DNA from: Archangium primigenium
GTDB lineage: Bacteria > Myxococcota > Myxococcia > Myxococcales > Myxococcaceae
Reading direction: 5' to 3'
NCBI RefSeq assembly: GCF_016904885.1
Contig: NZ_JADWYI010000001.1
Location: 8,613,224-8,677,223 of the forward strand
Length of the DNA: 64,000 bases
Part shown: piece after piece, positions 1-64,000 of the stretch
How the letters are laid out: each line of letters starts with the position of its first letter
Numbering within the stretch: the first letter of the stretch is position 1
Notes under the pieces: generated by a model
Seen by the model: the letters and a program-made list of their open reading frames with translations, nothing else
Told to the model about the DNA's origin: nothing
Databases searched by the model: none
Position numbers and translations under genes: made by a program

Positions 1-1382
<1,382 letters not shown>

Positions 1383-1394
1383 AGCGTCCCCCTC

Positions 1395-2540
1395 CTAGCT
1401 GGCGGCCCCCGGATGGGTCACCCGCGATTCACCGGGGGTGCTCGCTGGAGAACCATCGCGCCCGCGCGGCGCCCAGCCCAGGCGCGCCAGGAGCGCGGGC
1501 TCGCGCCCCGGCTTCCAGACGAAGGCGTCCAGGAGGTAGTGCGTGGCCTGGGGCAGCGCGAGCAGGGGCACCACCAGCGCCAGCACCTCGGGCGACAGCC
1601 ACACGCCGTCCTCGCCGAAGAGCCGGGGCCGCTCGTGCCACACGAGCTTGTCCCAGAGCAGCTCCTCGCCGAGCGCGAGCACGAGCAGCACCCCGAGGAA
1701 GCCCGGCAGACCCGTGCGCACCAGGGGCGCGAGCGTGCCATAGCCGCCCTCCTCCAATCGGCCCCGGGCATAGCGCAGCAGGAGCGCGAAGTACGGCACG
1801 CCGTGCAGCACGATGTTCATCACCGTGAAGGTGAAGTCGTCCTGGGCGAGCACGATGCCGCCGAACCACGTCACCGCCGTGGCCAGCACGAGCAGTCCCT
1901 TGCCCACCTGGAGCCCGTCCCCGCGCAGCACCCGCGCGCCCTGGTAGCCCACCCACACGGTGAGCACCGCGCCCTGCGCGACGAGCGCCGCCGTGCCCAC
2001 CCCGGGGGGCAGCCCGGCGAGGAAGTCGTCCTCCACGAACCACCAGAAGGCGCGCGGCAGGTGGGCGTGCCACCACACCACGGGCCCGAGCGTGGCCGCG
2101 TAGATGGCGGCGGCGTCCAGGACACGCTCGGTGGAGGAGACGCGGGCCTTGCGGCCGTAGAGCGCCACCCAGCCGTACTGCTGGCGGATGAAATGGAAGA
2201 GCGCGGTGTACGCGAAGAGCCGCCAGAAGGTGGCCGGCGAGACGAGGTACGCGCCGAGCCCCGCGAGGTACGCGGCCAGGGGCACGATGGCGTAGAGGGC
2301 GGGCCGGCGGCGCACCTCCTCGCCATCGAAGTAGGTGCGGAAGAGCGTGGACCAGACATGGGCCACGTCCACGCCCACCACCAGGAGCAGCCAGGCCCAC
2401 GGGGGTGTCTCGCCCGCGGCGCCGAGCGCGGGCGCGGCGAGCACGAGCGCCACCGACACGAGCGCGCTGCCGGCGAACACGGACAGGTCCACGCCACGGC
2501 CGAAGAGCCAAGCCTGCGAGGGAGCGAGGAGACGGGACAT
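1395..2540 (-). CDS. Multipass integral membrane protein, function unknown
   Basis: 381 aa with roughly eight to ten hydrophobic segments and no cleavable signal. I do not recognise the family with confidence. Polar and aromatic motifs sit inside or next to predicted helices: VAHVWSTLFRTYFD (His 61), FHFIRQQYGWVALYGRK (His 116), MNIVLHGVPYFALL and ALPQATHYLLDAFVWK. Four His-containing helix motifs suggest a metal or substrate site within the membrane, as in membrane desaturase- or carotenoid-oxygenase-like proteins; this is inference only. ATG 2540 is chosen because the longer reading runs into the divergent DCC gene and adds a non-hydrophobic low-complexity lead. Located directly upstream of otsA on the same strand. 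Confidence 0.8.
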   Translation of the reverse strand: MSRLLAPSQAWLFGRGVDLSVFAGSALVSVALVLAAPALGAAGETPPWAWLLLVVGVDVAHVWSTLFRTYFDGEEVRRRPALYAIVPLAAYLAGLGAYLVSPATFWRLFAYTALFHFIRQQYGWVALYGRKARVSSTERVLDAAAIYAATLGPVVWWHAHLPRAFWWFVEDDFLAGLPPGVGTAALVAQGAVLTVWVGYQGARVLRGDGLQVGKGLLVLATAVTWFGGIVLAQDDFTFTVMNIVLHGVPYFALLLRYARGRLEEGGYGTLAPLVRTGLPGFLGVLLVLALGEELLWDKLVWHERPRLFGEDGVWLSPEVLALVVPLLALPQATHYLLDAFVWKPGREPALLARLGWAPRGRDGSPASTPGESRVTHPGAAS

Positions 2541-2612
2541 CGGTCCGGCGACTCTACCAGGGAGGGCACCTGCTAGACTGCGCCGCCCCGGAGTCCCCAG
2601 CCTGGAGCCCCC

Positions 2613-3092
2613 ATGTCCGCCCCCGCGACCGCCGCCGCCGCGCCGCCCTCCCCCGAGGTGTCCCTCGACGGGAGCAAGTGCATCCTCTTCTACGACGGCG
2701 TGTGCGTGATGTGTAACGACGGGGTGCGCGTCTACTCGGAGGCGGACACGCGGGATGTCTTGCGCTTCGCGCCCCTGCAGAGCCGCTTCGCGCACGAGGT
2801 GCTCGCCCGCCATGGGCACAACGCCTCGGACATGGACTCCATGTACCTCCTCTTCGGCTACGGCACGCCCCAGGAGCGCGTCGTCTGGAAGTTCGAGGCC
2901 GTCACCTCCACCATGTCCCTGCTGCCGGGCGCCCTGGGCTGGGTGGGGCGGCTGCTCAAGCTGGTGCCGCTGTCGCTGGGCAACCGGTACTACGAGCGCC
3001 GCGCCCGCACGCGCTACGCCGAGTTCGGCAAGTACGACGCGTGCCCCGTGCCGCCCCCCGAGGTGCGCCGCCGCCTGCTCGCCCTGGAGTGA
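2613..3092 (+). CDS. DCC-family thiol-disulfide oxidoreductase-like protein (DUF393)
   Basis: 159 aa. The motif YDGVCVMCNDGVRV at residues 27-40 carries the D-x-x-C-x-x-C signature (Asp28, Cys31, Cys34) that names the DCC family, followed by the typical FAPLQS and the later YLLFGYG and YYERRARTRYAEFGKYDAC segments. The family has a thioredoxin-like fold and is presumed to handle thiol-disulfide or redox chemistry, although few members have been studied. No signal peptide is evident; the first 20 residues are an Ala/Pro-rich lead. It is divergent from the neighbouring membrane-protein gene with only 72 bp between the starts, so the two share a promoter region, and it ends 12 bp from a convergent TPR gene. 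Confidence 0.88.
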   Translation: MSAPATAAAAPPSPEVSLDGSKCILFYDGVCVMCNDGVRVYSEADTRDVLRFAPLQSRFAHEVLARHGHNASDMDSMYLLFGYGTPQERVVWKFEAVTSTMSLLPGALGWVGRLLKLVPLSLGNRYYERRARTRYAEFGKYDACPVPPPEVRRRLLALE

Positions 3093-3104
3093 GCCCCGGG
3101 CGCG

Positions 3105-3800
3105 TCAGGCGCGGGGGACCTGGAGCGCCTCGGCTTCCGTCCGCGCGATGCGCGCCCCCATCCGGTCCCCGGCGGCCTCCCGCGCGTCGGCGACGTTCTC
3201 CAGGCAGTAGACGAGTTCCTCCACGAGCGTACCCGGCGCGTCGGCCTCCGCGAGCAGCCGCCGGGTGAGCGCGAGCGACTCCTCGTAGGCCTCCACCGCC
3301 TCCGGAAACCGGCCCAGGTCCCCGAGCAGGTGGCCCCACTCGTCCAGCGCGAGCGACAGGTCCCGCCAGGACTCGGGCGAGTCCTCGGACAGCCGGGTCA
3401 GCTCCCGCTGCAGCCCCAACGACTCCTCCCGAGCCCGCGCCGCCAGCGCCCACGCCTCGCGCTCGATGTGCAGGGAGGCCACGGCGTTGAGCCCGATGGT
3501 GAGCCGATCCAGGACCTCGGGTGTGCCGCCCAGCAGCCGCCGCAGTTGCCGCCGCAGCCCCAGGGACTCCTCGTGCAGCCGCAGGGCCTCGGTCCACTCC
3601 CCTCCGGCCTGATGGACCGTGGCCAGCACGGTCAGGGTGAGCGCGAGGGACATCAGCGCGTGGTGCGTGTCGCCCTCCTGACGGCGAAGCCCGCGCGCAC
3701 GCGCCACGGCCTCCGAGGCGACCTGGACGGCCGCCGCCCATTCCCCGCGCTCGACATGCGCCTCGACGCGCTCGCGCAGGGCCTGGAGCCCGTCGTCCAT
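3105..3800 (-). CDS. Tetratricopeptide-repeat-like protein
   Basis: 231 aa, entirely helical in appearance, with repeated WxxAxxxxEESLxLxRxLxR units (for example EALRLHEESLGLRRQL, ALAARAREESLGLQREL, EAVEAYEESLALTRRL). This is the pattern of TPR/TPR-12 repeats of the kind found in myxobacterial scaffold and NB-ARC-associated proteins. No catalytic domain or signal peptide is present, so a cytosolic protein-binding role is likely. ATG 3800 lies 2 bp beyond the stop of the upstream Asp-box gene (3803), implying translational coupling. The longer open frame would overlap that gene, so the internal ATG is preferred. Function unknown. Confidence 0.78.
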   Translation of the reverse strand: MDDGLQALRERVEAHVERGEWAAAVQVASEAVARARGLRRQEGDTHHALMSLALTLTVLATVHQAGGEWTEALRLHEESLGLRRQLRRLLGGTPEVLDRLTIGLNAVASLHIEREAWALAARAREESLGLQRELTRLSEDSPESWRDLSLALDEWGHLLGDLGRFPEAVEAYEESLALTRRLLAEADAPGTLVEELVYCLENVADAREAAGDRMGARIARTEAEALQVPRA

Positions 3801-3802
3801 GC

Positions 3803-4726
3803 TCAGGCCAGGCGGCCGTAGACGGTGCCGCTCGCGTGCACGCCCAGGCCCCACTCGCGGCCGGCGATGTCCACGTGGGCCCCGAGCGGCAGGGCCTGGT
3901 GCGTCCACGTCGCCCCGCCATCCTCGCTCGTGTGCACCATGGGGTCCGCGCCCTTGGAGGGATCCGCGCCCCGGGTGAGCAGGCGCAGCACGCCCTCGCC
4001 CGCCACCAGGCGCAGGGGCTCGCGGCCCGCGGGCAGCGGCTCCAGCCAGCGCACGCCGCCGTCCTGGCGCTCACCCACGCGCGTCTGGCCGTCCACGACC
4101 GCGACCACATGGGCCCCGTCCGCGTCCACCAGCCGCGTGGCGCCCGACTCCCCGAGGCTCGTCCGGGGCGCGCTCTGGGGCTGGAGCGTCAGGCCCTTGC
4201 CCAACAGCGCGAGGCCGCCGTCCACCCGGCGCAGCCGCTCGGTGTTGGGGTTGCGCTCCCCGTCCAGCTCCACCTCCGACCACGAGGCGCCGCCGTCCTG
4301 GGTGACGCCGAGGAACCACGCGCCCAGCACGCCCAGCTCCCGCTCGGTGACGATGCGCACCTGGGCGAGGCTCGGCGCGCCCACGGGGCCGCGCGTGTTC
4401 CACTCCCGGCCGCCGTCCGTGGACACCAGCAGGAAGTAGTCCGAGCCCGAGCCCGAGGGCTTGAGCGTGGCCACGATGGCCGCCGCCACCTGGCCGTGGG
4501 CGTCCAGGGCCTGGATCCACCCCGGCCCCTCCCACGCCACCGTCACGGCGCCCTCGGCGACCCGCAGCAGGCGCGCACGGCGGCTCTTCATCTTCTCCAG
4601 CAGGCTGCCCGCGGACGGCTCGGTCACGGTGCCGATGAGCCCGAAGCCCTCCGGGCTCGCGACCACCGCGCCGATCTTGCCACCCTCCGGCACATCTCCC
4701 AGCCTCTCCCAGTCTCTCTCCGGCAC
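3803..4726 (-). CDS. Asp-box (BNR) beta-propeller-like protein
   Basis: 307 aa starting at GTG 4726 with a GAGG element about 7 nt upstream. At least three Asp boxes (S-x-D-G-G-x-x-W) are visible: STDGGREW, TQDGGASW and SEDGGATW, spaced as expected for blades of a sialidase-like or YCF48-like propeller. No sialidase catalytic Arg/Glu arrangement is recognisable and there is no signal peptide, so this is more likely a cytosolic binding or scaffolding propeller than a glycosidase. It is followed 2 bp later by the TPR protein, making a coupled pair of two interaction-type proteins. Biological role unknown. Confidence 0.78.
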   Translation of the reverse strand: MPERDWERLGDVPEGGKIGAVVASPEGFGLIGTVTEPSAGSLLEKMKSRRARLLRVAEGAVTVAWEGPGWIQALDAHGQVAAAIVATLKPSGSGSDYFLLVSTDGGREWNTRGPVGAPSLAQVRIVTERELGVLGAWFLGVTQDGGASWSEVELDGERNPNTERLRRVDGGLALLGKGLTLQPQSAPRTSLGESGATRLVDADGAHVVAVVDGQTRVGERQDGGVRWLEPLPAGREPLRLVAGEGVLRLLTRGADPSKGADPMVHTSEDGGATWTHQALPLGAHVDIAGREWGLGVHASGTVYGRLA

Positions 4727-4781
4727 GCGTCAACCTCGGGGTTCGCGGACACTGCGCGGCGGGAAGATGCCAGCCCGCCCG

Positions 4782-5531
4782 CTACCAGGGAAGAGACAGG
4801 TGCGGCAGGTTGATCTTCGGCGGCTTGAGGCCCGAGAAGAAGTCCTTCACGTCGTGGACGAGTTCCTTGGCCGACTCCTTGGCCACCTTCGCCGCGTCCC
4901 CGGGCGACATCTTGCCCAGCGCGTCGATGACCTGGCGCACGCCGTCCTTGGTCAGCAGGTCCTTGATGTCCGGCGTGGTGCCGATCTTCATCAGGTCCTG
5001 CACCGGCAGCTTGTAGAGGCCCGAGTCCACGTAGGCGTCCGGGTGCGAGTCGTAGGCGAAGCGCTTGAAGGCCTCCGGGTCGCGCTCGAGCTGGGCGAAG
5101 CCGGCGGGATCCTCCATGCGCTTGGTCTCGATGGCGCTCTGGAGCGCATCGAGCGTGCGATCCCGCCAGGCGAGCCCCTCGGGCGTCAGATCCTTGGGCC
5201 CCAGGCTGGAGAAGCGGTCGCAGTACTTCTGCCCGTACTCCATATAGTAGGCCGGCGGCTCCATGCCCGGGTTGCGGCGCCGGAAGTCGTCGGCGCGCTG
5301 GCGGTAGTAGTCCGGGGTGCCGGTGGGGATCTCCGCGGGCAGGTTGCGCGCCGCGTTGCTCCGGGCGGCCGGGACCGCGCCCTGGGCCTTGCCGGGCTCG
5401 AAGGTGTCCCGCGCGCGCGCGGCGGGCGCCCCGGAGGCGGGGCTCCGGACCGTGTTCGCCGCGGGAGCGGGCGCGTCCGTGCGGGCGGTCGGAATCCGGG
5501 GAGCGGGGGTGCCGGGGCTTTGAATCCTCAT
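4782..5531 (-). CDS. Hypothetical protein with Pro/Ala-rich N-terminus
   Basis: 249 aa. Residues 1-70 are a disordered Pro/Ala/Arg-rich lead (beginning MRIQSPGTPAPRIPTAR and containing RDTFEPGK), a style common at the start of myxobacterial proteins lacking a Sec signal. Residues 70-180 are a charged helical domain with many aromatics (DYYRQRADDFRRRNPG, AYYMEYGQKYCDRFSSL, FKRFAYDSHPDAYVDSG). The C-terminus (180-249) is a helical, lysine-rich tail ending PKINLPHLSLPW. No known catalytic motif is seen. It lies alone between the Asp-box gene (54 bp) and the NRPS (56 bp), all on the minus strand. Family not recognised. Confidence 0.7.
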   Translation of the reverse strand: MRIQSPGTPAPRIPTARTDAPAPAANTVRSPASGAPAARARDTFEPGKAQGAVPAARSNAARNLPAEIPTGTPDYYRQRADDFRRRNPGMEPPAYYMEYGQKYCDRFSSLGPKDLTPEGLAWRDRTLDALQSAIETKRMEDPAGFAQLERDPEAFKRFAYDSHPDAYVDSGLYKLPVQDLMKIGTTPDIKDLLTKDGVRQVIDALGKMSPGDAAKVAKESAKELVHDVKDFFSGLKPPKINLPHLSLPW

Positions 5532-5588
5532 ATTCTCGATTATCGCGGAATGGGATTCGAAGTTGCTACCCCCCCCTCCCCTTCCCGG

Positions 5589-8500
5589 CTACCCGTCGGT
5601 GGCCAGGGCGGCCAGTTCGAGCAGGTGGCCCCGCAGGCGGTCCATGAGCGCCTGGATCGTCTCTTGCCGGAACAGGGTGTCGCAGGTGAGGGCCATCAGT
5701 TGGAGCTGCCCGCCCATGATCAGGCCGATGAGCGCGAGCCGGTCGGTCCGGAGGGCCTGGGGGGCGTGCTCCATGCCCGCGAACTCCCGCGCCGGACGCA
5801 GCAGGGCCGTGGGGTCCAGCGTGGGGTCCACCGAGCCGATGAAGCTGTAGACGACCTCCGGCTGGGGCGCCGCGGCCAGCTCCTGGCGCAGCGCCGCGTC
5901 ATCGCTCAGGTAGCGCAACAGGGACCAGGACAGGCCCTTGGCGGGCACGGCGCGCAGTTGCGCCTGGATGGCCCGCAGGGCGCTCGGGGTGTCCGCGGTG
6001 CCCCCCGCGTCCAGGTACAAGGGGGTGATGGAGCTGATCCACCCCACCGTGCGGGACACGTCCACGCCCGGCACCTCCACGTCCCGGCCATGCCCCGCCA
6101 CGTGCAGGTGCAGGTCGCGCCGGTGCGTCAGCCCCTCCAGCGCCAGGACGAGCGCGGTGAGCAGGAGGTCATCCGCCGTGACGCCGAGCTTGCGAGGCAG
6201 CCCCTCGAACAGCGCGCGCGTCTCGTCGGGCGACAGGCCCGTGGGCGTGAAGCGCGCCGCGGCGTTGAACGACGTGCCCGAGGGGAAGTCCACCGGCAGC
6301 GGATGGAAGGGCGCCTGGACCCGCCGCCGCCAGTAGGGCAGGTCCCGGAGCACCTCCGGCGCGCGCGCGTACTCGCGCAGGCGCTCGCCCCAGCGCTGAA
6401 CGGTGGTCGCCGGGGGCGCCAGGCGCACGGGCTCGCCCCGCTGGAGCTGGGTGTAGGCCAGTTGCAGGTCATCCACCAAGAGCCGCAGGGACACCTCGTC
6501 CACCAGCAGGTGGTGCACCACCAGGTGCAGCCGGCACGACGGTCCGGGCAGACGCAATAGCGTCACCCGCATGAGCGGCCCCCGGGCCAGGTCCAGGCTC
6601 GCGTTGAGCCGGCACGTCTCCCCGAACAGGGCGCCGGGCAGCTGCTCGGCGGGCACCGCGGACAGGTCGACGATGGACCAGAACGCATCCTGGGTGGCGG
6701 GGCCGTAGAACATCCGCCAGCTTCCGTCCGCGCGGCGCTGCAGCCGCAGGCGCAGGGAATCGTGGTGGGCGATGAGCGCCCGGAAGGCCTGCTCGAGCAG
6801 CGCCGGGTCCACGTCCACGGGCACCTCGAGCATGAGCGCGCAGTTGTCGTGGTCCGGGAAGCCCGCGCCGCGCTCCAGCCACCACTGCACGATGGGCGGG
6901 AGCACCAGGTCCTCCCCCGACGACGCCTCGCTCCGGGGGGCCTCCTGGGTGGACGTGGCCACCGCCGCGAGCTCCTCGATCGTCGGGTGCAGGGCGAACT
7001 GCCGCGCGGTGAGGCGCAGACCGGCCCGGGCCGCGCGGGCCACCACGCGCGTGGCCAGGAGCGAGTCTCCACCCAGCTCGAAGAAGCCATCGCGGATGCC
7101 CACCGACTCGAGGCCCAGCACCTCGCGCCAGAGGCCCACCAGGGTGTGCTCCTCGGGCGTGCGCGGCGGCACCCGCGCCCCGTCGAGCGCGGGCAGCGCG
7201 CTCTCGGGCGCGGGCAGGCGCGAGCGGTCCACCTTGCCCACGGGCGACAGCGGCATCGCCTCGAGCACCACGCAGGCCGAGGGCACCATGAACTCGGGGA
7301 GGATGCCGCCCAGGAAGGCGCGCAGCTCCGTCCACGAGGGCGTGCCCGACGGCTGGGGCACCACGTACGCCACGAGCCGCCGCGTGCCCGGCGCGTCCTC
7401 GCGCGCCACCACCACGGCCTGCTTCACCTGGGGATGGCGCGCCAGCGCCGCCTCCACGTCCCCCAGCTCGATGCGGAAGCCGCGCACCTTCACCTGGAAG
7501 TCCTCGCGGCCCAGGTACTCGAGCGAGCCGTCCGGCAGGTAGCGCACCTCGTCGCCGGAGCGGTACATGCGCGCGCCCGGCACGGACGAGAAGGGATCCG
7601 GCAGGAAGCGCTGAGCCGTCAGCTCGGGGCGCGCCCGGTAGCCGCGCGACACGCCCTCGCCCCCGATGTAGAGCACGCCGCGCGCGCCCACCGGCACGGG
7701 CCGCAGGTGCGCGTCCAGCACGTGGAGCGTGGTGTTGGACAGGGGCCGGCCGATGGAGATGGGCCCCGCTCCGTCGATGCGGGCCACCGTGGCGTAGATG
7801 GTCGTCTCGGTGGGGCCATACCCGTTCCACAGCTCGAGCCCCGTGGCGAGCAGGCGCCGGGCGAGCTCGGCCGGCAGCGCCTCGCCAGCGCTGACGGCCC
7901 GGAGGCCCGTGCCCCGGGACCAGCCGGCCTCCAGCACCATCCGCCACGTGGCGGGCGTGGCCATGAACAGCGTGGGCGAGCGGGTCTCCAGCCACTCGCG
8001 CAGCCGCGCCCCGTCGGTGACGACGTCGCGCGGCGCCAAGAGGAGCCGCGCGCCCCCGAGCAGGGGCTGGAAGAGCTCCATGCAGGCCAGATCGAAGGAC
8101 AGCGTGGTGACGGCCAGCAGCGACTCCCCCGCGTGCGGCCGGGGCCAGGCACGCGAGGTGGTCAGGACGTTCACCAGCGACCGGTGCGGCACCTGCACGC
8201 CCGCGGGCTGCCCGGTGGAGCCCGAGGTGAAGAGGACATAGGCGAGGTGCTCCGCGGTGGCCGTCTCGGGCGGGTTGGTGTCCTGTCCCCCCGAGGCCAG
8301 GTCCAGGGTGTCGAGCAGGACGCGCCGCGCGCCCGTGTCGGGCAGCGCCCCCTGGGACGCGCGGGTGGTGAGCACCACCGGGGGACGGCCCGCGGCGAGC
8401 ATGTTCGCCAGCCGCTCGCGCGGGTAGGCGGGATCCAACGGGATGTAGGCGCCGCCCGCCTTGAACACCGCCAGCGGGGCCACCACCAGCGCCGGCGAGC

Positions 8501-10160
8501 GCTCCACGGCCACGCCCACGAGCACCTCGGGACCCACGCCCAGCGACCGCAGGTGCCAGGCGAGCCGGTTGGCCCGCGCGTTCAGCTCCCGGTACGTGAG
8601 CACTTCCCCCTCGAACTCCAGGGCGACCGCGTCCGGCGTGCGCGCCACCTGGGCCTCGAACAGCGCGGAGTAGGTGCTGTCCCGGGGGAAGTCCTCGCGC
8701 GTGTCATTCCACGACGCGAACAGCCGCCGCCGCGCCTCCTCGGCCATCAGCGGCAGCGTGGACACGGGCCGCTCGGGCGCCGCCAGCGCCGCCTCCAGCA
8801 GGGTGCCCAGTTGCGAGGCCAGGCGCTCGGCCGTCGAGGCCTCGAACAGCGCGGTGTCGTACGTCAGGCGGGCCCGGAGCGCGCCCCCGCCGCCGCCCAT
8901 GACCCGCAGGTACAGGTCCACCGGCGTGGCGCCGGACTCCACCTCCACGGGCGAGGACTTCACGCCGGGCAGCTCCAGTCCCGGGAGCCCCTCCTCCAGG
9001 GAGAACAGCACCTGGAACACCGGCGTGCGGCTCAAGTCCGGAGGGGGCCGCAGTTCCTCCAGGAGCAGGCCGAAGGGGATGTCCTCCGGGACGCGCAGGG
9101 CCGCGAGCGCCTCGGAGACGCGCCCCACGAGCGCCGCGAAGCCCTCCTCGCCCGGCAGGGACACGCGCAGCGGCAGCTCGTCGGCCAGCGGCGCGACCAG
9201 CGCCTTGAGATCCGGCCGCTCGCGGCCTTCCCGCCCCACGCCCACGGTGGCCTCCGTCTGTCCCGAGGCGCGCGAGAGCACCGCCGCGAAGGCCGCCAGC
9301 AGCACGGCCTCCAGCGTCCCCCCCCGCTGACGGGCGAGGGTCCGGGCCCGCTCGGCGAGCGGCGCGGGCAGCGTGAAGTCATGGCAGCCACCGCGCTGCG
9401 AGCGCACCGGCGGACGGGGCCTGTCCAGGGGCAGCTCCAGGGGCGTGCTCCCCGCGAGCCGCTCCTTCCACCCGGCGAGCCGCCGCGCCGCCTCGGGGCC
9501 GCCGAACCACACGCGCCGCGCCTCCAGGTGCTCGGCGGCGCTCAACGCCAGAGGCGGCAGGCCCTTCTGGGACGCGAGCATGTCGCCGTACGAGATGCGG
9601 CCCGACAGGAACGCATCCCCCATGGACAGGCTGCCCGCGGACGAGGCGGCCTGGGTGCGCAACACGGACAACTCCCGCGCGAGCACCCCCAGCGACGCCG
9701 CGTCGGCGACGAGCCGGTGCGCCACGAAGAGCAGGACCCGCGTCCGCGCGTCCAGTTGGAACAGGGTGGCGCGCAGCAGCGGCCCCTCGAAGAGCGCGAA
9801 CGGGCGCCGCGCCTCCTCGCCCAGCCGCGCCTCCAGTCGGGCCTCGCGCTCGGCGGCGGGCACCGGCCGCAGGTCCTCGTGCACCAGCCGCACGGACTCC
9901 TCGGACAGCGCCTGGAGCCGGGGCTCGCCATCCTCCTCCAGCAGGCGCGAGCGCACCAGGGCATGCCGCCGCACCACCTCGCGCAGGGACGCCTCGAGAG
10001 GACCCGCCTCGAGCGCGCCTTCCAGCCGCCACGCCGCCGCGACGTGATGACCGGAATGCGCGGACTCGAACTCCGTTAGCAGCCACACCCGACGCTGGGC
10101 GGGAGACAATGACGAAATCTCTTCATGAGAGGCGGAAGAATCCTTCATGCGGCGGACCAT
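5589..10160 (-). CDS. Single-module nonribosomal peptide synthetase, C-A-PCP-E-like, with degenerate C and E active sites
   Basis: About 1523 aa. Condensation domain 1-440: the HHxxxDG box reads HRLVADAAS, so the catalytic second His is Arg. Adenylation domain about 460-990: LTYRELN, FKAGGAYIPLD, FTSGSTGQPAG (usual Lys is Ala), NGYGPTETT, YRSGDEVRYLPDG and GKVDR (A10 Lys kept). Hand alignment gives specificity residues near D-L-M-A-V-A-G-I-Y, which I cannot assign to an amino acid. PCP: LGGDSLLATR, Ser about 1029, intact. C-terminal domain 1075-1523 is epimerase-like (HHLLVDEVS, GHGRDVE, SRTVGW), but the Glu before GHGR is Ala and the usual NYLG reads SFIG. No thioesterase, MbtH or PPTase is nearby. 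ATG 10160 is the likeliest start; ATG 10148 and 10229 are alternatives. Confidence 0.9.
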   Translation of the reverse strand: MVRRMKDSSASHEEISSLSPAQRRVWLLTEFESAHSGHHVAAAWRLEGALEAGPLEASLREVVRRHALVRSRLLEEDGEPRLQALSEESVRLVHEDLRPVPAAEREARLEARLGEEARRPFALFEGPLLRATLFQLDARTRVLLFVAHRLVADAASLGVLARELSVLRTQAASSAGSLSMGDAFLSGRISYGDMLASQKGLPPLALSAAEHLEARRVWFGGPEAARRLAGWKERLAGSTPLELPLDRPRPPVRSQRGGCHDFTLPAPLAERARTLARQRGGTLEAVLLAAFAAVLSRASGQTEATVGVGREGRERPDLKALVAPLADELPLRVSLPGEEGFAALVGRVSEALAALRVPEDIPFGLLLEELRPPPDLSRTPVFQVLFSLEEGLPGLELPGVKSSPVEVESGATPVDLYLRVMGGGGGALRARLTYDTALFEASTAERLASQLGTLLEAALAAPERPVSTLPLMAEEARRRLFASWNDTREDFPRDSTYSALFEAQVARTPDAVALEFEGEVLTYRELNARANRLAWHLRSLGVGPEVLVGVAVERSPALVVAPLAVFKAGGAYIPLDPAYPRERLANMLAAGRPPVVLTTRASQGALPDTGARRVLLDTLDLASGGQDTNPPETATAEHLAYVLFTSGSTGQPAGVQVPHRSLVNVLTTSRAWPRPHAGESLLAVTTLSFDLACMELFQPLLGGARLLLAPRDVVTDGARLREWLETRSPTLFMATPATWRMVLEAGWSRGTGLRAVSAGEALPAELARRLLATGLELWNGYGPTETTIYATVARIDGAGPISIGRPLSNTTLHVLDAHLRPVPVGARGVLYIGGEGVSRGYRARPELTAQRFLPDPFSSVPGARMYRSGDEVRYLPDGSLEYLGREDFQVKVRGFRIELGDVEAALARHPQVKQAVVVAREDAPGTRRLVAYVVPQPSGTPSWTELRAFLGGILPEFMVPSACVVLEAMPLSPVGKVDRSRLPAPESALPALDGARVPPRTPEEHTLVGLWREVLGLESVGIRDGFFELGGDSLLATRVVARAARAGLRLTARQFALHPTIEELAAVATSTQEAPRSEASSGEDLVLPPIVQWWLERGAGFPDHDNCALMLEVPVDVDPALLEQAFRALIAHHDSLRLRLQRRADGSWRMFYGPATQDAFWSIVDLSAVPAEQLPGALFGETCRLNASLDLARGPLMRVTLLRLPGPSCRLHLVVHHLLVDEVSLRLLVDDLQLAYTQLQRGEPVRLAPPATTVQRWGERLREYARAPEVLRDLPYWRRRVQAPFHPLPVDFPSGTSFNAAARFTPTGLSPDETRALFEGLPRKLGVTADDLLLTALVLALEGLTHRRDLHLHVAGHGRDVEVPGVDVSRTVGWISSITPLYLDAGGTADTPSALRAIQAQLRAVPAKGLSWSLLRYLSDDAALRQELAAAPQPEVVYSFIGSVDPTLDPTALLRPAREFAGMEHAPQALRTDRLALIGLIMGGQLQLMALTCDTLFRQETIQALMDRLRGHLLELAALATDG

Positions 10161-10266
10161 ACAAGACGCCCCCGACCCCTCGAAAAGACGCCCCCCGGAG
10201 GAAGACCGGGGAGGAGCCAGCCGGGCCATGCCGTCACGAGTCGGATTCGGCTAAGAGAAAGAGCGC

Positions 10267-12618
10267 ATGGTTTCCGCTGGCTCGATTCTCGCGCGCCGCC
10301 CGGCCCCTGGCCTCGTGGCCTCCCTGCTGCTGATCGTGATCCTCGGTGCTCCAGCGATCGCGGCGCCCGTCAAACAGGTGCCCCTGGGCGGGCGCGCCAT
10401 CCCCGTGGTGTCCAAGGGCGTGGTCTGCGGCCCGGTGACCGGGGGCTGGACCCTGTCCGCCGACGGGCGCTCCCTGCGCCCGCCCACCGCGGACACGGAG
10501 AACCTGGCGCGCACGTTGGACCTCAAGGTGTCCGAGGACGCCGCCCAGTGCGCGACCAGCCAGGAGACGGTGACCGTCATCGCCACCGGGGCCTTCCCGA
10601 ACCTCGACGCCGCGGCGAGCAGCTTCTTTCCGGACGAGGGCCGCCTGGAGCTCAAGGGCCAGCGGCTCCAGGACGTCGCCGTGGCCTGGTCCGCGCCCGC
10701 GCGCTCGTCGTCGGAGCCGCCCGCCTCGGGACAGGACGTCTGCCTCAACCCCACCTCCACCGGCAAGCAGTCCGAGTGTGTCGTGCCCTTGCACTCCGGG
10801 CTGCCCTCGGACGCGCAGCTCTACTGGGTGCCGCCCCAGGGCCGGCGCGGCCCCGACGTGACGACCTACGACGCCAACGGCACCCTGGTGGACGCCGAGA
10901 GCTTCGTCGTGCGCCCGGGCCGCACCGTGCTCACGCGGCCGCTGGTGAAGAACAATGGCGTGGACCTGGCCAAGGGACCGGGCCAGGTGACGCTCACCCA
11001 CCCCGAGTCCATCGCCTCCGTGGACTGCACGCCCGCGCGCTGCGAGACGAACGAGGGGGGCGTGGCCATCCGCGACGTGTCGGGCGTGGACACCGTCAAC
11101 CTGCGCATGCGCCTGGCGCCCCGGGTGGTGTTCGCCCGGGGGGAGGTCCTGGAGACCACGGTCACGCAGGCGCTGCCCATCCTGTCCTGCCCGCTGTCCG
11201 TGGTGGACGGCACGGCCGTGCGGGACGCGGAGGCCTCGGCGATCGTCGTGCGCATGGACCCCGCGTGCGGCTACGAGCCGCGCGACCTGCGCTGGCGCGT
11301 CAATGGAGACCGCGCGGGCGTGGGGCAGGTGGTGAAGGTCACCGACGGCGTCTACGTGCTGCTCAAGACCCAGGGCGTGTCGGGCCAGCAGGTCAACGTC
11401 ACCGCCACCAACGAGCCCGTGGGCCGCACGGTCGTGGCGTCGACGACGGCGAAGACCCTGCCCCTGCCCTTCCCGCGCGCCACGCTGGAGCTGCCCCAGC
11501 ACGGCCCCATCGACTTCATCCCCATCAACCGCCCGGCGCTCGTGCGGGTGGCCGGAGGCGGCGAGCTGGGCCGCTTCGTCGTGCACGCGCTGGAGGGCGC
11601 CTACCGCGTGAGCACGCAGGACCCGGCCGCCACCCAGGTGCTCGGCGACACGACCGCGGGCGGCTTCGTGGCGCTGCGCTTCGGCTACCGGGTGCCGTCG
11701 CTGCCCGGAGAGCTGGCCAGCACGGACCTGGCGCTCGTGGACGAGCGCGTGCAGCGCGCGGTGCGCGAGGCGAGCGTCCCGGCCAACGTCGGCAACCTGC
11801 TCGAGTTCGTGTGCGCGGACGGCAAGGGCCTGGACAAGGTCATCGAGCCGAGCAGCCCCCCCTTCCGCATCCCCTACGTCAGCCGCAACACCTGCCGGGT
11901 CATCATCCACCGCGAGCGGCTCACCCCCGAGGAGGGCGTCCAGGAGATCGTCCTGCGCATCGCCGTCACGAGCCAGGACGGGTCCGCCCGGGGCGAGAGC
12001 CAGCTGGAGCAGCGCATGCTCCTGCGGCCCGGAGGAGAGCAGCGGGTGCTGCCCATCCAGGGCAACCTGGCCCAGTTCGATCGCATCCTCGTGCAGGTGT
12101 CGCACGTGGCCGACGAGTCGCGCTACGCGCTGAGCACCACGGAGCGCACGGGCCTGCCCTCGGCGCAGTGGACGGCCATCGTGGAGGGCGGCTTCCTGCG
12201 GCTGTACGCCACGGGCGCGGTGCCCGCGGGGCTCTACCGGGCCACCACCCCGAGCGGCCAGCTCACGCTCAACTTCGGCGTGCTCTCGCGCCTGGTGCTG
12301 CTCAACCAGGAGGGCCAGGAGCGGCTCATCGGCATCGAGGTGGGGCTCATGGGCATGGGGCTCATCCCCCAGGCCACCAACACGCGCTTTCCGCCCACCC
12401 TGGCGCTCGTGGGCGGCCTGGGCCTGCGCATCCCGGTGGGCACGGGCGCGGCCATTGGCGTGCAGGCGTGGATCGCCCGCGAGTTCCGCGGCGACATCAC
12501 CCGCGACCTGCGCGCGGGCGAGGATCCCGCGACCACGGACCTGCGCGTGCCCGCGAGCAAGTGGTCCTTCATCTTCGGCCCCAGCATCTCCATCGGCAAC
12601 GTGGGCTTCAACCTGTGA
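10267..12618 (+). CDS. Large exported protein, possible outer-membrane C-terminal region
   Basis: 783 aa. Residues 1-32 form a Sec signal peptide (hydrophobic run LVASLLLIVILGAPAIA), so the mature protein is periplasmic or surface-located. The middle is rich in beta-strand-like segments with paired cysteines. The last 110 residues alternate hydrophobic and small residues (LIGIEVGLMGMGLIP, LALVGGLGLRIPVG, WSFIFGPSISIGNVGFNL) in the manner of amphipathic outer-membrane strands. No enzyme motif is visible and I do not recognise the family. It is divergent from the NRPS (106 bp between starts) and its stop overlaps the GTG of the next gene by 4 bp, so the two are co-translated. Confidence 0.8.
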   Translation: MVSAGSILARRPAPGLVASLLLIVILGAPAIAAPVKQVPLGGRAIPVVSKGVVCGPVTGGWTLSADGRSLRPPTADTENLARTLDLKVSEDAAQCATSQETVTVIATGAFPNLDAAASSFFPDEGRLELKGQRLQDVAVAWSAPARSSSEPPASGQDVCLNPTSTGKQSECVVPLHSGLPSDAQLYWVPPQGRRGPDVTTYDANGTLVDAESFVVRPGRTVLTRPLVKNNGVDLAKGPGQVTLTHPESIASVDCTPARCETNEGGVAIRDVSGVDTVNLRMRLAPRVVFARGEVLETTVTQALPILSCPLSVVDGTAVRDAEASAIVVRMDPACGYEPRDLRWRVNGDRAGVGQVVKVTDGVYVLLKTQGVSGQQVNVTATNEPVGRTVVASTTAKTLPLPFPRATLELPQHGPIDFIPINRPALVRVAGGGELGRFVVHALEGAYRVSTQDPAATQVLGDTTAGGFVALRFGYRVPSLPGELASTDLALVDERVQRAVREASVPANVGNLLEFVCADGKGLDKVIEPSSPPFRIPYVSRNTCRVIIHRERLTPEEGVQEIVLRIAVTSQDGSARGESQLEQRMLLRPGGEQRVLPIQGNLAQFDRILVQVSHVADESRYALSTTERTGLPSAQWTAIVEGGFLRLYATGAVPAGLYRATTPSGQLTLNFGVLSRLVLLNQEGQERLIGIEVGLMGMGLIPQATNTRFPPTLALVGGLGLRIPVGTGAAIGVQAWIAREFRGDITRDLRAGEDPATTDLRVPASKWSFIFGPSISIGNVGFNL

Positions 12619-13295
12619 GCGACGTCTCCCTCCCCGGCGAGACCCTTCCCGCCGTGCACGGGGGCGCCCGCGAGGCGCGCACGCCCTTGCTCCTGCTGGC
12701 GGTGCTCGCGCCCGTCCTGCTCGCGACCTGCGTCTTCACGCCCGCGGGCCGGCTCAACTGGGTGCTGGAGACGGGCCCGGGGCTCATCGGCATCGCGGTG
12801 CTGGCGGGCACCTTCCGCCGCTTCCCCCTGTCGCGCTGGGTCTACGTGTGCGTCTTCCTGCACGTGCTGGTGCTCACCTACGGGGCCTACTACACCTATG
12901 CCCTCACGCCCCTGGGCCACTGGGCCCGCGACACCTTCCACCTGACGCGCAACCCGTATGACCGGCTGGGGCACCTGGCCCAGGGCTTCTTCCCGGCCTT
13001 CATCGTCCGCGAGGTGCTGCTGCGCCGCACGCCGCTGCGCCCGGGCGGGTGGGTGAGCTTCCTCACCGGCGCGGTGTGTCTGGCCATCGGCGCCAGCTAC
13101 GAGCTGTTCGAGTGGTGGGCCGCCCTGCTGTTGGACCCCGCCGGCGGGGACGCGTTCCTCGGCACCCAGGGCGACATCTGGGACGCGCAGTGGGACATGT
13201 TCCTGTGTCTGTGCGGCGCGGTGCTGGCGCTGACCTTCTTCACGCGCGCCCACACCCGGAGCCTGGAGCGGCTGCTCGCGCGCGAGGCGGCCTGA
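12615..13295 (+). CDS. YjdF-type (DUF2238) integral membrane protein
   Basis: 226 aa starting at GTG 12615, which overlaps the preceding stop in a GTGA arrangement. About six transmembrane segments. Family hallmarks are DRLGHLAQGFFPAFIVRE, ASYELFEWWAALL and FLGTQGDIWDAQWDMFLCL; the D-x-x-D-x-Q-W-D-M and E-x-x-E-W motifs are what I associate with DUF2238. Function in the family is unknown. The 4-bp overlap with the exported 783-aa protein suggests the two are made in fixed ratio and may act together at the envelope. The long upstream extension open in this frame is only the shadow of the previous gene. Confidence 0.85.
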   Translation: MSDVSLPGETLPAVHGGAREARTPLLLLAVLAPVLLATCVFTPAGRLNWVLETGPGLIGIAVLAGTFRRFPLSRWVYVCVFLHVLVLTYGAYYTYALTPLGHWARDTFHLTRNPYDRLGHLAQGFFPAFIVREVLLRRTPLRPGGWVSFLTGAVCLAIGASYELFEWWAALLLDPAGGDAFLGTQGDIWDAQWDMFLCLCGAVLALTFFTRAHTRSLERLLAREAA

Positions 13296-13312
13296 CACCC
13301 CAGCGGCCCGGC

Positions 13313-13345
13313 GGGCGGGCGATGGCGGCGTCTGAATGCCCGCCC
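13313..13345 (+). terminator. Possible intrinsic hairpin after the DUF2238 gene
   Basis: GGGCGGGC (13313-13320) and GCCCGCCC (13338-13345) form an 8-bp perfect stem with a 17-nt loop in the 57-bp gap before the peptidase GTG. There is no U-tract, so it could equally be a leader structure of the next gene. Confidence 0.3.
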
Positions 13346-13352
13346 CGATCGC

Positions 13353-14390
13353 GTGTTACCGCTCGCCTTGCTGATTTCCCGCCCTTTTTCCCTCACCCCC
13401 TGGCTGGCGCTGGTGGCGTCGCTCGCCGCCTGTCAGCCCGGCTCGTCACGTCCCCTGCCCTCCGAGCGGCCCGCGTCGCGGCCCGAGGCGTCGTCCTGGT
13501 TCTTCCGGCCCCCCTTCGCGGTGGAGGCGGATCTCGACGGCACGCAGGCGGCGGCGGAGGCCGTGCGCGCCGTGCTCCTGAAGCTGCCCGAGCCCGAGCG
13601 GGGCCGCGTCCTGTCGCGCTGGCTCGCGCCCATCACCGTCGAGCCCCCGCCCGCGCCAGGACCGACGACCCTTCCCGCCGCGACGCCCCTGTCCCCGGAG
13701 TCCGTGGACGTGCTGGCCACGCTGCGCGGCCTGTATGACACCCAGGGCGGTCGGGACCTGGCGCTCGCGGCGTTCTTCCTGGGACCGGAGCCCGTGGACC
13801 GGGCGCGCCAGCGCTCGCGACTGCCGCCCGAGCGCTTCGGCCTGGAGGCGCTCGCGAACCGGCTGACGCGCCGCGAGCGCGGCCTCCTGCGGTTCGTGCG
13901 CGAGGCACGGGAGCTGTCGGTGCTCTATGGGCTGGCGTGGCCGGTCGAGCGGGGCTGGCGGCTCACGTCCCGCTTCGGCCCGCGGGTGCACCCCCTCATC
14001 GGGAAGCTGTCGGAGCACCGGGGCGTGGACATCGGCGTGCCCACGGGCACCGCCGTGCGCGCCCCCGCGGATGGCGTGGTGGTGGGCGTGCGCGAGGGCC
14101 CCGTGAATGGCCAGTTCCTGGAGCTGCGCCACGAGGCCGGCGTGCACACGGTCTACTGCCACCTGTCGCTCATCGAGGTGAAGCGGGGCCAGAAGGTGAG
14201 CGCGGGCGAGCGCGTGGCGCTCTCGGGCGAGACGGGGCGCGTCACCGGGCCCCACCTGCACTACCAGGTGAAGCACGCGGGGGCCTGGGTGGACCCCGTG
14301 AGCCTGCGGGTGTCCGCCGAGCACGTGGCGCGCCCCCTGGCCTGGCCCGCCGTGCCGCCGCCCGCGGTCACCCAGGCGCCGCCGCTCTGA
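13353..14390 (+). CDS. M23-family (LytM) metallopeptidase lipoprotein
   Basis: 345 aa, GTG start at 13353. A lipoprotein signal ends at ALVASLAAC (Cys27), placing the protein on a membrane facing the periplasm. Residues 190-310 are an M23/LytM domain with its zinc ligands: His and Asp in EHRGVDIG, and HxH in GPHLHYQV; VYCHL is the additional conserved His strand. Such enzymes cleave peptidoglycan cross-bridges, or, when inactive, activate amidases; here the ligands are intact, so hydrolase activity is expected. The 160-residue region between lipobox and catalytic domain is helical and Pro-rich at its edges. Followed after 80 bp by another lipoprotein gene on the same strand. Confidence 0.9.
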   Translation: MLPLALLISRPFSLTPWLALVASLAACQPGSSRPLPSERPASRPEASSWFFRPPFAVEADLDGTQAAAEAVRAVLLKLPEPERGRVLSRWLAPITVEPPPAPGPTTLPAATPLSPESVDVLATLRGLYDTQGGRDLALAAFFLGPEPVDRARQRSRLPPERFGLEALANRLTRRERGLLRFVREARELSVLYGLAWPVERGWRLTSRFGPRVHPLIGKLSEHRGVDIGVPTGTAVRAPADGVVVGVREGPVNGQFLELRHEAGVHTVYCHLSLIEVKRGQKVSAGERVALSGETGRVTGPHLHYQVKHAGAWVDPVSLRVSAEHVARPLAWPAVPPPAVTQAPPL

Positions 14391-14471
14391 GCCCGCCCAC
14401 CCGGGCCCCCTTGCGTCCCCGCGTCCGGACGGCGTACGACAAACGCCTTCTTTCAGGGGGAAACCACCAGC

Positions 14472-16874
14472 ATGTGTTCGTTGAATGGAAGCGGGCGCGC
14501 CGTGTCCCTGGCGCTCCTGCTGGCCGTGGGTCTCATCGCGGGCTGCGAGGGTCCGCCCGGGACCACGAGCGCCGACATCCAGGTCCATGTGTCCCAGGAG
14601 CTCACCGACGCGGGCATCACGCGCGTGCGGGTCGAGGTCTCCGGGCCCGGCATCTCGCCGGTCATCACCACCGAGCTCGCCCAGGCGGGTGACAGTTGGC
14701 GAGGGCGCATCGCCAGCGTGCCCCATGGCCAGGACCGGCTCTTCCGGGCCACCGCCCAGGACGCGGCGGGCACGACGCTCTACACGGGCGCGGTGGGGCC
14801 GCTCACCCTCGAGCCGGGCACGACGCCCAACGTCGTCATCCTGATGCAGCGCGCGTCCCCGGAGGCGCCCTTCGAGAACGAGGCGCCGCGCATCACCTCC
14901 CTGGTGCTGTCCGCCAATCCCGTGGCCCCGGAGGGCCTGCTGACGGTGACGGCGCAGGTCTCGGACGCCAACGCGGGCGACACGCTGCGCTACGCCTGGA
15001 CGGCGGGCGCCGGCACCTTCGGCTCGCCCCAGGCCCTCACGTCCACCTGGAAGGCGCCCACCACCGAGGGCCCCCAGTCACTCACGTTCACGGTGACGGA
15101 CTCCAAGGGCGCCAGCGCCACCTTGAGCCTGGAGGTGAGCGTGGCGCGGCCCGGCAGTGGCGCCGAGACCTCGGTGTCCGCGCGCATCAACCACTGGCCT
15201 TCCATCCAGGCCATGAATGGCACCCCGTCCCTGCTGCGGCCCGGCACCACCACGCGCCTGTCCGCCACCGTCACCGACGCGGACGGGGACATGCTGGTCG
15301 GCACCTGGACCTCCGGTTGTCAGGGCGTCTTCAATGACACCACGGCCACGAGCGCCACGTTCACCCTGCACGAGCTGCCCGCGAGCGGCCGCTGCCCCAT
15401 CTCCCTGGCGGTCCAGGACACCCGGGGCGGCCACCACGCGGGCACGCTGTGGCTGCACGTGGACGCCACGGTGCGGGGCAAGCGCGACTGGCGCCATGTG
15501 CATGGCAATGGCCCCGCCACGCGCGTGGCCGACGACCTGTCCACCCGGGAAATCGGCGCGTGGGTGCCCACCCCGGACGGCACCGGCTACACCTGGAGCG
15601 CGGGCCAGGGCGCGAGCGACGGCACCTTCTCCATCCCCCAGGTGCCCGGTGGCTTCTTCCTGGTGCGCTTCGGCGACCAGTACCTCTGGACCGATCAGCG
15701 GCGGCTGGACTTCAGCGAGCCCAAGCTGGGCCGGGCGGACCTGACGCTCGAGGAGGAGCCCTTCCCCATCACGCTCGAGCTGGCCGGGCTGTCGCCCTGG
15801 AGGCCGGGGGACGATCTGCGGCTGTACGCGCCGGGCGCGGGCGTGGGCTTCGCGGGCCTCCAGGCCTGCTCGTTCGAGGACTTCGGCTGGCCGGCCGAGG
15901 GCGCCACCACCTTCTCGGGCGGCGCCGACTTCCCCACCTTCATGGAGTCCTGCGGCCTCCGGCCGCCCCGCTTCGATGCCCGGGACACGCTGTACCTCGA
16001 CCAGCTCGTGGCGCGCACCGAGCCGGGCACGGGCCTGCTCTACCAGGAGCTGCGCCGCTCCACGCGGGTGCAAGGGCCGGTGCGCGCGCCCGGGGCGCCG
16101 CTCCAGGTCCAGGGCACCCTCGTCCCGCTGCCCCTCATCGAGCGGGACCTGATCTTCCGGGCGTCCCTCTTCGAGCCCCTGGCGCTCGCCGCCCATCCCA
16201 GCGCGACGCTGTCGGGCCAGGTCGCCACCCTCGGGCTCCAGGCGGATGCGCATGACACCGGCATCGCCAACACGGGCTGGCCGGACATCGCCAGCGCCGA
16301 GACTCCGTCGCGACGCGGCGACTTCACCGCCCACTTCCAGTACGGCAACCCCTACCCGAGCACCTGGACGCCCTTCGCCTACACGCTGGTGGGCGCGCGG
16401 GTGGCCTACACGCTCGAGCTGCCGGGTGGGGGAACCACGTCGCCCGTGAACGTCACCACGAGCCTCGCCGTGCGCGAGGCCCTGCCCGCCACCGGCCCGC
16501 TGACCATCCAGCCCCGCGTGGGCCCGGCCCAGAACCTGGCCCTCAATGGCGTGAGCGCCACCGGCAGACGCACGGACGTGGGCTTCACCCCGCTGGTGAG
16601 CTGGACGCCCCACGCCATCGACACGACCACCCACTACCAGGTGCGCCTCCAGCGCTTCGTCTTCTTCGGCACCTACGCGTACCGCGAGCACGTGGCCACG
16701 CTGAGCACCTCGGCGACCCAGGTGCGCCTGCCGCCCGGACTGCTCGTCGCGGGCGAGCGCTACCTCCTCCAGGTGGTGTCCACCTTCGCGCCCGCCAAGG
16801 ACGCGAACAACCCCTTCGACGACTCGCTCGTGCGCTACACGGCGTCGGCGCTGTCGGGCGTCTTCTCGCCCTGA
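14472..16874 (+). CDS. Large surface lipoprotein with Ig/cadherin-like domains
   Basis: 800 aa. Lipobox LIAGC with Cys25. Residues 30-130 form a beta-rich domain (VSGPGISPVITTEL). Residues 140-230 resemble a PKD/cadherin-type Ig-like repeat (ITSLVLSANPV, LTVTAQVSDANAGDTLRYAWTAGAGTFG, SLTFTVTDSKGASATLSLEV), and a second repeat follows at 235-345 (TTRLSATVTDADGDMLVGTW). The remainder is an uncharacterised beta-rich region. No catalytic motif is seen; a structural or adhesive envelope role is the best guess. Upstream is the M23 lipoprotein (80 bp); a perfect 11-bp hairpin lies just downstream between this gene and the convergent repeat protein. Confidence 0.82.
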   Translation: MCSLNGSGRAVSLALLLAVGLIAGCEGPPGTTSADIQVHVSQELTDAGITRVRVEVSGPGISPVITTELAQAGDSWRGRIASVPHGQDRLFRATAQDAAGTTLYTGAVGPLTLEPGTTPNVVILMQRASPEAPFENEAPRITSLVLSANPVAPEGLLTVTAQVSDANAGDTLRYAWTAGAGTFGSPQALTSTWKAPTTEGPQSLTFTVTDSKGASATLSLEVSVARPGSGAETSVSARINHWPSIQAMNGTPSLLRPGTTTRLSATVTDADGDMLVGTWTSGCQGVFNDTTATSATFTLHELPASGRCPISLAVQDTRGGHHAGTLWLHVDATVRGKRDWRHVHGNGPATRVADDLSTREIGAWVPTPDGTGYTWSAGQGASDGTFSIPQVPGGFFLVRFGDQYLWTDQRRLDFSEPKLGRADLTLEEEPFPITLELAGLSPWRPGDDLRLYAPGAGVGFAGLQACSFEDFGWPAEGATTFSGGADFPTFMESCGLRPPRFDARDTLYLDQLVARTEPGTGLLYQELRRSTRVQGPVRAPGAPLQVQGTLVPLPLIERDLIFRASLFEPLALAAHPSATLSGQVATLGLQADAHDTGIANTGWPDIASAETPSRRGDFTAHFQYGNPYPSTWTPFAYTLVGARVAYTLELPGGGTTSPVNVTTSLAVREALPATGPLTIQPRVGPAQNLALNGVSATGRRTDVGFTPLVSWTPHAIDTTTHYQVRLQRFVFFGTYAYREHVATLSTSATQVRLPPGLLVAGERYLLQVVSTFAPAKDANNPFDDSLVRYTASALSGVFSP

Positions 16875-16896
16875 GCCCGGGCGCCTGAAAGACGAA

Positions 16897-16938
16897 CACC
16901 CCGGGAGCCCCCCCTCATCGGGTGGGACTCCCGGGGTG
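16897..16938. terminator. Bidirectional hairpin between convergent genes
   Basis: CACCCCGGGAG (16897-16907) pairs perfectly with CTCCCGGGGTG (16928-16938) across a 20-nt loop. It sits in the 94-bp space between two converging genes. There is no T-run, so it may act as a stem-only terminator on both strands. Confidence 0.6.
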
Positions 16939-16968
16939 CGAGGGACGCACGGTGCGTCCCGGGAAACC

Positions 16969-17790
16969 TCACAGCGTGGGGACCGAGGGGTCCACCGCGA
17001 GCTGCTGGGGACCCTCGCTCTGCTTGGGCGAGAGCGTGTCCATCTCGCCGGCGAGCTTCTCCAGGGCCTTGCCCGCCTCGGCGATCTTCGACGCATCGCC
17101 GCTGGCCAGCTTCTCGATGATGTCCTTGAGCGCGCTGGTCAGCTTCTCGATGATGGCCGCCGGGCCGCGCTCGGCGCCACCGGCGCCCTTGGCGCCACCG
17201 GCCTGACCCGCGCCGCCCACGCCGCAGCGATCCTTGACCTCACCCGCGCCACCCGCCGGAGCCGCGCCACCCGCGCCGCCCGCCGGAGCCGCGTCCGCGC
17301 CCCCACCGGCGCCGCCCACGCCACAGCGATTCTTGACCTCGCCCGCGCCGCCCGCCGGAGCCGCGCCCGCGCCCTCACCGGCACCCCCCACGCCACAGCG
17401 ATTCTTGACCTCGCCCGCGCCGCCCGCCGGAGCCGCGCCGCCCTCGGCGCCCTGCTTCTGGCCGGTGAGGGTCTCGATGAGCTGGCTGAGCGTCTTGGTC
17501 ACTTCCTCCAGCTTCTGGAGGAGTTGCTTGACGCCGCCCTCGGCCTTGTCGGCCCCGTCAAAGGAGTCCGCCAGCATCTTCTTGCCCTCGAGCCCCTGGG
17601 GCGCCACCTCGGAGGGAATCTTCGACGCGATGGCCGGCGCCGCGATGTTGGAGGCGGCGGAGGTGTTGGCGAAGGAAGGAGCGGAGCGGGCGGACAGGGC
17701 GGAGATGGACATGGCGTTGAGTCCTGCGGAAGAGAGGAGGAGACCAGGGCCACCGCTGCGTGGCATGTCCATGGGTTTAGCAGGAGGCAT
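16969..17790 (-). CDS. Protein with three Cys-containing Gly/Ala-rich repeats
   Basis: Up to 273 aa (ATG 17790; ATG 17712 gives a shorter alternative). Three domains are visible. The N-terminal 65 residues are Ser/Ala-rich. An amphipathic helix follows around 85-115 (VKQLLQKLEEVTKTLSQLIETL). The central region repeats APAGGAGEVKNRCGVGGAG three times, each with a single Cys. A second helical region closes the protein (IIEKLTSALKDIIEKLASG, AGKALEKLAGEMDTL). No Sec signal is seen. The regularly spaced cysteines could make disulfide cross-links or bind metal, and the two helical ends could oligomerise; this is inference. The family is not recognised. It is convergent with the Ig-like lipoprotein and shares its downstream hairpin. 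Confidence 0.72.
   Translation of the reverse strand: MPPAKPMDMPRSGGPGLLLSSAGLNAMSISALSARSAPSFANTSAASNIAAPAIASKIPSEVAPQGLEGKKMLADSFDGADKAEGGVKQLLQKLEEVTKTLSQLIETLTGQKQGAEGGAAPAGGAGEVKNRCGVGGAGEGAGAAPAGGAGEVKNRCGVGGAGGGADAAPAGGAGGAAPAGGAGEVKDRCGVGGAGQAGGAKGAGGAERGPAAIIEKLTSALKDIIEKLASGDASKIAEAGKALEKLAGEMDTLSPKQSEGPQQLAVDPSVPTL
17216..17439. repeat. Imperfect tandem repeat inside the Cys-repeat gene
   Basis: Three copies of a roughly 50-bp unit lie at about 17216-17268, 17316-17367 and 17388-17439. The last two copies are almost identical and 72 bp apart; the first is about 100 bp away and slightly diverged. They encode the GEVKNRCGVGG repeats and are a likely site of copy-number change by slippage. 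Confidence 0.75.
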
Positions 17791-17937
17791 GCCAAGGCCT
17801 CACCGCCGTCCCCACAGGCCCCTCTGGACGCGCGTTCCCTCGGAAGCGCCTCCGCGCCAGGGAGCGCCGCGCTCCGAAACGGGGGCCCTGGACTGGTGAC
17901 GCCCGTCACCACCCGGAGTTCCCAGTCACCAGCGGGC

Positions 17938-19248
17938 TCACACCGCGGGCAGCTCCACGATGAAGCGGGCGCCGCCCTCGGCGCGGTTCTCCGCGCGCAG
18001 CGTGCCGCCAAAGGACTCCACGTACTGCCGGGACAGGGCGAGTCCCAGACCGGTGCCCTTCTCGGGCGCCTTGGTGGTGAAGAAGGAGGTGAAGAGCTTG
18101 GACAGGTGCTCGGCCTGGATGCCCGGCCCGTTGTCCTCCACCAGCAGCCACACCCGCTCCGCGTCCTGCCGCACCCGCAGCGCCACCCGCCCGTCGCGCA
18201 CCTTCGCGTCCTCGATGGCGTCCGCCGCGTTGAGCAGGAGGTTGAGCAGCACCTGGCCCAGGCGGCGCGGCTCCGCATGCGCCACGGCCGCGCCCGGCAT
18301 GTCCACCGCCAGGGTCACCAGCGACTTGAGCCGCACGCTCGCCAACCGCACGCTCGTGTCGATGACCGGCCCCAGGGCACACCGCCCCGCCGGCGCCGCC
18401 AGCTCCTCGGCGCGCGAGAGCGCCGTCAGATCCTTCACGATCTGATGGATGCGCTCCACGCCCTGCGCCGACTCCTGGAGCGCCTCGACCACCTCGGGAT
18501 CACCGCCCTCGGCGGAGGCCAGGGCCCACTCCTCCTGGAGGAAGCGCAGGTTGGCCTGGACGTAGGCGAGGGGGTTGCGCACCTCGTGGGCCACGCCCGC
18601 CGCGAGCCGCCCCACCTGCGCGAGCCGCTCGGCCCTGAGGGCCCGCTCGTTGGACGCGTTGAGCTCCTGCACCGCCAGGCGCTTCTCCGCCTCGCTCTTC
18701 ACGCGCTCGAGGAGCAGCCGCTGGTAGAAGAAGACGCACTGGATGCCCACCGTCTGGAAGACGAGCATCAACAGGCTCACCCAGATCTTCGAGGCGGGGG
18801 CCCCTTCCGCGCCCAGCACCAGGCTCGCCATCAGCAGACACAACACGGTGCTCGCCACGGCGTGCCACACGCCGCCGCCCACCAGCAGGGCCACGGCGGG
18901 CATCACCCCGAGCCAGCTGAACAGATGGCCCGCCGAGCCCCCCAGCCGCAGGATGAGCAGTCCCATGAAGACGTTGGGCAGGACCACGGCGACGAGCGTC
19001 CGCAGGACGGCGCGCCACCCGGGCCCCACCCGACTCAGGGACACGCCCACGAGGGCCGTGGCCGCGGCCCAGCCTCCGCGCAGCGCGAGGGTGTCCCAGG
19101 TGGGCGTGAGGCTCCACAGCACGTCCAGGCCCCAGAACAACAGCCACACGAGCGCGGAGGCGTAGAGCAGGCGCTGCTCGTCCTGGAGCCGCGCCTCCAC
19201 GCGCGGGAGCGCTCCGATCCGCTCGACTCCCTCCTGTGGCGATTCCAT
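17938..19248 (-). CDS. Membrane sensor histidine kinase
   Basis: 436 aa from ATG 19248. Residues 25-175 hold about six transmembrane helices with almost no loops, so the signal is probably sensed within the membrane. After a coiled linker (VKSEAEKRLAVQELNASNERAL), the dimerisation/phosphoacceptor box is GVAHEVRNPLAYVQANL with His221. The catalytic domain shows LLNLLLNAADAI (N box), DNGPGI (G1) and GTGLGLALSRQYVESFGG (G2). All key residues are present. No response regulator is adjacent, making this an orphan kinase, as is common in myxobacteria. It is followed on the same strand, 156 bp upstream in transcription terms, by the TPR-CHAT gene; the two need not be linked. Confidence 0.92.
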   Translation of the reverse strand: MESPQEGVERIGALPRVEARLQDEQRLLYASALVWLLFWGLDVLWSLTPTWDTLALRGGWAAATALVGVSLSRVGPGWRAVLRTLVAVVLPNVFMGLLILRLGGSAGHLFSWLGVMPAVALLVGGGVWHAVASTVLCLLMASLVLGAEGAPASKIWVSLLMLVFQTVGIQCVFFYQRLLLERVKSEAEKRLAVQELNASNERALRAERLAQVGRLAAGVAHEVRNPLAYVQANLRFLQEEWALASAEGGDPEVVEALQESAQGVERIHQIVKDLTALSRAEELAAPAGRCALGPVIDTSVRLASVRLKSLVTLAVDMPGAAVAHAEPRRLGQVLLNLLLNAADAIEDAKVRDGRVALRVRQDAERVWLLVEDNGPGIQAEHLSKLFTSFFTTKAPEKGTGLGLALSRQYVESFGGTLRAENRAEGGARFIVELPAV

Positions 19249-19404
19249 GGGCGTCCCGTTCGGGCGGAGTCCACACCGAGCCTCCACCGACACCCAAACT
19301 CCCACGGAAGCGAAGTCAGGAGGAACCCATCCCGGGTCCATCTGGCCTCTGTTCAACATCCGAAGATTTCTCGGCGCCGGAGAAACGCGCGCTCTCCTAT
19401 TCGG

Positions 19405-22158
19405 CTAGGGGCCGAGCATCAGGGGCTCATCCAGGCCCATGCCCACGAAGGGGGCCCAGAAGTAGGGCTCGGGGTGAATGCGGCGCAGATCCTTCATCGC
19501 GAGGCGCAGGGCCTCGAGCCGACCGCGTCCCGCCTTCAGGTGGCCGTAGTAGGCCTCCATCAACTCGGCCGTGGAGTCATCCCGCACACTCCACAGGCTC
19601 GTCACGACCGTCTGTGCGCCCGCGATGCTCAGCGCCCGCCGCAAGCCGTAGACGCCCTGCCCCACGCGGATGTCGCCGCGACCCGTGTCACACGCGGAGA
19701 GCACCACCAGCTGCGTGCCCCACAGGTCCATGCCCGCCAATTCCAGGGAGGTGACGCGGGAGTCGGTTCCACGCTCGTTCGCGTTCGCCAACACCAGACC
19801 CGAGCGCAGCATGGGGTCATCCAATCGCACGGACTGGTTCATGCCGCCTGGTGGCTCGAAGACCCCGACCTTGCGCGCTCCCTGGGTGGACGCCGAGGCA
19901 TCCTGGATGAAAAAACCATGCGTGGCGATGTGCAACAGACTCGGCCGAGCCAATGCCAGCAGGGCATCCTTGGTCGCGTCCTTGCCCAACAAGAGCCGCG
20001 GGGTGAAGGGCGATGTCTCGAACAACGCCTGAATGGCGCGGGCCTCCTGAAGCGCTCCGGGAAGCTCGTCCCAGATACGCTTCGCGGATGTGGGCGAGGC
20101 GTCCGCACGCGTCGTGCGTGCCGCGTGAGTGGAGGCGGTCGGAGCCCTCGCCGAGCCATAGTCGGGCGCCGCCAGGATGACCAGCGCCTGGGAGCCTCGC
20201 TCCTCCGACCGGAAGGACAACACGTCCTTTCCCGAGGAAAGGTAGGAAATGTCGAAGGACTCCAACAAGACGTCGTGCCCATCATGGAGCGCATCGAATG
20301 GAATGAGCGACAGCTGCCCTTCGGGCGAAATGAAGAGCCGACGTGACTGGCCGAGCCACGGCTTGAGCGGAGCGAACACCTGTCGGTAAAGCGCCTTGGC
20401 TTCTGGAGAGTCACTCGATGTCCCGCTGTCCATGAGGGCCTTGTGAAAACGTGAGGCAGCTCCATTGATGACTTCGGCTTTTCCCAGGTCCACGGCCCTC
20501 GTGCGTCCATCGGGAAGCAGCAGCAGCGCGAAGTAGCGCCTGTCTTCGGGGTCCGGCCCCGGGGAGACGACGTACTGGACGATGGCACCATCCGCGGGCA
20601 AGCGCTTCGCCACCTCCGTCAGGAAATGGCCTGGGTCAGGATAGGCATACAGTGCGCGAAAAGGCAGGGAGTACTTCGCCAGTTCCGCTTCGAGTTCGCC
20701 CACCTGCACGCCGAGATCCTCCAAACGACGCGGGTACACATCCGCCGCGGCCACTCCAGGACCCGCGAGCGCCAACTGGCTCAACTGGGTGCGCAACCGA
20801 CGCAAGCGTGACAGGGACTCCTGATGAACCACGCCAAGACTCCGGTGGAGGATGCGCGAGGTATCCGCGAACTCCTCGCCGGAGCGGCCCTTCCGAAGAA
20901 ACGCGCTGGTCAGCACGAGTCGACGCACCCGCTCGTCATCCGCGTGTTCGAGGATCAAGTCGTAAAGTCGCTCCTCATCGACCCCCCGAATGCGCATCAC
21001 ACCGCTGATGCGTCCATCCGAGAGGCTCAGCACTTCCTGGCGCAGGTGCGTCTCGCTGATGTTGGAAGCCCGCTCCAACATCGGCAGGAGCCTGTCCAGA
21101 TGGGACACATCGGATGAACGGGATTCATCCGCATGGCTCCACTGCTCGATGGCGAACGCGAAATTGAAGAGCGTGGTCGCGACCTCGAGGTCCATAGACC
21201 CAAGCAGTGACTCCTGGAGTTCCAGCGCTTGAGAGAAGAGCCTCTCGGCCCGGGCGTGATCTCCCTGTCGACTGGCGAGCAGGGCCAGATCGCCGAGCAC
21301 GTTCGCTACATTGGAATGCTTCTCTCCGAACATCACCTCGAACATCTCGAGTGCCCGGGTCATGAGCCGTTCGGCCGCGAGGACCTCGCCTTGATCACCG
21401 AGGACCGCAGCCAGCGAATAGAGCACATTCGCATGGAGAAGCCCGTGCTGGCCAGGGTGCCGCTCGAGCCAAACGCGAGCTTGTTCGATGGCTTCCCGGG
21501 ACTCGGCCAGTCTCCACTGTTTGTAATGGAGTACCCCCAGGTTGTAGTAGGCGGAGGCCACGCCCGGATTCTCCTCGCCCAGGTGGCTCCGCCGCAGTTC
21601 GAGCACCTCCTTCATGAGCGACTCCGCCTGGGAGTAGTGGCCTTGATACTTGTAGAGTTCAGCGAGATTGCCGAGCGCGGGGGAGAGGCGGATGTCACTC
21701 TTGCCCAGAACACCGCGTTGATTTTCGATGGCCCGCTTGAACAAGAGCTCCGCCTGGGAATAGTTTCCTTGGTTCTTGTAAACGATGGCGAGATTGTTGA
21801 GCGAGGACGCGGTATCGAAGGCGCGAGGACCCAGCAGCCGCTCGTCAATGTCGAGCGCTCGCTTGAAGAGCGTCTCCGCCCGACTCAGTTCTCCTCTTTG
21901 CGACCACAGGCTGCCCAGCAAACCCAACGTATGCGAGACATCACTGTGCAGCTCGCCAAGTTCGGCTTCACGCAGCATCAAGGCTCGCTCGGCCAGCTCG
22001 GTGGCCGCCGCATATTGCCCCTCGTACATCAGAGCACGACCCCGCTTGTAGAAGTCTTCTGCGTCTCGCAACCGGGCTTCGCGGACACCCGACCCCAAGA
22101 AGTCCCCCGCTACACAACTCAGGATCAGCAGCACGAGTGTTTGCACAAACGGCTTCAC
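19405..22158 (-). CDS. TPR-CHAT protein (caspase-like peptidase), exported
   Basis: 917 aa from GTG 22158, chosen because GGAG sits 6 nt upstream and the protein then begins directly with a signal sequence (MKPFVQTLVLLILSC). The Cys could be a lipobox, though the -2 Leu is atypical. Residues 30-400 are tandem TPRs of the Nephrocystin/TPR-10 type (AEALFKRALDIDERLLG-like units). Residues about 640-917 are a CHAT domain with the predicted dyad His in LLHIATHGFF and Cys in VLSACDTGRGD. CHAT domains are clan CD proteases related to caspases and separases. The gene has visibly lower GC and more A/T-ending codons than its neighbours, suggesting recent transfer. Substrate unknown. Confidence 0.88.
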   Translation of the reverse strand: MKPFVQTLVLLILSCVAGDFLGSGVREARLRDAEDFYKRGRALMYEGQYAAATELAERALMLREAELGELHSDVSHTLGLLGSLWSQRGELSRAETLFKRALDIDERLLGPRAFDTASSLNNLAIVYKNQGNYSQAELLFKRAIENQRGVLGKSDIRLSPALGNLAELYKYQGHYSQAESLMKEVLELRRSHLGEENPGVASAYYNLGVLHYKQWRLAESREAIEQARVWLERHPGQHGLLHANVLYSLAAVLGDQGEVLAAERLMTRALEMFEVMFGEKHSNVANVLGDLALLASRQGDHARAERLFSQALELQESLLGSMDLEVATTLFNFAFAIEQWSHADESRSSDVSHLDRLLPMLERASNISETHLRQEVLSLSDGRISGVMRIRGVDEERLYDLILEHADDERVRRLVLTSAFLRKGRSGEEFADTSRILHRSLGVVHQESLSRLRRLRTQLSQLALAGPGVAAADVYPRRLEDLGVQVGELEAELAKYSLPFRALYAYPDPGHFLTEVAKRLPADGAIVQYVVSPGPDPEDRRYFALLLLPDGRTRAVDLGKAEVINGAASRFHKALMDSGTSSDSPEAKALYRQVFAPLKPWLGQSRRLFISPEGQLSLIPFDALHDGHDVLLESFDISYLSSGKDVLSFRSEERGSQALVILAAPDYGSARAPTASTHAARTTRADASPTSAKRIWDELPGALQEARAIQALFETSPFTPRLLLGKDATKDALLALARPSLLHIATHGFFIQDASASTQGARKVGVFEPPGGMNQSVRLDDPMLRSGLVLANANERGTDSRVTSLELAGMDLWGTQLVVLSACDTGRGDIRVGQGVYGLRRALSIAGAQTVVTSLWSVRDDSTAELMEAYYGHLKAGRGRLEALRLAMKDLRRIHPEPYFWAPFVGMGLDEPLMLGP

Positions 22159-22281
22159 GATGGTCTCCGGAAGGATTTGGCTCCCCGGACCAACCCCTGA
22201 AGACATCCGCAACCATGCACGCCAGGTGAAATGGCGCGACCCTCGCCCCTTTGTCTGGAGACCGGGCGAGAACGACGTCTG

Positions 22282-23571
22282 CTACGAGGGCGGACGCGGC
22301 GGCTTGGCCGAGGGGGCCTGGGAGCCCCCCACGTCGCGCAGGGGCACGAGCCGGTCCAAGAGAGGCCCGCCGTGCTTGAGCTGGCCAATGCGTTGGGCGG
22401 GATAGATGCCGCGCTGGCCGGTGAGCACGTAGGCCGCCACGGTGACGATGACCACGTGGGGCAAGACGCTCGCGCCCAGCAGCTCCACGGCCATGATCGA
22501 CAGGGCCAGGGGCGTGTTGGCGGCGGCCCCGAAGAGCGCGGCCATGCCCACCCCCGCGGCCAATTCCAGCGGCAGGCCCAGCAACCTGCCGAGCACGTTG
22601 CCGAGCGCCGCGCCCACGAAGAACAGGGGCGTCACCTCGCCGCCGAGAAAGCCCGCGCCCAGGGTGACGACGGTGAAGAGCAGCTTGAGCGCGAAGGCCT
22701 CGGGCGGCAGGGCCGGGTCCACGAAGGCCCGCTGAATCATCGGCACGCCCAGGCCCAGGTAGTCGCTCGTGCCCACGAGCTGCCACAGGCCCACCACGCC
22801 CGCGCCGCCGAGCGCCATGCGCAGCGCGAGCGAGGGCACCACCTTCTCTAGCCGCTTCTTGAGCCGGTGCACGCCCTCCACGAACACCACCGCCACCAGC
22901 GCCACCGCCGCGCCGAAGACGAGCCACTTGCCGATGACGGCGGGCGTGAGCGCGAGCGCCTCAGGCAGCGCGTACACGGAGTGGTGGATGCCCAGCGCGC
23001 GCGTGACGAGGTCCCCCACCACGGCGGCCACCAGCGCCGGCACGAGCGCCTCGTAGGTCATCCGGCCCACGCAGAGCACCTCGAGCCCGAAGACACACCC
23101 CGCGATGGGCGTGCCGAACACGGCACCAAAACCCCCCGCGATTCCCGCGGCGAGCAGCTCCCGGCGCGTGGTGGGAGACACCTTCAAGCGCCCGGCCACG
23201 GCATCCGCGAGGCTCGCGCCCATCTGCACGGCGGTGCCCTCGCGGCCCGCGCTGCCGCCGAAGAGGTGGGTGAGCACCGTGCCCACCAGCACCATGGGCG
23301 CCATGCGCAGGGGCAGCCGCGCGTCGCCCTCGTGCACCGTGTCGAGCACCAGGTTGTTGCCGCCCCGGATGGAAGCGCCCCACCGGCCGTACAGGGCCCC
23401 GATGGCGAGGCCCGCCACCGGCAGCAGGAACACGACGGACGCGTGCTGGAGGCGCCAGTGCGTCGCCTCGTCCAGCAGGAAGAGGAATAGGGCCGAGGCG
23501 GCGCCACACACGACGCCCACCACCGAGCCGAGCACCAACCACTGCCCCAGGGCACGCACGCGTGGGTCCAT
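22282..23571 (-). CDS. CLC-family anion channel/antiporter, fluoride-type (CLC-F) signature
   Basis: 429 aa, about ten or more transmembrane helices. CLC filter regions: the canonical GSGIP is absent (RGGNNLVLD lies there), the second signature is GGSAGREGTAVQMG with the gating Glu present, and the third is GFLGGEVTPLFFVG. The GREGTAVQMG form with GNN in the first region is what I associate with the CLC-F clade of F-/H+ antiporters rather than chloride channels; this assignment is by memory of motifs. The protein ends in a Pro-rich tail and has no CBS domain. Its start lies only 15 bp after the stop of the Het-C/vWA gene, so the two are probably co-transcribed, and there is no room for a dedicated fluoride riboswitch. 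Confidence 0.85.
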   Translation of the reverse strand: MDPRVRALGQWLVLGSVVGVVCGAASALFLFLLDEATHWRLQHASVVFLLPVAGLAIGALYGRWGASIRGGNNLVLDTVHEGDARLPLRMAPMVLVGTVLTHLFGGSAGREGTAVQMGASLADAVAGRLKVSPTTRRELLAAGIAGGFGAVFGTPIAGCVFGLEVLCVGRMTYEALVPALVAAVVGDLVTRALGIHHSVYALPEALALTPAVIGKWLVFGAAVALVAVVFVEGVHRLKKRLEKVVPSLALRMALGGAGVVGLWQLVGTSDYLGLGVPMIQRAFVDPALPPEAFALKLLFTVVTLGAGFLGGEVTPLFFVGAALGNVLGRLLGLPLELAAGVGMAALFGAAANTPLALSIMAVELLGASVLPHVVIVTVAAYVLTGQRGIYPAQRIGQLKHGGPLLDRLVPLRDVGGSQAPSAKPPRPPS

Positions 23572-23586
23572 GGCCCACGGCCTCTA

Positions 23587-25902
23587 TCACGGCCGCGAGA
23601 CGATCCCCACCACGTCCACGACGTTCTCCGTACCCGGGGCTCCGCGCCCCTCCAGGAGCGTGGACACGGTGATGCTTGTCCCGGGCGTCGCGTCCCGGGG
23701 CACCTCCCACTCCACCGTGAAGAACCCCTCCTGTCCCTGCCCCAGGGAGAGGACTTCCGGCGTGACGCGGGCACCCAGGCGCCGGGCCGAGAGGACCGAG
23801 GGCCGGAAGACGTCGGACGCGCCCAGGTTCTCCACCCGCACACGCACCGAGACGCGCTCTCCCGGAGCGAGCCGCTGCGTCCCCGGCGCCCGCAGCGCCA
23901 CCGTGCGCGGCCGGACCACCCCGGGCACGACCCGCTGCCAGGTCTCACCGGTGGCGGTGCGGCCCTCCGCCTGGAGGACGAAGGACTGGGTGGACAGGGG
24001 CACGAGGCCGAAGAACTCCCGCGACGAGCCGCCCGCCTCCGGGGCCAGGGCGAGGGGGAGCAGCGGCGTGCCCCCGGGCGTGCGCAGTTCGAACCGGGCG
24101 GAGGCCACGTCCCCGGACAGTTGGGCCGCGGCGAGCCGAGGCACGGGGCCGGGCAGGGCCAGCGAGGGCAGGTAGCCCTGGTGTCCTGGACGGCCCAGCG
24201 CCTCGACGAAGTCAAAGCGCTCCACGTCCAGCGGGCTCTCCCCGCGCACCTGGAAGGAGAACGCCCCGGCGGAAGCGAAGCCCACCCGCCAGGTCCCGGC
24301 GGCGGGCGCGAGCACCGTCACCACGGCGCCCGAGGCCCCCTGGGCGACGCGCACGTCCGGATCCCTCGGGGTGACTGACACGCCATTGGGACGGACCAGG
24401 CGCAGGGTGTTCGCGCCGCTCAGGGAGAACGTCACCTGTGAGATCGAGCGATCCACGGGGACGTTCAGCGTCCGGCTTCCACCCGCCGCGTCCACGACGG
24501 ACAGCAGGGTCACCGGGCGGGCGCGTACCGTGGCGTCGACGAGCCGGGTGAGCACGCCCACGTCGGAGAGCCGGAGCGAGAACACCTGACCGCCGGTCTC
24601 CTCGGCGAGTCGCCGGTACACGGCCTGCGTGCTGGCGGCGGCGCCACAGGTGTCCGTGAGGAGCGCGTGGACGCGGATGTGCTTGCGCCGGGCGAGGCCA
24701 CTGACGGCGGCGAGCAGGCCCTCGTCCGAGGCGCGTGACTGGGTGAGGAGGAAGAGCTCTCCCGCGTCCGAGGAGGCCTCGAGCGCCTGGAGCACCGCCG
24801 CCAGGGACGGCGCGGAACACGTCCCCGACGCGCGGGTGCCCGGAGTGGAGAAGACCTCCTGCAACGCGCGCGGTGCGTCCGCCACCCGGGTGGCCCCCGG
24901 GGCCTGTCCCTGGAAGGGCACGAGGACATACCGCGTGGGCGCCTCGCCGGTGCCGAGCCGGGACTCGAGCAGCGGGCCCAACTGGCGCGCGGCCTGAAGG
25001 AGCCAGGGGCCCATGCCCGCCGAGGTGTCGACGGCCACCGTCAGGGTGGGACCCACGCCGAACAGGAGCTTGAGCTGGGACTCGGTGAGCTGGGCCTTCA
25101 GGTCCCGGATGAACTGCTTGCTCGCCTCCAGGGCGGACACGGCGGCCTCGCCGTGCAGCGCGTGGTGGGGCGAGAGCGCTTGCATCCAGGTGTCCTTGTT
25201 GATGCCGCCGAAGGGCCCGGGGCCCGTGTCGGTGGGGCCGCCATGGCGGCACTTGGCGTCATGGGCGGGCACCTCGTTCTCCCCACCGTAGTAACCACTG
25301 GTGAGGGCGGAGGTGGACACGTTGCGGTCGCAGTTGACGAGCAGGTTGCCGTCCAGACCGATGGAGAATTCACACGGCGCGCACGTGGGCGTCTGCTCCC
25401 CGGCCAGCGCCGGCAGGGGCTCCGCGGAACGCCAGAGGCTCGGGAGCGCGCCGGCTTGGCCCGACTCGATCCAATTGGAGTGGGCGTAGAAGTCCTGTAC
25501 CGAGTGCAGGGCCTGGCCCAATTGGCGCCGCCCCCCCTCGGCGTCCCCGGCGCGGAGCGAGCGCGGGATGCCATCGAAGAGCGCGACGAGCCGCTGCTTG
25601 CCCGCGACGAAGCTCTCGCCGTCGAAGTGGAGGAAGCCATTGACCTGGTCCGCGTCGACCTCGGCGTTGGCCTTCCACACCTGCTCGGCGGCACCCTTCA
25701 TGCCCGGAGTGGGCGCGAGGCCGAAGAACTCCTGGCCCAGCTCCTCCAGGGCCTCCTCGGTCATGTCCTGGTGGGTGACGCCCACGCCACTGGCGCCGCA
25801 GCGCAGCCCGTTGGTCGGACAGAAGGCGTGGGCGGCGGGGCTCCAGGCGAGCACGAGCGCGAGGAGGAGACACGGAACGAGCGGACGGCGTCGGGAAGTC
25901 AT
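23587..25902 (-). CDS. Exported Het-C + vWA protein, VWA7-like
   Basis: 771 aa from ATG 25902, with a Sec signal (LVPCLLLALVLAWSPAAHA). Residues 45-290 match the Het-C/NIMA-type helical domain (THQDMTEEALEEL, LGQALHSVQDFYAHSNWIE, then HHALHGEAAVSALEASKQF). The QDFYAHSNW box is the hallmark shared with animal VWA7/hemicentin-like proteins. Residues 295-480 form a von Willebrand A domain (LTVAVDTSAGMGPW), whose metal site is partly degenerate (D-x-S-x-G). The C-terminal 290 residues are Ig-like beta domains. Location is periplasmic or extracellular. It precedes the CLC-F gene by 15 bp. The role is unknown; adhesion or self/non-self recognition is only a possibility suggested by the domains. Confidence 0.82.
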   Translation of the reverse strand: MTSRRRPLVPCLLLALVLAWSPAAHAFCPTNGLRCGASGVGVTHQDMTEEALEELGQEFFGLAPTPGMKGAAEQVWKANAEVDADQVNGFLHFDGESFVAGKQRLVALFDGIPRSLRAGDAEGGRRQLGQALHSVQDFYAHSNWIESGQAGALPSLWRSAEPLPALAGEQTPTCAPCEFSIGLDGNLLVNCDRNVSTSALTSGYYGGENEVPAHDAKCRHGGPTDTGPGPFGGINKDTWMQALSPHHALHGEAAVSALEASKQFIRDLKAQLTESQLKLLFGVGPTLTVAVDTSAGMGPWLLQAARQLGPLLESRLGTGEAPTRYVLVPFQGQAPGATRVADAPRALQEVFSTPGTRASGTCSAPSLAAVLQALEASSDAGELFLLTQSRASDEGLLAAVSGLARRKHIRVHALLTDTCGAAASTQAVYRRLAEETGGQVFSLRLSDVGVLTRLVDATVRARPVTLLSVVDAAGGSRTLNVPVDRSISQVTFSLSGANTLRLVRPNGVSVTPRDPDVRVAQGASGAVVTVLAPAAGTWRVGFASAGAFSFQVRGESPLDVERFDFVEALGRPGHQGYLPSLALPGPVPRLAAAQLSGDVASARFELRTPGGTPLLPLALAPEAGGSSREFFGLVPLSTQSFVLQAEGRTATGETWQRVVPGVVRPRTVALRAPGTQRLAPGERVSVRVRVENLGASDVFRPSVLSARRLGARVTPEVLSLGQGQEGFFTVEWEVPRDATPGTSITVSTLLEGRGAPGTENVVDVVGIVSRP

Positions 25903-25990
25903 GTCCTCCACGGGTAGGGAGTCCCCCGCCGGACGTGGAGCGCCCCACCGCGGAGAGTGTCCGGAATCCGTTCGTCCCCGGACGCTTGCC

Positions 25991-27625
25991 TCAGAGCCAG
26001 CTGGGCGCGGTGCGTCCCAGGCCCGCCAGGGCCCGCTCGGCGGCCCGCACCCCGAACCAGTTGGCCTCCTCGAAGAGGCCCAGGCCGCCCAGGTCCGAGT
26101 GCGCGAAGTGCAGCACGTCGCCCAGGCTCTCCTGCGCGGCCTGGCGCGCGGGGCCCCAGAGGAAGCCCGGGACGGGCCGCACCATGGCGTGGCCCCAGCG
26201 CATGACCTCCAGGCGTTGGGCGCTCGCGGCGAGACCCCGGTGGGCCGGGAGCAGGTCCGCCATCACCAGCCCCTCCCAATCGGCATAGCTCGCGGACAGG
26301 GCCTTCTGGCGCTCGGCCTTCATGTCCAGGCCCGCCATGGGCAGGTACCAGGTGAGCACCGTGGGGCCGCGCTCGTCCTGGCGCGCGAGCTGGTGCGTGG
26401 CCACCACGTAGCCCAGGCTCCGGCTCTCGTAGAGGACGTTGTCCCAGGCGAGGGGAAAGCCGTGGGACCTCGGCGCCTCGGACAACGTGAGGTTGGCCAC
26501 CACCCAGGGCCCGTACTGGAAGGCGTCCAGCCACTCGGGACGCCGCTGCCGCCAGGGAGCCACCACGTGGGCGGCCACGAAGCGGGGACAGGCCAGCACC
26601 ACCTGCCGCGCCCGCCAGGCCCAAGGCCGACCCGTGGCCGCCTCCAGCGCGTCCACCCGGCAGCCGCCCGCCTCCGGCTCCACGGAGTGCACCAGCACGC
26701 CGGGCTCCACCTGCCCCGCGGGCAGCGCGGACAGGAGCTGGCGCACCAGCCGGCCATTGCCCTCGGGCCAGCTCAGGAAACCCTCGCTGCGCTCGCCTCG
26801 CCCGTCCTGCCGCGCGGCGAAGTACCAGATGCCCGCCCACGCCGACACGCCCTCGGCCGTGGTGCCGTAATCGTCCCGGCACGCGTAGTCCACGAGCCAG
26901 CGCAGCCGCCGCGAGCGGAAGCCCTCGCGCTCGAGCCACTGGGCCATGGTGAGCGCGTCCAGGGCCGTCCACTCGGCGTCGTCGCTGGAGAGCGCCGTGG
27001 GCACCGCGAAGGCCTTGCGGCCCCGGGCATCCCGCGCCGCCGCGAAGGCGTTCATCCGGGACTCGAAGCGCGCGAGCTCCGCCAGGTCCTCCGCGCTCGC
27101 CCCGGCGCGCAGGTACAGGCCCTCGTACCACTCGCCCCGGTAGAAGAGCCGCTCCTCGGGCTCGCGCACGAGCAGCTCCTCGTCGAAGAGGGGCTGGCCC
27201 GTGTCGTCCACGCCCGTCACCGCGTCCATCTCGCGCAACAGCCGCATCACCGGCCCGGTGTCCCGCAGCGGCGCGGGCAGGTAGTGCGCGCCCCAGGGGA
27301 AGGCGGACACCGCGTTCTTCCCCGCGCGCGCCGTGCCGCCCGCCTCCGTGTCCAGCTCCAGCACGCGCACGTCCCGCACGCCCGCGGCCGCCAGCCGCCA
27401 CGCCGCGCTCAGGCCCGCGGCCCCCGCGCCCACCACCAGCACGTCCACCGTCTGGAGTTCGGCCGCGCGCGGCAAGGGAGCGCCGCGCAGCCGGTGCCCC
27501 GTGTCCACCACCCGGTCCACCACGCCCCCGGGCACGGGCGCGCGCGGCGTCCGATCGCGGCAGGCGCTCGTCGCCACCGCCGAGCCGAGGAACGCGGCGA
27601 TGAGCTCGCGCCGCTTCAGTTCCAC
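25991..27625 (-). CDS. FAD-dependent amine-oxidase-like oxidoreductase, Tat lipoprotein
   Basis: 544 aa, GTG start 27625 overlapping the upstream stop by 10 bp. The N-terminus KRRELIAAFLGSAVATSAC combines a twin-arginine signal with a lipobox Cys, so the folded flavoprotein is probably exported by Tat and lipid-anchored. The Rossmann motif VLVVGAGAAGLSAAWRLAAAG and ELDTEAGG (FAD ribose Glu) follow, then GKNAVSAFPWGAHYLPAP. The C-terminal FAD-binding stretch reads FAHSDLGGLGLFEEANWFGVRAAE. The fold is that of flavin amine oxidases/NAD(P)-binding-8 proteins. As the last gene of an operon with SpeD and an aminopropyltransferase-like protein, a polyamine-type amine is the obvious candidate substrate; that is inference. 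Confidence 0.87.
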   Translation of the reverse strand: MELKRRELIAAFLGSAVATSACRDRTPRAPVPGGVVDRVVDTGHRLRGAPLPRAAELQTVDVLVVGAGAAGLSAAWRLAAAGVRDVRVLELDTEAGGTARAGKNAVSAFPWGAHYLPAPLRDTGPVMRLLREMDAVTGVDDTGQPLFDEELLVREPEERLFYRGEWYEGLYLRAGASAEDLAELARFESRMNAFAAARDARGRKAFAVPTALSSDDAEWTALDALTMAQWLEREGFRSRRLRWLVDYACRDDYGTTAEGVSAWAGIWYFAARQDGRGERSEGFLSWPEGNGRLVRQLLSALPAGQVEPGVLVHSVEPEAGGCRVDALEAATGRPWAWRARQVVLACPRFVAAHVVAPWRQRRPEWLDAFQYGPWVVANLTLSEAPRSHGFPLAWDNVLYESRSLGYVVATHQLARQDERGPTVLTWYLPMAGLDMKAERQKALSASYADWEGLVMADLLPAHRGLAASAQRLEVMRWGHAMVRPVPGFLWGPARQAAQESLGDVLHFAHSDLGGLGLFEEANWFGVRAAERALAGLGRTAPSWL

Positions 27626-29112
27626 CGCCGCCACTCCTCCTCGTAGTAGTGCACGAGCACCTGGTTGTTGAGCCGGTTGACCTCCGCGGGCAGGGGGCTC
27701 ATGTCCGCGGGGAAGTGGAAGAGCGTGTCCAGCGTGTCCTCGGACAGGAAGCGCAGGCCCTCGGCCAGGGGACGGCGGGGAGCCGCGGCCTCGTGGGCCA
27801 CCAGCACGTAGCCCCACTCCCCGAAGGACGGCACCAGCGCGTGGTAGGGGTGCGTCCAGAAGCCCGCCGCCCGGAGCGTCGTGTCCACGCACCAGAAGGA
27901 GCGCCGGGCGTACAGCGGCGAGGTGCTCTGGATGACGGCCACGCCGTCCGACGCCAGCCGCCGCTTGAGCAGCCGGTAGAAGCCCGTGGTGTAGAGCTTG
28001 CCCAGGGCGAAGTTGTTGGGGTCCGGGAAGTCCACCACGATGACGTCCCAGTGGCTCGTGTCCTCGCGCAGGAACTGCATCGCGTCCGTGTTGAGCACAC
28101 GCATGCGCGGATCCTCGAGCGCGCGGCCGTTGAGCTCCGCCAATTCGTTCCAGCGCAGCGCGAGCCCCGTCATCGCCGGATCCAGGTCCACGAGCGTCAG
28201 GTGCTTGACCTCCGGGTACTTGAGGATCTCCCGCGCCGCGAGCCCATCCCCGCCGCCGAGCACCAGCACCCGCTCGAGCTTGCCGGCGCGCGTGACGGCC
28301 GGATGCACGAGGGCCTCGTGGTAGCGGTACTCGTCCACGCTGGCGAACTGCAGGTTGCCATTGAGGTAGAGCGAGAAGCCCCGCTTGCCGCGCGTGAGCA
28401 CGATGCGCTGGTAGGGCGAGCTCGTCGCGTGCACCACCTCGTCGGAGAAGAGGTGCTCCTCGGAGAAGTTGTTCAGCCGCTCGCCCATCACCAGGCCCGC
28501 CACGAGGAAGAGGCTGAGCAGCACCGCCTTGATGCGCAGGCGGTTCGGGTGGGCCAGCACCGGCTGGAGCAGCCACGTGCTCCACAGGCCCACCAGCGCG
28601 TTGAGCAGACCGAACAGGAGCGACGTGCGCACCAGGCCCAGCTTCGGCACGAACAGCAGCGGAAAGCTGATGCTCGCGGCCAGCGCGCCCAGGTAGTCGA
28701 ACGTCAGCACCTGGCTGACCAGGTCCTTGAATTGGAGCTCGTCCTTGAGCAGGCGCAGGAGAAGCGGAATCTCCAGCCCCACCAGGGTGCCGATGAGCAG
28801 CACGCTGCCGTAGAGCACCACCCGGAAGACGTCCGTGAAGGCGAAGGTGAGGAAGAGCAGCGGCGCGCAGCAGCCGCCGATGAGCGCCACGGCCAGCTCC
28901 ACCTCCACGAAGCGCTGCGCCAGTCCGCGCTCCACGAAGCGCGACAGCCAGCTGCCGATGCCCATGGCGAACAGGTAGCAGCCAATCACCGTGGAGAACT
29001 GGGTGATGGAGTCGCCGAGCAGATAGCTCGCCAGCGCGCCCACGATGAGCTCGTAGATGAGCCCACACGTGGCGATGACGAGCACGGTGACGAAAAGGAG
29101 CTTCTTGTTCAT
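27616..29112 (-). CDS. Membrane-anchored spermidine-synthase-like aminopropyltransferase
   Basis: 498 aa. Residues 1-215 contain about seven transmembrane helices (LLFVTVLVIATCGLIYELIVGA onward). Residues 230-498 are a spermidine synthase-like domain: YQRIVLTRG, LYLNGNLQFASVDEYRYHEAL, RVLVLGGGDGLAAREILKYP (dcAdoMet/AdoMet loop), LVDLDPAM, DVIVVDFPDPNN and LGKLYTTGFY. The PDPNN in place of the usual TDP/SDP Asp-Pro and the membrane anchor set it apart from housekeeping SpeE. The ATG overlaps the DUF350 stop (TGATG), so translation is coupled. With SpeD in the same operon supplying decarboxylated AdoMet, an aminopropyl transfer at the membrane is likely. Confidence 0.88.
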   Translation of the reverse strand: MNKKLLFVTVLVIATCGLIYELIVGALASYLLGDSITQFSTVIGCYLFAMGIGSWLSRFVERGLAQRFVEVELAVALIGGCCAPLLFLTFAFTDVFRVVLYGSVLLIGTLVGLEIPLLLRLLKDELQFKDLVSQVLTFDYLGALAASISFPLLFVPKLGLVRTSLLFGLLNALVGLWSTWLLQPVLAHPNRLRIKAVLLSLFLVAGLVMGERLNNFSEEHLFSDEVVHATSSPYQRIVLTRGKRGFSLYLNGNLQFASVDEYRYHEALVHPAVTRAGKLERVLVLGGGDGLAAREILKYPEVKHLTLVDLDPAMTGLALRWNELAELNGRALEDPRMRVLNTDAMQFLREDTSHWDVIVVDFPDPNNFALGKLYTTGFYRLLKRRLASDGVAVIQSTSPLYARRSFWCVDTTLRAAGFWTHPYHALVPSFGEWGYVLVAHEAAAPRRPLAEGLRFLSEDTLDTLFHFPADMSPLPAEVNRLNNQVLVHYYEEEWRRWN

Positions 29113-29345
29113 CAACCCGAGATGGCGGCGGCCACGATGATGGCCAGCCCCAGGATGAAGGAACCCATCACGATGCCGAGCGCCGTGTTCTGATCGACCT
29201 CGATCTCCTTGTGCACGTCGAACGGCATGATGAGCCGGAACACGTACAGCCCCGCCACGAACACCGCCAACCCCACCAGCGAGTACACGAGGCTCGCCAG
29301 CAGGTTGTCCACGTTCACCACCACGGCCAGCACACCCATCGGCAT
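29112..29345 (-). CDS. DUF350 small membrane protein
   Basis: 77 aa from ATG 29345, with two transmembrane segments: LLASLVYSLVGLAVFVAGLYVF and ALGIVMGSFILGLAIIVAAA, separated by a short charged loop (DVHKEIEVDQNT). Length, the two-helix hairpin and the KEIE.DQNTALGI loop fit DUF350, the family of E. coli YjfL. Its start overlaps the stop of the 52-aa gene (TGATG) and its own stop overlaps the next ATG, so it is translated as part of a chain. Function of the family is not established; it recurs beside polyamine- and glutathionylspermidine-type enzymes. Confidence 0.87.
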   Translation of the reverse strand: MPMGVLAVVVNVDNLLASLVYSLVGLAVFVAGLYVFRLIMPFDVHKEIEVDQNTALGIVMGSFILGLAIIVAAAISG

Positions 29346-29503
29346 CACTTCCCTCCCATGAAGCTTCCACTGCGATAGCGCGCCGCGCCGACCGCCCCCC
29401 GGGCGCCGTCGGACTTGCCGCGCTGAGCGCCGCTGAACGGCTCGAAGCCGAGCACCGCCATGAGGCCGTAGAGCAGCACGATGATTCCACCGAAGTACTT
29501 CAT
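29345..29503 (-). CDS. 52-aa membrane-anchored Gly/Ala/Arg-rich peptide
   Basis: A gene too short for routine ORF calling, supported by an excellent ribosome-binding site (AGGGGAGGA, 4 nt before ATG 29503) and exact TGATG coupling to the DUF350 gene. Residues 1-20 are one hydrophobic segment (MKYFGGIIVLLYGLMAVLGF). The rest is a polar, Gly/Ala/Arg/Ser tail (AQRGKSDGARGAVGAARYRS) ending FMGGK. No Cys and no known domain. It lies between the DUF4178 protein and DUF350 in a six-gene operon containing SpeD and an aminopropyltransferase-like enzyme, so it might be a substrate or scaffold for modification at the membrane; that role is inference. Confidence 0.8.
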   Translation of the reverse strand: MKYFGGIIVLLYGLMAVLGFEPFSGAQRGKSDGARGAVGAARYRSGSFMGGK

Positions 29504-29515
29504 CCCGTCCTCCCC

Positions 29516-31405
29516 TCAACTCCCCTGCTTCAAGTTGCTCTCGCTCCAGCGCGAGCTCTCGAACAGGGAGGAGCGCAGCAGGTTCCACGCGGGAACGATG
29601 AGCAACAGCATCAAGGAACAGAACAGCCACAGAAAGCGCGGCGAGTCGCTCACGAGCCTGAGCCGGTAGTTGGGCAGCTGCTTGCTGAAGCTCGCCTGGG
29701 TGCGCAGCACGTAGCGTCCCGCCTCCACCGAGGACAGGTAATCCGTGGTCTCGAGGCCGCCCTCGCTCCACGCGCCGTCCGAGTCCCTCCCCGTGTAGAG
29801 GCTCACCTCCTCGTAGAAGCCGATGACCTCCTGGGTGTCCTGGTTGAGCAGCTCGCCCTCCACGCCCAGCCAGCTGTTGTTCACGTTCGCGCCCAACGAC
29901 ACCCGCAGGTTGCCGCGCTGATGGATCTCGAAGGGCTCGCTGAACCACACGGCCGTGGCCGTGCCGGAGTGGGCGTCCGGCGCCAGCGCCACCGTCTGAT
30001 GGAGCACCACCTCGTTGGCCGCGCGCGAGTTCACCCCGATGTAGATGAAGAGCAGGAACGCGGCCCACAGGCCGACCCACCGCCACGCGGTGGCGCTCCG
30101 GTGCGGGTTGGGCTGGCTCGGGGCGATGCCGTGGGGCGTGGGCAGCGGCTCCTTCAAGCCAAAGGCCTCGCGCACCACCTCGGGCGACAGGTATTCGCCC
30201 CGGGTGTACGAGACCTCCGTCTCCGTCTCCTCCTCGTTCACCGAGAGCGGCGGCGCCACGAACTCCTCGGCCGTCGCCGTCTCGCCCGCCCGCACCGCCC
30301 AGTAGAACTCCCCCAGCACCAGCTCCGTGACGGCCGTCACGCGCTGGAAGGCCACGAAGCGCTCGCCCCCCAGGTGCGCGGCCACGCCCGAGCGGGCCGA
30401 CACCTCGCCCGCGTCCAGGGGCTTGAGGAACACCCAGTGCCCGTTGGAGCTCATCAGCCAGGTGAAGCCGCGCCCGCGGTTGAAGAGGAGGTACTCCTCC
30501 CAGGGGTAGCGCACCCCTTCCACCTCGCACGAGCGCACCATCATGCCGATGCAGATCCACTCCGCGGCGTCGAGCGTGCCCCGGGCCCCCAGCTCCAGCG
30601 CGAAGGGGTGGTCGGGCTTCTGGAGCAGCTCGAGGAAGGCGAGCCGGCCATTGCGGCCCACCTCCAGGAGCGCGCCGCAGTAGGGACACGCCACGCGCTT
30701 GCTCTGGTCCGGGGCGCGCAGCTCCAGGGGGCCATTGCACTCGGTGCAACGCGCCTGGACCAGCGCCACCTGCTTCACCCGGGGCCGGAGCTGATCCGGC
30801 GGGATGCCCAGCTCGGTGAGCTTCAGCTTCCGGCCGATGAAGACCTCGGGCTCCTTCGCCCAGGCGCCGAAGTCGAGCGTGACGAAGACGCCACCCGGGC
30901 CCGAGGCATCCACGTAGTGGCTGTCCGCGCTCGGGTCCACGTCGTGGGGGAGCTGGCCCTCGGCGGCCACCACCCGACCATGGCCCCGCTCCTCCACCGC
31001 CAGCCGATGTCCCCGGAGGCTGAAGCGGCGGCCGGGCGCGAAGTCCTGGAGCTTCAGCTCCGGCTCCAGGCCCTCGGCGTACAGGAGGTAGAAGGCGCCC
31101 TCGGCCTCGCTCAACCAGCCCGTGCGCCCGTCATCGAACTCCACGTACCACTCGTCCCAGGGCCCCGCGCCATGGTCCTTCTGCAGGTGGCCCACCACCC
31201 GGTAGGCCTCGCGGCCCACGCGGCCCTCCACCCCGAGCCGCAGGGGCGAGTCGGTGTCGACGACGGCGCCCACCTTGCCGTGGGCCTCCAGGTCCAACCC
31301 CTTCTTGGCCACCACCGTCTGGCAATGGCCGCACACCACCACCTGCGCCGACCCCGCGGTGAACTCCACCGCCGCGCCACACGCGGGACATTTCCCCTGC
31401 GTCAC
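29516..31405 (-). CDS. Zinc-ribbon protein with two DUF4178-like domains and C-terminal membrane helices
   Basis: 629 aa from GTG 31405, overlapping the SpeD stop in GTGA. It begins with a zinc ribbon (CPACGAAVEF then VCGHCQ), followed by a DUF4178-like beta domain (LGVEGRVGREAYRVVGHLQ, WDEWYVEFDDGRTGWLSEAEG). A second ribbon (CTECNGPLEL, CPYCGALLEV) precedes another similar domain (YPWEEYLLFNRGRGFTWLMSSNGHW). About residue 440 onward there is a transmembrane helix (WVGLWAAFLLFIYIGVNS), a beta-rich extracytoplasmic region and a final helix (FLWLFCSLMLLLIVPAWNLL). The N-terminal part is therefore cytosolic. DUF4178 recurs in gene clusters with DUF350 and spermidine synthase-like proteins; the molecular role is unknown. 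Confidence 0.85.
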   Translation of the reverse strand: MTQGKCPACGAAVEFTAGSAQVVVCGHCQTVVAKKGLDLEAHGKVGAVVDTDSPLRLGVEGRVGREAYRVVGHLQKDHGAGPWDEWYVEFDDGRTGWLSEAEGAFYLLYAEGLEPELKLQDFAPGRRFSLRGHRLAVEERGHGRVVAAEGQLPHDVDPSADSHYVDASGPGGVFVTLDFGAWAKEPEVFIGRKLKLTELGIPPDQLRPRVKQVALVQARCTECNGPLELRAPDQSKRVACPYCGALLEVGRNGRLAFLELLQKPDHPFALELGARGTLDAAEWICIGMMVRSCEVEGVRYPWEEYLLFNRGRGFTWLMSSNGHWVFLKPLDAGEVSARSGVAAHLGGERFVAFQRVTAVTELVLGEFYWAVRAGETATAEEFVAPPLSVNEEETETEVSYTRGEYLSPEVVREAFGLKEPLPTPHGIAPSQPNPHRSATAWRWVGLWAAFLLFIYIGVNSRAANEVVLHQTVALAPDAHSGTATAVWFSEPFEIHQRGNLRVSLGANVNNSWLGVEGELLNQDTQEVIGFYEEVSLYTGRDSDGAWSEGGLETTDYLSSVEAGRYVLRTQASFSKQLPNYRLRLVSDSPRFLWLFCSLMLLLIVPAWNLLRSSLFESSRWSESNLKQGS

Positions 31406-31752
31406 GCCTCCCCCCCCCGTGGCAGCTCCCGCACGTGGCAGGACGTCGCGCCCAGGTGCCGCGCCAGCAGCGACTCGAAGTCCGGACGCGCGCGCACCCG
31501 GCAGCAATAGACATTGAGCGCGGCGAAGCCGTGCTCGGGAAAGGTGTGGAGGGCCAGATGGCTCTCGGCCAGCAGCGCCAGTCCCGTGACCCCTCCCGGC
31601 TCCGGGAAGACATGCCACTGCGGCTGGCCGATGACCCGCAGGTCCAGCAGCACGACGAGCTCCTCGAACAGGGCCGCGAGGCTCCGGGCGTCCTTGAGAC
31701 GCTCGGGCATGCACCCCCGCACATCCACCAGCCATTCCTGTCCGGTCGTCAG
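31402..31752 (-). CDS. speD: S-adenosylmethionine decarboxylase proenzyme (SpeD, prokaryotic type), probable CTG start
   Basis: 116 aa. The self-cleavage site is LAESHLALHTFPEHGFAALNVYCC: cleavage at Glu-Ser generates the pyruvoyl group, and His and Cys of the family are retained. Product is decarboxylated AdoMet, the aminopropyl donor. Start: the only in-frame GTG (31728) would delete half of the first beta strand (EWLVDVRGC). CTG 31752 is preceded by GGGGAGG with 7-nt spacing and gives TTGQEWLVDVRGCMPERL, matching the family start, so I annotate CTG. The in-frame stop upstream is near 31786. This is the first gene of the coupled minus-strand operon ending with the amine oxidase. Confidence 0.9.
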   Translation of the reverse strand: MTTGQEWLVDVRGCMPERLKDARSLAALFEELVVLLDLRVIGQPQWHVFPEPGGVTGLALLAESHLALHTFPEHGFAALNVYCCRVRARPDFESLLARHLGATSCHVRELPRGGEA

Positions 31753-31850
31753 ACGCCTGCCTCCCCTGGAGCCGCCCTCCTTCTAGCACGGGCCGCCCGC
31801 CGGGGTGCCTCCGACAATGGGCGGGGCGGGCCTGATAGACTGCCGGGCGC

Positions 31851-32858
31851 ATGGCCTCGAAGGATCTCCGTCCCTCCCCCCCGCCGCCCCCCCCTGGCCC
31901 CGTCCCCACCCCCGCCGCGCCGGGCGTGATCGCGCGGATGCTCCAGTCCCTGCGCGCCCTGCCCGAGGCCCGGCACAACCCGTCGGCGGCGCCGGGCAGC
32001 ACGGGCCTGGCGGGCTGGTTCAAGGCCGAGACGCCCCCGCCTCTCGAGGACGTCACCGCGCGCTTCCACGCGGTCTACGCGCGCGTGCGGGACAACGAGG
32101 CGGTGCTGCCGGACGAGGCGCGGCGCCACCAGTATCTGCTCATCAAGGGCATGCTGGGGGACGAGCTGCCCGGCTACCTGGACGACAACCAGCGCCGCCT
32201 GGAGGAGCGTGGCCTGGAGACGCGCGGGGTGGCGGTGGACACCGAGGGCCGGCTGCTGGACAACGTGGCCGTGGTGCGCGAGGCGCTGCTGGATGCCCGG
32301 CACTTCCGCCGCTCGGTGGTGCTCGTGGGGCACAGCAAGGGGGGCGTGGAGGCCTTGAGCGCGCTCGCGCTCCACCCGGAATTGCGCGAGGTCGTGCGCG
32401 CGGTGGTGACGCTCCAGGCGCCCTACGGCGGCTCGGTCATCGCCAACGATCTCGTGGCGTCGCCCGCGCTCCGGCGGCTGGTGGACGTGGCCTTCCCCTC
32501 GCTCTTCCAGGGCGATGGCGCCTCGGTGGAGGACCTGTCCTACGCCCGGCGCCAGGACTTCGTGCGCCGCCATCCCTATCCGGCCGGCATCCCCACCGTG
32601 TCCCTGGCCACCTCACGGCTGTCCCGGCGCTCGGTGCTGCGCCCGCTGTGCGCCTATGTCCACGAGCGCTACGGCTGGGGCTGTGATGGCCTGGTGGCCG
32701 CGCTGGACGCGGAGATCCCCGGCTCGCGCGTGGTGCGGCTCGGCGACATGGACCACGCCGAGGCGGCCATGACCGGCCTGCCCGGCTTCTCCAACTACTT
32801 CCCGAGCGCCCTCACCGAGACGATGGTCGCCCTGGCGCTCGACGCCCCGCGCTTTTGA
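31851..32858 (+). CDS. Alpha/beta-hydrolase (lipase-like)
   Basis: 335 aa. A Pro-rich lead (residues 8-25) is followed by a helical lid-like region (RMLQSLRALPEARHNPSAAPG). The hydrolase core follows: YLLIKGMLGDELPGYL, the nucleophile elbow VVLVGHSKGGVEAL (G-x-S-x-G, Ser about 163), LQAPYGGSVIANDL, and near the C-terminus MDHAEAAM with the probable catalytic His after VRLGDMDH. No signal peptide, so cytosolic. Substrate unknown. It is divergent from speD (98 bp between starts) and lies 12 bp upstream of a lipoprotein gene that has its own AAAGGA ribosome site. Confidence 0.85.
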   Translation: MASKDLRPSPPPPPPGPVPTPAAPGVIARMLQSLRALPEARHNPSAAPGSTGLAGWFKAETPPPLEDVTARFHAVYARVRDNEAVLPDEARRHQYLLIKGMLGDELPGYLDDNQRRLEERGLETRGVAVDTEGRLLDNVAVVREALLDARHFRRSVVLVGHSKGGVEALSALALHPELREVVRAVVTLQAPYGGSVIANDLVASPALRRLVDVAFPSLFQGDGASVEDLSYARRQDFVRRHPYPAGIPTVSLATSRLSRRSVLRPLCAYVHERYGWGCDGLVAALDAEIPGSRVVRLGDMDHAEAAMTGLPGFSNYFPSALTETMVALALDAPRF

Positions 32859-32870
32859 AAGGACGTCGCC

Positions 32871-33524
32871 ATGCGTCCTCTCCTTCACACCACGCTCCTG
32901 CTGCTCTTGGCATGTGCGACAACGGATCCGAGGCCGCTCACACAGGAAGCCCCGACTCCAGCTGTCGACAACCTTCAGCGGGCCGCGCGGTATCCCTGGA
33001 CGGATGACGGGCATTGCGTAGTGCGAGAAGCCGCGCAGGGCTGGCCCGTCCTGGCGGAGAGATGTTTTCACGCGCTCGACCACGACAGGGTCGAGTTCCA
33101 CGATGTCACGGGACAATGCGCGGTCGCCTCGGCGGGCGCGGCAGCCTTGGGCGTGGGACTTTGCATCTTCGCGGCTCCCGAGATCGTTGTTGGGACGGTG
33201 CTCGTTCTCGGGGTCGTCGTGGTGGCCCTCGCCATCGAGGCGGAGTTGGATGCCTACGCATCGAAGCGAAAGCCCACCTCCAAGAGCCCACCCGACCCCA
33301 AACAAAACCCCCAGCCGCTCGTTCCGACCGATCCCCATCCGGCGGACTACGCGGAGTGGCGTGAGCGCTGCACGGACCACTACATCAAGTGCACGGGCTA
33401 CTTCGCGGGGATGAAGGAACCCCGGGTCTACGGGGAGAGCCTGTGCCAATCGTGTTCGCGCGTCTGTCGACGCACGGGCCGATGGCCGACGGAGTTCAGC
33501 GGGCATCCCTGCCCGGGAGGTTGA
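32871..33524 (+). CDS. Polymorphic lipoprotein, possible toxin (SitA-like architecture)
   Basis: 217 aa. Signal and lipobox: LLLLLACATTD (Cys15). The block YPWTDDGHCVVREAAQGWPVLAERCFHALDHDRV is followed by a hydrophobic stretch (GAAALGVGLCIFAAPEIVVGTVLVLGVVVVAL region, about 90-125). I recognise both as a recurrent N-terminal module of myxobacterial lipoproteins that carry different C-termini. The present C-terminus (170-217) is Cys-rich: CTDHYIKCTGYF, LCQSCSRVCRRTG and GHPCPGG. That pattern (constant lipoprotein front, variable tail, small gene next door) is like the SitA toxins delivered by outer-membrane exchange in Myxococcus. A toxic activity is inferred, not shown. GC is lower than in flanking genes. 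Confidence 0.72.
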   Translation: MRPLLHTTLLLLLACATTDPRPLTQEAPTPAVDNLQRAARYPWTDDGHCVVREAAQGWPVLAERCFHALDHDRVEFHDVTGQCAVASAGAAALGVGLCIFAAPEIVVGTVLVLGVVVVALAIEAELDAYASKRKPTSKSPPDPKQNPQPLVPTDPHPADYAEWRERCTDHYIKCTGYFAGMKEPRVYGESLCQSCSRVCRRTGRWPTEFSGHPCPGG

Positions 33525-33526
33525 GT

Positions 33527-34078
33527 GTGCGGAGCACACGCGCGAATTGGTGGCAGAGCGTGGCGAAGCGCCGTGATGAACTCTCGATCGAGCTGATGAA
33601 GGCCAAGGCGCCCTATGAGGAGCACAAGCGCCAGTTGCTCGAGCAGGCCAGGGACCTGATGCGCGAGGCGGTCAGTCCTGCTGAATCCCGCCACATCCAG
33701 CGGCTCACCCTGCAAGAGCTCATCACGGAGGCCTACGCGAGTGGGGCCGACTGGAACGAGTTCGGCGCGCTCTTGCGCCGCATTCGACGGCTTGGCTACG
33801 CGGACATCACCCACCGGGTCCATGTGGCGTGCCTCTTCGTCCAAGCAGTGCCCCGGTTCCCCGAGCGAGCTCGACGGGCATTCGCCCTTCTCGCGGAAGC
33901 GGAGCGAATGCTCAAGCGCCGCCGCAAGAATCATCCCCTCCGGAGAGAAGGCATGCAGGGCATTGCGCATGCACGCGAAGTAGCGGCCGCGGCAGGCCTC
34001 ACCCCGCGCAAGGAGACCGCGGTGAAGCCGTTGTCCAGCGGACGCGCTCGTACGGTCCGGTCGGGATTGTCGGAATGA
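33527..34078 (+). CDS. Helical partner of the polymorphic lipoprotein, candidate immunity protein
   Basis: 183 aa from GTG 33527, with GGGAGG 6 nt upstream; TTG 33521 is a weaker alternative. The stop of the lipoprotein lies only 2 bp before this start. The protein is soluble, alpha-helical and strongly charged (RRDELSIELMKAKAPYEEHKRQLLEQARDLMREA, then ADWNEFGALLRRIRRLGYADITHRVHVACLFVQ). It ends with a basic tail (MLKRRRKNHPLRREGMQG). No enzymatic motif and no signal peptide. Placement immediately after a variable-tail lipoprotein suggests a cytosolic immunity or chaperone role, by analogy with SitI proteins. I cannot name its family. Confidence 0.7.
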   Translation: MRSTRANWWQSVAKRRDELSIELMKAKAPYEEHKRQLLEQARDLMREAVSPAESRHIQRLTLQELITEAYASGADWNEFGALLRRIRRLGYADITHRVHVACLFVQAVPRFPERARRAFALLAEAERMLKRRRKNHPLRREGMQGIAHAREVAAAAGLTPRKETAVKPLSSGRARTVRSGLSE

Positions 34079-34139
34079 TTTGCTTCGCATATGACTTCCC
34101 TTGGAAATCATCACGCGAAGTCCCCAGGGGGTTGTTGCG

Positions 34140-35489
34140 ATGGCGACGAATCCGACGGAGCAGGAGCAGCGGGCGACGGGCTGTCCCATGAAGCAGGCGC
34201 CGCACGGCGGTCCGGTGGTGCTCGACCGGGAGGACCCCCGGTTCCTCGCCGGGGCCCACGAGGCTTACACGCACTTGCGCGAGCTGGGCCCCGTCGTGCG
34301 GGCCCACTTCGGTCGCGGGCTCACGGACGACCTCGAGGCCCCGGGCACGCCGCCCGGCGGTGAGCGCTTCTTCGTGACGCGCTACGACGAGGCCGTGGAG
34401 ACGCTGCTCGACGACCGCGTCTCCTCGGACTTCCGCACCGGGATGACGCCCGAGCAGCGCGGACGGCTGGCCTCCATGCCCGAGGAGCTCAAGCCCCTGG
34501 CGTACAGCATGCTGATGCTGGACCCCCCGGACCACACGCGGCTGCGCAAGCTCGTCCAGCCGAGCTTCACCGCCCGGGCCATGGAGACGCTGAGGCCGCG
34601 CATCCAGCGCATCATCGACCAGCGGCTGGACGAGGTGGAGCGCGAGGCCGCCATGCGGGGCGAGGCCGTGTCGGAGCGCCGCATGGACCTCATCCGCGCC
34701 TTCGCCTACCCGGTGCCCATCACCGTCATCAGCGACATGCTCGGCATCCCCGACGAGGACCGCGCCCAGGTGCACACGTGGGCCGAGGGCCTCCTGTCCG
34801 AGGACGGCGCGAAGGAGATGAACGAGCAGCGGCGCGCCGTGCTGCGCACGTTCAACGGGTACCTGACGGGCCTGTTCGAGCGCAAGCGGCGCACGCCCGG
34901 CGAGGACATGATCAGCCAGATGCTCGTGGTCCAGGAGGAGGGAGACCGCTTGAGCGAGCAGGAGATGGTCTCCATGGTGTTCATCCTCTTCTTCGCCGGG
35001 CACGTCACCACGGTGAACCTCATCGGCAACGGCGTGGTGGCGCTGCTCACGCACCCGGAGCAGCTCGCGCGCCTGCGCGCGGACCCGGCGCTCGCCAAGG
35101 GCGCCGTCGAGGAGACCCTGCGCTACGCGGGGCCGGTGGACTACATGAGCACGCCGCGCATCGTCCGCGAGGACATGGAGATCGCCGGGTGCCCCGTCGC
35201 CCGGGGCGAGAAGCTGACGGTGGGGCTCGCCTCGGCCAACCGCGACCCCCGGCACTTCGCCAACCCCGACGCCTTCGACATCACCCGGCCGGACGCCCAC
35301 CGCAACATCGCCTTCGGCAAGGGCATCCACGTGTGTATCGGCGCTCCCCTCGCCCGCCTGGAGGGCCAGCTCGCCTTCGAGACCCTGTTCCGCCGCTATC
35401 CCGACCTGCGGCTCGCGGTGCCCGTCGAGTCGCTGCGCCTGGGCACCAGCAGCCTGCGCGGCTACACACAGGTGCCCGTCCTCTTCTGA
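34140..35489 (+). CDS. Cytochrome P450 (first of a tandem pair)
   Basis: 449 aa from ATG 34140; the reading frame also offers TTG 34101, less likely. Class I bacterial P450 with all hallmarks: LMLDPPDHTRLRKLV (C-helix HTRLR), I-helix FFAGHVTTVNLIGN with the acid/alcohol pair, K-helix EETLR, ASANRDPRHFANPDAFD, and the heme loop FGKGIHVCIGAPLARLEG with the Cys thiolate ligand. It has no fused reductase and no ferredoxin gene nearby, so redox partners must be supplied elsewhere. The next gene is a close paralogue in the same orientation 90 bp away, a likely tandem duplication. Substrate cannot be inferred. Confidence 0.95.
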   Translation: MATNPTEQEQRATGCPMKQAPHGGPVVLDREDPRFLAGAHEAYTHLRELGPVVRAHFGRGLTDDLEAPGTPPGGERFFVTRYDEAVETLLDDRVSSDFRTGMTPEQRGRLASMPEELKPLAYSMLMLDPPDHTRLRKLVQPSFTARAMETLRPRIQRIIDQRLDEVEREAAMRGEAVSERRMDLIRAFAYPVPITVISDMLGIPDEDRAQVHTWAEGLLSEDGAKEMNEQRRAVLRTFNGYLTGLFERKRRTPGEDMISQMLVVQEEGDRLSEQEMVSMVFILFFAGHVTTVNLIGNGVVALLTHPEQLARLRADPALAKGAVEETLRYAGPVDYMSTPRIVREDMEIAGCPVARGEKLTVGLASANRDPRHFANPDAFDITRPDAHRNIAFGKGIHVCIGAPLARLEGQLAFETLFRRYPDLRLAVPVESLRLGTSSLRGYTQVPVLF

Positions 35490-35579
35490 GCCGGACGGAG
35501 GGCGCGCGCCCGGCCCTCGCTTGACGGTGCCGGGCGCGTGGGAGAAGAGGGCCTTCCCGCGAAAGCGAAGGAGCCCCTC

Positions 35580-36938
35580 ATGACGAAGCACCCGACCGAG
35601 TCCCAGCCCGAGCAGACCGGGGAGCCGGCGCGCTGTCCCGTCCACCTGGACAAGGAAAATCCGGCGTTCCTGGCCACCGCCTATGCCACCTACGCGGAGC
35701 TGCGAGCCCAGGGCCCCGTCGTGCGCGCGGCCTTTGGTCGGGGCTTCGCGGACGCCGTGCAGTCCACCCTGGACAAGAAGCCCGGCGGCCCGCCGCCCCT
35801 CCACGAGCGCTTCTTCGTGACGCGCTACGACGAGGCGGTGGAGGCGCTGCTGGATGACCGCCTCTCCTCGGACTTCCGCACGGCGCTCACGCCCCCGCAG
35901 CGCGCGCAGCTCGCGCACATGCCCGAGGAGCTCAAGCCCCTGGCCTACAGCCTGCTGATGCTCGACCCCCCGGACCACACCCGGCTGCGCAAGCTCGTCC
36001 AGCCCAACTTCACCGCCCGGGCCATGGAGGGCCTGCGCCCGCGCGTCCAGCACATCGTGGACCGGCTGCTGGACGAGGCCGAGCGCGCCGCCGCCGCGCG
36101 CGGAGAGGCCGCCCCCACGCGCACCATGGACTGGCGCCAGGCCTTCGCCCACCCGCTGCCCGTGGCGGTCATCAGCGACATGCTCGGCATCCCCGAGGCG
36201 GACCGTGACTGGCTGCACGCGTGGATGGAGAAGCTGGCCTCGAGCAACCCGCGCGACCCCTCGCAGATGGGGATGCGCATGGAGCTGATGCGCGAGTTCC
36301 AGGGCTACCTCAAGGGCCTGTTCGAGCAGCGGCGCCAGAGCCCCACCGAGGACATGATCAGCCAGATGGTCCACGCCCAGGAAGACGGCGACCGGCTGAG
36401 CGACGTGGAGATGATGTCCATGGTCATCATCCTCTTCTTCGCCGGACACATCACCACGGTGAACCTCCTGGGCAATGGCGTGGTGGCGCTGCTCACCCAG
36501 CCCGGCCAGTACGAGCGCGTGCGGGAGGATCCCTCGCTCATCAAGGGGCTCATCGAGGAGACCCTGCGCTACTGGGGCCCGGTGGACTACATGACCACGC
36601 CGCGCATCGCCCTGGCGGACCTGGAGCTGGCGGGCACCCGGGTGTGCGCGGGCGAGCAACTGTCCATCGGCCTGGCCTCGGCCAACCGCGACCCCGCGCG
36701 CTTCGCCAACCCGGACGTGTTCGACGTCACGCGCCCCGACGCCCAGCGCCACCTGGCCTTCGGCAAGGGCATCCACGTGTGCATCGGCGCGCCCCTGGCC
36801 CGCCTGGAGGCCGAGCTGGCCTTCACGACCCTGCTGCGGCGCTACCCCTCGCTCCAGCTCGCCGGGTCCGCCGACGCGCTGCGCTGGAGCACCCGCGCCG
36901 GCATGCGGGGCTTCGAGTCCATTCCCCTGCACTTCTAA
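35580..36938 (+). CDS. Cytochrome P450 (second of a tandem pair)
   Basis: 452 aa from ATG 35580, with AAGGAG about 6 nt upstream. It matches its upstream neighbour almost block for block: FFVTRYDEAVEALLDDRLSSDFRT, MLDPPDHTRLRKLVQPNFTARAM, FFAGHITTVNLLGNGVVALL, EETLRYWGPVDYMTTPRIA and FGKGIHVCIGAPLARLE. Differences concentrate in the N-terminal 60 residues and around 190-240, which in P450s contribute to the substrate pocket. This suggests a duplication that kept the fold and changed specificity. The heme Cys and ExxR pair are intact. No dedicated ferredoxin is present. Confidence 0.95.
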   Translation: MTKHPTESQPEQTGEPARCPVHLDKENPAFLATAYATYAELRAQGPVVRAAFGRGFADAVQSTLDKKPGGPPPLHERFFVTRYDEAVEALLDDRLSSDFRTALTPPQRAQLAHMPEELKPLAYSLLMLDPPDHTRLRKLVQPNFTARAMEGLRPRVQHIVDRLLDEAERAAAARGEAAPTRTMDWRQAFAHPLPVAVISDMLGIPEADRDWLHAWMEKLASSNPRDPSQMGMRMELMREFQGYLKGLFEQRRQSPTEDMISQMVHAQEDGDRLSDVEMMSMVIILFFAGHITTVNLLGNGVVALLTQPGQYERVREDPSLIKGLIEETLRYWGPVDYMTTPRIALADLELAGTRVCAGEQLSIGLASANRDPARFANPDVFDVTRPDAQRHLAFGKGIHVCIGAPLARLEAELAFTTLLRRYPSLQLAGSADALRWSTRAGMRGFESIPLHF

Positions 36939-36964
36939 AGCCCCGGGATTCCGGAGGTCTGACC

Positions 36965-36989
36965 CGGGCGCGGAAAAAATCAGCGCCCG
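36965..36989 (+). terminator. Possible hairpin after the P450 pair
   Basis: CGGGCGC (36965-36971) pairs with GCGCCCG (36983-36989) over an A-rich 11-nt loop, 26 bp after the P450 stop. There is no following T-run, so termination strength is uncertain. Confidence 0.35.
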
Positions 36990-37058
36990 TGTCGATTTCC
37001 GCCGGGCCCGTTCGACATCAGGATGAAACCGACGCGGTCCCCGAAAGGATTCACGACC

Positions 37059-37493
37059 ATGAAGTTCCTCATCCTGGTGAAGGCGACGAAGGACTCCGAG
37101 GCGGGCGTCATGCCGAGCGAGCAGATGTTCGCGGAGATGGGCAAGTACAACGAGGAGCTGGTCAAGGCGGGCATCCTGCTCGCGGGCGAGGGCCTGCACC
37201 CGAGCAACAAGGGCGCCCGGGTGCGCTTCTCCGGCACGCAGCGCACGGTGGTGGACGGCCCCTTCGCCGAGACGAAGGAGCTGGTCGCCGGCTTCTGGAT
37301 CTTCCAGGTGCGCTCGCGCGAGGAGGCGATCGAGTGGGTCAAGCGCTGCCCCAACCCGATGCTGGAGGACAGCGAGATCGAGATCCGGCAGATCTTCGCG
37401 CCCGAGGACTTCGGCGAGGCGCTCCCCCCCGAGCTGCGCGCGGCGGAGGACCGCCTGCGCGAGCAGATCGAGGGCCAGACCCGGCGCGCCTGA
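37059..37493 (+). CDS. YCII/DGPF-domain protein
   Basis: 144 aa from ATG 37059 (AAAGGA upstream); the ATG at 37023 adds a short non-conserved lead. The signature VVDGPFAETKELVAGFWI and the opening MKFLILVKATKDSEAG place it in the YCII-related, DGPF-containing family with a dimeric alpha/beta ferredoxin-like fold. Some relatives sit beside ECF sigma factors, others are small enzymes, but no sigma factor is present here. It follows the P450 pair by 120 bp on the same strand and converges on the immunity-like gene with a 15-bp gap. Function not assigned. Confidence 0.88.
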   Translation: MKFLILVKATKDSEAGVMPSEQMFAEMGKYNEELVKAGILLAGEGLHPSNKGARVRFSGTQRTVVDGPFAETKELVAGFWIFQVRSREEAIEWVKRCPNPMLEDSEIEIRQIFAPEDFGEALPPELRAAEDRLREQIEGQTRRA

Positions 37494-37508
37494 GTCCCGG
37501 GGGCTCCG

Positions 37509-38141
37509 TCAGTAGACGATGCCGTCGAACCGCTCGATGACCTCCCGGAAGGCGTCCTCGGTGGTCTTGAAGCGCCTGGCGATTGACGGGGCGTACAATG
37601 TCACGGCCCTCGTACGAGGAGGGTCCTGGTACGGCCCGTCCACGACGATCGGGCGGTACCCTCCCGGCCATTCGACACGGTTGAGCTCGTCGGCGCGTGC
37701 GATGGGCTCCAGGAGGGTGAAGCAGGGCCATTTGGGAAAACGGAGGGTGGCGGGGTCACAGCCCAGGAAGCGGCAGCCATCCAGCCGGGCCTCGGTGAAG
37801 TCACAGTCCTCGATAGACCCGTGCTGATACCAGGGATCACTCGCGTATTCGGGCCAGTACCCGAAGTCGCAGCCCGACAGACGCCCCTTGAAGCGGCAGC
37901 CCTTGAGGGACGCGGCCGTCCAGCTCTGGTAGTTCTTCAACTCCTGTTTCACCTCGAAGGTGCAGTCGATGAAGCGGGCCTGTTTGATGATCAGTCGACT
38001 CGCGGGAACCTTCAGCACCAGGGTGCACTCGCGCAGCGTCAACGCGGTGCTGAGGTAGTAGAGCGAATTTTTGTCCGTCAGCTCCAATCGCTCGTTTTTG
38101 ATCTCCTGATTCTTGAAGATGACGTTCTCGAGCCCGACCAC
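37509..38141 (-). CDS. Pentapeptide-like beta-helix protein, candidate immunity protein of the SitA-like toxin
   Basis: 210 aa from GTG 38141, preceded by AGAGGA at 6-nt spacing and only 11 bp after the toxin stop. The body repeats short strands of alternating hydrophobic and Cys/Phe residues: LTLRECTLVLKV, RLIIKQARFIDCTFEV, AASLKGCRFKGRLSGCDFG, GSIEDCDFTEARLDGCRFLGCD. This is an irregular pentapeptide/right-handed beta-helix pattern. The tail (RRFKTTEDAFREVIERFDGIVY) is helical. No signal peptide, so it would act in the cytosol, where a transferred toxin must be neutralised. The immunity role is inferred from position and from lack of any enzyme motif. AT content is higher than in neighbours. 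Confidence 0.75.
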   Translation of the reverse strand: MVGLENVIFKNQEIKNERLELTDKNSLYYLSTALTLRECTLVLKVPASRLIIKQARFIDCTFEVKQELKNYQSWTAASLKGCRFKGRLSGCDFGYWPEYASDPWYQHGSIEDCDFTEARLDGCRFLGCDPATLRFPKWPCFTLLEPIARADELNRVEWPGGYRPIVVDGPYQDPPRTRAVTLYAPSIARRFKTTEDAFREVIERFDGIVY

Positions 38142-38152
38142 GATCGTTCCTC

Positions 38153-39775
38153 TCAAAAGGGGAGCATCCGGAAGAATTCGCCTGCCATTCTCCTGCCATG
38201 CAGTGCCAGATTTGACTCCGACCCGGAGAGAATCTCGTACTTGCAACCCGTGGAGGGATCAATCACGTCCACCCCCTTGTGATTGAATCGAAGGGGTCCC
38301 TCGAATTGTGCCCTCAGACGCGCGTGCACATAGCGCCCTCGTGCCTCACGTTCCAACAACCGGGCCAACCAATACTTTCCCTGTTGGAGCGCGCCCGCGA
38401 TGGCTTCTCGCTCGCTGCGCGAGAGCCTGCTGGAGTTCCACTCCTTCGCGCTCTGAGTGACCGCGTCCTGAAGCATGTCACCCACGGTGTCACGGGCGGG
38501 GATGTCCGAGGTCGACTTGCCTCGGGGCAGGTGCCAGCGCTGACCATCGCTCAGTTCCACCTGCCGGTTGCCACCCCGATGACGCAGCAGGGTCTTGGCG
38601 GAGCGTCCCCCCGGAGCCTGGCCCGCGCTTCCGCCCGCGCCCTGCTTGAGCATCACCACGGCCATGGGGCCGTGCGGCGAGATCGCCACCGCGTCCACGG
38701 CCACGACCGCCTGGACCAGCACGCCCTCCGTCGCGAGTGCGTCCGGAGCCCAGCGACCCATCACGGCGCCGCCGCCCTGGGCCGCGAACCGTTCTCCCGC
38801 GACGAAGACGCCGGGGAGTGACTTCACCCGCGAAGCCACCTGCCCCAGCGTGTGTCCACTGAGCGCGGCCACCGCGAGGATCAGGGCCCGTGCCGCGTCC
38901 TCGCCCAGGACCTTGCCGAACGCCGCGCCCGCTCCGCGAAGTTCCTCGAAGGTGGTGGCGTGGTGCGCCGTGTCGACCAAACGGGCCCAGCCCTCCATGA
39001 GCCCATACACCGTCTCGAGGCCCAGGTACCCCACGAGGAGGAGCGTCAGGCTGGCCGCCACGGCCTTCGTCACTGGCTCGGGCACCACCCACATCATGCA
39101 ATAGAGCGCCACCGTCCAGACCACCAGGGAGATCAGTGCCCGCGCGTCCAGCAACCCGTGCTGGAGCGCCCCCCGCGTCTCGTCGAGCACCGAGCCGAAA
39201 GCCAGGGCCAGCGCCCACGCCCGTCGGTCATCCGCGCGCAGGTAGGGACCATCGTCCAGAAGGCCCAGACAATCGCCCCCGCCCCGCCGCTCACACCAGT
39301 GCAGGTACTTCGTCCGCAGGGCTTCTTCGACCTGGGGAGTGAGCACCCCGAGGCCCGCCTGCCGCTCGGGGATCCAGGTAAGTCCCTCGCCGTGGCGGTG
39401 CTCCAGTGTCCAGTCGCCCGAACCGGCCACCGTCGGAGTCTCCGCGGACGTTGTCGCGAGGCCCCACAACGCATGGGCGGCCTCCCGGGGTGTTCGCGCG
39501 CCCCACCGCACGTCGCGGACGAGCCGCAGGAAGGCGGGTTGGAACTCGGCCCGGGACATGGGCACCGGCCGCATCGCGGCGGCCCCAGGCTCCAGGAAGT
39601 CCACCCCGTACTCCACGGTCGCCTCACGCGCGGACTCCGCTGGGACGGCCCGCCGTCCGGGAGGCGCCCCCGTGGCACACGCGAACTGGAAGAGGACGAG
39701 GAGCGTCCAGACGCGAAAGGGGAGCCCGCGAGACGGGCCCCCGCGCGGAGCGTCTGGACGGAGGGAGGGCGTCAC
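38153..39775 (-). CDS. SitA-like polymorphic lipoprotein toxin
   Basis: 540 aa from GTG 39775, overlapping the LCAT-CHAT stop in GTGA. The N-terminus has a hydrophobic signal ending LLVLFQFACATG, a slightly non-canonical lipobox. A conserved middle follows: LLDARALISLVVWTVALYC and AASLTLLLVGYLGLETVYG are membrane-seeking helices, then ATTFEELRGAGAAFGKVLGEDAARALILAVAAL. The C-terminal 150 residues (RHRGGNRQVELSDGQRWHLP, AKEWNSSRLSRSEREAI, GVDVIDPSTGCKYEILSG, RRMAGEFFRMLPF) I recognise from myxobacterial SitA-family toxins. The D-x-x-D-P-x-T-G...YE pattern suggests a restriction-endonuclease-like nuclease. In Myxococcus such lipoproteins pass to kin by outer-membrane exchange and kill cells lacking immunity. 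Confidence 0.82.
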   Translation of the reverse strand: MTPSLRPDAPRGGPSRGLPFRVWTLLVLFQFACATGAPPGRRAVPAESAREATVEYGVDFLEPGAAAMRPVPMSRAEFQPAFLRLVRDVRWGARTPREAAHALWGLATTSAETPTVAGSGDWTLEHRHGEGLTWIPERQAGLGVLTPQVEEALRTKYLHWCERRGGGDCLGLLDDGPYLRADDRRAWALALAFGSVLDETRGALQHGLLDARALISLVVWTVALYCMMWVVPEPVTKAVAASLTLLLVGYLGLETVYGLMEGWARLVDTAHHATTFEELRGAGAAFGKVLGEDAARALILAVAALSGHTLGQVASRVKSLPGVFVAGERFAAQGGGAVMGRWAPDALATEGVLVQAVVAVDAVAISPHGPMAVVMLKQGAGGSAGQAPGGRSAKTLLRHRGGNRQVELSDGQRWHLPRGKSTSDIPARDTVGDMLQDAVTQSAKEWNSSRLSRSEREAIAGALQQGKYWLARLLEREARGRYVHARLRAQFEGPLRFNHKGVDVIDPSTGCKYEILSGSESNLALHGRRMAGEFFRMLPF

Positions 39776-42700
39776 GCCGCGGCGGACTGGGAGAAGCGCG
39801 CCATCACATCCCCCACGTACACGTAGGACAGGTACGTGGGCGACGTCTTCGCCTCGCTCTGGCGCAGCCGCCGCAGCGCCTCGCCCACCGGCAGCTGCTT
39901 CTCCCACAGGTCCGTCACCAGTTGCTCCACCGCCGTGCGCGCGTGCGCGTCCTGCACCGGCCACAGGGGCGCGATGAAGCCCGCGAACTTCTCGCTCACG
40001 AACGTCTCCGCCCACCCGCCAATGCCACCGAGCATGTCCGTGGCCGTGCCCACCTCGCACGCGTTGAAGATGACGAGCGGCCGCGACTTCTGGCCCAGCA
40101 TCGTGAAGGCGCTGCGCACCTCCAGCGTCTTGAGTTCCCCGTCCTCCAGGTAGACGCACGAGGGCGACACCTCGTTGTTCGCGCTGTACTTGCCGTGTCC
40201 CGCGAAGTGCAACAGCGCCACGCGGTTGGGATAGCTGCCGCCCAGGAGGCTCATGAGGGGCTGACGGCGGCCCGCCACCTTCACCGCGCGGAAGCGCCGA
40301 CCGAGCTGCCGCGACTCCTCCTGCGCCTGGGGCAGCGGCGCCAGGTGCGGGTGGAACTGGTAGTCCGGCGCGATGGTGAGGATGTCTCCGCGCATCAGCC
40401 GCGACGTGAGTGACGTCTGGTAGTCGAGCAGCCAGCGCGCCACCGGATGCTCCATGCACAAGAGCTCCGCGCCCGGCACGTCCGCGGGTGACATCAACTC
40501 CCAGGGGATGTGCGGGTCATCCGTGATGAACTGGATGGGGAAGCCCGCGCCGTACTGCTGGCGCAGCGCCTTGTACGTCTCGCGGAAGACGTGCGGCGCG
40601 CGCTGGTAGAGCAGCTTGCCGAGCCCCATGAACCAGGCGAAGTGCTCTCCGGCGCGCAGCTCGCGCGCGGTGTTGGCCACGCTCTGGAAGAACGCCGCCG
40701 GATCGCTGCCCAGGTTGTGCTCTCCGGACAGCCGCGCCGGCAGGCCCTCGCAGGGCACGGACACCTGGAGCATCCAGAACAGGCGCTGGGGGCTGCTCGG
40801 ATCCAGGCGGTGGATCTGCACCGTCAGGTGGGGCTTCTGGGCCCCCGCCTCCAGCGCGAACGTGCCCCGGGCCTCGTCGTCCGAGGCCGCGGACAGGCCG
40901 CCCGCGCCTCCCCCGCCCGAGGGCGCGCGGGACGTGGACGGCCCGGGCCCGCCCGTCCCCGAGGACTCGATGGGCACGCGCCGGCGGGCCGCGCCGCAGA
41001 AGCGGCCCTCGTACTCGAAGGTGGCCACCACGGTGAGCTCGCCCGTGGCGCCCGCGTTCACGGTGCCGGTGAGGGTGGCCGCGATGGAGCTGTCATTGCG
41101 CCGCACCAGCACCACGCCCGTGTCCGCCCCGGGGCGGAACGTCATCTCCGAGCACAAGAGGCGCACCTTGACGGGCAGCTCCTTCCAGTCGGCCGCGAGC
41201 CCACTCATCTGCACGCCCGCGGACTCCGTCTCCGGGCCCACCTCCGCGAGCGCCAGGTCCACCGTCAGGGGAAAGGGCTGGCCCGCGCGCGCGGGGATGA
41301 TGGGCTCCACCGAGGGGTAGCGGGTGATGGTCTGCCCCTCGTCGCGCACCGCGGGCTGGGGCACGTGGTCCAGCGCGGATTGCCCGGCCGGCGGCGGCGG
41401 CGACGCCGCGGGCACCGCCGAGCGCATGTCCCGCGCGGGTCCCCCCGGAATGCCCGGGCTCGCGCAGAACTCGCGCGTCTCCTCGTCATCGGGCAGCTCG
41501 CCCGCGCGGTGGAAGACGGCGAACACGTCGCTCACGGGGATGACCTCGGGGCCGCCCTTGACGCTCAGCCGGTACATGCCGGGCGGCAGCGGACGGAACG
41601 TGCCCGTGTGGAAGCCGTCCGGGCCGCGCACCAGCGGCTCGGCGAAGGACTCCCCCGTCTTCACGTTGGAGACGTAGGCCCGCAGCGCCACGGGCTCGGC
41701 CGAGGGCCGCACGCGCACCGGCACGGGCTCGTCGTGCCCGAACGCGTCCTCCAGGCTCAAGGAGAGCATGCGCGGCGCGGGGCCGAACAGGGCGTCGCGG
41801 TACTTGTCCAGTTGCAGGTGCTGGCCGGTGATGACGCCCTCCACGTGGGCCAGCACCTCGAAGGCGTTCTGCAACGAGGCGTGGGACGTGGGGCTGTACA
41901 TGGCGCGCACCTGGTGGCGCTCCTCCAGCGGCAGGGCGGACACGCGCGGCACGGTGCCGTCCCCGCCGTGGTCCGTGCCGTCCGCCTCGCCCCAGAGCAT
42001 CTCCAGGCCGCCGGCCGCGTTGAGCCGCGCGCCCTGCAACGTCGGCTGGAAGGTGCCCACCACCGGGTGCAGGTGGTAGCCGCGCTCCACGTAGGCCGCC
42101 TCGCGCGCGTTCGTCTCCAGCGCCCCCATGATCTCCCGGTGGAAGGCGAGCCCCTGGGCGGCGCGCGCGGGGTCCATCCCGCCGAGGGCCGGGGCCTCGC
42201 CCGGACGCACCATGCGCCCGTCGGGCAGTTGCACGCACGGGTACATGGGCAGCAGTTGGTAGGCGCTGGGCAGCGAGCGCACCATCTCCGTCAGGTCCAC
42301 CAGGTTCACGGGCCCCAGGTCCTTGCGAAAGCCCAGCGCGAGCGCCTGCAGCGCCATGAAGGAGCCGCGGTGCGGGGTGCCGAAGGTGATGAGCGCGCGC
42401 GTGTCCTTCCACCCGCCCAGGCACTCGAGGAAGTAGCGCGACACGACGCCGCCCATGGAGTGGCCCACGAGGATGAGGCGCGCGTCCGGCGAGCCGCCAT
42501 TGCTGTGCCGCCAGGTGTGCAGCCAGCGCGCGCACTGCTCCTGGAGCCGCTTCGCGGTGAAGCGGATGTCGCGCCGCCAGTCGTAGGGGAACTCGAAGAA
42601 GTTGGCGCCGGGGATGAGCCCCAGCCGGTCCACGAGCGTCTCGGCCACGCGCGTATAGCCATCCACCTTCCACAGGCCGGGGATGAGGTGCGTGTCGGGC

Positions 42701-42909
42701 AGCACGCTCACGGCCTCCACGCCGTCGTCGGCGAGCGCGCCGCCCGCGTCGGACTTGAGCGTGAGCGACTTCACGCTGCCCAGGCCGCTGAACAGGGCGC
42801 GGAAGATGGCGCTGCCCGACAGGCCCCAGATCTCCTTGCCCTCGCGCTGCAGCACGCTGCCGAGCAGACCTGGCAGAAGAACGACGACATCCTTGATGAC
42901 GGCGGCCAT
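39772..42909 (-). CDS. LCAT-type lipase fused to a CHAT peptidase domain
   Basis: 1045 aa from ATG 42909 with GGAGGAGG upstream; the longer frame has no ribosome site. Residues 1-400 form an LCAT/PGAP1-like alpha/beta hydrolase: oxyanion region VVLLPGLLGSVL, elbow ILVGHSMGGVVSRYF (Ser151), acid GGDGTVPRVSAL and His in SPTSHASL, a complete triad. The middle region has beta-rich domains and a Pro/Gly linker. The C-terminal 300 residues are CHAT: WELMSPADVPGAELLCM, ALLHFAGHGKYS (His) and LVIFNACEVGTATD (Cys), then WPVQDAHARTAVE. Lipase-protease fusions of this kind recall bacterial conflict and cell-death effectors. It starts the operon that continues with the SitA-like toxin (4-bp overlap) and its partner. 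Confidence 0.9.
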   Translation of the reverse strand: MAAVIKDVVVLLPGLLGSVLQREGKEIWGLSGSAIFRALFSGLGSVKSLTLKSDAGGALADDGVEAVSVLPDTHLIPGLWKVDGYTRVAETLVDRLGLIPGANFFEFPYDWRRDIRFTAKRLQEQCARWLHTWRHSNGGSPDARLILVGHSMGGVVSRYFLECLGGWKDTRALITFGTPHRGSFMALQALALGFRKDLGPVNLVDLTEMVRSLPSAYQLLPMYPCVQLPDGRMVRPGEAPALGGMDPARAAQGLAFHREIMGALETNAREAAYVERGYHLHPVVGTFQPTLQGARLNAAGGLEMLWGEADGTDHGGDGTVPRVSALPLEERHQVRAMYSPTSHASLQNAFEVLAHVEGVITGQHLQLDKYRDALFGPAPRMLSLSLEDAFGHDEPVPVRVRPSAEPVALRAYVSNVKTGESFAEPLVRGPDGFHTGTFRPLPPGMYRLSVKGGPEVIPVSDVFAVFHRAGELPDDEETREFCASPGIPGGPARDMRSAVPAASPPPPAGQSALDHVPQPAVRDEGQTITRYPSVEPIIPARAGQPFPLTVDLALAEVGPETESAGVQMSGLAADWKELPVKVRLLCSEMTFRPGADTGVVLVRRNDSSIAATLTGTVNAGATGELTVVATFEYEGRFCGAARRRVPIESSGTGGPGPSTSRAPSGGGGAGGLSAASDDEARGTFALEAGAQKPHLTVQIHRLDPSSPQRLFWMLQVSVPCEGLPARLSGEHNLGSDPAAFFQSVANTARELRAGEHFAWFMGLGKLLYQRAPHVFRETYKALRQQYGAGFPIQFITDDPHIPWELMSPADVPGAELLCMEHPVARWLLDYQTSLTSRLMRGDILTIAPDYQFHPHLAPLPQAQEESRQLGRRFRAVKVAGRRQPLMSLLGGSYPNRVALLHFAGHGKYSANNEVSPSCVYLEDGELKTLEVRSAFTMLGQKSRPLVIFNACEVGTATDMLGGIGGWAETFVSEKFAGFIAPLWPVQDAHARTAVEQLVTDLWEKQLPVGEALRRLRQSEAKTSPTYLSYVYVGDVMARFSQSAAA

Positions 42910-42972
42910 GGGCTTCCTCCTCCTGGGAGCACGCTCCCGGGGCTCGTACGCGCGGGCCCCAGGAGGACTGAC

Positions 42973-42985
42973 GATAGCCGCTATC
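42973..42985. promoter_or_regulatory. 13-bp palindrome GATAGCCGCTATC
   Basis: A perfect dyad (GATAGC-C-GCTATC) lies 63 bp upstream of the LCAT-CHAT start, in the 197-bp divergent region shared with the cyclophilin gene. It is embedded in locally AT-richer sequence and could be an operator. No regulator gene is adjacent. Confidence 0.4.
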
Positions 42986-43106
42986 CTAGGGTTCCCCTCC
43001 CACCTGACCGAGACTTCCGAGCGTGAGGGATTGAACGCTTCCGGGCGCCCCCCGGCGCTCAAATGGCCGTTCCGGGCGTTTCATTCCCCGCTAGGATGCC
43101 CGCCCC

Positions 43107-43913
43107 ATGCGCACGTCCTTCTTGAAGACCGGACTCCTCCTGCTGACCCTGACGGCCTGCACCGAGGAGAAGAGCACGCCGCCCCCCGCCACGAAGACCG
43201 AGACGCCCCCCGTCGCGCGGCAGACGCCGCCGCCGGCGCCGCCCCCCAGCCTCACGCCGCCGGCCCCCCTGCCGCCGCCCGAGCCGCCCGAGCCCCAGGC
43301 CGAGCACGGCGCCAGCGCCGCGCCCCGCACGCGCCCGCCCGCGGACAAGCCCGGCCCCTGGCAGAAGAAGGCGCTGGAGGGCAAGGACCTCTACGCCACG
43401 ATGGTGACGAGCCAGGGCAACATCGTGATCAAGCTCTTCGCCAAGGACGCCCCCATCACGGTGGCCAACTTCGTGGGCCTGGCCAACGGCGAGCAGGAGT
43501 GGACGGACCCGCGCACGGGCAAGCTCCAGCAGAAGACGCCGCTGTACAAGGACGTCATCTTCCACCGCATCATCCCCGGCTTCATGATCCAGGGCGGTGA
43601 CATCCTGGGCACGGGCACGGGCACGCCGGGCTACGGCTTCGAGGACGAGGTGCGCAGCGGCCGCTCCTTCGACAAGCCGGGCCTGCTCGCCATGGCCAAC
43701 CGGGGCGCGGGCACGCAGAGCAACGGCAGCCAGTTCTTCATCACCGTCTCCACGCCCGCCCACCTCAACGGCCGGCACACCATCTTCGGCGAGGTGGTGA
43801 AGGGCTATGACATCGTGCAGGCCATGGCCCAGGTGCAGACGGGGCCCATGGACAAGCCCGTCAAGGACGTGGTGCTCAAGAAGGTGACGCTCAGCGACAC
43901 CCAGCCCAAGTAG
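43107..43913 (+). CDS. Cyclophilin-type peptidyl-prolyl isomerase lipoprotein
   Basis: 268 aa. Lipobox LTLTAC (Cys18) followed by an 80-residue Pro/Ala/Glu-rich spacer that lets the enzyme reach away from the membrane. Cyclophilin domain 95-265: TSQGNIVIKLFAKDAPITVANFVGLA, VIFHRIIPGFMIQGGD (active-site Arg, Phe, Met, Gln), LLAMANRGAGTQSNGSQFFIT and HLNGRHTIFGEVVKG. It catalyses cis-trans isomerisation of prolyl bonds in envelope proteins. Catalytic residues are intact. It is divergent from the LCAT-CHAT operon and heads a tight plus-strand run (14 bp to the esterase, 28 bp to yjbQ). Confidence 0.94.
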   Translation: MRTSFLKTGLLLLTLTACTEEKSTPPPATKTETPPVARQTPPPAPPPSLTPPAPLPPPEPPEPQAEHGASAAPRTRPPADKPGPWQKKALEGKDLYATMVTSQGNIVIKLFAKDAPITVANFVGLANGEQEWTDPRTGKLQQKTPLYKDVIFHRIIPGFMIQGGDILGTGTGTPGYGFEDEVRSGRSFDKPGLLAMANRGAGTQSNGSQFFITVSTPAHLNGRHTIFGEVVKGYDIVQAMAQVQTGPMDKPVKDVVLKKVTLSDTQPK

Positions 43914-43927
43914 GAACGAGGCCCCCC

Positions 43928-44665
43928 ATGCGACGCGTGAGCACGAAGCTCGGAGAGTTGGACTGCCAGGTGGTGGACGCCCTGCCGGAGGGCACCGCGC
44001 CGGAGCTGGCGGTGGTGCTGTGCCATGGCTTCGGCGCGCCGGCGACGGACCTGGTCCCCCTGGCGCGTGAGCTGGTGGAGAGCCAGCCCGAGCTGAGCGC
44101 CAAGGTGCGCTTCGTGTTCCCCGCGGCGCCGCTGTCGCTCGCCTCCCTGGGCATGCCGTCCGGCCGGGCCTGGTTCCACCTGCCCATGGAGGTGCTCATG
44201 GGCCAGAAGCGCGACTGGCCCTCGTTCGAGAAGTCCGTGCCCGAGGGGCTCGCCCAGGCCCGGCGCGGGCTCATGAGCCTGCTCTCCGCCCTGTCCGCGG
44301 CCACGAAGCTGCCCTACGGGAAGATCGTCCTCGGCGGCTTCAGCCAGGGCGGCATGGTGACGACCGACCTGGCGCTGCGCCTGGAGGAGGCCCCCGCGGG
44401 CCTGTGCATCCTCTCCGGCACGCTCATCTGCCAGGACGAGTGGAAGCAGCGGGCCCAGAAGCGCAAGGGCCTGCCCGTGCTCCAGGCGCATGGCAAGTCC
44501 GACGACGTGCTGCCCTTCGCCCAGGCGGAGAAGCTGCGCGACCTGCTCCAGGAGGCCGGCCTCCTGGTGGACTTCCTGCCGTTCAACGGGCCCCACACCA
44601 TCGATCCCGACGAGTTGCGGCGGCTGGCGGAGTTCCTCCATATCCGTCTGAAGAAGCAGCCCTGA
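43928..44665 (+). CDS. Carboxylesterase / phospholipase of the alpha/beta-hydrolase fold
   Basis: 245 aa, no signal. Core motifs: VVLCHGFGAPATDLVPLAREL (oxyanion strand), KIVLGGFSQGGMVTTDLAL (G-x-S-x-G with Ser in GFSQGG), VLQAHGKSDDVLPF (Asp) and FNGPHTIDPDEL (His). This is the set typical of the YpfH/carboxylesterase-2 family that hydrolyses short-chain esters and lysophospholipids. All triad residues are present. Cytosolic. Sits 14 bp after the cyclophilin gene and 28 bp before yjbQ, probably one transcript. Confidence 0.92.
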   Translation: MRRVSTKLGELDCQVVDALPEGTAPELAVVLCHGFGAPATDLVPLARELVESQPELSAKVRFVFPAAPLSLASLGMPSGRAWFHLPMEVLMGQKRDWPSFEKSVPEGLAQARRGLMSLLSALSAATKLPYGKIVLGGFSQGGMVTTDLALRLEEAPAGLCILSGTLICQDEWKQRAQKRKGLPVLQAHGKSDDVLPFAQAEKLRDLLQEAGLLVDFLPFNGPHTIDPDELRRLAEFLHIRLKKQP

Positions 44666-44693
44666 ACGACCCCCAGCCCCCGGGAGCGAGCCC

Positions 44694-45107
44694 ATGTACC
44701 ACGCGAAGCAATTGACGGTGGCCACCCGGGGCCGGGGCTTCTACGACATCACCGCCGAGGTGCAGCGCGCCGTGGCCGCGAGCGGCGCGGCCCAGGGCCT
44801 GTGCACCGTCTTCCTGCACCACACCAGCGCCTCGCTCATCCTGTGCGAGAACGCGGACCCGGACGTGCGCCGGGACCTGGAGGCCTTCTTCGCGCGGCTG
44901 GTGCAGGACGGCGATCCGCTCTTCCGCCACGACGCCGAGGGCCCGGACGACATGCCCGCGCACGTACGCACGGTGCTCACGCAGAACTCCTTGAGTGTCC
45001 CGATCCAGGACGGCGCGGCCCACCTGGGCACCTGGCAGGGGCTCTATGTCTGGGAGCACCGCACCGCGCCGCATCAGCGCCGGGTGACCGTTTCCATCGT
45101 GAACTAA
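44694..45107 (+). CDS. yjbQ: YjbQ/UPF0047 family protein
   Basis: 137 aa, full family length. Diagnostic motifs: GFYDITAEVQRAV, CTVFLHHTSASLILCENADPDVRRDLE, DDMPAHVRTVL (with the metal-site His) and LGTWQGLYVWEHR. The family forms a trimeric/hexameric barrel with a conserved His/Asp/Glu metal site; some members show weak thiamine-phosphate synthase activity, but the physiological role is unclear. Ends a three-gene plus-strand run with cyclophilin and esterase. Confidence 0.94.
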   Translation: MYHAKQLTVATRGRGFYDITAEVQRAVAASGAAQGLCTVFLHHTSASLILCENADPDVRRDLEAFFARLVQDGDPLFRHDAEGPDDMPAHVRTVLTQNSLSVPIQDGAAHLGTWQGLYVWEHRTAPHQRRVTVSIVN

Positions 45108-45201
45108 CCACCGCGCGAGTACGGACGGCGCACTGGACATCCCCGGTCCTTTCCCGTTAAGGCGCCGTCGTCGGCCACGCTCTCCGCTCGAACTCAGTCC
45201 C

Positions 45202-45645
45202 GTGCCTAATCCTCCCAAGACGACCGAGCGCTCCAGCCACACCGAGGCCGTGCGGACGTGGCGTGAGACGTGGTCGGCGACGCCCACGCGCACCGAGCTG
45301 CTCGACCTGTTCGAGCGGGCCCTGGATGGGCTCTGGCGCCGGGCCCATCTGAGCCTGGGAGAGATCACCCTGATGGCCATCGTGGACCGGGTGCTCCACG
45401 ACGGGACCGAGCGCTATCCCCACCTCGCGGTGCTCAAGCTCGAGACGAGTGGTCTGAATTTTGGCGAGCTGCGGCAGAGCGTACAGGCCCTCGCGGAGAC
45501 ACTGCTCGAGGAGTCCCTGACGTTCCTGCTGGGTGAGCTGCTGCGCGTGCTGGGAACACTCACGGGAGAGATCCTCACTCCGGCGCTCCACGCGGAGCTG
45601 CATCGGGTGCGTCCCGAGGAGGCAAAGAAGGGTGTCAAGGTATGA
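45202..45645 (+). CDS. Small protein translationally coupled to the KaiC-like ATPase
   Basis: 147 aa, GTG start at 45202. After a polar lead, the body is helical: RTELLDLFERALDGLWRRAHLSLGEITLMAIVDRVLHD, then FGELRQSVQALAETLLEESLTFLLGELLRVLGTLTGEIL, ending ALHAELHRVRPEEAKKGVKV. No catalytic motif. Its stop overlaps the ATG of the KaiC-like gene (ATGA), a sign that the two products are needed together; a regulator or adaptor of the ATPase, analogous in position to KaiB but unrelated in sequence, is a reasonable guess. I do not recognise the family. Confidence 0.78.
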   Translation: MPNPPKTTERSSHTEAVRTWRETWSATPTRTELLDLFERALDGLWRRAHLSLGEITLMAIVDRVLHDGTERYPHLAVLKLETSGLNFGELRQSVQALAETLLEESLTFLLGELLRVLGTLTGEILTPALHAELHRVRPEEAKKGVKV

Positions 45646-47837
45646 GCGGTCCAGGTGAACAGCCGTTGATCCCCCGATTGGAAACGGGCGTCCCCAACCT
45701 GGATGCCATCTTCCATGGGGGTCTGCCCAAGGGCGTGGTGACCGTGCTGGCGGGGCCTCCCGGCTCGGGCAAGACCATCCTCACCCAGCAGATCTGCTTC
45801 CATCACGCGGCGCGGGGCGGGCGGGTCCTCTATTTCAACACCCTCTCCGAGTCGACGGCCAAGACGCTGCTGTATCTGCGCCCCTTCTCGTTCTTCGATC
45901 CGGAGTTGATCCAGGAGCGCATCCGCTTCATCGACCTGGGCGTGATCCTGCGCACCAAGGGGCTCGAGCTGACGAGCAACCTGCTCATGGATCACATCAA
46001 GCAGTTCAAGCCCAGCCTGGTGGTCATCGACAGCTTCAAGGTCTTCGATGACCTGGCCCAGTCGGCCGAGGATCTGCGCAAGTTCACCTACGAGATCACC
46101 GTCCGGCTGATGGCCTGGGAGTGCACCTGTCTGCTGCTCGGCGAATACAACCCCGAGCACTTCGAGCACCCGGCCTACTCCGCCATCGACGGCATCATCA
46201 CCGTGCGGCAGCGCGAGCTGTCCGGCGAGCATCAGCGGATGCTGCGGGTCGTCAAGCTGCGCGGCACCTCGCACAGCCGCGAGGAGCACCCCTTCGTCAT
46301 CACCCAGGCGGGTGTCGAGGTGTACGCGCCGAGCATCCGGCTGCAGCGCAAGAACCACGGCCTGGGACAGGCCCCCACCCAGCGGATGAAGACGGGCGTC
46401 TCCAAGCTCGATGAGCTGATGGGCGAGGGCATCCCGCTCGGCTCCAGCCTCATCGTCTCGGGCGTGCCGGGGTCGGGCAAGACGATCCTCGGACTGGAGT
46501 TCCTCTACCGGGGCGCGCGGGACCTCGGCGAGAAGGGCGTGTTCCTCTCGTTCGAGGAGACCGAGGAGCGCCTGCTCGCCACGGCGCGGGGACTCGGCTG
46601 GGAGTTGGACCGGGAGATCGAGCGGGGACTCGTACGGCTCCTCTTCATCCCCCAGCCAGACATCCTGGTGGACCGGGACATCCAAGAGTTGCAGCACCAG
46701 GTCGAGACGTTCGGGGCCCGGCGCGTGGTGCTCGACTCGATGTCCGTCTTCCTCCACAAGGTGGAGGATCGGCGCCTCGTCCGGGACAAGGTGTTCTGGC
46801 TGTCCAACGTCATCCAGAACCAGCGCGCGGTGGGCCTGTTCACCAACGACGTCCCGGAGGGCACGCGTCAGCTCACGCGCTTTGGGGTGGAAGAGACGGT
46901 GGTGGACGGGCTCATCTTCCTGTCGTGGGAGGCGGAGGGCATGGAGCGGCAGCGCTACCTGGAGGTGAACAAGCTGCGCAACACGGGTCATGCCACGGGG
47001 CGCCACTCGATGACCATTGGTCGCGGGGGCATCACCCTCTATCCGCGCGTCGACGAGCAGCGCAGGCTGGACACGCGCGCCACGTCCACGCTCGAGCGCA
47101 TGTCCTCGGGCGTGCCACGGCTCGACGAGCTGCTGGGCGGCGGGTTCATCACCGACAGCGTGACCCTGCTGTCCGGCAGCCCCGGCACGGGCAAGAGCAT
47201 CCTCTGCATGCAGTTCGTGCTGGAGGCGGCGCGCCGCCAGGAGCGCGCCCTGTACATCACGCTCGAGGAGCATCCCGCCCAGCTCATCCAGGGCGCCCGG
47301 TCCCTGGGGCTGCCCTTGCAGGAGGCCCTGGACGCGGGCTGGGTGGAGTTCCTCTACCTGCCCCGCGAGCACATGCACGCGGCGCGCTTCCTGAGCCTGG
47401 TGGAGGAGACCATCCGCCGCGGCAGGCCCACGCGCCTGGTGCTCGACAGCGCCAGCGACATCGAGGTGCTCGGGTTCATCTCCGATGAGCTGCGGCGGCT
47501 GCTCCACAGCCTCGTGCTGCGCCTGCGCGGCCTGGGGGTGACCAGCCTCTTCACGCTCGAGGCCCGCTCGCTCTTCGTCTCCGACATCATCAGCGAGCGG
47601 GGACTGTCGCCGCTCGCCGACAACATCCTCATGCTCCGCTACGCCCAGCAGGAAGGCGTGCTCGTGCCCGTGCTCACCGTGGTGAAGACGCGCGGCAGCG
47701 CGCATGATCGGGCCAGCCACTGCCTCTCCATTGGCGAGGGCGGCGTGACGCTGACTGGCAGGTTCGAGGAGGAATCCCTACTTTCCAGCACGAAGCGGAA
47801 ACACCGGCGGACCTTCCCCTGGAGGCGCTCCAAGTAG
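45642..47837 (+). CDS. KaiC-like RecA-fold ATPase with three tandem domains
   Basis: 731 aa made of three KaiC/RadA-type P-loop domains of about 235 residues. Walker A motifs: GPPGSGKT (38-45), GVPGSGKT (about 274) and GSPGTGKS (about 512). Walker B-like strands: LVVIDSFKV, RVVLDSMSV and RLVLDSASD. The catalytic Glu pair (FEE in KaiC) is present in domain 2 (FLSFEETEE) and domain 3 (YITLEEHPA), but domain 1 has FNTLSES, so it may bind rather than hydrolyse ATP. KaiC proteins usually have one or two domains. The adjacent autophosphorylated Ser-Thr of clock KaiC is not evident, and no kaiA or kaiB is present. A signalling role with the downstream kinase (43 bp away) is plausible. Confidence 0.92.
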   Translation: MSGPGEQPLIPRLETGVPNLDAIFHGGLPKGVVTVLAGPPGSGKTILTQQICFHHAARGGRVLYFNTLSESTAKTLLYLRPFSFFDPELIQERIRFIDLGVILRTKGLELTSNLLMDHIKQFKPSLVVIDSFKVFDDLAQSAEDLRKFTYEITVRLMAWECTCLLLGEYNPEHFEHPAYSAIDGIITVRQRELSGEHQRMLRVVKLRGTSHSREEHPFVITQAGVEVYAPSIRLQRKNHGLGQAPTQRMKTGVSKLDELMGEGIPLGSSLIVSGVPGSGKTILGLEFLYRGARDLGEKGVFLSFEETEERLLATARGLGWELDREIERGLVRLLFIPQPDILVDRDIQELQHQVETFGARRVVLDSMSVFLHKVEDRRLVRDKVFWLSNVIQNQRAVGLFTNDVPEGTRQLTRFGVEETVVDGLIFLSWEAEGMERQRYLEVNKLRNTGHATGRHSMTIGRGGITLYPRVDEQRRLDTRATSTLERMSSGVPRLDELLGGGFITDSVTLLSGSPGTGKSILCMQFVLEAARRQERALYITLEEHPAQLIQGARSLGLPLQEALDAGWVEFLYLPREHMHAARFLSLVEETIRRGRPTRLVLDSASDIEVLGFISDELRRLLHSLVLRLRGLGVTSLFTLEARSLFVSDIISERGLSPLADNILMLRYAQQEGVLVPVLTVVKTRGSAHDRASHCLSIGEGGVTLTGRFEEESLLSSTKRKHRRTFPWRRSK

Positions 47838-47880
47838 CGTTCACGCAAGCCCCCCACGGTCACGGTCTGGAGCGCCTGGC

Positions 47881-49743
47881 ATGGACGAGCAGCACCTGAC
47901 ACCGACGGACTCGCCAGGCGCCTTCCCGGGCACGCCGACGCAGGCGCCCACCCGGCGCCACCTGGAGCCCCTGTACGACATCAGCAAGCGGCTCACCTGC
48001 TTCGAGAGCGTGGCGCGGACCTTTCCCGAGGTGATGGCGCTCGCCGCCCAGGTGGTCCCCCTGCGCACGGTGCTGCTGCTGGAGGGCGTGGACGAGGGCG
48101 GCCAGCCAAGCGAGGCGCGGCCTCACGTGACGGTCTGGCGGCGAGGGCGCATGTCCGCGCAGCAGCTCCGCCTGGCCCTCCAACAGGCGACCGAGACCTA
48201 TGCCTACCTCCTCGGCCAGAAGGTCGTGGAGGTGCGGGGCGAGGCCGTGGCCGACGTCCGGGGACGACGCGCCCCGACGCCCGCGCCGACGCCCCCGCCC
48301 CTCATCACCCTGCCGCTGGCCATCAAGGGGCGCGTGTTCGGCACGCTCCAGTTGGAGATGACCGGCGGCGTGGCCGAGGAGGAGTTGGCCTTCATCGCCG
48401 CGGTGGCCCACCAGCTCGCGGGAGCGCTGGACCGGCACCATGCGCTGCGGCGCGAGGTGCACCTGCGCGAGCGCGCCGAGACGCTCGAGCGGGCCCACCG
48501 CGAGTTCCTGGCCCGCGAGCGCGAGGCGCGTCTGGAGAGCGAGGCGGCCCACCGGCGGCAGACGCTCCTGGCCGAGGCGGGCGCCGTGCTCTCCACCTCC
48601 CTGGACCCCCAGGCCTCGCTCGGCGCGCTCGCGCGCCTGCTGGTGCCCGCGTGGGCCGACTGCTGCGCCATCGAGCTCTTCGAGGAGGATCCCCGGAACG
48701 CCCAGCGGGTGCTTCCCCGCCGCATCGCCACGGTGGCCGCCGCGCCCCAGGACGCGATGCCCGGACAGGACGCCTTCGTCACCCACGTGCTGCGAAGCCA
48801 CCCCTGGGTGGCGTCCACGGGGGGCCTCGATCACCCGCCCCGGGGCCACGCCCTGGTGGAGCGGATGGATGCCCCCGGCTTTCCCTCCAACCTCCGCCTG
48901 CTCATCCGCGTGCGGGAGTGCACCCTCGGGGCGGTGAGCCTCGTCTCCGCCCGGCCCGGGCGCTACGGCCCCGCCGAGCTCGCCCTCTTCGAGGCCCTCG
49001 CGCAGCGCATCGCGATGGCGGTGGACCTGGCGCGGCTCTACCAGCAGGCGGAGGAGGCGTCGCGCTGGCGCGAGGAGATGCTGGCCACCGTGTCCCACGA
49101 CATCAAGACGTCCCTGCTCGCGGTGCGGCTCAACACCGAGATGGCCCAGGCGGGCGCGCGCCCCGAGGACAACCCCCGGCAGCAGAAGTACCTGGAGCGC
49201 ATCCTCCAGGCGGAGGAGAGCATGCGCGGCCTCATCGAGAACATCCTGGATCGCGCGCGCATGCAGGGCGTGCCCGTGCCGCTCACCCCCCAGCCGCAGC
49301 GGGTGGAGGAGCTCCTGCACGAGACGTGTGACAGCCTGCGGCCGCTCGCCCAGCACAAGGAGCAGCGCCTGAGGGTGGAGCCATCCTCGGGGCTGCCGCT
49401 GGTGAGCGTCGACCGGGAGCGCATCCACCAGGTGCTCGCCAACCTGGTGGGCAATGCCTTGAAGTACACCCCTTCGGGAGGCCGCATCACCCTACGGGCC
49501 ACCCCGGAGCCGGGGCAGGTGCGCATCACCGTGGAGGACACGGGCCCGGGCATCTCCCCGGAGGACCTCCCGCACGTCTTCGGGCGCTTCTGGCGGGCCC
49601 ACCGCGCCACCGCGCAGGGCACGGGCCTGGGGCTGAGCATCGCCAAGGGCATCGTGGAGGCCCATGGCGGCACCATCGGCGTGGAGTCCCGGTACGGGGA
49701 AGGCAGCACCTTCTTCTTCACCCTGCCCCGGGCGCCCGCCTGA
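47881..49743 (+). CDS. GAF-domain sensor histidine kinase
   Basis: 620 aa, soluble. Two GAF-like sensor domains (about 35-185 and 235-385, the second starting LAEAGAVLSTSLDPQASLGALARLLV) are joined by a coiled coil (LREVHLRERAETLERAHREFL-like). The phosphoacceptor box is TVSHDIKTSLLAVRLNTEMA (His about 406), followed by LANLVGNALKYTP (N box), DTGPGISPEDLPHVFGRFWR (G1/F) and GTGLGLSIAKGIVEAHGG (G2). It follows the KaiC-like gene by 43 bp, and KaiC-like/GAF-kinase pairs recur in bacteria, so it probably reports on or feeds the ATPase. It converges on the NtrC-type regulator with 1 bp between stops; that regulator belongs to the opposite operon. Confidence 0.92.
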   Translation: MDEQHLTPTDSPGAFPGTPTQAPTRRHLEPLYDISKRLTCFESVARTFPEVMALAAQVVPLRTVLLLEGVDEGGQPSEARPHVTVWRRGRMSAQQLRLALQQATETYAYLLGQKVVEVRGEAVADVRGRRAPTPAPTPPPLITLPLAIKGRVFGTLQLEMTGGVAEEELAFIAAVAHQLAGALDRHHALRREVHLRERAETLERAHREFLAREREARLESEAAHRRQTLLAEAGAVLSTSLDPQASLGALARLLVPAWADCCAIELFEEDPRNAQRVLPRRIATVAAAPQDAMPGQDAFVTHVLRSHPWVASTGGLDHPPRGHALVERMDAPGFPSNLRLLIRVRECTLGAVSLVSARPGRYGPAELALFEALAQRIAMAVDLARLYQQAEEASRWREEMLATVSHDIKTSLLAVRLNTEMAQAGARPEDNPRQQKYLERILQAEESMRGLIENILDRARMQGVPVPLTPQPQRVEELLHETCDSLRPLAQHKEQRLRVEPSSGLPLVSVDRERIHQVLANLVGNALKYTPSGGRITLRATPEPGQVRITVEDTGPGISPEDLPHVFGRFWRAHRATAQGTGLGLSIAKGIVEAHGGTIGVESRYGEGSTFFFTLPRAPA

Positions 49744-49744
49744 G

Positions 49745-51085
49745 CTACGACTCGGGGACCTGCCCTTCCAGGAGCTTGTAGAGCGTCTTGCGATCCACAT
49801 CCAGCAGGCGCGCCGCCTCGCTCTTGTTGCCCCCCACGTGCTGGAGCACGTGGGCCGCGTAGCGCCGGGACAGCTCGGCCAGGCTCGGCATGTCCCCGGC
49901 GAGGCCACTGAGCTTGCGGGGCGCGTCGCCGATGGGCTCGGGGAAGTCCGGCGGCCCGAGCACGCCCGTCACGTTGAGCGCCAGGGCGCGCGCCACCACG
50001 TTCTCCAGTTGCCGCACGTTGCCCGGCCAGTCATAGGCCGTCAGCCGCGCCATGGCCTCGCGCGCCACCACCGGCGCCACCCCGCCACGGGCCTGCAGCG
50101 CGGCGAAGTGATCCACCAGGGCGGGAATGTCCTCGCGCCGCTCGCGCAGGGGCGGCAGGTGCAGGTGCACCACGTCCAGGCGGTAGAGCAGATCCTCGCG
50201 GAACAGGCCCTCGGTCACCCGGGCCTTCAAGTCCTTGTTCGTCGCGGCCACCACCCGCACGTCCACCTTCACCGGCGCGCTCTCGCCCACCCGGCGGATC
50301 TCCCCCTCCTGCAGCGCGCGCAACAGCTGCGCCTGCACCTTGGGGCCCACGTCGCCGATCTCGTCCAGGAAGAGCGTGCCGCCATGGGCCTCCTCGAACA
50401 GGCCCCGCCGCGCTCCGGTGGCGCCGGTGAACGAGCCGCGCGCGTGGCCGAACAGCTCGCTCTCCATGAGTGACTCGGAGATGGCGCCACAGTCCACCGG
50501 GATGAAGGGGCCCTGGGAGCGGGGCGAGCGCCGGTGCAGCGCCCGCGCCACCATCTCCTTGCCCGTGCCCGTCTCGCCGGTGATGAGCACCGGCACCGCC
50601 GTGGCCGCCGCGCGCGCCACCTGCTTGTACACCTCCAGCAGCGCCGGGCTGCGGCCCACCATGGCGCCGCGCTCCACCTGCTTGCGCAGGGAGCGGTTCT
50701 CCTCCACCAGCCGCTTCTGCTCCAGCGCCCGCCGCGCCACCCGCACGATGGCGTCCACGTCGAAGGGCTTGGACAGGTAGTCGAAGGCGCCCTGCTGGAT
50801 GCTGTCCAGCGCGCCCTCGATGTTGCCGAACGCCGTCACCACGATGACGGGCGTGTCCGGCAGGTGCGCGCGCACCTCGTTGAGCACGGTGAGCCCGTCA
50901 CCCGCGTGGGGCATCATCATGTCCGTGAACACCAGGTCGAAGGGGCCCTCCTCGCTCAGGCGCGTGGCGGCCATCTTCGGATCCGACGCCTGTGTCACCT
51001 CCCCGAGCATGCCGAGCAGGCGCTTGAGCAGATCCCTCGCGTGAGGGTCATCGTCGACGACGAGGATGCGGGCGGCGGGACTCAT
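49745..51085 (-). CDS. Sigma54-dependent response regulator (NtrC family)
   Basis: 446 aa from ATG 51085. Receiver domain 1-125: ILVVDDDPHARDLL, phosphoacceptor LVFTDMMMPHAGDG (Asp55), then VVTAFGNIEGALDSIQQGAFDYLSKP. AAA+ domain about 135-370: GETGTGKEMVARALH (Walker A), the sigma54-contacting loop GSFTGA (Ser instead of Ala at position 2, a common functional variant), GGTLFLDEIGD (Walker B) and REDLLYRLDVV. C-terminal Fis-type helix-turn-helix: GGNKSEAARLLDVDRKTLYKLLEG. All elements are intact, so it should activate -24/-12 promoters. Last gene of an operon behind a lipoprotein and a histidine kinase (gap 10 bp). Candidate targets are the sigma54 promoters at 53192 and 53774. Confidence 0.95.
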   Translation of the reverse strand: MSPAARILVVDDDPHARDLLKRLLGMLGEVTQASDPKMAATRLSEEGPFDLVFTDMMMPHAGDGLTVLNEVRAHLPDTPVIVVTAFGNIEGALDSIQQGAFDYLSKPFDVDAIVRVARRALEQKRLVEENRSLRKQVERGAMVGRSPALLEVYKQVARAAATAVPVLITGETGTGKEMVARALHRRSPRSQGPFIPVDCGAISESLMESELFGHARGSFTGATGARRGLFEEAHGGTLFLDEIGDVGPKVQAQLLRALQEGEIRRVGESAPVKVDVRVVAATNKDLKARVTEGLFREDLLYRLDVVHLHLPPLRERREDIPALVDHFAALQARGGVAPVVAREAMARLTAYDWPGNVRQLENVVARALALNVTGVLGPPDFPEPIGDAPRKLSGLAGDMPSLAELSRRYAAHVLQHVGGNKSEAARLLDVDRKTLYKLLEGQVPES

Positions 51086-51095
51086 GGTCCCCACT

Positions 51096-52487
51096 CTAGC
51101 CCGCCCGGCGCAGGGTGGGCGGGGCCTCGGCCACGAGCGGGAAGCGCACCGTCACCCGCGTGCCCTCGCCCAACGCCGAGCGCAGGTGCAGGGTGCCCTC
51201 GTGGGCCTCCACCAGCCGCCGGGTGGTGGCCAGGCCCAGGCCGTGGCCGGGGATCTCCCGCGTCTCCGGCGCCCGGAAGAAGGGCTGGAAGAGCTTGCCC
51301 TGGGTCTCCGCGCTCATGCCCACGCCGTTGTCGACCACCTCCAGCACCGCCTGGCCGCCCTCACTCGCCACGCGCACGCTCACCCGCGCGTCCGGCCGGC
51401 CCGCCGTGTACTTCACCGCGTTGGACAACAGGTTCTGCGCCACGAGCTGCAAGAGCTGCGAGGGACAGGCCACCCGCACCCCGGCGCTCACGTCGCGCTC
51501 GAGCGCCACGCCCTGCGCGGCGGCCGTCTGGCTCACCTCGAGCAGGAGCGTCGTCACCGCCGTGTCCAGCTCGCCCACCGTGGGCTCGCCCCGCGTGCCC
51601 GAGCGGCAGAAGCGCAAGAGCGCCTCGATGAGCTCGCCCATGCGTTTGGCGCTCGACTCGGACAGGCCCACCAGCTCCAGCGCCTGCGGGTCCTTCACCG
51701 CCCCCGAGCGGCGCAGGAGCGTCAGGTAGCCCTTGAGCGGCGACAGGGGCCCCATCAGGTCGTGCGCCACGCGCTGGGTGAAGGCGTCCAGTTCCTGGTT
51801 GCGCCGGTCCAGCTCCTTCAATTGCTCCTGGATGGTGGCGTCCTGCCGGCCCAGCACCGAGGTGATGTGCAGCCCCACCACGAGCGACACCAGCAGGGCC
51901 AGCGCGGTCACCACCACGCCCAGGCCCAGGTTGCGCGCGCGCAGGGACGCCAGGTGGCTGAGCAGCATGCGCGACTCGTCCGCGTTCTCCTGGGTGAGCT
52001 GCCCGGCCAGCCCGTCGATCTCGTCCGCCACCGGCCGCACCTGGGCCACCAGGTGATGCCGGGCCCGCTCGGCCTCCTGGCGGTTGGACAGGAGCGCGGC
52101 GGCACGCACCTGCTCGGCCAGGCGGTTGCAGGCCTGGTTGAAGCGCAGCCACACCCCGAGCGTGTCGTCCCGCGGCAGGCTGCGCGTGTAGGCCTCGGAG
52201 GCCTCGCGCACGTCCGCGAGGATGTCCTCCATCACCTCGTCGGCGGCCTGGCGCTCGGAGTCGTCGGTGGCGCGGATGTGCGCCTCGATGGCGGACTCCA
52301 GGGAGAGCGCGTCCACGCGGATGCGGCCGATGAGGCCCGCGCGGTCCAGCGCCTCCTGGAAGCGCGCGGCCACGTCGTGGCTCGTGCGCACGTCCGTCCA
52401 GAGCGTGAAGCCCGCCACGGCCGACATCAGCAGCACCGCGAAGAGGAACGCCACGCGGTAGCCCCGGATGGTCGCGCGGGCGCTCAC
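51096..52487 (-). CDS. Transmembrane sensor histidine kinase, cognate of the NtrC-type regulator
   Basis: 463 aa from GTG 52487, overlapping the lipoprotein stop in GTGA. One transmembrane helix at 9-30 (VAFLFAVLLMSAVAGFTLW) and another near 180-205 (LGLGVVVTALALLVSLVVGL) bracket a 150-residue helical periplasmic sensor resembling a four-helix bundle. A short coiled coil (IQEQLKELDRRNQELDAF) leads to the His box TQRVAHDLMGPLSPLKGYL, then NLLSNAVKYTAG (N), DNGVGMSAETQGKLFQPFFR and GHGLGLATTRRLVEAHEG. Complete kinase. Operon order lipoprotein, kinase, regulator makes it the partner of the downstream NtrC-like protein. Confidence 0.92.
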   Translation of the reverse strand: MSARATIRGYRVAFLFAVLLMSAVAGFTLWTDVRTSHDVAARFQEALDRAGLIGRIRVDALSLESAIEAHIRATDDSERQAADEVMEDILADVREASEAYTRSLPRDDTLGVWLRFNQACNRLAEQVRAAALLSNRQEAERARHHLVAQVRPVADEIDGLAGQLTQENADESRMLLSHLASLRARNLGLGVVVTALALLVSLVVGLHITSVLGRQDATIQEQLKELDRRNQELDAFTQRVAHDLMGPLSPLKGYLTLLRRSGAVKDPQALELVGLSESSAKRMGELIEALLRFCRSGTRGEPTVGELDTAVTTLLLEVSQTAAAQGVALERDVSAGVRVACPSQLLQLVAQNLLSNAVKYTAGRPDARVSVRVASEGGQAVLEVVDNGVGMSAETQGKLFQPFFRAPETREIPGHGLGLATTRRLVEAHEGTLHLRSALGEGTRVTVRFPLVAEAPPTLRRAG

Positions 52488-52984
52488 GGCAGACCGGACG
52501 AGGGGGGCGGCGAGGGCGCGGGCACGGCGGGCGCGGGGGGCGCGGGCACGGCGGCGGGGACGGGCGCGGGCGCGCCCTGCGGCTGGCTGCGGCGCCGGGC
52601 CCGGGACAGCGCGGACTGGAACCACACGTCCTCCACTTCCTCCTGGATGGCCGTCAACTCGCGCTGGCGCGTCACCAGGTGGGCGTTGTGCTCCACGAGC
52701 GAGTGACGCTCGGCCGCCGCCCGATCCTGCTCCTCCTGCAGCCGCTCCTGCATCACCTGACGCGTGAGCCGGATGGACTCGGCGCGCTCGTGGACCACCA
52801 CCTCCAGCGCGCTCTCCGCCGCGGCCAGCCGCACCGCGAGCGCTTCCGCCCGCTCGCTCTCCGCCAGATACCGCGCCCGCCACCGCTCCACATCATCCGA
52901 CACCGGCGGCGGCACGATCACCCGGGGAGTCGCACACCCGGCACCCAACCCCACCACGGCCATGGCGATATAGAGGTACCGCAT
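52484..52984 (-). CDS. Coiled-coil lipoprotein upstream of a two-component pair
   Basis: 166 aa from ATG 52984. Signal with lipobox-like GLGAGC (Cys17). Residues 28-120 form a long coiled coil with many Glu/Arg/Ala (AESERAEALAVRLAAAESAL, MQERLQEEQDRAAAERHSL), and the last 40 residues are Pro/Ala-rich. It probably spans part of the periplasm. Its stop overlaps the GTG of the sensor kinase, so it may be an accessory sensor that presents an envelope signal to the kinase; that role is inferred from coupling alone. Confidence 0.8.
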   Translation of the reverse strand: MRYLYIAMAVVGLGAGCATPRVIVPPPVSDDVERWRARYLAESERAEALAVRLAAAESALEVVVHERAESIRLTRQVMQERLQEEQDRAAAERHSLVEHNAHLVTRQRELTAIQEEVEDVWFQSALSRARRRSQPQGAPAPVPAAVPAPPAPAVPAPSPPPSSGLP

Positions 52985-53146
52985 ACCGTCGTTCCCGTCC
53001 CTCCGCGTGCGCGTCATGCGCCTGTGGCGAGGCCGGGCTTTAACGCGACCGGCTGACGTGCGGCAGCATCCCCAAGATGCGCGGTGGCGTCAAAGACCCG
53101 ATGGCCTTCCTGGGGAGGGTGCCCCCAGTCCGGGCAGGCGACATGG

Positions 53147-53157
53147 GGAGAATCTCC
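53147..53157. promoter_or_regulatory. Palindrome GGAGAATCTCC upstream of sigma54 promoter 1
   Basis: Perfect 11-bp dyad centred 41 bp upstream of the -24 GG. The core GAGAATCTC recurs at almost the same distance from the second sigma54 promoter, so it is a candidate activator binding site. Confidence 0.5.
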
Positions 53158-53191
53158 GCAACCCAACACCTCCCCTCCCCGCAATCCACCG

Positions 53192-53207
53192 TGGCACGGC
53201 GGCTGCT
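53192..53207 (+). promoter_or_regulatory. Sigma54 (-24/-12) promoter 1
   Basis: TGGCACG-GCGG-CTGCT: the -24 GG and -12 GC are separated by exactly 10 nt and the -24 element matches consensus fully; only the first T of TTGCT differs. It lies 59 bp before the ATG of the first small secreted protein. Confidence 0.8.
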
Positions 53208-53266
53208 GAGTGTCTCAAATGGAACGTCGCAATCCCGCGATGAGTCGTCCGTCTCAGGAGCCCCCC

Positions 53267-53590
53267 ATGAAGAACATGATCGCCGCCCTCGTCGTCTCCG
53301 CCTCGCTGTCCGCCTTCGCCGCCGACACGGCCAAGCCCGCCGCCGCCGCTCCCGCGCCCACCGCGCGCTCCGAGGTGAAGCCCGAGGGCATGAAGGCCGA
53401 GCCCATGAAGACCCCCGAGCCCATGAAGGCCGAGCCGATGAAGGCCGAGGCCGCCCCCGCCGAGACGGCCCGCTCCGAGGTGAAGCCCGAGGGCGTCAAG
53501 GCCGAGGCCAACTCCATGGAGAAGAAGCCGGCCAAGAAGCCCGCCAAGAAGGCCGCCAAGAAGACCGAGGCCGCCGCCGAGACCAAGTAG
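53267..53590 (+). CDS. Small secreted Lys/Ala/Glu-rich repeat protein
   Basis: 107 aa from ATG 53267 (AGGAG 6-7 nt upstream); in-frame upstream ATGs lie within or before the sigma54 promoter and are rejected. A Sec signal (MKNMIAALVVSASLSAFAAD) is followed by repeats: ARSEVKPEGMKAE, TPEPMKAEPMKAE and ARSEVKPEGVKAE, then a Lys/Ala tail (KKPAKKPAKKAAKKTEAAAE) like a histone-H1 or DNA-binding tail. The mature protein is disordered and basic at the end. It has its own sigma54 promoter and terminator, so it is a monocistronic, activator-controlled gene. Function unknown; an envelope- or matrix-binding cationic protein is possible. Confidence 0.8.
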   Translation: MKNMIAALVVSASLSAFAADTAKPAAAAPAPTARSEVKPEGMKAEPMKTPEPMKAEPMKAEAAPAETARSEVKPEGVKAEANSMEKKPAKKPAKKAAKKTEAAAETK

Positions 53591-53618
53591 TCACCGCGCC
53601 TCCACCCGAGGCCCGCGC

Positions 53619-53650
53619 GGGGCGCTTTCCGGACCTCCGGAAGGCGCCCC
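53619..53650 (+). terminator. Hairpin after the first small secreted gene
   Basis: GGGGCGCTTTCCGG pairs with CCGGAAGGCGCCCC (14 pairs, one G-T) around a tiny loop, 28 bp after the stop. The following sequence has only a weak T-run. Confidence 0.65.
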
Positions 53651-53726
53651 GTGTCGTTTCCGCCACCGTTTGAGGACAGAGCACCGGGTCCCGCGCTCCC
53701 GCGCCCTACCTCCCCCAGCGAGCTGG

Positions 53727-53737
53727 CGAGAATCTCC
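53727..53737. promoter_or_regulatory. GAGAATCTC palindrome upstream of sigma54 promoter 2
   Basis: GAGAATCTC at 53728-53736, centred 43 bp upstream of the -24 GG, repeats the core of the dyad seen before promoter 1 at a nearly identical distance. Confidence 0.5.
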
Positions 53738-53773
53738 CCACCGCCGCGGGGGCCGTTCCTCTCAAGCCAGACA

Positions 53774-53789
53774 TGGCACGGCGGATGCT
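53774..53789 (+). promoter_or_regulatory. Sigma54 (-24/-12) promoter 2
   Basis: TGGCACG-GCGG-ATGCT: identical to promoter 1 except one base, with GG and GC 10 nt apart. It precedes the second small secreted gene by 70 bp. Confidence 0.8.
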
Positions 53790-53859
53790 CTGGACCTAGC
53801 TTCGCCAGGCCGCATTCCGCGGCGTCAGCGAGTTGGTTTGAGCTCAGGGGATTAACACC

Positions 53860-54087
53860 ATGAAGAAGATTCTCGCCATCGCCCTCATGTCTGTTTCCGT
53901 TTCCGCCTTCGCCGCCGACACCAAGAAGACCGAGACCAAGACCGAGACCAAGACCCAGATGAACGGCATGGAGGGTGACGCGCCTCGCGAGCAGAAGACC
54001 GAGACCACCACCATGCACTCGGACGAGGACGGCAACACCAAGACCAAGACCGAGGAGACCAAGAAGACCAAGACCAAGAGCAAGTAG
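53860..54087 (+). CDS. Small secreted Thr/Lys-rich protein
   Basis: 75 aa. Sec signal (MKKILAIALMSVSVSAFAAD) followed by 55 residues almost wholly of Thr, Lys, Glu and Gln (KKTETKTETKTQMNGMEGD, HSDEDGNTKTKTEETKK) with no hydrophobic core, so intrinsically disordered. AGGGGA precedes ATG 53860. The signal sequence (SVSVSAFAAD) closely resembles that of the upstream small gene (SASLSAFAAD), and both have near-identical sigma54 promoters, pointing to duplication of the promoter-signal unit with a changed tail. A strong rho-independent terminator follows. Function unknown. Confidence 0.82.
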   Translation: MKKILAIALMSVSVSAFAADTKKTETKTETKTQMNGMEGDAPREQKTETTTMHSDEDGNTKTKTEETKKTKTKSK

Positions 54088-54126
54088 TGCGCTCTTGAGG
54101 GCTCGCGGTGACGCGAACCTCCTCGT

Positions 54127-54174
54127 CGGGGGTGTTCCTTCCCATCCGTGGAAGGGACGCCCCCGTTGTTTTTT
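54127..54174 (+). terminator. Strong intrinsic terminator
   Basis: CGGGGGTGTTCCTTCC (from 54127) pairs with GGAAGGGACGCCCCCG (to 54165), about 16 pairs with minor wobbles, followed by TTGTTTTTT. It ends the second small secreted gene and may also serve the converging ABC operon. Confidence 0.85.
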
Positions 54175-54191
54175 CCCGGCCCGCCTCGGCC

Positions 54192-54923
54192 TCAGGACGC
54201 GATCGAGGCCCGACGGCCGAGCGCGGGCAGCTCGCCCGGCACGAGCCGACCGTCCTGCATGTGCACCACCCGCCAGGCGTGCTCCACCACCCGGGGGTCG
54301 TGCGTGGAGAAGAGGAACGTCACCCCCTGCTCCCGGTTGAGCCGCAGCATCAGGTCGAGGATCTGCTGGCTCGTCGTCGAGTCCAGGTTGGCCGTGGGCT
54401 CGTCGGCCAACACCAGCCGCGGCTCGGTGATGAGCGCCCGGGCGATGGCCACGCGCTGCCGCTGCCCTCCCGACAGCTCGTCCGGTTTGTGATGCAGAAA
54501 GGGAGACAGGCCCACCGCGTCCGCCAGGGCCTCCACGCGCGTGCGCAGGGCGCGCCGGTGGCGGCCGCTGTCGGGGCGCAGGCGGCAGGGCAACTCGATG
54601 TTCTCCGCCACGTCCAGCACGGGGATGAGGTTGAAGCTCTGGAAGATGAAGCCGACCTTGCGGTTGCGCACCTCGGCGAGCGCGTCGAAGTCCCGGTCGC
54701 CGACCTCCTCTCCGTCCAAGCGGTAGGAGCCGCTCGTGGCGCGGTCCAGACACCCGAGGATGTTGAGCAGCGTCGTCTTCCCGCTGCCCGAGGGGCCCGT
54801 CACCACGGTGAACTCGCCCGGGGCGACCGACAGGTCCACGCCCCGCAGCGCGCTCACCCGGTGCTTGCCCAGGGCGTAGTCGCGGGTGATGCCACGGAGT
54901 TCGAGAAGGGAATGAGAGGGCAT
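54192..54923 (-). CDS. ABC transporter ATPase (LolD/MacB type)
   Basis: 243 aa from ATG 54923. Walker A GPSGSGKTTLLN, Q-loop FIFQSFNLIP, signature LSGGQRQRVAIARALI, Walker B RLVLADEPTANLD, and H-loop FLFSTHDPRV. The Q-loop with the FNL motif and the overall length match the LolD/MacB/FtsE subfamily, which powers FtsX-like permeases for mechanotransmission or lipoprotein release rather than conventional transport. It is the last gene of a minus-strand operon with two FtsX-type permeases, a LolA-like protein and an outer-membrane protein. Confidence 0.95.
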   Translation of the reverse strand: MPSHSLLELRGITRDYALGKHRVSALRGVDLSVAPGEFTVVTGPSGSGKTTLLNILGCLDRATSGSYRLDGEEVGDRDFDALAEVRNRKVGFIFQSFNLIPVLDVAENIELPCRLRPDSGRHRRALRTRVEALADAVGLSPFLHHKPDELSGGQRQRVAIARALITEPRLVLADEPTANLDSTTSQQILDLMLRLNREQGVTFLFSTHDPRVVEHAWRVVHMQDGRLVPGELPALGRRASIAS

Positions 54924-54940
54924 GTGCGGGACATCCTTCG

Positions 54941-56368
54941 TCAATAGAAGAGGTGGACCTGGAAGAGCGCGCGGTACTCCAGGGGCAAGAGCCCCAGCTC
55001 GCTCACGGGCGTGGACGTGCCCGGCCGCGTGGCCGCGAGCGCGCGCGGCCCCCGCCACGGCACGAAGCCGGACAGCGTGAGCGTCATCCACTCGGTGCTG
55101 GCCCAGGCGAGGCTCGGCGTGACGAGCCCCGACAGGTCGCCCAGGTGGCTCATCACCGTCACCGCCAGGGTGAAGTCCTCGCGGATCTTCGGCTTCTGGA
55201 AGCTCAGGAAGGCGTAGTGCCGCCCCAAGGGCTCGAAGCTGAACTTGCGCGGCGCGCCCGTGTCCACGCCCGCCTCCGGCGCCCCCAGGCCCCGCCCCGC
55301 GTCCTGGAGCTCACGCGGCAGGCCCAGCGCGTTGACGTAGTCCTGGAACTCGCCCCGGGTGAGCCCATCCGACTGGTACAGGTACTCGAGCGACAGCAGG
55401 GACTCGTCGCCGAACTGGTAGCGCGAGCCGGCGAGCACCCGGGGCCGGAGCGTGCGCTCGTCCCGCCGCCGCGCGGCGAACAGCGGCTGCTCACTCAGCA
55501 CGCACCCCGCGGCCGCCGCGCCATCCGCCACGCACGCGCCCACCGGGTAGCGCCGCGCCGAGCCCCGGCCCACCAGCGCCTCCACGTGCAGCTCGTAGTC
55601 CTTCAGGAAGTAGCGCGAGAAGGACAGGCCCACGCGCGTCTTGGACTCCAGCGCGTCGCCGTACAGGTTGGAGTGGAAGAGCATCAGGTTGACGTCCGCG
55701 TCGGCCACCAGGGCGTAGACGCGCGCGGCCAGGAGGTAGTGCGCCTGGGTGTCCTGGCGGTCCCACTTCGGGTAGACGAGCAGCGCCTGGGGCAGGCCCT
55801 GGTGCTGCGCGAGCACCGCGGGGCTCGCCAGGAAGGTGAAGGCGAAGCGCTCGAGCGGCACCTCCACCCGCGCCAGGTAGGCGCCCGCGCGCTGCAGGCC
55901 CGGGTCCGTCGGATCCTTGGGGGGGTTGAGCAGATCCGTCGGGTTGTAGGCCAGCCCCGCGCCCCAGACGACACGCTTCTTGCCCGCGAGCAGGTGCAGT
56001 TGCGGCAGCACCTCGTGGCTCACGTACAGCTCGTTGAGCGACACCACGGGCCGGGCCGCGCCCGTGGCCCGCTCGGCGAGCGCCACCTCGCGGCCCGCGG
56101 CATCCAGCCCCCGGTAGCGCCCCCCCGTCTGAAGGAAGAGCGACAGGTCCGCCGACACGAAGCCGCCCTCGCGGTAGGCGTGCCAGGGCTGCACGTTGAA
56201 CTCCAGGAGCTGCTGCACCTCGGCCTGCTCGTCCGTGGGCACGAGACCCGCGACGCGCGAGCGCTGGAACTGGGTGCGGCTCTCCACGTAGCCCGTCACC
56301 TCGGCGGCGGACGCGGGCGCGCTCGCCCAGAGCACGCCCATCAAGAGGCTCACGCGCGCGGCATCCAT
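54941..56368 (-). CDS. Outer-membrane beta-barrel protein of an ABC export operon
   Basis: 475 aa from ATG 56368; Sec signal (LLMGVLWASAPASA) then a mature protein dense in alternating beta strands: VTGYVESRTQFQRSRV, GFVSADLSLFLQTGG, VNLMLFHSNLYGD, TRVGLSFSRYFLKDYELHVEALVGRG, SLLSLEYLYQSDGL, TLAVTVMSHLGDL, WMTLTLSGFVPW. It ends with LEYRALFQVHLFY, i.e. a terminal aromatic as required for barrel assembly. No TonB box or plug. Two bp after the LolA-like gene and 17 bp before the ATPase, so it is an operon member, presumably the outer-membrane partner of the exporter. Confidence 0.84.
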   Translation of the reverse strand: MDAARVSLLMGVLWASAPASAAEVTGYVESRTQFQRSRVAGLVPTDEQAEVQQLLEFNVQPWHAYREGGFVSADLSLFLQTGGRYRGLDAAGREVALAERATGAARPVVSLNELYVSHEVLPQLHLLAGKKRVVWGAGLAYNPTDLLNPPKDPTDPGLQRAGAYLARVEVPLERFAFTFLASPAVLAQHQGLPQALLVYPKWDRQDTQAHYLLAARVYALVADADVNLMLFHSNLYGDALESKTRVGLSFSRYFLKDYELHVEALVGRGSARRYPVGACVADGAAAAGCVLSEQPLFAARRRDERTLRPRVLAGSRYQFGDESLLSLEYLYQSDGLTRGEFQDYVNALGLPRELQDAGRGLGAPEAGVDTGAPRKFSFEPLGRHYAFLSFQKPKIREDFTLAVTVMSHLGDLSGLVTPSLAWASTEWMTLTLSGFVPWRGPRALAATRPGTSTPVSELGLLPLEYRALFQVHLFY

Positions 56369-56370
56369 GA

Positions 56371-57102
56371 TCAGCGGCCCAGGTCCACTTGGGTGAAGCG
56401 CTGGGGCGGCGCCTCCACGCGCAGGTGCATGGCGTGGATGACGAGCTCCGAGCGCCGCGCCTTCACCAGCTCGTTGCGCATCACCACGCGCGCCGGCCGG
56501 GTGTAGCCCTTCTCGAACTCCTTGTAGTCGGTGAACTCCGCGCTGCGCAGGAGCTGCCCGCTCGTGCCGTAGTACTCGCCGCGCACGGGCAGCCCGTCGC
56601 TCTTGCGCACCCACAGCTTGATGACGTCGTAGGCCGTCTCGGGCGACTTCGCCTTGAGCACCAGCGCGTACGTGTCCGCCACGGCCGAGTCCACGCGCTC
56701 GCAGGCGTAGTCCTTCGTGTAGTTCACCCGCATCACGTCCGCGTTGTTGAAGTCCCCGCCCTGGAAGCTGTCGCGGTTGGCGATGCGCGTGGCGCGCTTG
56801 AGCGACGGCAGGTACACCCACATGTTGTCGCCCGAGCGCAGCATCTCCTGGCCCCGCGCGCTCGCCGGATCCTTGAACCAGACGCGGAAGCGGTCCTCCT
56901 CGCCCCGGAGCATCTTCATCACGTAGGTGCGGTGCGAGCCGTCCTCGCGGTACGCCGTCATCTCCGACTCGGACTCGAAGGTGGGCGGGCCCATCACCGC
57001 GTCGTAGCGCGCGAGCAGCTCGGCCGCCGTGGGCTCACCGGCCAGCGCCGGCGCCGCCACGAGCCACGTCATCACCGCCAGGCAGAACACTCTCATCCGC
57101 AT
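56371..57102 (-). CDS. LolA-like outer-membrane lipoprotein-sorting protein
   Basis: 243 aa from ATG 57102 (GAGGAG close upstream; ATG 57117 and 57096 are alternatives). Sec signal (VFCLAVMTWLVAAPALA). The body has the LolA/LppX-like half-barrel pattern: AELLARYDAVMGPPTFESESEMTAYREDG, WVYLPSLKRATRIANRDSFQGGDFNNADV and TYALVLKAKSPETAYDVIKLWVRKSDGLPVRGEYYG. The LPSLKR.TRI and GSDF/GGDF-like boxes are typical of DUF-type outer membrane lipoprotein-sorting proteins found next to MMPL or MacB-like exporters. It likely carries a hydrophobic ligand through the periplasm between the FtsX pair and the barrel protein. Confidence 0.9.
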   Translation of the reverse strand: MRMRVFCLAVMTWLVAAPALAGEPTAAELLARYDAVMGPPTFESESEMTAYREDGSHRTYVMKMLRGEEDRFRVWFKDPASARGQEMLRSGDNMWVYLPSLKRATRIANRDSFQGGDFNNADVMRVNYTKDYACERVDSAVADTYALVLKAKSPETAYDVIKLWVRKSDGLPVRGEYYGTSGQLLRSAEFTDYKEFEKGYTRPARVVMRNELVKARRSELVIHAMHLRVEAPPQRFTQVDLGR

Positions 57103-57139
57103 ACACTCCTCGGGCATCGGGACAGGGTTGAACGGCACG

Positions 57140-58366
57140 TCACACCGAGCGCAGCGCTTCCACGGGACGCAGGCGGCTGGCCTTCCAGGCCGGCCAGGCC
57201 GCGGCGGCGAGCGCGCCCGCCACCGCCACGGCGAAGGTGAGCAGCACGAAGGACGGGCGCAGCTCGGGCCGCAGGAGCGAGGTGGAGCCCGTGTTGAACA
57301 CCATGGCCATGGGGATGCCCCGCGCGGCGATGGCGCGCACGAGCGCCCAGCCCACCGCCACGCCCCCCACCGCCCCGAGCACGCCCAGGAGCGCCGCCTC
57401 CCACAGGAAGAGCACCAGCACCTGCCGCCGCCGCATGCCCACCGCCAGGAGCGTGCCAATCTCCCGCACCCGCTCGAACACGCTCATGAGCGTGGTGTTG
57501 AGGATGCCGGTGAGGATGATGACGAAGAGGATGAGCCCGATGAGCCCCAGCACGAAGCGCATGCGCCCGAGCGTGTCGCCCACGAAGGGCTGGAGCTGAC
57601 GCCAGGTGTGCACCTCGTAGCCGGGCCCCAGCCGCTCGCGCAGCGCGGTGGCCACGTGATCCAGCGCCTCCAGGTCCTCCACCGCCACGGCCAGCTCGGT
57701 GACCCGGCCCTCCAGGCCCAAGAGTTCCTGCGCGAGCGCCAGCGGCACCGTCACCACGCTCTTGTTCTCGTGCGGCAGGCCCGACACGCTCAAGCCCGCC
57801 ACCGCCACGTCCAGCGCGTTGGCCCGGCCCCGGGGGCTCGACGAGGCGAGCGTCACCCGCCCCTCGGCCTGGGTGTGGAAGGCCCGCGCCAGCGCGTCCC
57901 CGAGCACGGCCCGGGCATGGTCCTCGGGCGTGAGCATCCGCCCGCCGGGCAGCACGTCGAAGCCCGCGCGGGGCACCGCCTGGGCCTCCGTGCTCACATC
58001 CAACCCGCGCCCCACGAACATCGTCTGCGAGAGGCCATTGCCCACCAGCCCGGAGAACTGGATGCGGCCCGTCACCCCGGTGACGCCGGGCACCGCGCGC
58101 ACCCGGGCGAGCAGCGCCTCGTCATAGGGGATGCTCGGCTCGAGCAGCAGCGCGTCCCGGCTGGACATGTACCCGGTGGTGTGGACCTGCAGGGCGCCCG
58201 TCTTGCCCAGCACGATGTCCTCCACGATGAGGCGCAGGAAGCCGCCGATGAAGCCCTCCAGGACGAGCACGGCGGTGACGCCCAGGAGCACGGCGGCGAG
58301 GGTGACGAGGCTGCGGCGGGCGTTGCGCGCCACGTTGCGCACGGCGATGGAGGCGAGCGAGCTCAT
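57140..58366 (-). CDS. FtsX/MacB-like ABC permease (second of pair)
   Basis: 408 aa. One N-terminal transmembrane helix (LVTLAAVLLGVTAVLVLEGFI), a 220-residue periplasmic domain (starting LRLIVEDIVLGKTGALQVH) and three C-terminal helices (VLGLIGLILFVIILTGILNT, FLWEAALLGVLGAVGGVAVGW, FVLLTFAVAVAGALAAAAWP). The coupling element MSVFERVREIGTLLAVGMRRRQV and the closing WPAWKASRLRPVEALRSV are FtsX/LolC-E hallmarks. ATG 58366 overlaps the stop of the preceding permease (ATGA), so the two probably form a heterodimer, as LolC-LolE do, energised by the ATPase downstream. Confidence 0.93.
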   Translation of the reverse strand: MSSLASIAVRNVARNARRSLVTLAAVLLGVTAVLVLEGFIGGFLRLIVEDIVLGKTGALQVHTTGYMSSRDALLLEPSIPYDEALLARVRAVPGVTGVTGRIQFSGLVGNGLSQTMFVGRGLDVSTEAQAVPRAGFDVLPGGRMLTPEDHARAVLGDALARAFHTQAEGRVTLASSSPRGRANALDVAVAGLSVSGLPHENKSVVTVPLALAQELLGLEGRVTELAVAVEDLEALDHVATALRERLGPGYEVHTWRQLQPFVGDTLGRMRFVLGLIGLILFVIILTGILNTTLMSVFERVREIGTLLAVGMRRRQVLVLFLWEAALLGVLGAVGGVAVGWALVRAIAARGIPMAMVFNTGSTSLLRPELRPSFVLLTFAVAVAGALAAAAWPAWKASRLRPVEALRSV

Positions 58367-59619
58367 ACGTGGGCCAGCGCCTCCACGGGACGCAGCTGGG
58401 CGGCGCGCCAGGCGGGCCACAGGGCGGCGAGCGCCGCGCCCACCGTGGCGAGCCCCACCGCGCGCGCCACGTACCCGGCGGAGACGAACGGGCGGATGAC
58501 ACTCTGCGACGCGGCGTCGGAGGACGGCAGGTGGATGCCGTGTCGGCCCAGCCACCACGTCGCGCCCCACCCCACCGCCGCGCCGAGCACCCCCCCGAGC
58601 AGCCCCAGCACCGCGCCCTCCAGCAGGAAGAGCGACACCACGTGCCGGCGCTTGAGGCCCACCGCCAGGAGCGTGCCGATCTCCCGCACCCGCTCCAGCA
58701 CGTTCATCAACATCACGTTCACCACGCCCAGGAGCACCGTCACCAGGAACACCGCGGTGATGACGGCGAAGACGAAGTCCTGGTGCCGCGCGAGCTGCGC
58801 CACGAAGGGCAGCACGTCATCCCACGCATGCACCTCGTAGCCCGGGCCGAGCGCCGCCCGCGCCGCGTCGCGCACCGCGTGCACCTCCCCCAGGTCCTCC
58901 ACGGACAGGGCGTACTCGGTGACGCGCCCCTCCATGCGCAGCACCCGCTGCGCCGTGCCCAGCGGCACGTAGCCCTGACGCTGGTCTCCCAGGGGCGCGC
59001 CCACCAGGGTGCCGGTGAGCCGCACCGCCTCGCCGTTGAGCACCCCTTCCCGATCCGCCGCGAGCAGCGCGGGCCAGGTGTCCGGCTCCGTCCGGGCGCC
59101 CCGCACCTGGGCCCCGAGGCTCCGGGCCATGTCCGCGTCGAGCAGCAGGCCCGGCGCGTCCACCCCCGACAGGTGCTCGCCCGCCACGAGCCACGTGAGC
59201 CGCCGCGGCGTCACCCGGGGCTCCAGTTCCGGCTCGTACGCGGTCACCAGGAGGTAGCCCGTGCGGCCCGCCTCGCCCTCGGCCCCGTCCGGCAGCGACA
59301 GCATGCTTCCGAAGACGATCCGCGGCGCCACGCCGGTGACGCCCGCCACGTCCGCCAGCCGCGCGCGCAAGCCAGGCGAGTCCTCCAGGTCCAACGTCAA
59401 GGGCGAGGCCTGGACATTGGCCAGGTAGCCCGCGCGGTGCACCTGGAGCGCCCCCACCTGCCCGAGGACGATGTTCTCCAGCACCGCGCGCTGCTGGCCG
59501 TTGATGAAGCCCCTCAGGCCCACCAGGGCGCCCACCCCCACCACCAGCGCGGCGAGCGAGATGGCGGTCCGGCGGGGATTGCGCAGGAGGTTGCGCGTGG
59601 CGAGCGGAAGCAGCCTCAT
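58363..59619 (-). CDS. FtsX/MacB-like ABC permease (first of pair)
   Basis: 418 aa from ATG 59619 with GGAGG 5 nt upstream. Same topology as its partner: helix AISLAALVVGVGALVGLRGFI, periplasmic domain with YLANVQASPLTLDLED, three C-terminal helices, the coupling helix MNVLERVREIGTLLAVGLKRRHV and end WPAWRAAQLRPVEALAHV. Only about a third of the residues are shared with the second permease, so the pair is an old duplication. It is the first gene of the five-gene operon (permease, permease, LolA-like, barrel, ATPase), with its promoter in the 347-bp region before the Ser/Thr kinase gene. Confidence 0.93.
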   Translation of the reverse strand: MRLLPLATRNLLRNPRRTAISLAALVVGVGALVGLRGFINGQQRAVLENIVLGQVGALQVHRAGYLANVQASPLTLDLEDSPGLRARLADVAGVTGVAPRIVFGSMLSLPDGAEGEAGRTGYLLVTAYEPELEPRVTPRRLTWLVAGEHLSGVDAPGLLLDADMARSLGAQVRGARTEPDTWPALLAADREGVLNGEAVRLTGTLVGAPLGDQRQGYVPLGTAQRVLRMEGRVTEYALSVEDLGEVHAVRDAARAALGPGYEVHAWDDVLPFVAQLARHQDFVFAVITAVFLVTVLLGVVNVMLMNVLERVREIGTLLAVGLKRRHVVSLFLLEGAVLGLLGGVLGAAVGWGATWWLGRHGIHLPSSDAASQSVIRPFVSAGYVARAVGLATVGAALAALWPAWRAAQLRPVEALAHV

Positions 59620-59966
59620 GGGCGCCTCCGGCACGAGGACATCGCGATCATGGGGGTCGTGGCTCCGGGGAGGGGAAAGTCGGAGAGGCCGTGATTCCCG
59701 GCTTCGCACCACAGGGTGTTGATGGAATCCGCCCCCGCCCACTCCGCCCGGAAGCGCGGGGATTTAATGGGTAGCGCACGGACGGAATCCGCCGGGGGTG
59801 CAATCCGGGCGGCGAGCCCCCGTGTAGGAGACGAGTGGCCGCCACGTGACAGCCCTGCTCGCCTGCCCGCCGCTCGTTCATCGGGGGGTGCACATCGCCG
59901 GAGGTGTGGGGGGGCAACGCTACAGTCCCGTGGCGGCCTGTTCTGCTAGCCTGCGCGCGCCCCCCC
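59620..59966. other. 347-bp divergent intergenic region
   Basis: Separates the ABC-permease operon (minus) from the Ser/Thr kinase (plus) and must hold both promoters; I see no clear -24/-12 or -35/-10 match. It contains GGAATCCGCC twice, at 59724-59733 and 59784-59793, exactly 60 bp apart, and a hairpin formed by CGGGGG (59793-59798) and CCCCCG (59817-59822). No convincing small ORF or RNA gene. Confidence 0.5.
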
Positions 59967-61784
59967 ATGTCCGCACTCGACACCACCTCCACCAGCATCA
60001 ACCGGACGCATGCGCCGGATCTCATTCCCGGCTATCGCCTGGAGAAGCTCGTCGGCACCGGCGGGATGGGCGAGGTGCACAAGGCCACCCAGCTGTCCCT
60101 GGGCCGCACCGTGGCCATCAAGCTGCTCAGCCCCCAGCTCGCCCAGGACGAGAGCTTCGTCGCTCGCTTCCAGAAGGAGGCCGCGGCGCTCGCCACCCTG
60201 CACCACCCGCACATCGTCTCCATCCTGGACAAGGGCAGCACCCCCACCACCTATTACCTGGTGATGGAGTTCGTGGACGGGCCGTCCCTGCGCGAGCGCA
60301 TCCGCCAGCCGCCCGCGGACCCGCTCGAGCAGCTGCGCGTCATGCTGCAGATCTGCCGGGCCATCGAGTACGCGCACCACCGGGGCGTCATCCACCGCGA
60401 CTTGAAGCCGGAGAACATCCTCTTCGACACGCAGGCGGGGGACTTTCCCAAGGTGACGGACTTCGGGCTCGCCTCCTTCCTGGAGGACACGAGCGCGCGC
60501 TTCGCCCTCACCAGCACGCACGTGGCCATGGGCACGCTGTCCTATATGGCGCCCGAGCAGCGCGTGGACGCCAAGAGCGCGGACGCACGGGCGGACATCT
60601 TCGCGCTGGGCCTCATCTTCTACGAGCTGCTCGTGGGGGAACTGCCCGCGGGCCACTATGATCCGCCCTCGCGGCGCAAGCCCGGGTTGGATCCCCGCCT
60701 GGATGGCATCATCGCCAACTGCCTCAAGCAGCTGCCGGCGGACCGCTACGCGAGCGTGTCCGCGCTGATGCGCGACCTGGAGCCGATGGTGCCGCACTTC
60801 ACCACGGTGTCCCCGGCGAAGCTCAGCCGCGCGCAGCGCTGGAAGCAGCGCGCGGCGCGGGGCCTGCGGGTGTGCGCGCAGGTGACGGCCTCGCTGATGG
60901 TGCTGGCCTCCGTGGGCGTGCTGGGCGCCGCGTGGCTGCGCACCACCGAGCAGCGGGTGCCGGTGACGCCAGGCACCGCGCTGACCGCGGACCTGGGCCC
61001 GCCCTCGGTGCAGCCCCTGGCGGGCCGCCTGTCCTCGGTGGACGGCGAGCCGCGCAAGGTGACGCTCGGCGAGGGCCCCGACAAACCCTCCCTGCTGGTG
61101 TCCGGCCGTCCGCTCGTGCTGGAGGACCGCAAGCTGCTCTTCCCGGCCGTGGAGGGCCAGTCCCGCGTGGGGCTCATGCGCGTGGACGTGCCCAACATGC
61201 GCGGAGATCAGGCGCGCTTCGTGGCGCGGGTGAGCGCGCGGGGCTCGGAGCCCACCTTCGGCAGGCGCCTCAAGGCCCTGTTCTACGGCGCGCCCCCGCC
61301 GCCCGAGACCGCCCTCATGCTGCTGGGCAGCACGGGCCGCTACGTGGCGTTCGTCTACAGCGGCCAGGGCGCCCCGCTGCGCCTGGAGTGGAACCTCGGG
61401 GAGAAGCGCGGGACGATGATCGGGCCCGACTCGCCCGAGGGCCCCATCGACCTGGAGCTGGAGGTGGACGAGGACGGCGTGCTCCAGGCCTCCGTGGGCA
61501 GCAAGGAGGACCGGCGCCTCGTGGCCGAGCCCCTGCACCTGGGGCCCCACTGGCAGGAGAAGCGCTTCGGCGACGAGCCCGTGCCCGCCCTGGGCTGTAT
61601 CGAGGGCGTGTGTCAGGCGGAGAACTTCTCCTACACGGTCCGCCCGGTGCCGCCGCTCCGCGCCCCCGCCCCCGTCGCCGAGACGACCCGGGCGGAGCCC
61701 GTGCGGGCGGCCGCCCCCGCGCCGGTGAAGCGGGTGGTCCACAAGCCCGCCCCCGCCCCCTCGCGGGGCAAACGGTCGAAATAG
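59967..61784 (+). CDS. Membrane-bound eukaryotic-type Ser/Thr protein kinase
   Basis: 605 aa from ATG 59967. Kinase domain about 20-285: glycine loop GTGGMGEVHKATQ, VAIKLL (ATP Lys), catalytic loop GVIHRDLKPENILFD, DFGLASF, and GTLSYMAPEQRVDA in the activation region, so an active kinase is expected. One transmembrane helix near 312-332 (VTASLMVLASVGVLGAAWL) leads to an extracytoplasmic domain of about 270 residues that is beta-rich (DLELEVDEDGVLQASVGSKEDRRL) and resembles a lectin-like jelly roll; it may be the sensor. The tail is Pro/Ala-rich and basic. Preceded by a long intergenic region and followed after 71 bp by a TPR lipoprotein. Confidence 0.93.
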   Translation: MSALDTTSTSINRTHAPDLIPGYRLEKLVGTGGMGEVHKATQLSLGRTVAIKLLSPQLAQDESFVARFQKEAAALATLHHPHIVSILDKGSTPTTYYLVMEFVDGPSLRERIRQPPADPLEQLRVMLQICRAIEYAHHRGVIHRDLKPENILFDTQAGDFPKVTDFGLASFLEDTSARFALTSTHVAMGTLSYMAPEQRVDAKSADARADIFALGLIFYELLVGELPAGHYDPPSRRKPGLDPRLDGIIANCLKQLPADRYASVSALMRDLEPMVPHFTTVSPAKLSRAQRWKQRAARGLRVCAQVTASLMVLASVGVLGAAWLRTTEQRVPVTPGTALTADLGPPSVQPLAGRLSSVDGEPRKVTLGEGPDKPSLLVSGRPLVLEDRKLLFPAVEGQSRVGLMRVDVPNMRGDQARFVARVSARGSEPTFGRRLKALFYGAPPPPETALMLLGSTGRYVAFVYSGQGAPLRLEWNLGEKRGTMIGPDSPEGPIDLELEVDEDGVLQASVGSKEDRRLVAEPLHLGPHWQEKRFGDEPVPALGCIEGVCQAENFSYTVRPVPPLRAPAPVAETTRAEPVRAAAPAPVKRVVHKPAPAPSRGKRSK

Positions 61785-61855
61785 GCCGACGGGGGCATCG
61801 GGGCCGCATGCGGATGTGGCCTCACCCGGGGGATTGAACTATCCCTGGGGACCCT

Positions 61856-64000
61856 ATGCGCACGCCCCCCCGCCGAGTCCTGCCCGCGCTCCTGCTCGCC
61901 ACCGGATTGATGTCCGGATGCGCCGCCCACACCGCCTCGTCCGCCGGGGTGCTCGAACGGGCCGCCAGCGCGGCGGACAAGGGCGCCTCCGAGGCCCGTA
62001 CGCTCGCCTTCGCGGGCTTCCACGCCTGGCTGGTGAAGGGCGACGCCACGGAGGCCCAGGCCCGCTTCGACCAGGGCGCCGCGAAGGATCCCTCGGACCC
62101 CTACGTCCTGTACGGCCAGCACCTGCTGGCGCGCCGGGCCGGCCAGCCGCGCCGGGCCCTGGACACCGCGCTCGCGGTGGCCACGCGCGCCCCCACCCAC
62201 CCGCTGGCGGCGCCCAGCGCGCGCTACGTGCTGGAGCTGGCGGGCGCCTCCGCCGTGCTGGATGACGCCATCCTCACGGGCGTGCACGCCGCGCTCGACG
62301 CCGGCGGCATCGGCGAGGCCGCCCAGCTCCTGCGCGCCACCCAGGCCCTCGTGCTCGGGACCCGGAGCGACCGCGCGGCCCAGGCGGCGGCGCTCCAGGA
62401 CATGGGCGCCGCGGACACCGCCACCCTGCTCGGCCCCTTCTCCGCCTGGCACCTGCTCGGCTTCGACGAGCCGCTGGCCCCGGAGCGCACGGGCTCGCTC
62501 GCGGACGCGCTGCCCGGCCCCTTCGGCCCCTTGCAGCCGCGCGTGCTGCGCGCGCCGGACGGCCGGCTGGACGTGGCGGGCGAGACGTCCTCGGGGGACG
62601 TCTACCTGCTGGCGATGGACGCGGAGGTGCCCGAGGCGGGGGACTACGTGGCGCGCGCCGCGTCCGCCTCCTCGTACGTGCTGCACCTGGATGGCACGCG
62701 CGTGCTCGAGCGCCGGGGCTTCGCGCTCGCCGCGTCCACGGTGGACACGCGCGCGGTGCACCTGACGGCGGGCCGCCACCGCGTGATCGTGAAGCTGCTG
62801 CGCGAGCAGCGCTCCTCCAACGTGAGCGTGGCGCTGCTGCGCGCGGACGGGCGCCCCTCGGGGGTGCGCTTCAGCCCGGCCACCGGCGCCGCGCCCGCCA
62901 CGTGGGGCCAGGCGCCCCGGGACATCCGCGCGCCGCTCGTCTACCCGCGCGCCGGGGACCTGGCCGCCGCGCTCGCCGACGAGGCCGGGCCCCTGCTGTC
63001 CGGCTTCATCGCGGTGCGTGACGGCATGGCGCGCGACCCGGATGGCGCCTGGCGGTTGATGACGCGGCTGCAGACGCTCACCCAGACGTCCGCGCTCCTG
63101 TCGCTGCGCGCGGAGCTGGCCGCGCAGGATCGCACCATTCCCAGCAAGGTGGCCCGGGGCCGCGCCACGCGGGACCTGGAGGTGGTGCTCGCCAAGGATC
63201 CCCGCGACGTGACGGCGCTGCTCCTGCGCGCGGAGCTGTCGCTCAATGACAACCAGCCGGCCGCGGCGCTGGAGACGCTCAAGACGGCCCGGGCGGCGGC
63301 CACGCCCGTGGGCTGGCCCCTGTTCATGCTGGAGGCGCGCGCCTCGCTCGCGCTGGAGGTGGACAACGCCGCCGAGGACAGCCTCACCGGGGCGCTCCAG
63401 GCCCAGCCGGGCCTGTGCGAGGCGCTCACCCTGCGCTACAGCCTGGCGCGGCGCCGGGACGCGGTGCAGCGCGCGGACGAGCTCGCCACGGCCATGGAGA
63501 ACTGCCCGGGCGCGCTCAACCGGGCGGCGGACCACGCGCGCCTGCGCGGAGATCAGGCGCGCACGGAGGCGCTCTATCAGGAGCAGCTGCGGCGCAACCC
63601 CGGCGACGTCTCCACCGCCCTGGCGCTCGCCGCCGCGCAGGTGGCCCAGCGCCGCTTCCCCGAGGCCACCTCCACCCTCCAGGCGCTCAGCCTGCTCTGG
63701 CCGCGCAACGCCCGGGTGGTGGAGAAGTGGGCGGACGTGCGTGAGCTGGCGGGGGACAAGGCGGGCGCGCTGGCGCTGCGCGAGCGCGCGCTGCTGCTGG
63801 ACGGGAGCAACCTCGCCCTGCGCCGCGCCGTGACGCGCGAGACGACGGGCCAGGAGCCGCTGCAGGCCCACGCCATCGACGGGCGCGAGGCCATCCGCGA
63901 CTACGAGGCCAACAACCGCTCGGAGACGGCCTCGGCGGCCTACGTGCTGGACGCGGCGGCCACCCAGGTCTACCCGGACGGCTCGCAGGTGAGCCGCATC
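61856..64000 (+). CDS. TPR lipoprotein with DUF3857-like region (3' end outside window)
   Basis: The visible 715 codons begin MRTPPRRVLPALLLATGLMSGC, a lipoprotein signal with Cys22. Residues 30-560 are helical TPR-like hairpins (DPYVLYGQHLLARRAGQPRRALDTAL, DVTALLLRAELSLNDNQPAAALETL, DVSTALALAAAQVAQRRFPEATSTL) broken by a beta-rich insert around 225-340 (LVYPRAGD is its end). The last visible residues (YEANNRSETASAAYVLDAAATQVYPDGSQVSRI) look like the start of a DUF3857 domain, which is normally followed by a transglutaminase-like fold, probably located beyond the window. Myxobacteria carry several such large surface lipoproteins. Function unknown. Confidence 0.82.
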   Translation, partial: MRTPPRRVLPALLLATGLMSGCAAHTASSAGVLERAASAADKGASEARTLAFAGFHAWLVKGDATEAQARFDQGAAKDPSDPYVLYGQHLLARRAGQPRRALDTALAVATRAPTHPLAAPSARYVLELAGASAVLDDAILTGVHAALDAGGIGEAAQLLRATQALVLGTRSDRAAQAAALQDMGAADTATLLGPFSAWHLLGFDEPLAPERTGSLADALPGPFGPLQPRVLRAPDGRLDVAGETSSGDVYLLAMDAEVPEAGDYVARAASASSYVLHLDGTRVLERRGFALAASTVDTRAVHLTAGRHRVIVKLLREQRSSNVSVALLRADGRPSGVRFSPATGAAPATWGQAPRDIRAPLVYPRAGDLAAALADEAGPLLSGFIAVRDGMARDPDGAWRLMTRLQTLTQTSALLSLRAELAAQDRTIPSKVARGRATRDLEVVLAKDPRDVTALLLRAELSLNDNQPAAALETLKTARAAATPVGWPLFMLEARASLALEVDNAAEDSLTGALQAQPGLCEALTLRYSLARRRDAVQRADELATAMENCPGALNRAADHARLRGDQARTEALYQEQLRRNPGDVSTALALAAAQVAQRRFPEATSTLQALSLLWPRNARVVEKWADVRELAGDKAGALALRERALLLDGSNLALRRAVTRETTGQEPLQAHAIDGREAIRDYEANNRSETASAAYVLDAAATQVYPDGSQVSRI

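Follow-up and report, generated by a model that had tools for sequence, protein, structure and literature searches.

The window, i.e. the whole 64,000-nucleotide stretch of DNA analysed, carries a six-gene operon at positions 25991-31752, all on the minus strand. Open reading frames and family profiles bear out the layout given in the first-pass annotation, in which the SpeD and DUF4178 genes overlap by GTGA, TGATG joins the peptide gene to the DUF350 gene and the DUF350 gene to the aminopropyltransferase gene, and the aminopropyltransferase and oxidase genes share a 10-bp overlap. The features are as follows:

31402..31752, minus strand: SpeD, class-1b-type S-adenosylmethionine decarboxylase (PF02675 and TIGR03330 matches)
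29516..31405, minus strand: DUF4178 protein (PF13785, 117 bits, in two stretches)
29345..29503, minus strand: 52-aa peptide with a single transmembrane (TM) segment, proposed acceptor (conserved slot, terminal Lys, pN<pS)
29444..29494, minus strand: predicted TM segment of the peptide, residues 4-20 (hydropathy)
29348..29350, minus strand: AAG codon of the C-terminal Lys, proposed modified residue (93/93 pairs with a Lys-ended tail)
29112..29345, minus strand: DUF350 (YjfL-type) membrane protein, 77 aa (PF03994, 57.4 bits)
27616..29112, minus strand: 7-TM polyamine aminopropyltransferase (APT), 498 aa (NF002956, 676 bits)
25991..27625, minus strand: flavin amine oxidase, 544 aa, with Tat-like RR motif and lipobox (PF01593, 48.7 bits)

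The SpeD frame was read from CTG 31752, located 3' of a GGGGAGG sequence, with the TIGR03330 match running from residue 2, while the first common start codon, GTG 31728, provides an alternative; the protein scores 90.7 bits against AdoMet_dc (PF02675) and 80.7 bits against TIGR03330, above the cut-off of 75.65. The DUF4178 protein contains two CxxC zinc-ribbon-like motifs and has membrane segments close to its C-terminus. The operon is flanked by the gene of a divergent PGAP1-like hydrolase upstream and, as judged from the reading frame, that of a large exported protein downstream. No PspA-CesT dyad or band-7 gene was seen in the operon or the adjoining genes, and no ATP-grasp GspS-like ligase among the scanned operon proteins; G000 has one weak PF03738 match (47.7 bits) elsewhere.

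The peptide gene starts 12 nt past the DUF4178 stop codon, with a GGGGAGG of its own, and encodes 52 residues (MKYFGG...RYRSGSFMGGK) ending in GGK, not in Gly-Gly or a small residue. Neither Pfam nor NCBIfam gave a match to the product at E<=0.1, and no DUF4247 domain (PF14042) was thus detected. A small ORF recurs at this place, after DUF4178 and before DUF350, across many phyla. Seventeen tails of 53 codons form 136 ungapped pairs, and pN is lower than pS in 125 of them; two of these tails (L057 and L113) have that length by coincidence, with positions that are not homologous. For most close tail pairs, pN/pS lies at 0.14-0.5. This neighbourhood survey, which the first-pass annotation had proposed, indicates that the peptide is a conserved gene, mostly under purifying selection, so the doubt raised there, that the small ORF might not be conserved, falls away. 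The accompanying claim that the peptide is absent from normal gene calls does not hold generally, since RefSeq annotates the Novosphingobium counterpart as a hypothetical protein (WP_193828724.1).

The C-terminal lysine is a pattern missing from that annotation and added here. Every one of the 93 DUF4178-DUF350 pairs found comes with a Lys-terminated tail: in 77, a criterion blind to the final residue picked the tail, in three (L047, L062 and L080) it was recognised by eye, and in 13 it is fused to DUF4178. Among the other operon genes at the same loci, a terminal Lys occurs in 3/322, namely, 1/96 for DUF350, 0/118 for APT, 1/60 for the oxidase and 1/48 for SpeD. In 13 Burkholderiales, the end ...GG[GS]HK is borne by the DUF4178 protein itself. 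The last two residues of the 77 blind picks are only GK, HK and, once, VK. It could be argued that Gly-Gly-Lys is a chance reading of the last codons, which serve also as the Shine-Dalgarno site for DUF350 (GGAGGGAAGTGATG both in the window and in close relatives). We regard such an artefact as hardly credible and have rejected it on the following grounds: (i) the terminal codon is AAA in 35 and AAG in 42 of the 77, and the preceding codon is CAC or CAT in 16; (ii) L097, L100 and L032 have a separate GGAG-like site downstream; and (iii) the same lysine ends the fused tails and the lipoproteins described below.

The first set comprised 117 loci, 25 of which initially had no recognised pair; the tails of L034, L052 and L104 were added from a scan for GK/HK ends, those of L036 and L037 from listings, and that of L099 (...FLHK), missed by the scan, was found on later inspection. 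In the sequence retrieved around them, 13 first-set loci, several on short contigs (L019, L030, L043, L046, L059, L060, L064, L065, L068, L070, L071, L072 and L095), showed no tail, and neither did four further APT loci (L158, L159 (contig end), L164 and L240), giving a total of 17. Genome G028 has a tail and no APT found at E<=1e-60. Six of seven myxobacterial genomes with a lone APT carry a DUF4178-peptide-DUF350 unit elsewhere, each peptide ending in GFMGGK. Among the relatives, DUF4178 is present in 28/31 genomes with APT versus, at full length, 1/28 without it.

Lysine-ended tails are not confined to the peptide, as lipoproteins unrelated to it, encoded in APT operons, end likewise. Lys tails occur in 11 of 14 gammaproteobacterial APT regions, eight of the 11 on longer proteins and seven with a visible lipobox (tails picked by eye from listings, those of L151 and L152 from the GK/HK-end scan), and at 19 of 22 Bacteroidota APT loci, including an independent DUF4178 fusion (L232); 21 of the 22 are new, because L226 comes from the same genome as L113. 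Among five long Bacteroidota tails, a lipobox was seen only in L247, the N-termini of L244 and L245 lying outside the stretch. Tail-like proteins beside ATP-grasp GspS-like ligases end in GG, GS, SS or HA and in no case in lysine (0/16), a count of proteins chosen by eye from listings, not blind, which leaves out the six stronger Myxococcota GspS loci L189-L194, the weaker GspS matches L180-L188 and L195-L215, and two DUF1190 loci (L165 and L166) with GG ends and no ligase seen in the stretch.

The 7-TM aminopropyltransferase and the Tat-type amine oxidase of the first-pass annotation are both borne out. The APT exceeds the curated NF002956 cut-off of 472 bits, and its model (pLDDT 89.2) shows seven membrane spans, with helix 128-181 taken as two, followed by a catalytic domain at approximately residues 225-498, containing D361 and D364, which are kept in 116/116 APTs. 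The catalytic fold and the Asp pair are shared with the soluble spermidine/thermospermine synthases (3anx, 1uir and 6bq2), which, however, lack a TM domain and have an acceptor-side motif D-x-T/S-D-P in place of the DFPDP of APT: P363, on the acceptor side, is found in 36/36 7-TM APTs versus 0/15 soluble SpeE proteins. Position 372 is K/R in 34/36 versus V, G, S or A in at least 13/15. A role of R263 as a carboxylate clamp was considered and dropped: R263 and K372 looked APT-specific only without seven of the 36 7-TM rows, those scoring 250-350 bits, and once these are included R263 is found in 25/36 and is thus not general, being absent from the seven lipoprotein-type APTs. The oxidase, scoring above the PF01593 cut-off of 19.8, yields a model (pLDDT 91.3) with the fold of MAO, putrescine oxidase, PPOX and spermidine dehydrogenase (MAO-type Foldseek matches 8p84, 2yg3 and 7d9g); its sequence also matches L-amino acid oxidases, and PPOX is near by fold. 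Among 48 relatives scored, 43 have the RR motif and 28 both RR and lipobox.

The APT catalytic domain is nearest, by sequence and fold, to enzymes acting on free polyamines (thermospermine synthase 6bq2; 1uir and 3anx of T. thermophilus). SpeD is the only PF02675 match, in single copy, in a genome with no carboxynorspermidine decarboxylase (NspC) over cut-off, so that SpeD and APT could simply be the spermidine pathway of this genome. The product at the membrane would then be free spermidine or some longer polyamine, with the peptide and DUF350 acting as a polyamine transporter or sensor and the terminal lysine as a fixed residue for recognition or gating, not as a substrate. We consider this unlikely, although with an appreciable chance of being correct; it leaves unexplained both the lysine ends of unrelated proteins and the other ends beside GspS, and 5/14 gammaproteobacterial genomes with a 7-TM APT possess a second SpeE-like match without a TM part (one with an internal TAG).

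The reading we prefer, and hold with evenly balanced confidence, is that these genes serve to produce an envelope peptide and to tip it with polyamine, since a terminal lysine kept nearly always suggests that a neighbouring enzyme adds polyamine groups there. The putative steps are as follows: (i) SpeD would produce decarboxylated AdoMet in the cytoplasm; (ii) the 52-aa peptide would be the acceptor, anchored in the membrane, its flexible Gly/Ser/Arg/Tyr/His-rich tail, probably extracytoplasmic, terminating in Lys; (iii) the 7-TM APT would attach aminopropyl groups, one or several, to the amine of this lysine's side chain, a four-carbon amine resembling putrescine, yielding N6-(3-aminopropyl)lysine (+57.06 Da per group); (iv) the Tat-type oxidase, outside, would trim or oxidise the product; and (v) DUF350 and DUF4178 would form a membrane core holding the tail. 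It counts against this reading that, if the APT catalytic domain lies outside, as we infer, decarboxylated AdoMet must cross the membrane. The first-pass annotation had suggested the peptide as a possible acceptor, and the nearly universal C-terminal lysine, kept on DUF4178 fusions and unrelated lipoproteins, lends this strong circumstantial support. The tails are also basic and Gly/Ser-rich (a mean of 5.5 Lys/Arg versus 2.6 Asp/Glu), as would suit a signal or tether that binds by charge to anionic lipid, peptidoglycan or the DUF350 channel, or that is the target of another enzyme, e.g., a transpeptidase, with APT and the oxidase tuning competing free polyamines; related cassettes have been proposed to sense polyamines or the aminopropylation of further substrates (Ravi et al. 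2024, PMC11237479). Charge alone, however, requires neither Lys over Arg nor the last position, to which the blind picks adhere, and we judge this explanation improbable. Lysine aminopropylation, if true, would represent a new type of modification of envelope proteins, in a polyamine operon widespread among bacteria, and bacterial chemistry would gain aminopropylated protein lysine, with an enzyme that can be named and a site of one residue; it would provide a substrate for the orphan 7-TM APT, along with DUF350, DUF4178 and the small peptide, so far known by neighbourhood only, and would explain the presence of SpeD in a putative envelope-stress operon.

Several known systems resemble parts of this scheme. 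One such case is E. coli YgiB/YgiC and YjfM/YjfC, for which Pederick et al. (2023) is a cited reference. These pairs, named in RefSeq as a DUF1190 protein and a 'peptide--spermidine ligase', similarly combine an envelope protein bearing a flexible Gly-rich tail with an adjoining polyamine-handling enzyme (yjf also has DUF350), but the enzyme is an ATP-grasp ligase in place of an APT and the tails end in Gly-Gly, which suits attachment at the carboxylate, not at an amine. In hypusine formation on eIF5A, a lysine side chain acquires a polyamine-like chain through deoxyhypusine synthase, although here an aminobutyl group is transferred from spermidine, to an internal lysine. The silaffins of diatoms provide a precedent for aminopropyl-extended lysine side chains, for which an AdoMetDC and an aminopropyltransferase of bacterial type have been suggested as the enzymes; they differ in that the lysines are internal, the setting is eukaryotic silica deposition and the enzyme is only putative (PMC3820600). 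The gene cassette itself, without the peptide, is already in print: the PspA/band-7-linked cassettes of Ravi et al. (2024) comprise the same enzyme set and membrane core, i.e., 7TM spermidine synthase, DUF350, DUF4178, AdoMet decarboxylase and polyamine oxidase (the last two in a variant), all found in the window, and the authors raise the possibility that other substrates are aminopropylated, whereas the excerpts consulted name no small peptide or C-terminal lysine and genes for PspA, CesT and band-7 are missing from the window operon (PMC11237479). Among the matches listed, the open-licence literature contained nothing on aminopropylation of a C-terminal lysine, nor on the peptide.

More tentatively, and with less confidence than in the modification itself, bacteria of approximately nine phyla may share a C-terminal code for decorating envelope proteins with polyamines, in which a Gly/His-Lys tail would be aminopropylated on its terminal lysine by an outside 7-TM APT, and an ATP-grasp ligase would attach spermidine to the carboxylate of tails with Gly-Gly or another small residue at the end. 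The 52-aa peptide would be the smallest acceptor of the Lys type, with the Tat oxidase converting its product to an aldehyde or removing it; the last residue of a tail protein would then predict the type of its modification. A universal rule of lysine ends for all APT systems is opposed by the tail-less APT loci, by G028, by M. tuberculosis Rv2599 (DUF4247), which seems to lack a Lys end, as a primer in PMC3726780 implies, by our own reading, the end GDDA, and by two Bacteroidota hybrids (L216 and L217), which combine 7-TM APT, SpeD, a GspS ligase and an SYGG-ended membrane protein, with no Lys tail seen within ~8 kb on each side. The hybrids would fit an acceptor that is a polyamine already on the protein, the GspS-like ligase loading the amine, APT extending it and the Lys tail being a simplified form, yet they are only two, related loci, and GspS was found in 1/12 queried genomes with Lys-tail loci, and we hold this account to be quite improbable. 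The preferred reading, and with it the proposed code, agrees with two genomes that possess both systems, each with the matching terminus: G069 has FFHK (L117) and GFGG (L120), and G464 has FYHK (L228) and GFGG (L218).

The first-pass annotation had described six coupled minus-strand genes, and re-reading of the sequence bore out both the genes and their overlaps; five of the six matched named families in a Pfam and NCBIfam profile scan. The operon and other features of the window are as follows:

25991-31752, minus strand: SpeD, a DUF4178 protein, a 52-aa peptide, a DUF350 protein, a seven-transmembrane (7-TM) aminopropyltransferase (APT) and a Tat-type flavin amine oxidase
31851-32858, plus strand: PGAP1-like alpha/beta hydrolase, divergent from and adjoining SpeD
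34101-35489, plus strand: ORF resembling cytochrome P450, judged by eye in the ORF list
20001-22000: GC content of 62.4% versus about 69-77% in the remaining 2-kb steps (a few at 66-68%); possibly a recent insertion

The CTG at 31752 is most likely the SpeD start codon, since a GGGGAGG site lies upstream and the match to the family runs from residue 2 onwards. The 52-aa ORF, 12 nt past the DUF4178 stop, has its own ribosome-binding-like site and gave no Pfam or NCBIfam family match at E<=0.1. An APT was detected at E<=1e-60 in 31 of the 59 genomes searched, including that of the window, and the earlier proposal of a small gene between DUF4178 and DUF350 held in the neighbourhood survey: a single-TM ORF with a Gly-Gly-Lys end occupied this position in all 22 loci from the search where the two were seen adjoining. 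Among 17 tails (53 codons each), pN was below pS for 125 of the 136 pairs, at a median ratio of 0.57, with several ratios above 1 because two tails, L057 and L113, are not homologous position by position. On a Novosphingobium plasmid, the counterpart of the peptide is annotated, as a hypothetical protein.

The set was widened by seven plasmid regions and the best 80 of at least 572 relatives (loci of named genomes), the latter spanning nine phyla as judged from record titles: Myxococcota, Acidobacteriota, Gemmatimonadota, Planctomycetota, Pseudomonadota, Bacteroidota, Spirochaetota (Leptospiraceae), Verrucomicrobiota and Elusimicrobiota. Within 92 of the 117 loci there were 93 DUF4178-DUF350 pairs, and a rule that took no account of the final residue chose a small TM ORF in 78 of them, 77 ending in Lys (GK, 60; HK, 16; VK, 1). 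The sole exception, at L080, was a spurious upstream ORF, and a second candidate there ends RYHK. Two peptides beyond the limits of the rule end HGGK (L062) and YGGK (L047), while in 13 Burkholderiales, which lack the peptide, it is the DUF4178 protein whose C-terminus consists of a TM segment plus ...RSSGGSYGGYSSGG[GS]HK. Thus, all 93 pairs in this set, which includes the best 80 of at least 572 relatives, have a Lys-ended tail, against 1/96 DUF350, 0/118 APT, 1/60 oxidase and 1/48 SpeD proteins in the same loci. Two loci deserve separate mention: in L034, a 244-aa Burkholderia stagnalis protein near the APT (minus strand, 10981-11715 of the reverse strand) ends ...SGYSSYGSHK, and L042, a record titled Comamonas sp. 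KCTC 72670 that is likely mislabelled or contaminated, carries a myxobacterial-type operon whose APT is 76% identical to that of the window.

The lysine persisted on other carriers. In Gammaproteobacteria, a 7-TM APT over the cut-off occurred in 14 of 229 genomes, and 11 of 14 regions, drawn from 13 of these genomes, had a Lys tail: two small peptides (L151, VYHK; L153, HTGK), one DUF4178 fusion (L152, GSHK) and eight longer carriers (L154-L157, L160-L163) with RGK, SGK or GGK ends and a lipobox visible in seven; L158, L159 (contig end) and L164 gave no such tail. Bacteroidota had an APT in 22 of 296 genomes, one repeating a genome of the first set; 19 of the 22 loci had Lys tails (13 small peptides, HK; one DUF4178 fusion, L232, SGSHK; five longer proteins, GK), two were hybrids, and in L240 the tail was absent from the stretch fetched. 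Codons, spacing, fusions and lipoproteins contradict a Shine-Dalgarno artefact behind the terminal Lys.

DUF4178 was searched for in seven myxobacterial genomes with a stand-alone APT; in six it lies elsewhere, followed by a GFMGGK-ended peptide and DUF350, and the seventh (G009) gave none. Overall, 28 of the 31 APT genomes were shown to carry DUF4178 (none in G009; G006 and G027 outside those examined), versus a full-length one in 1 of 28 relatives without APT, namely G028, which has a GGK peptide and no APT at E<=1e-60. Two others of the 28 gave partial DUF4178 matches, with neither DUF350 nor a Lys-ended tail peptide in the surrounding stretch; at these loci (L260, L261) the match adjoins an ORF resembling nucleoside diphosphate kinase, by eye.

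A different terminus is found beside GspS-like ligases. RefSeq names E. coli YgiC and YjfC peptide--spermidine ligase, a name reportedly originating in a 2023 paper, and the proteins encoded next to them, YgiB and YjfM, have the C-termini SMGG and HWGG. Sixteen tail-like proteins, chosen by eye and adjoining such a ligase or one gene away (YgiB, YjfM, gammaproteobacterial L167 and L168, and twelve Bacteroidota loci, L120 and L169-L179), ended in GG (10), GS (2), SS (3) or HA (1), and none in Lys. In two Bacteroidota genomes with both systems, each has its own terminus: FFHK (L117) and GFGG (L120) in G069, FYHK (L228) and GFGG (L218) in G464. The hybrids (L216 and L217, 18 kb each, from two related Bacteroidota genomes) place the APT divergent from a GspS-like ligase, SpeD and an SYGG-ended membrane protein, and no DUF350, DUF4178 or Lys tail could be recognised within roughly 8 kb to either side; they break a strict APT-Lys rule, and the APT is still tied to tail decoration.

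We consider that the 7-TM APT would aminopropylate the terminal lysine of the tail, a reading that we judge the most likely and give about an even chance, because it covers (i) the Lys, (ii) its last position, (iii) its persistence across carriers and (iv) the different residues found in its place next to a ligase that uses a carboxylate. A less likely alternative is an ordinary spermidine pathway accompanied by a Lys-ended accessory peptide, since the 9.5-Mb window genome encodes a single SpeD and gave no match over the cut-off for NspC (carboxynorspermidine decarboxylase). A second, shorter SpeE-like match besides the 7-TM APT occurred in 5 of the 14 gammaproteobacterial genomes. The catalytic part of the APT is nearest to thermospermine synthase 6bq2 and Thermus thermophilus 1uir/3anx, and Asp361 and Asp364 are kept in 116/116 APTs. 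Its acceptor side appears altered relative to soluble SpeE, because three positions differ between 36 7-TM rows and 15 soluble SpeE: Pro363 of the DxPDP motif (36/36 versus 0/15), Arg263 (25/36 versus 0/15) and position 430, where Tyr is absent from all 36 and present in 12/15.

In the portions accessible, Ravi et al. 2024 (PMC11237479) report the cassette along with its lipoproteins and consider that other substrates may be aminopropylated; those portions refer neither to the small peptide nor to a lysine at the C-terminus. No report of C-terminal lysine aminopropylation in bacteria was found in the open-licence literature; lysines of diatom silaffins bear aminopropyl units, according to the accessible part of PMC3820600. 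The corresponding DUF4247 protein of M. tuberculosis, Rv2599, is predicted to be extracellular; this variant seems to fall outside the Lys rule, because its cloning primer (PMC3726780), as read here, specifies a GDDA end.

The Lys/Arg residues of the APT sit in loops after helices 2, 4 and 6, which by the positive-inside rule would place its N-terminus inside and the catalytic domain, past the seventh span, outside. Of the 77 tails picked without regard to their last residue, 46 have an N-side more positive than the 15 residues past the TM segment, 21 an equal one and 10 a less positive one, and in fused tails a single TM segment separates the tail from the zinc-ribbon domains, which should be cytoplasmic. 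From these three features we infer that tail, APT domain and oxidase are all extracytoplasmic; decarboxylated AdoMet would therefore have to cross the membrane, perhaps via the 7-TM part of the APT or DUF350, and this crossing is a weak point of the model. The oxidase has a MAO/putrescine oxidase/PPOX/SpdH fold, with N1-acetylpolyamine oxidase first among its sequence matches (E 1e-4) and L-amino acid oxidases also represented; among 48 relatives scored, 43 have a Tat-like RR motif and 28 have both RR and a lipobox.
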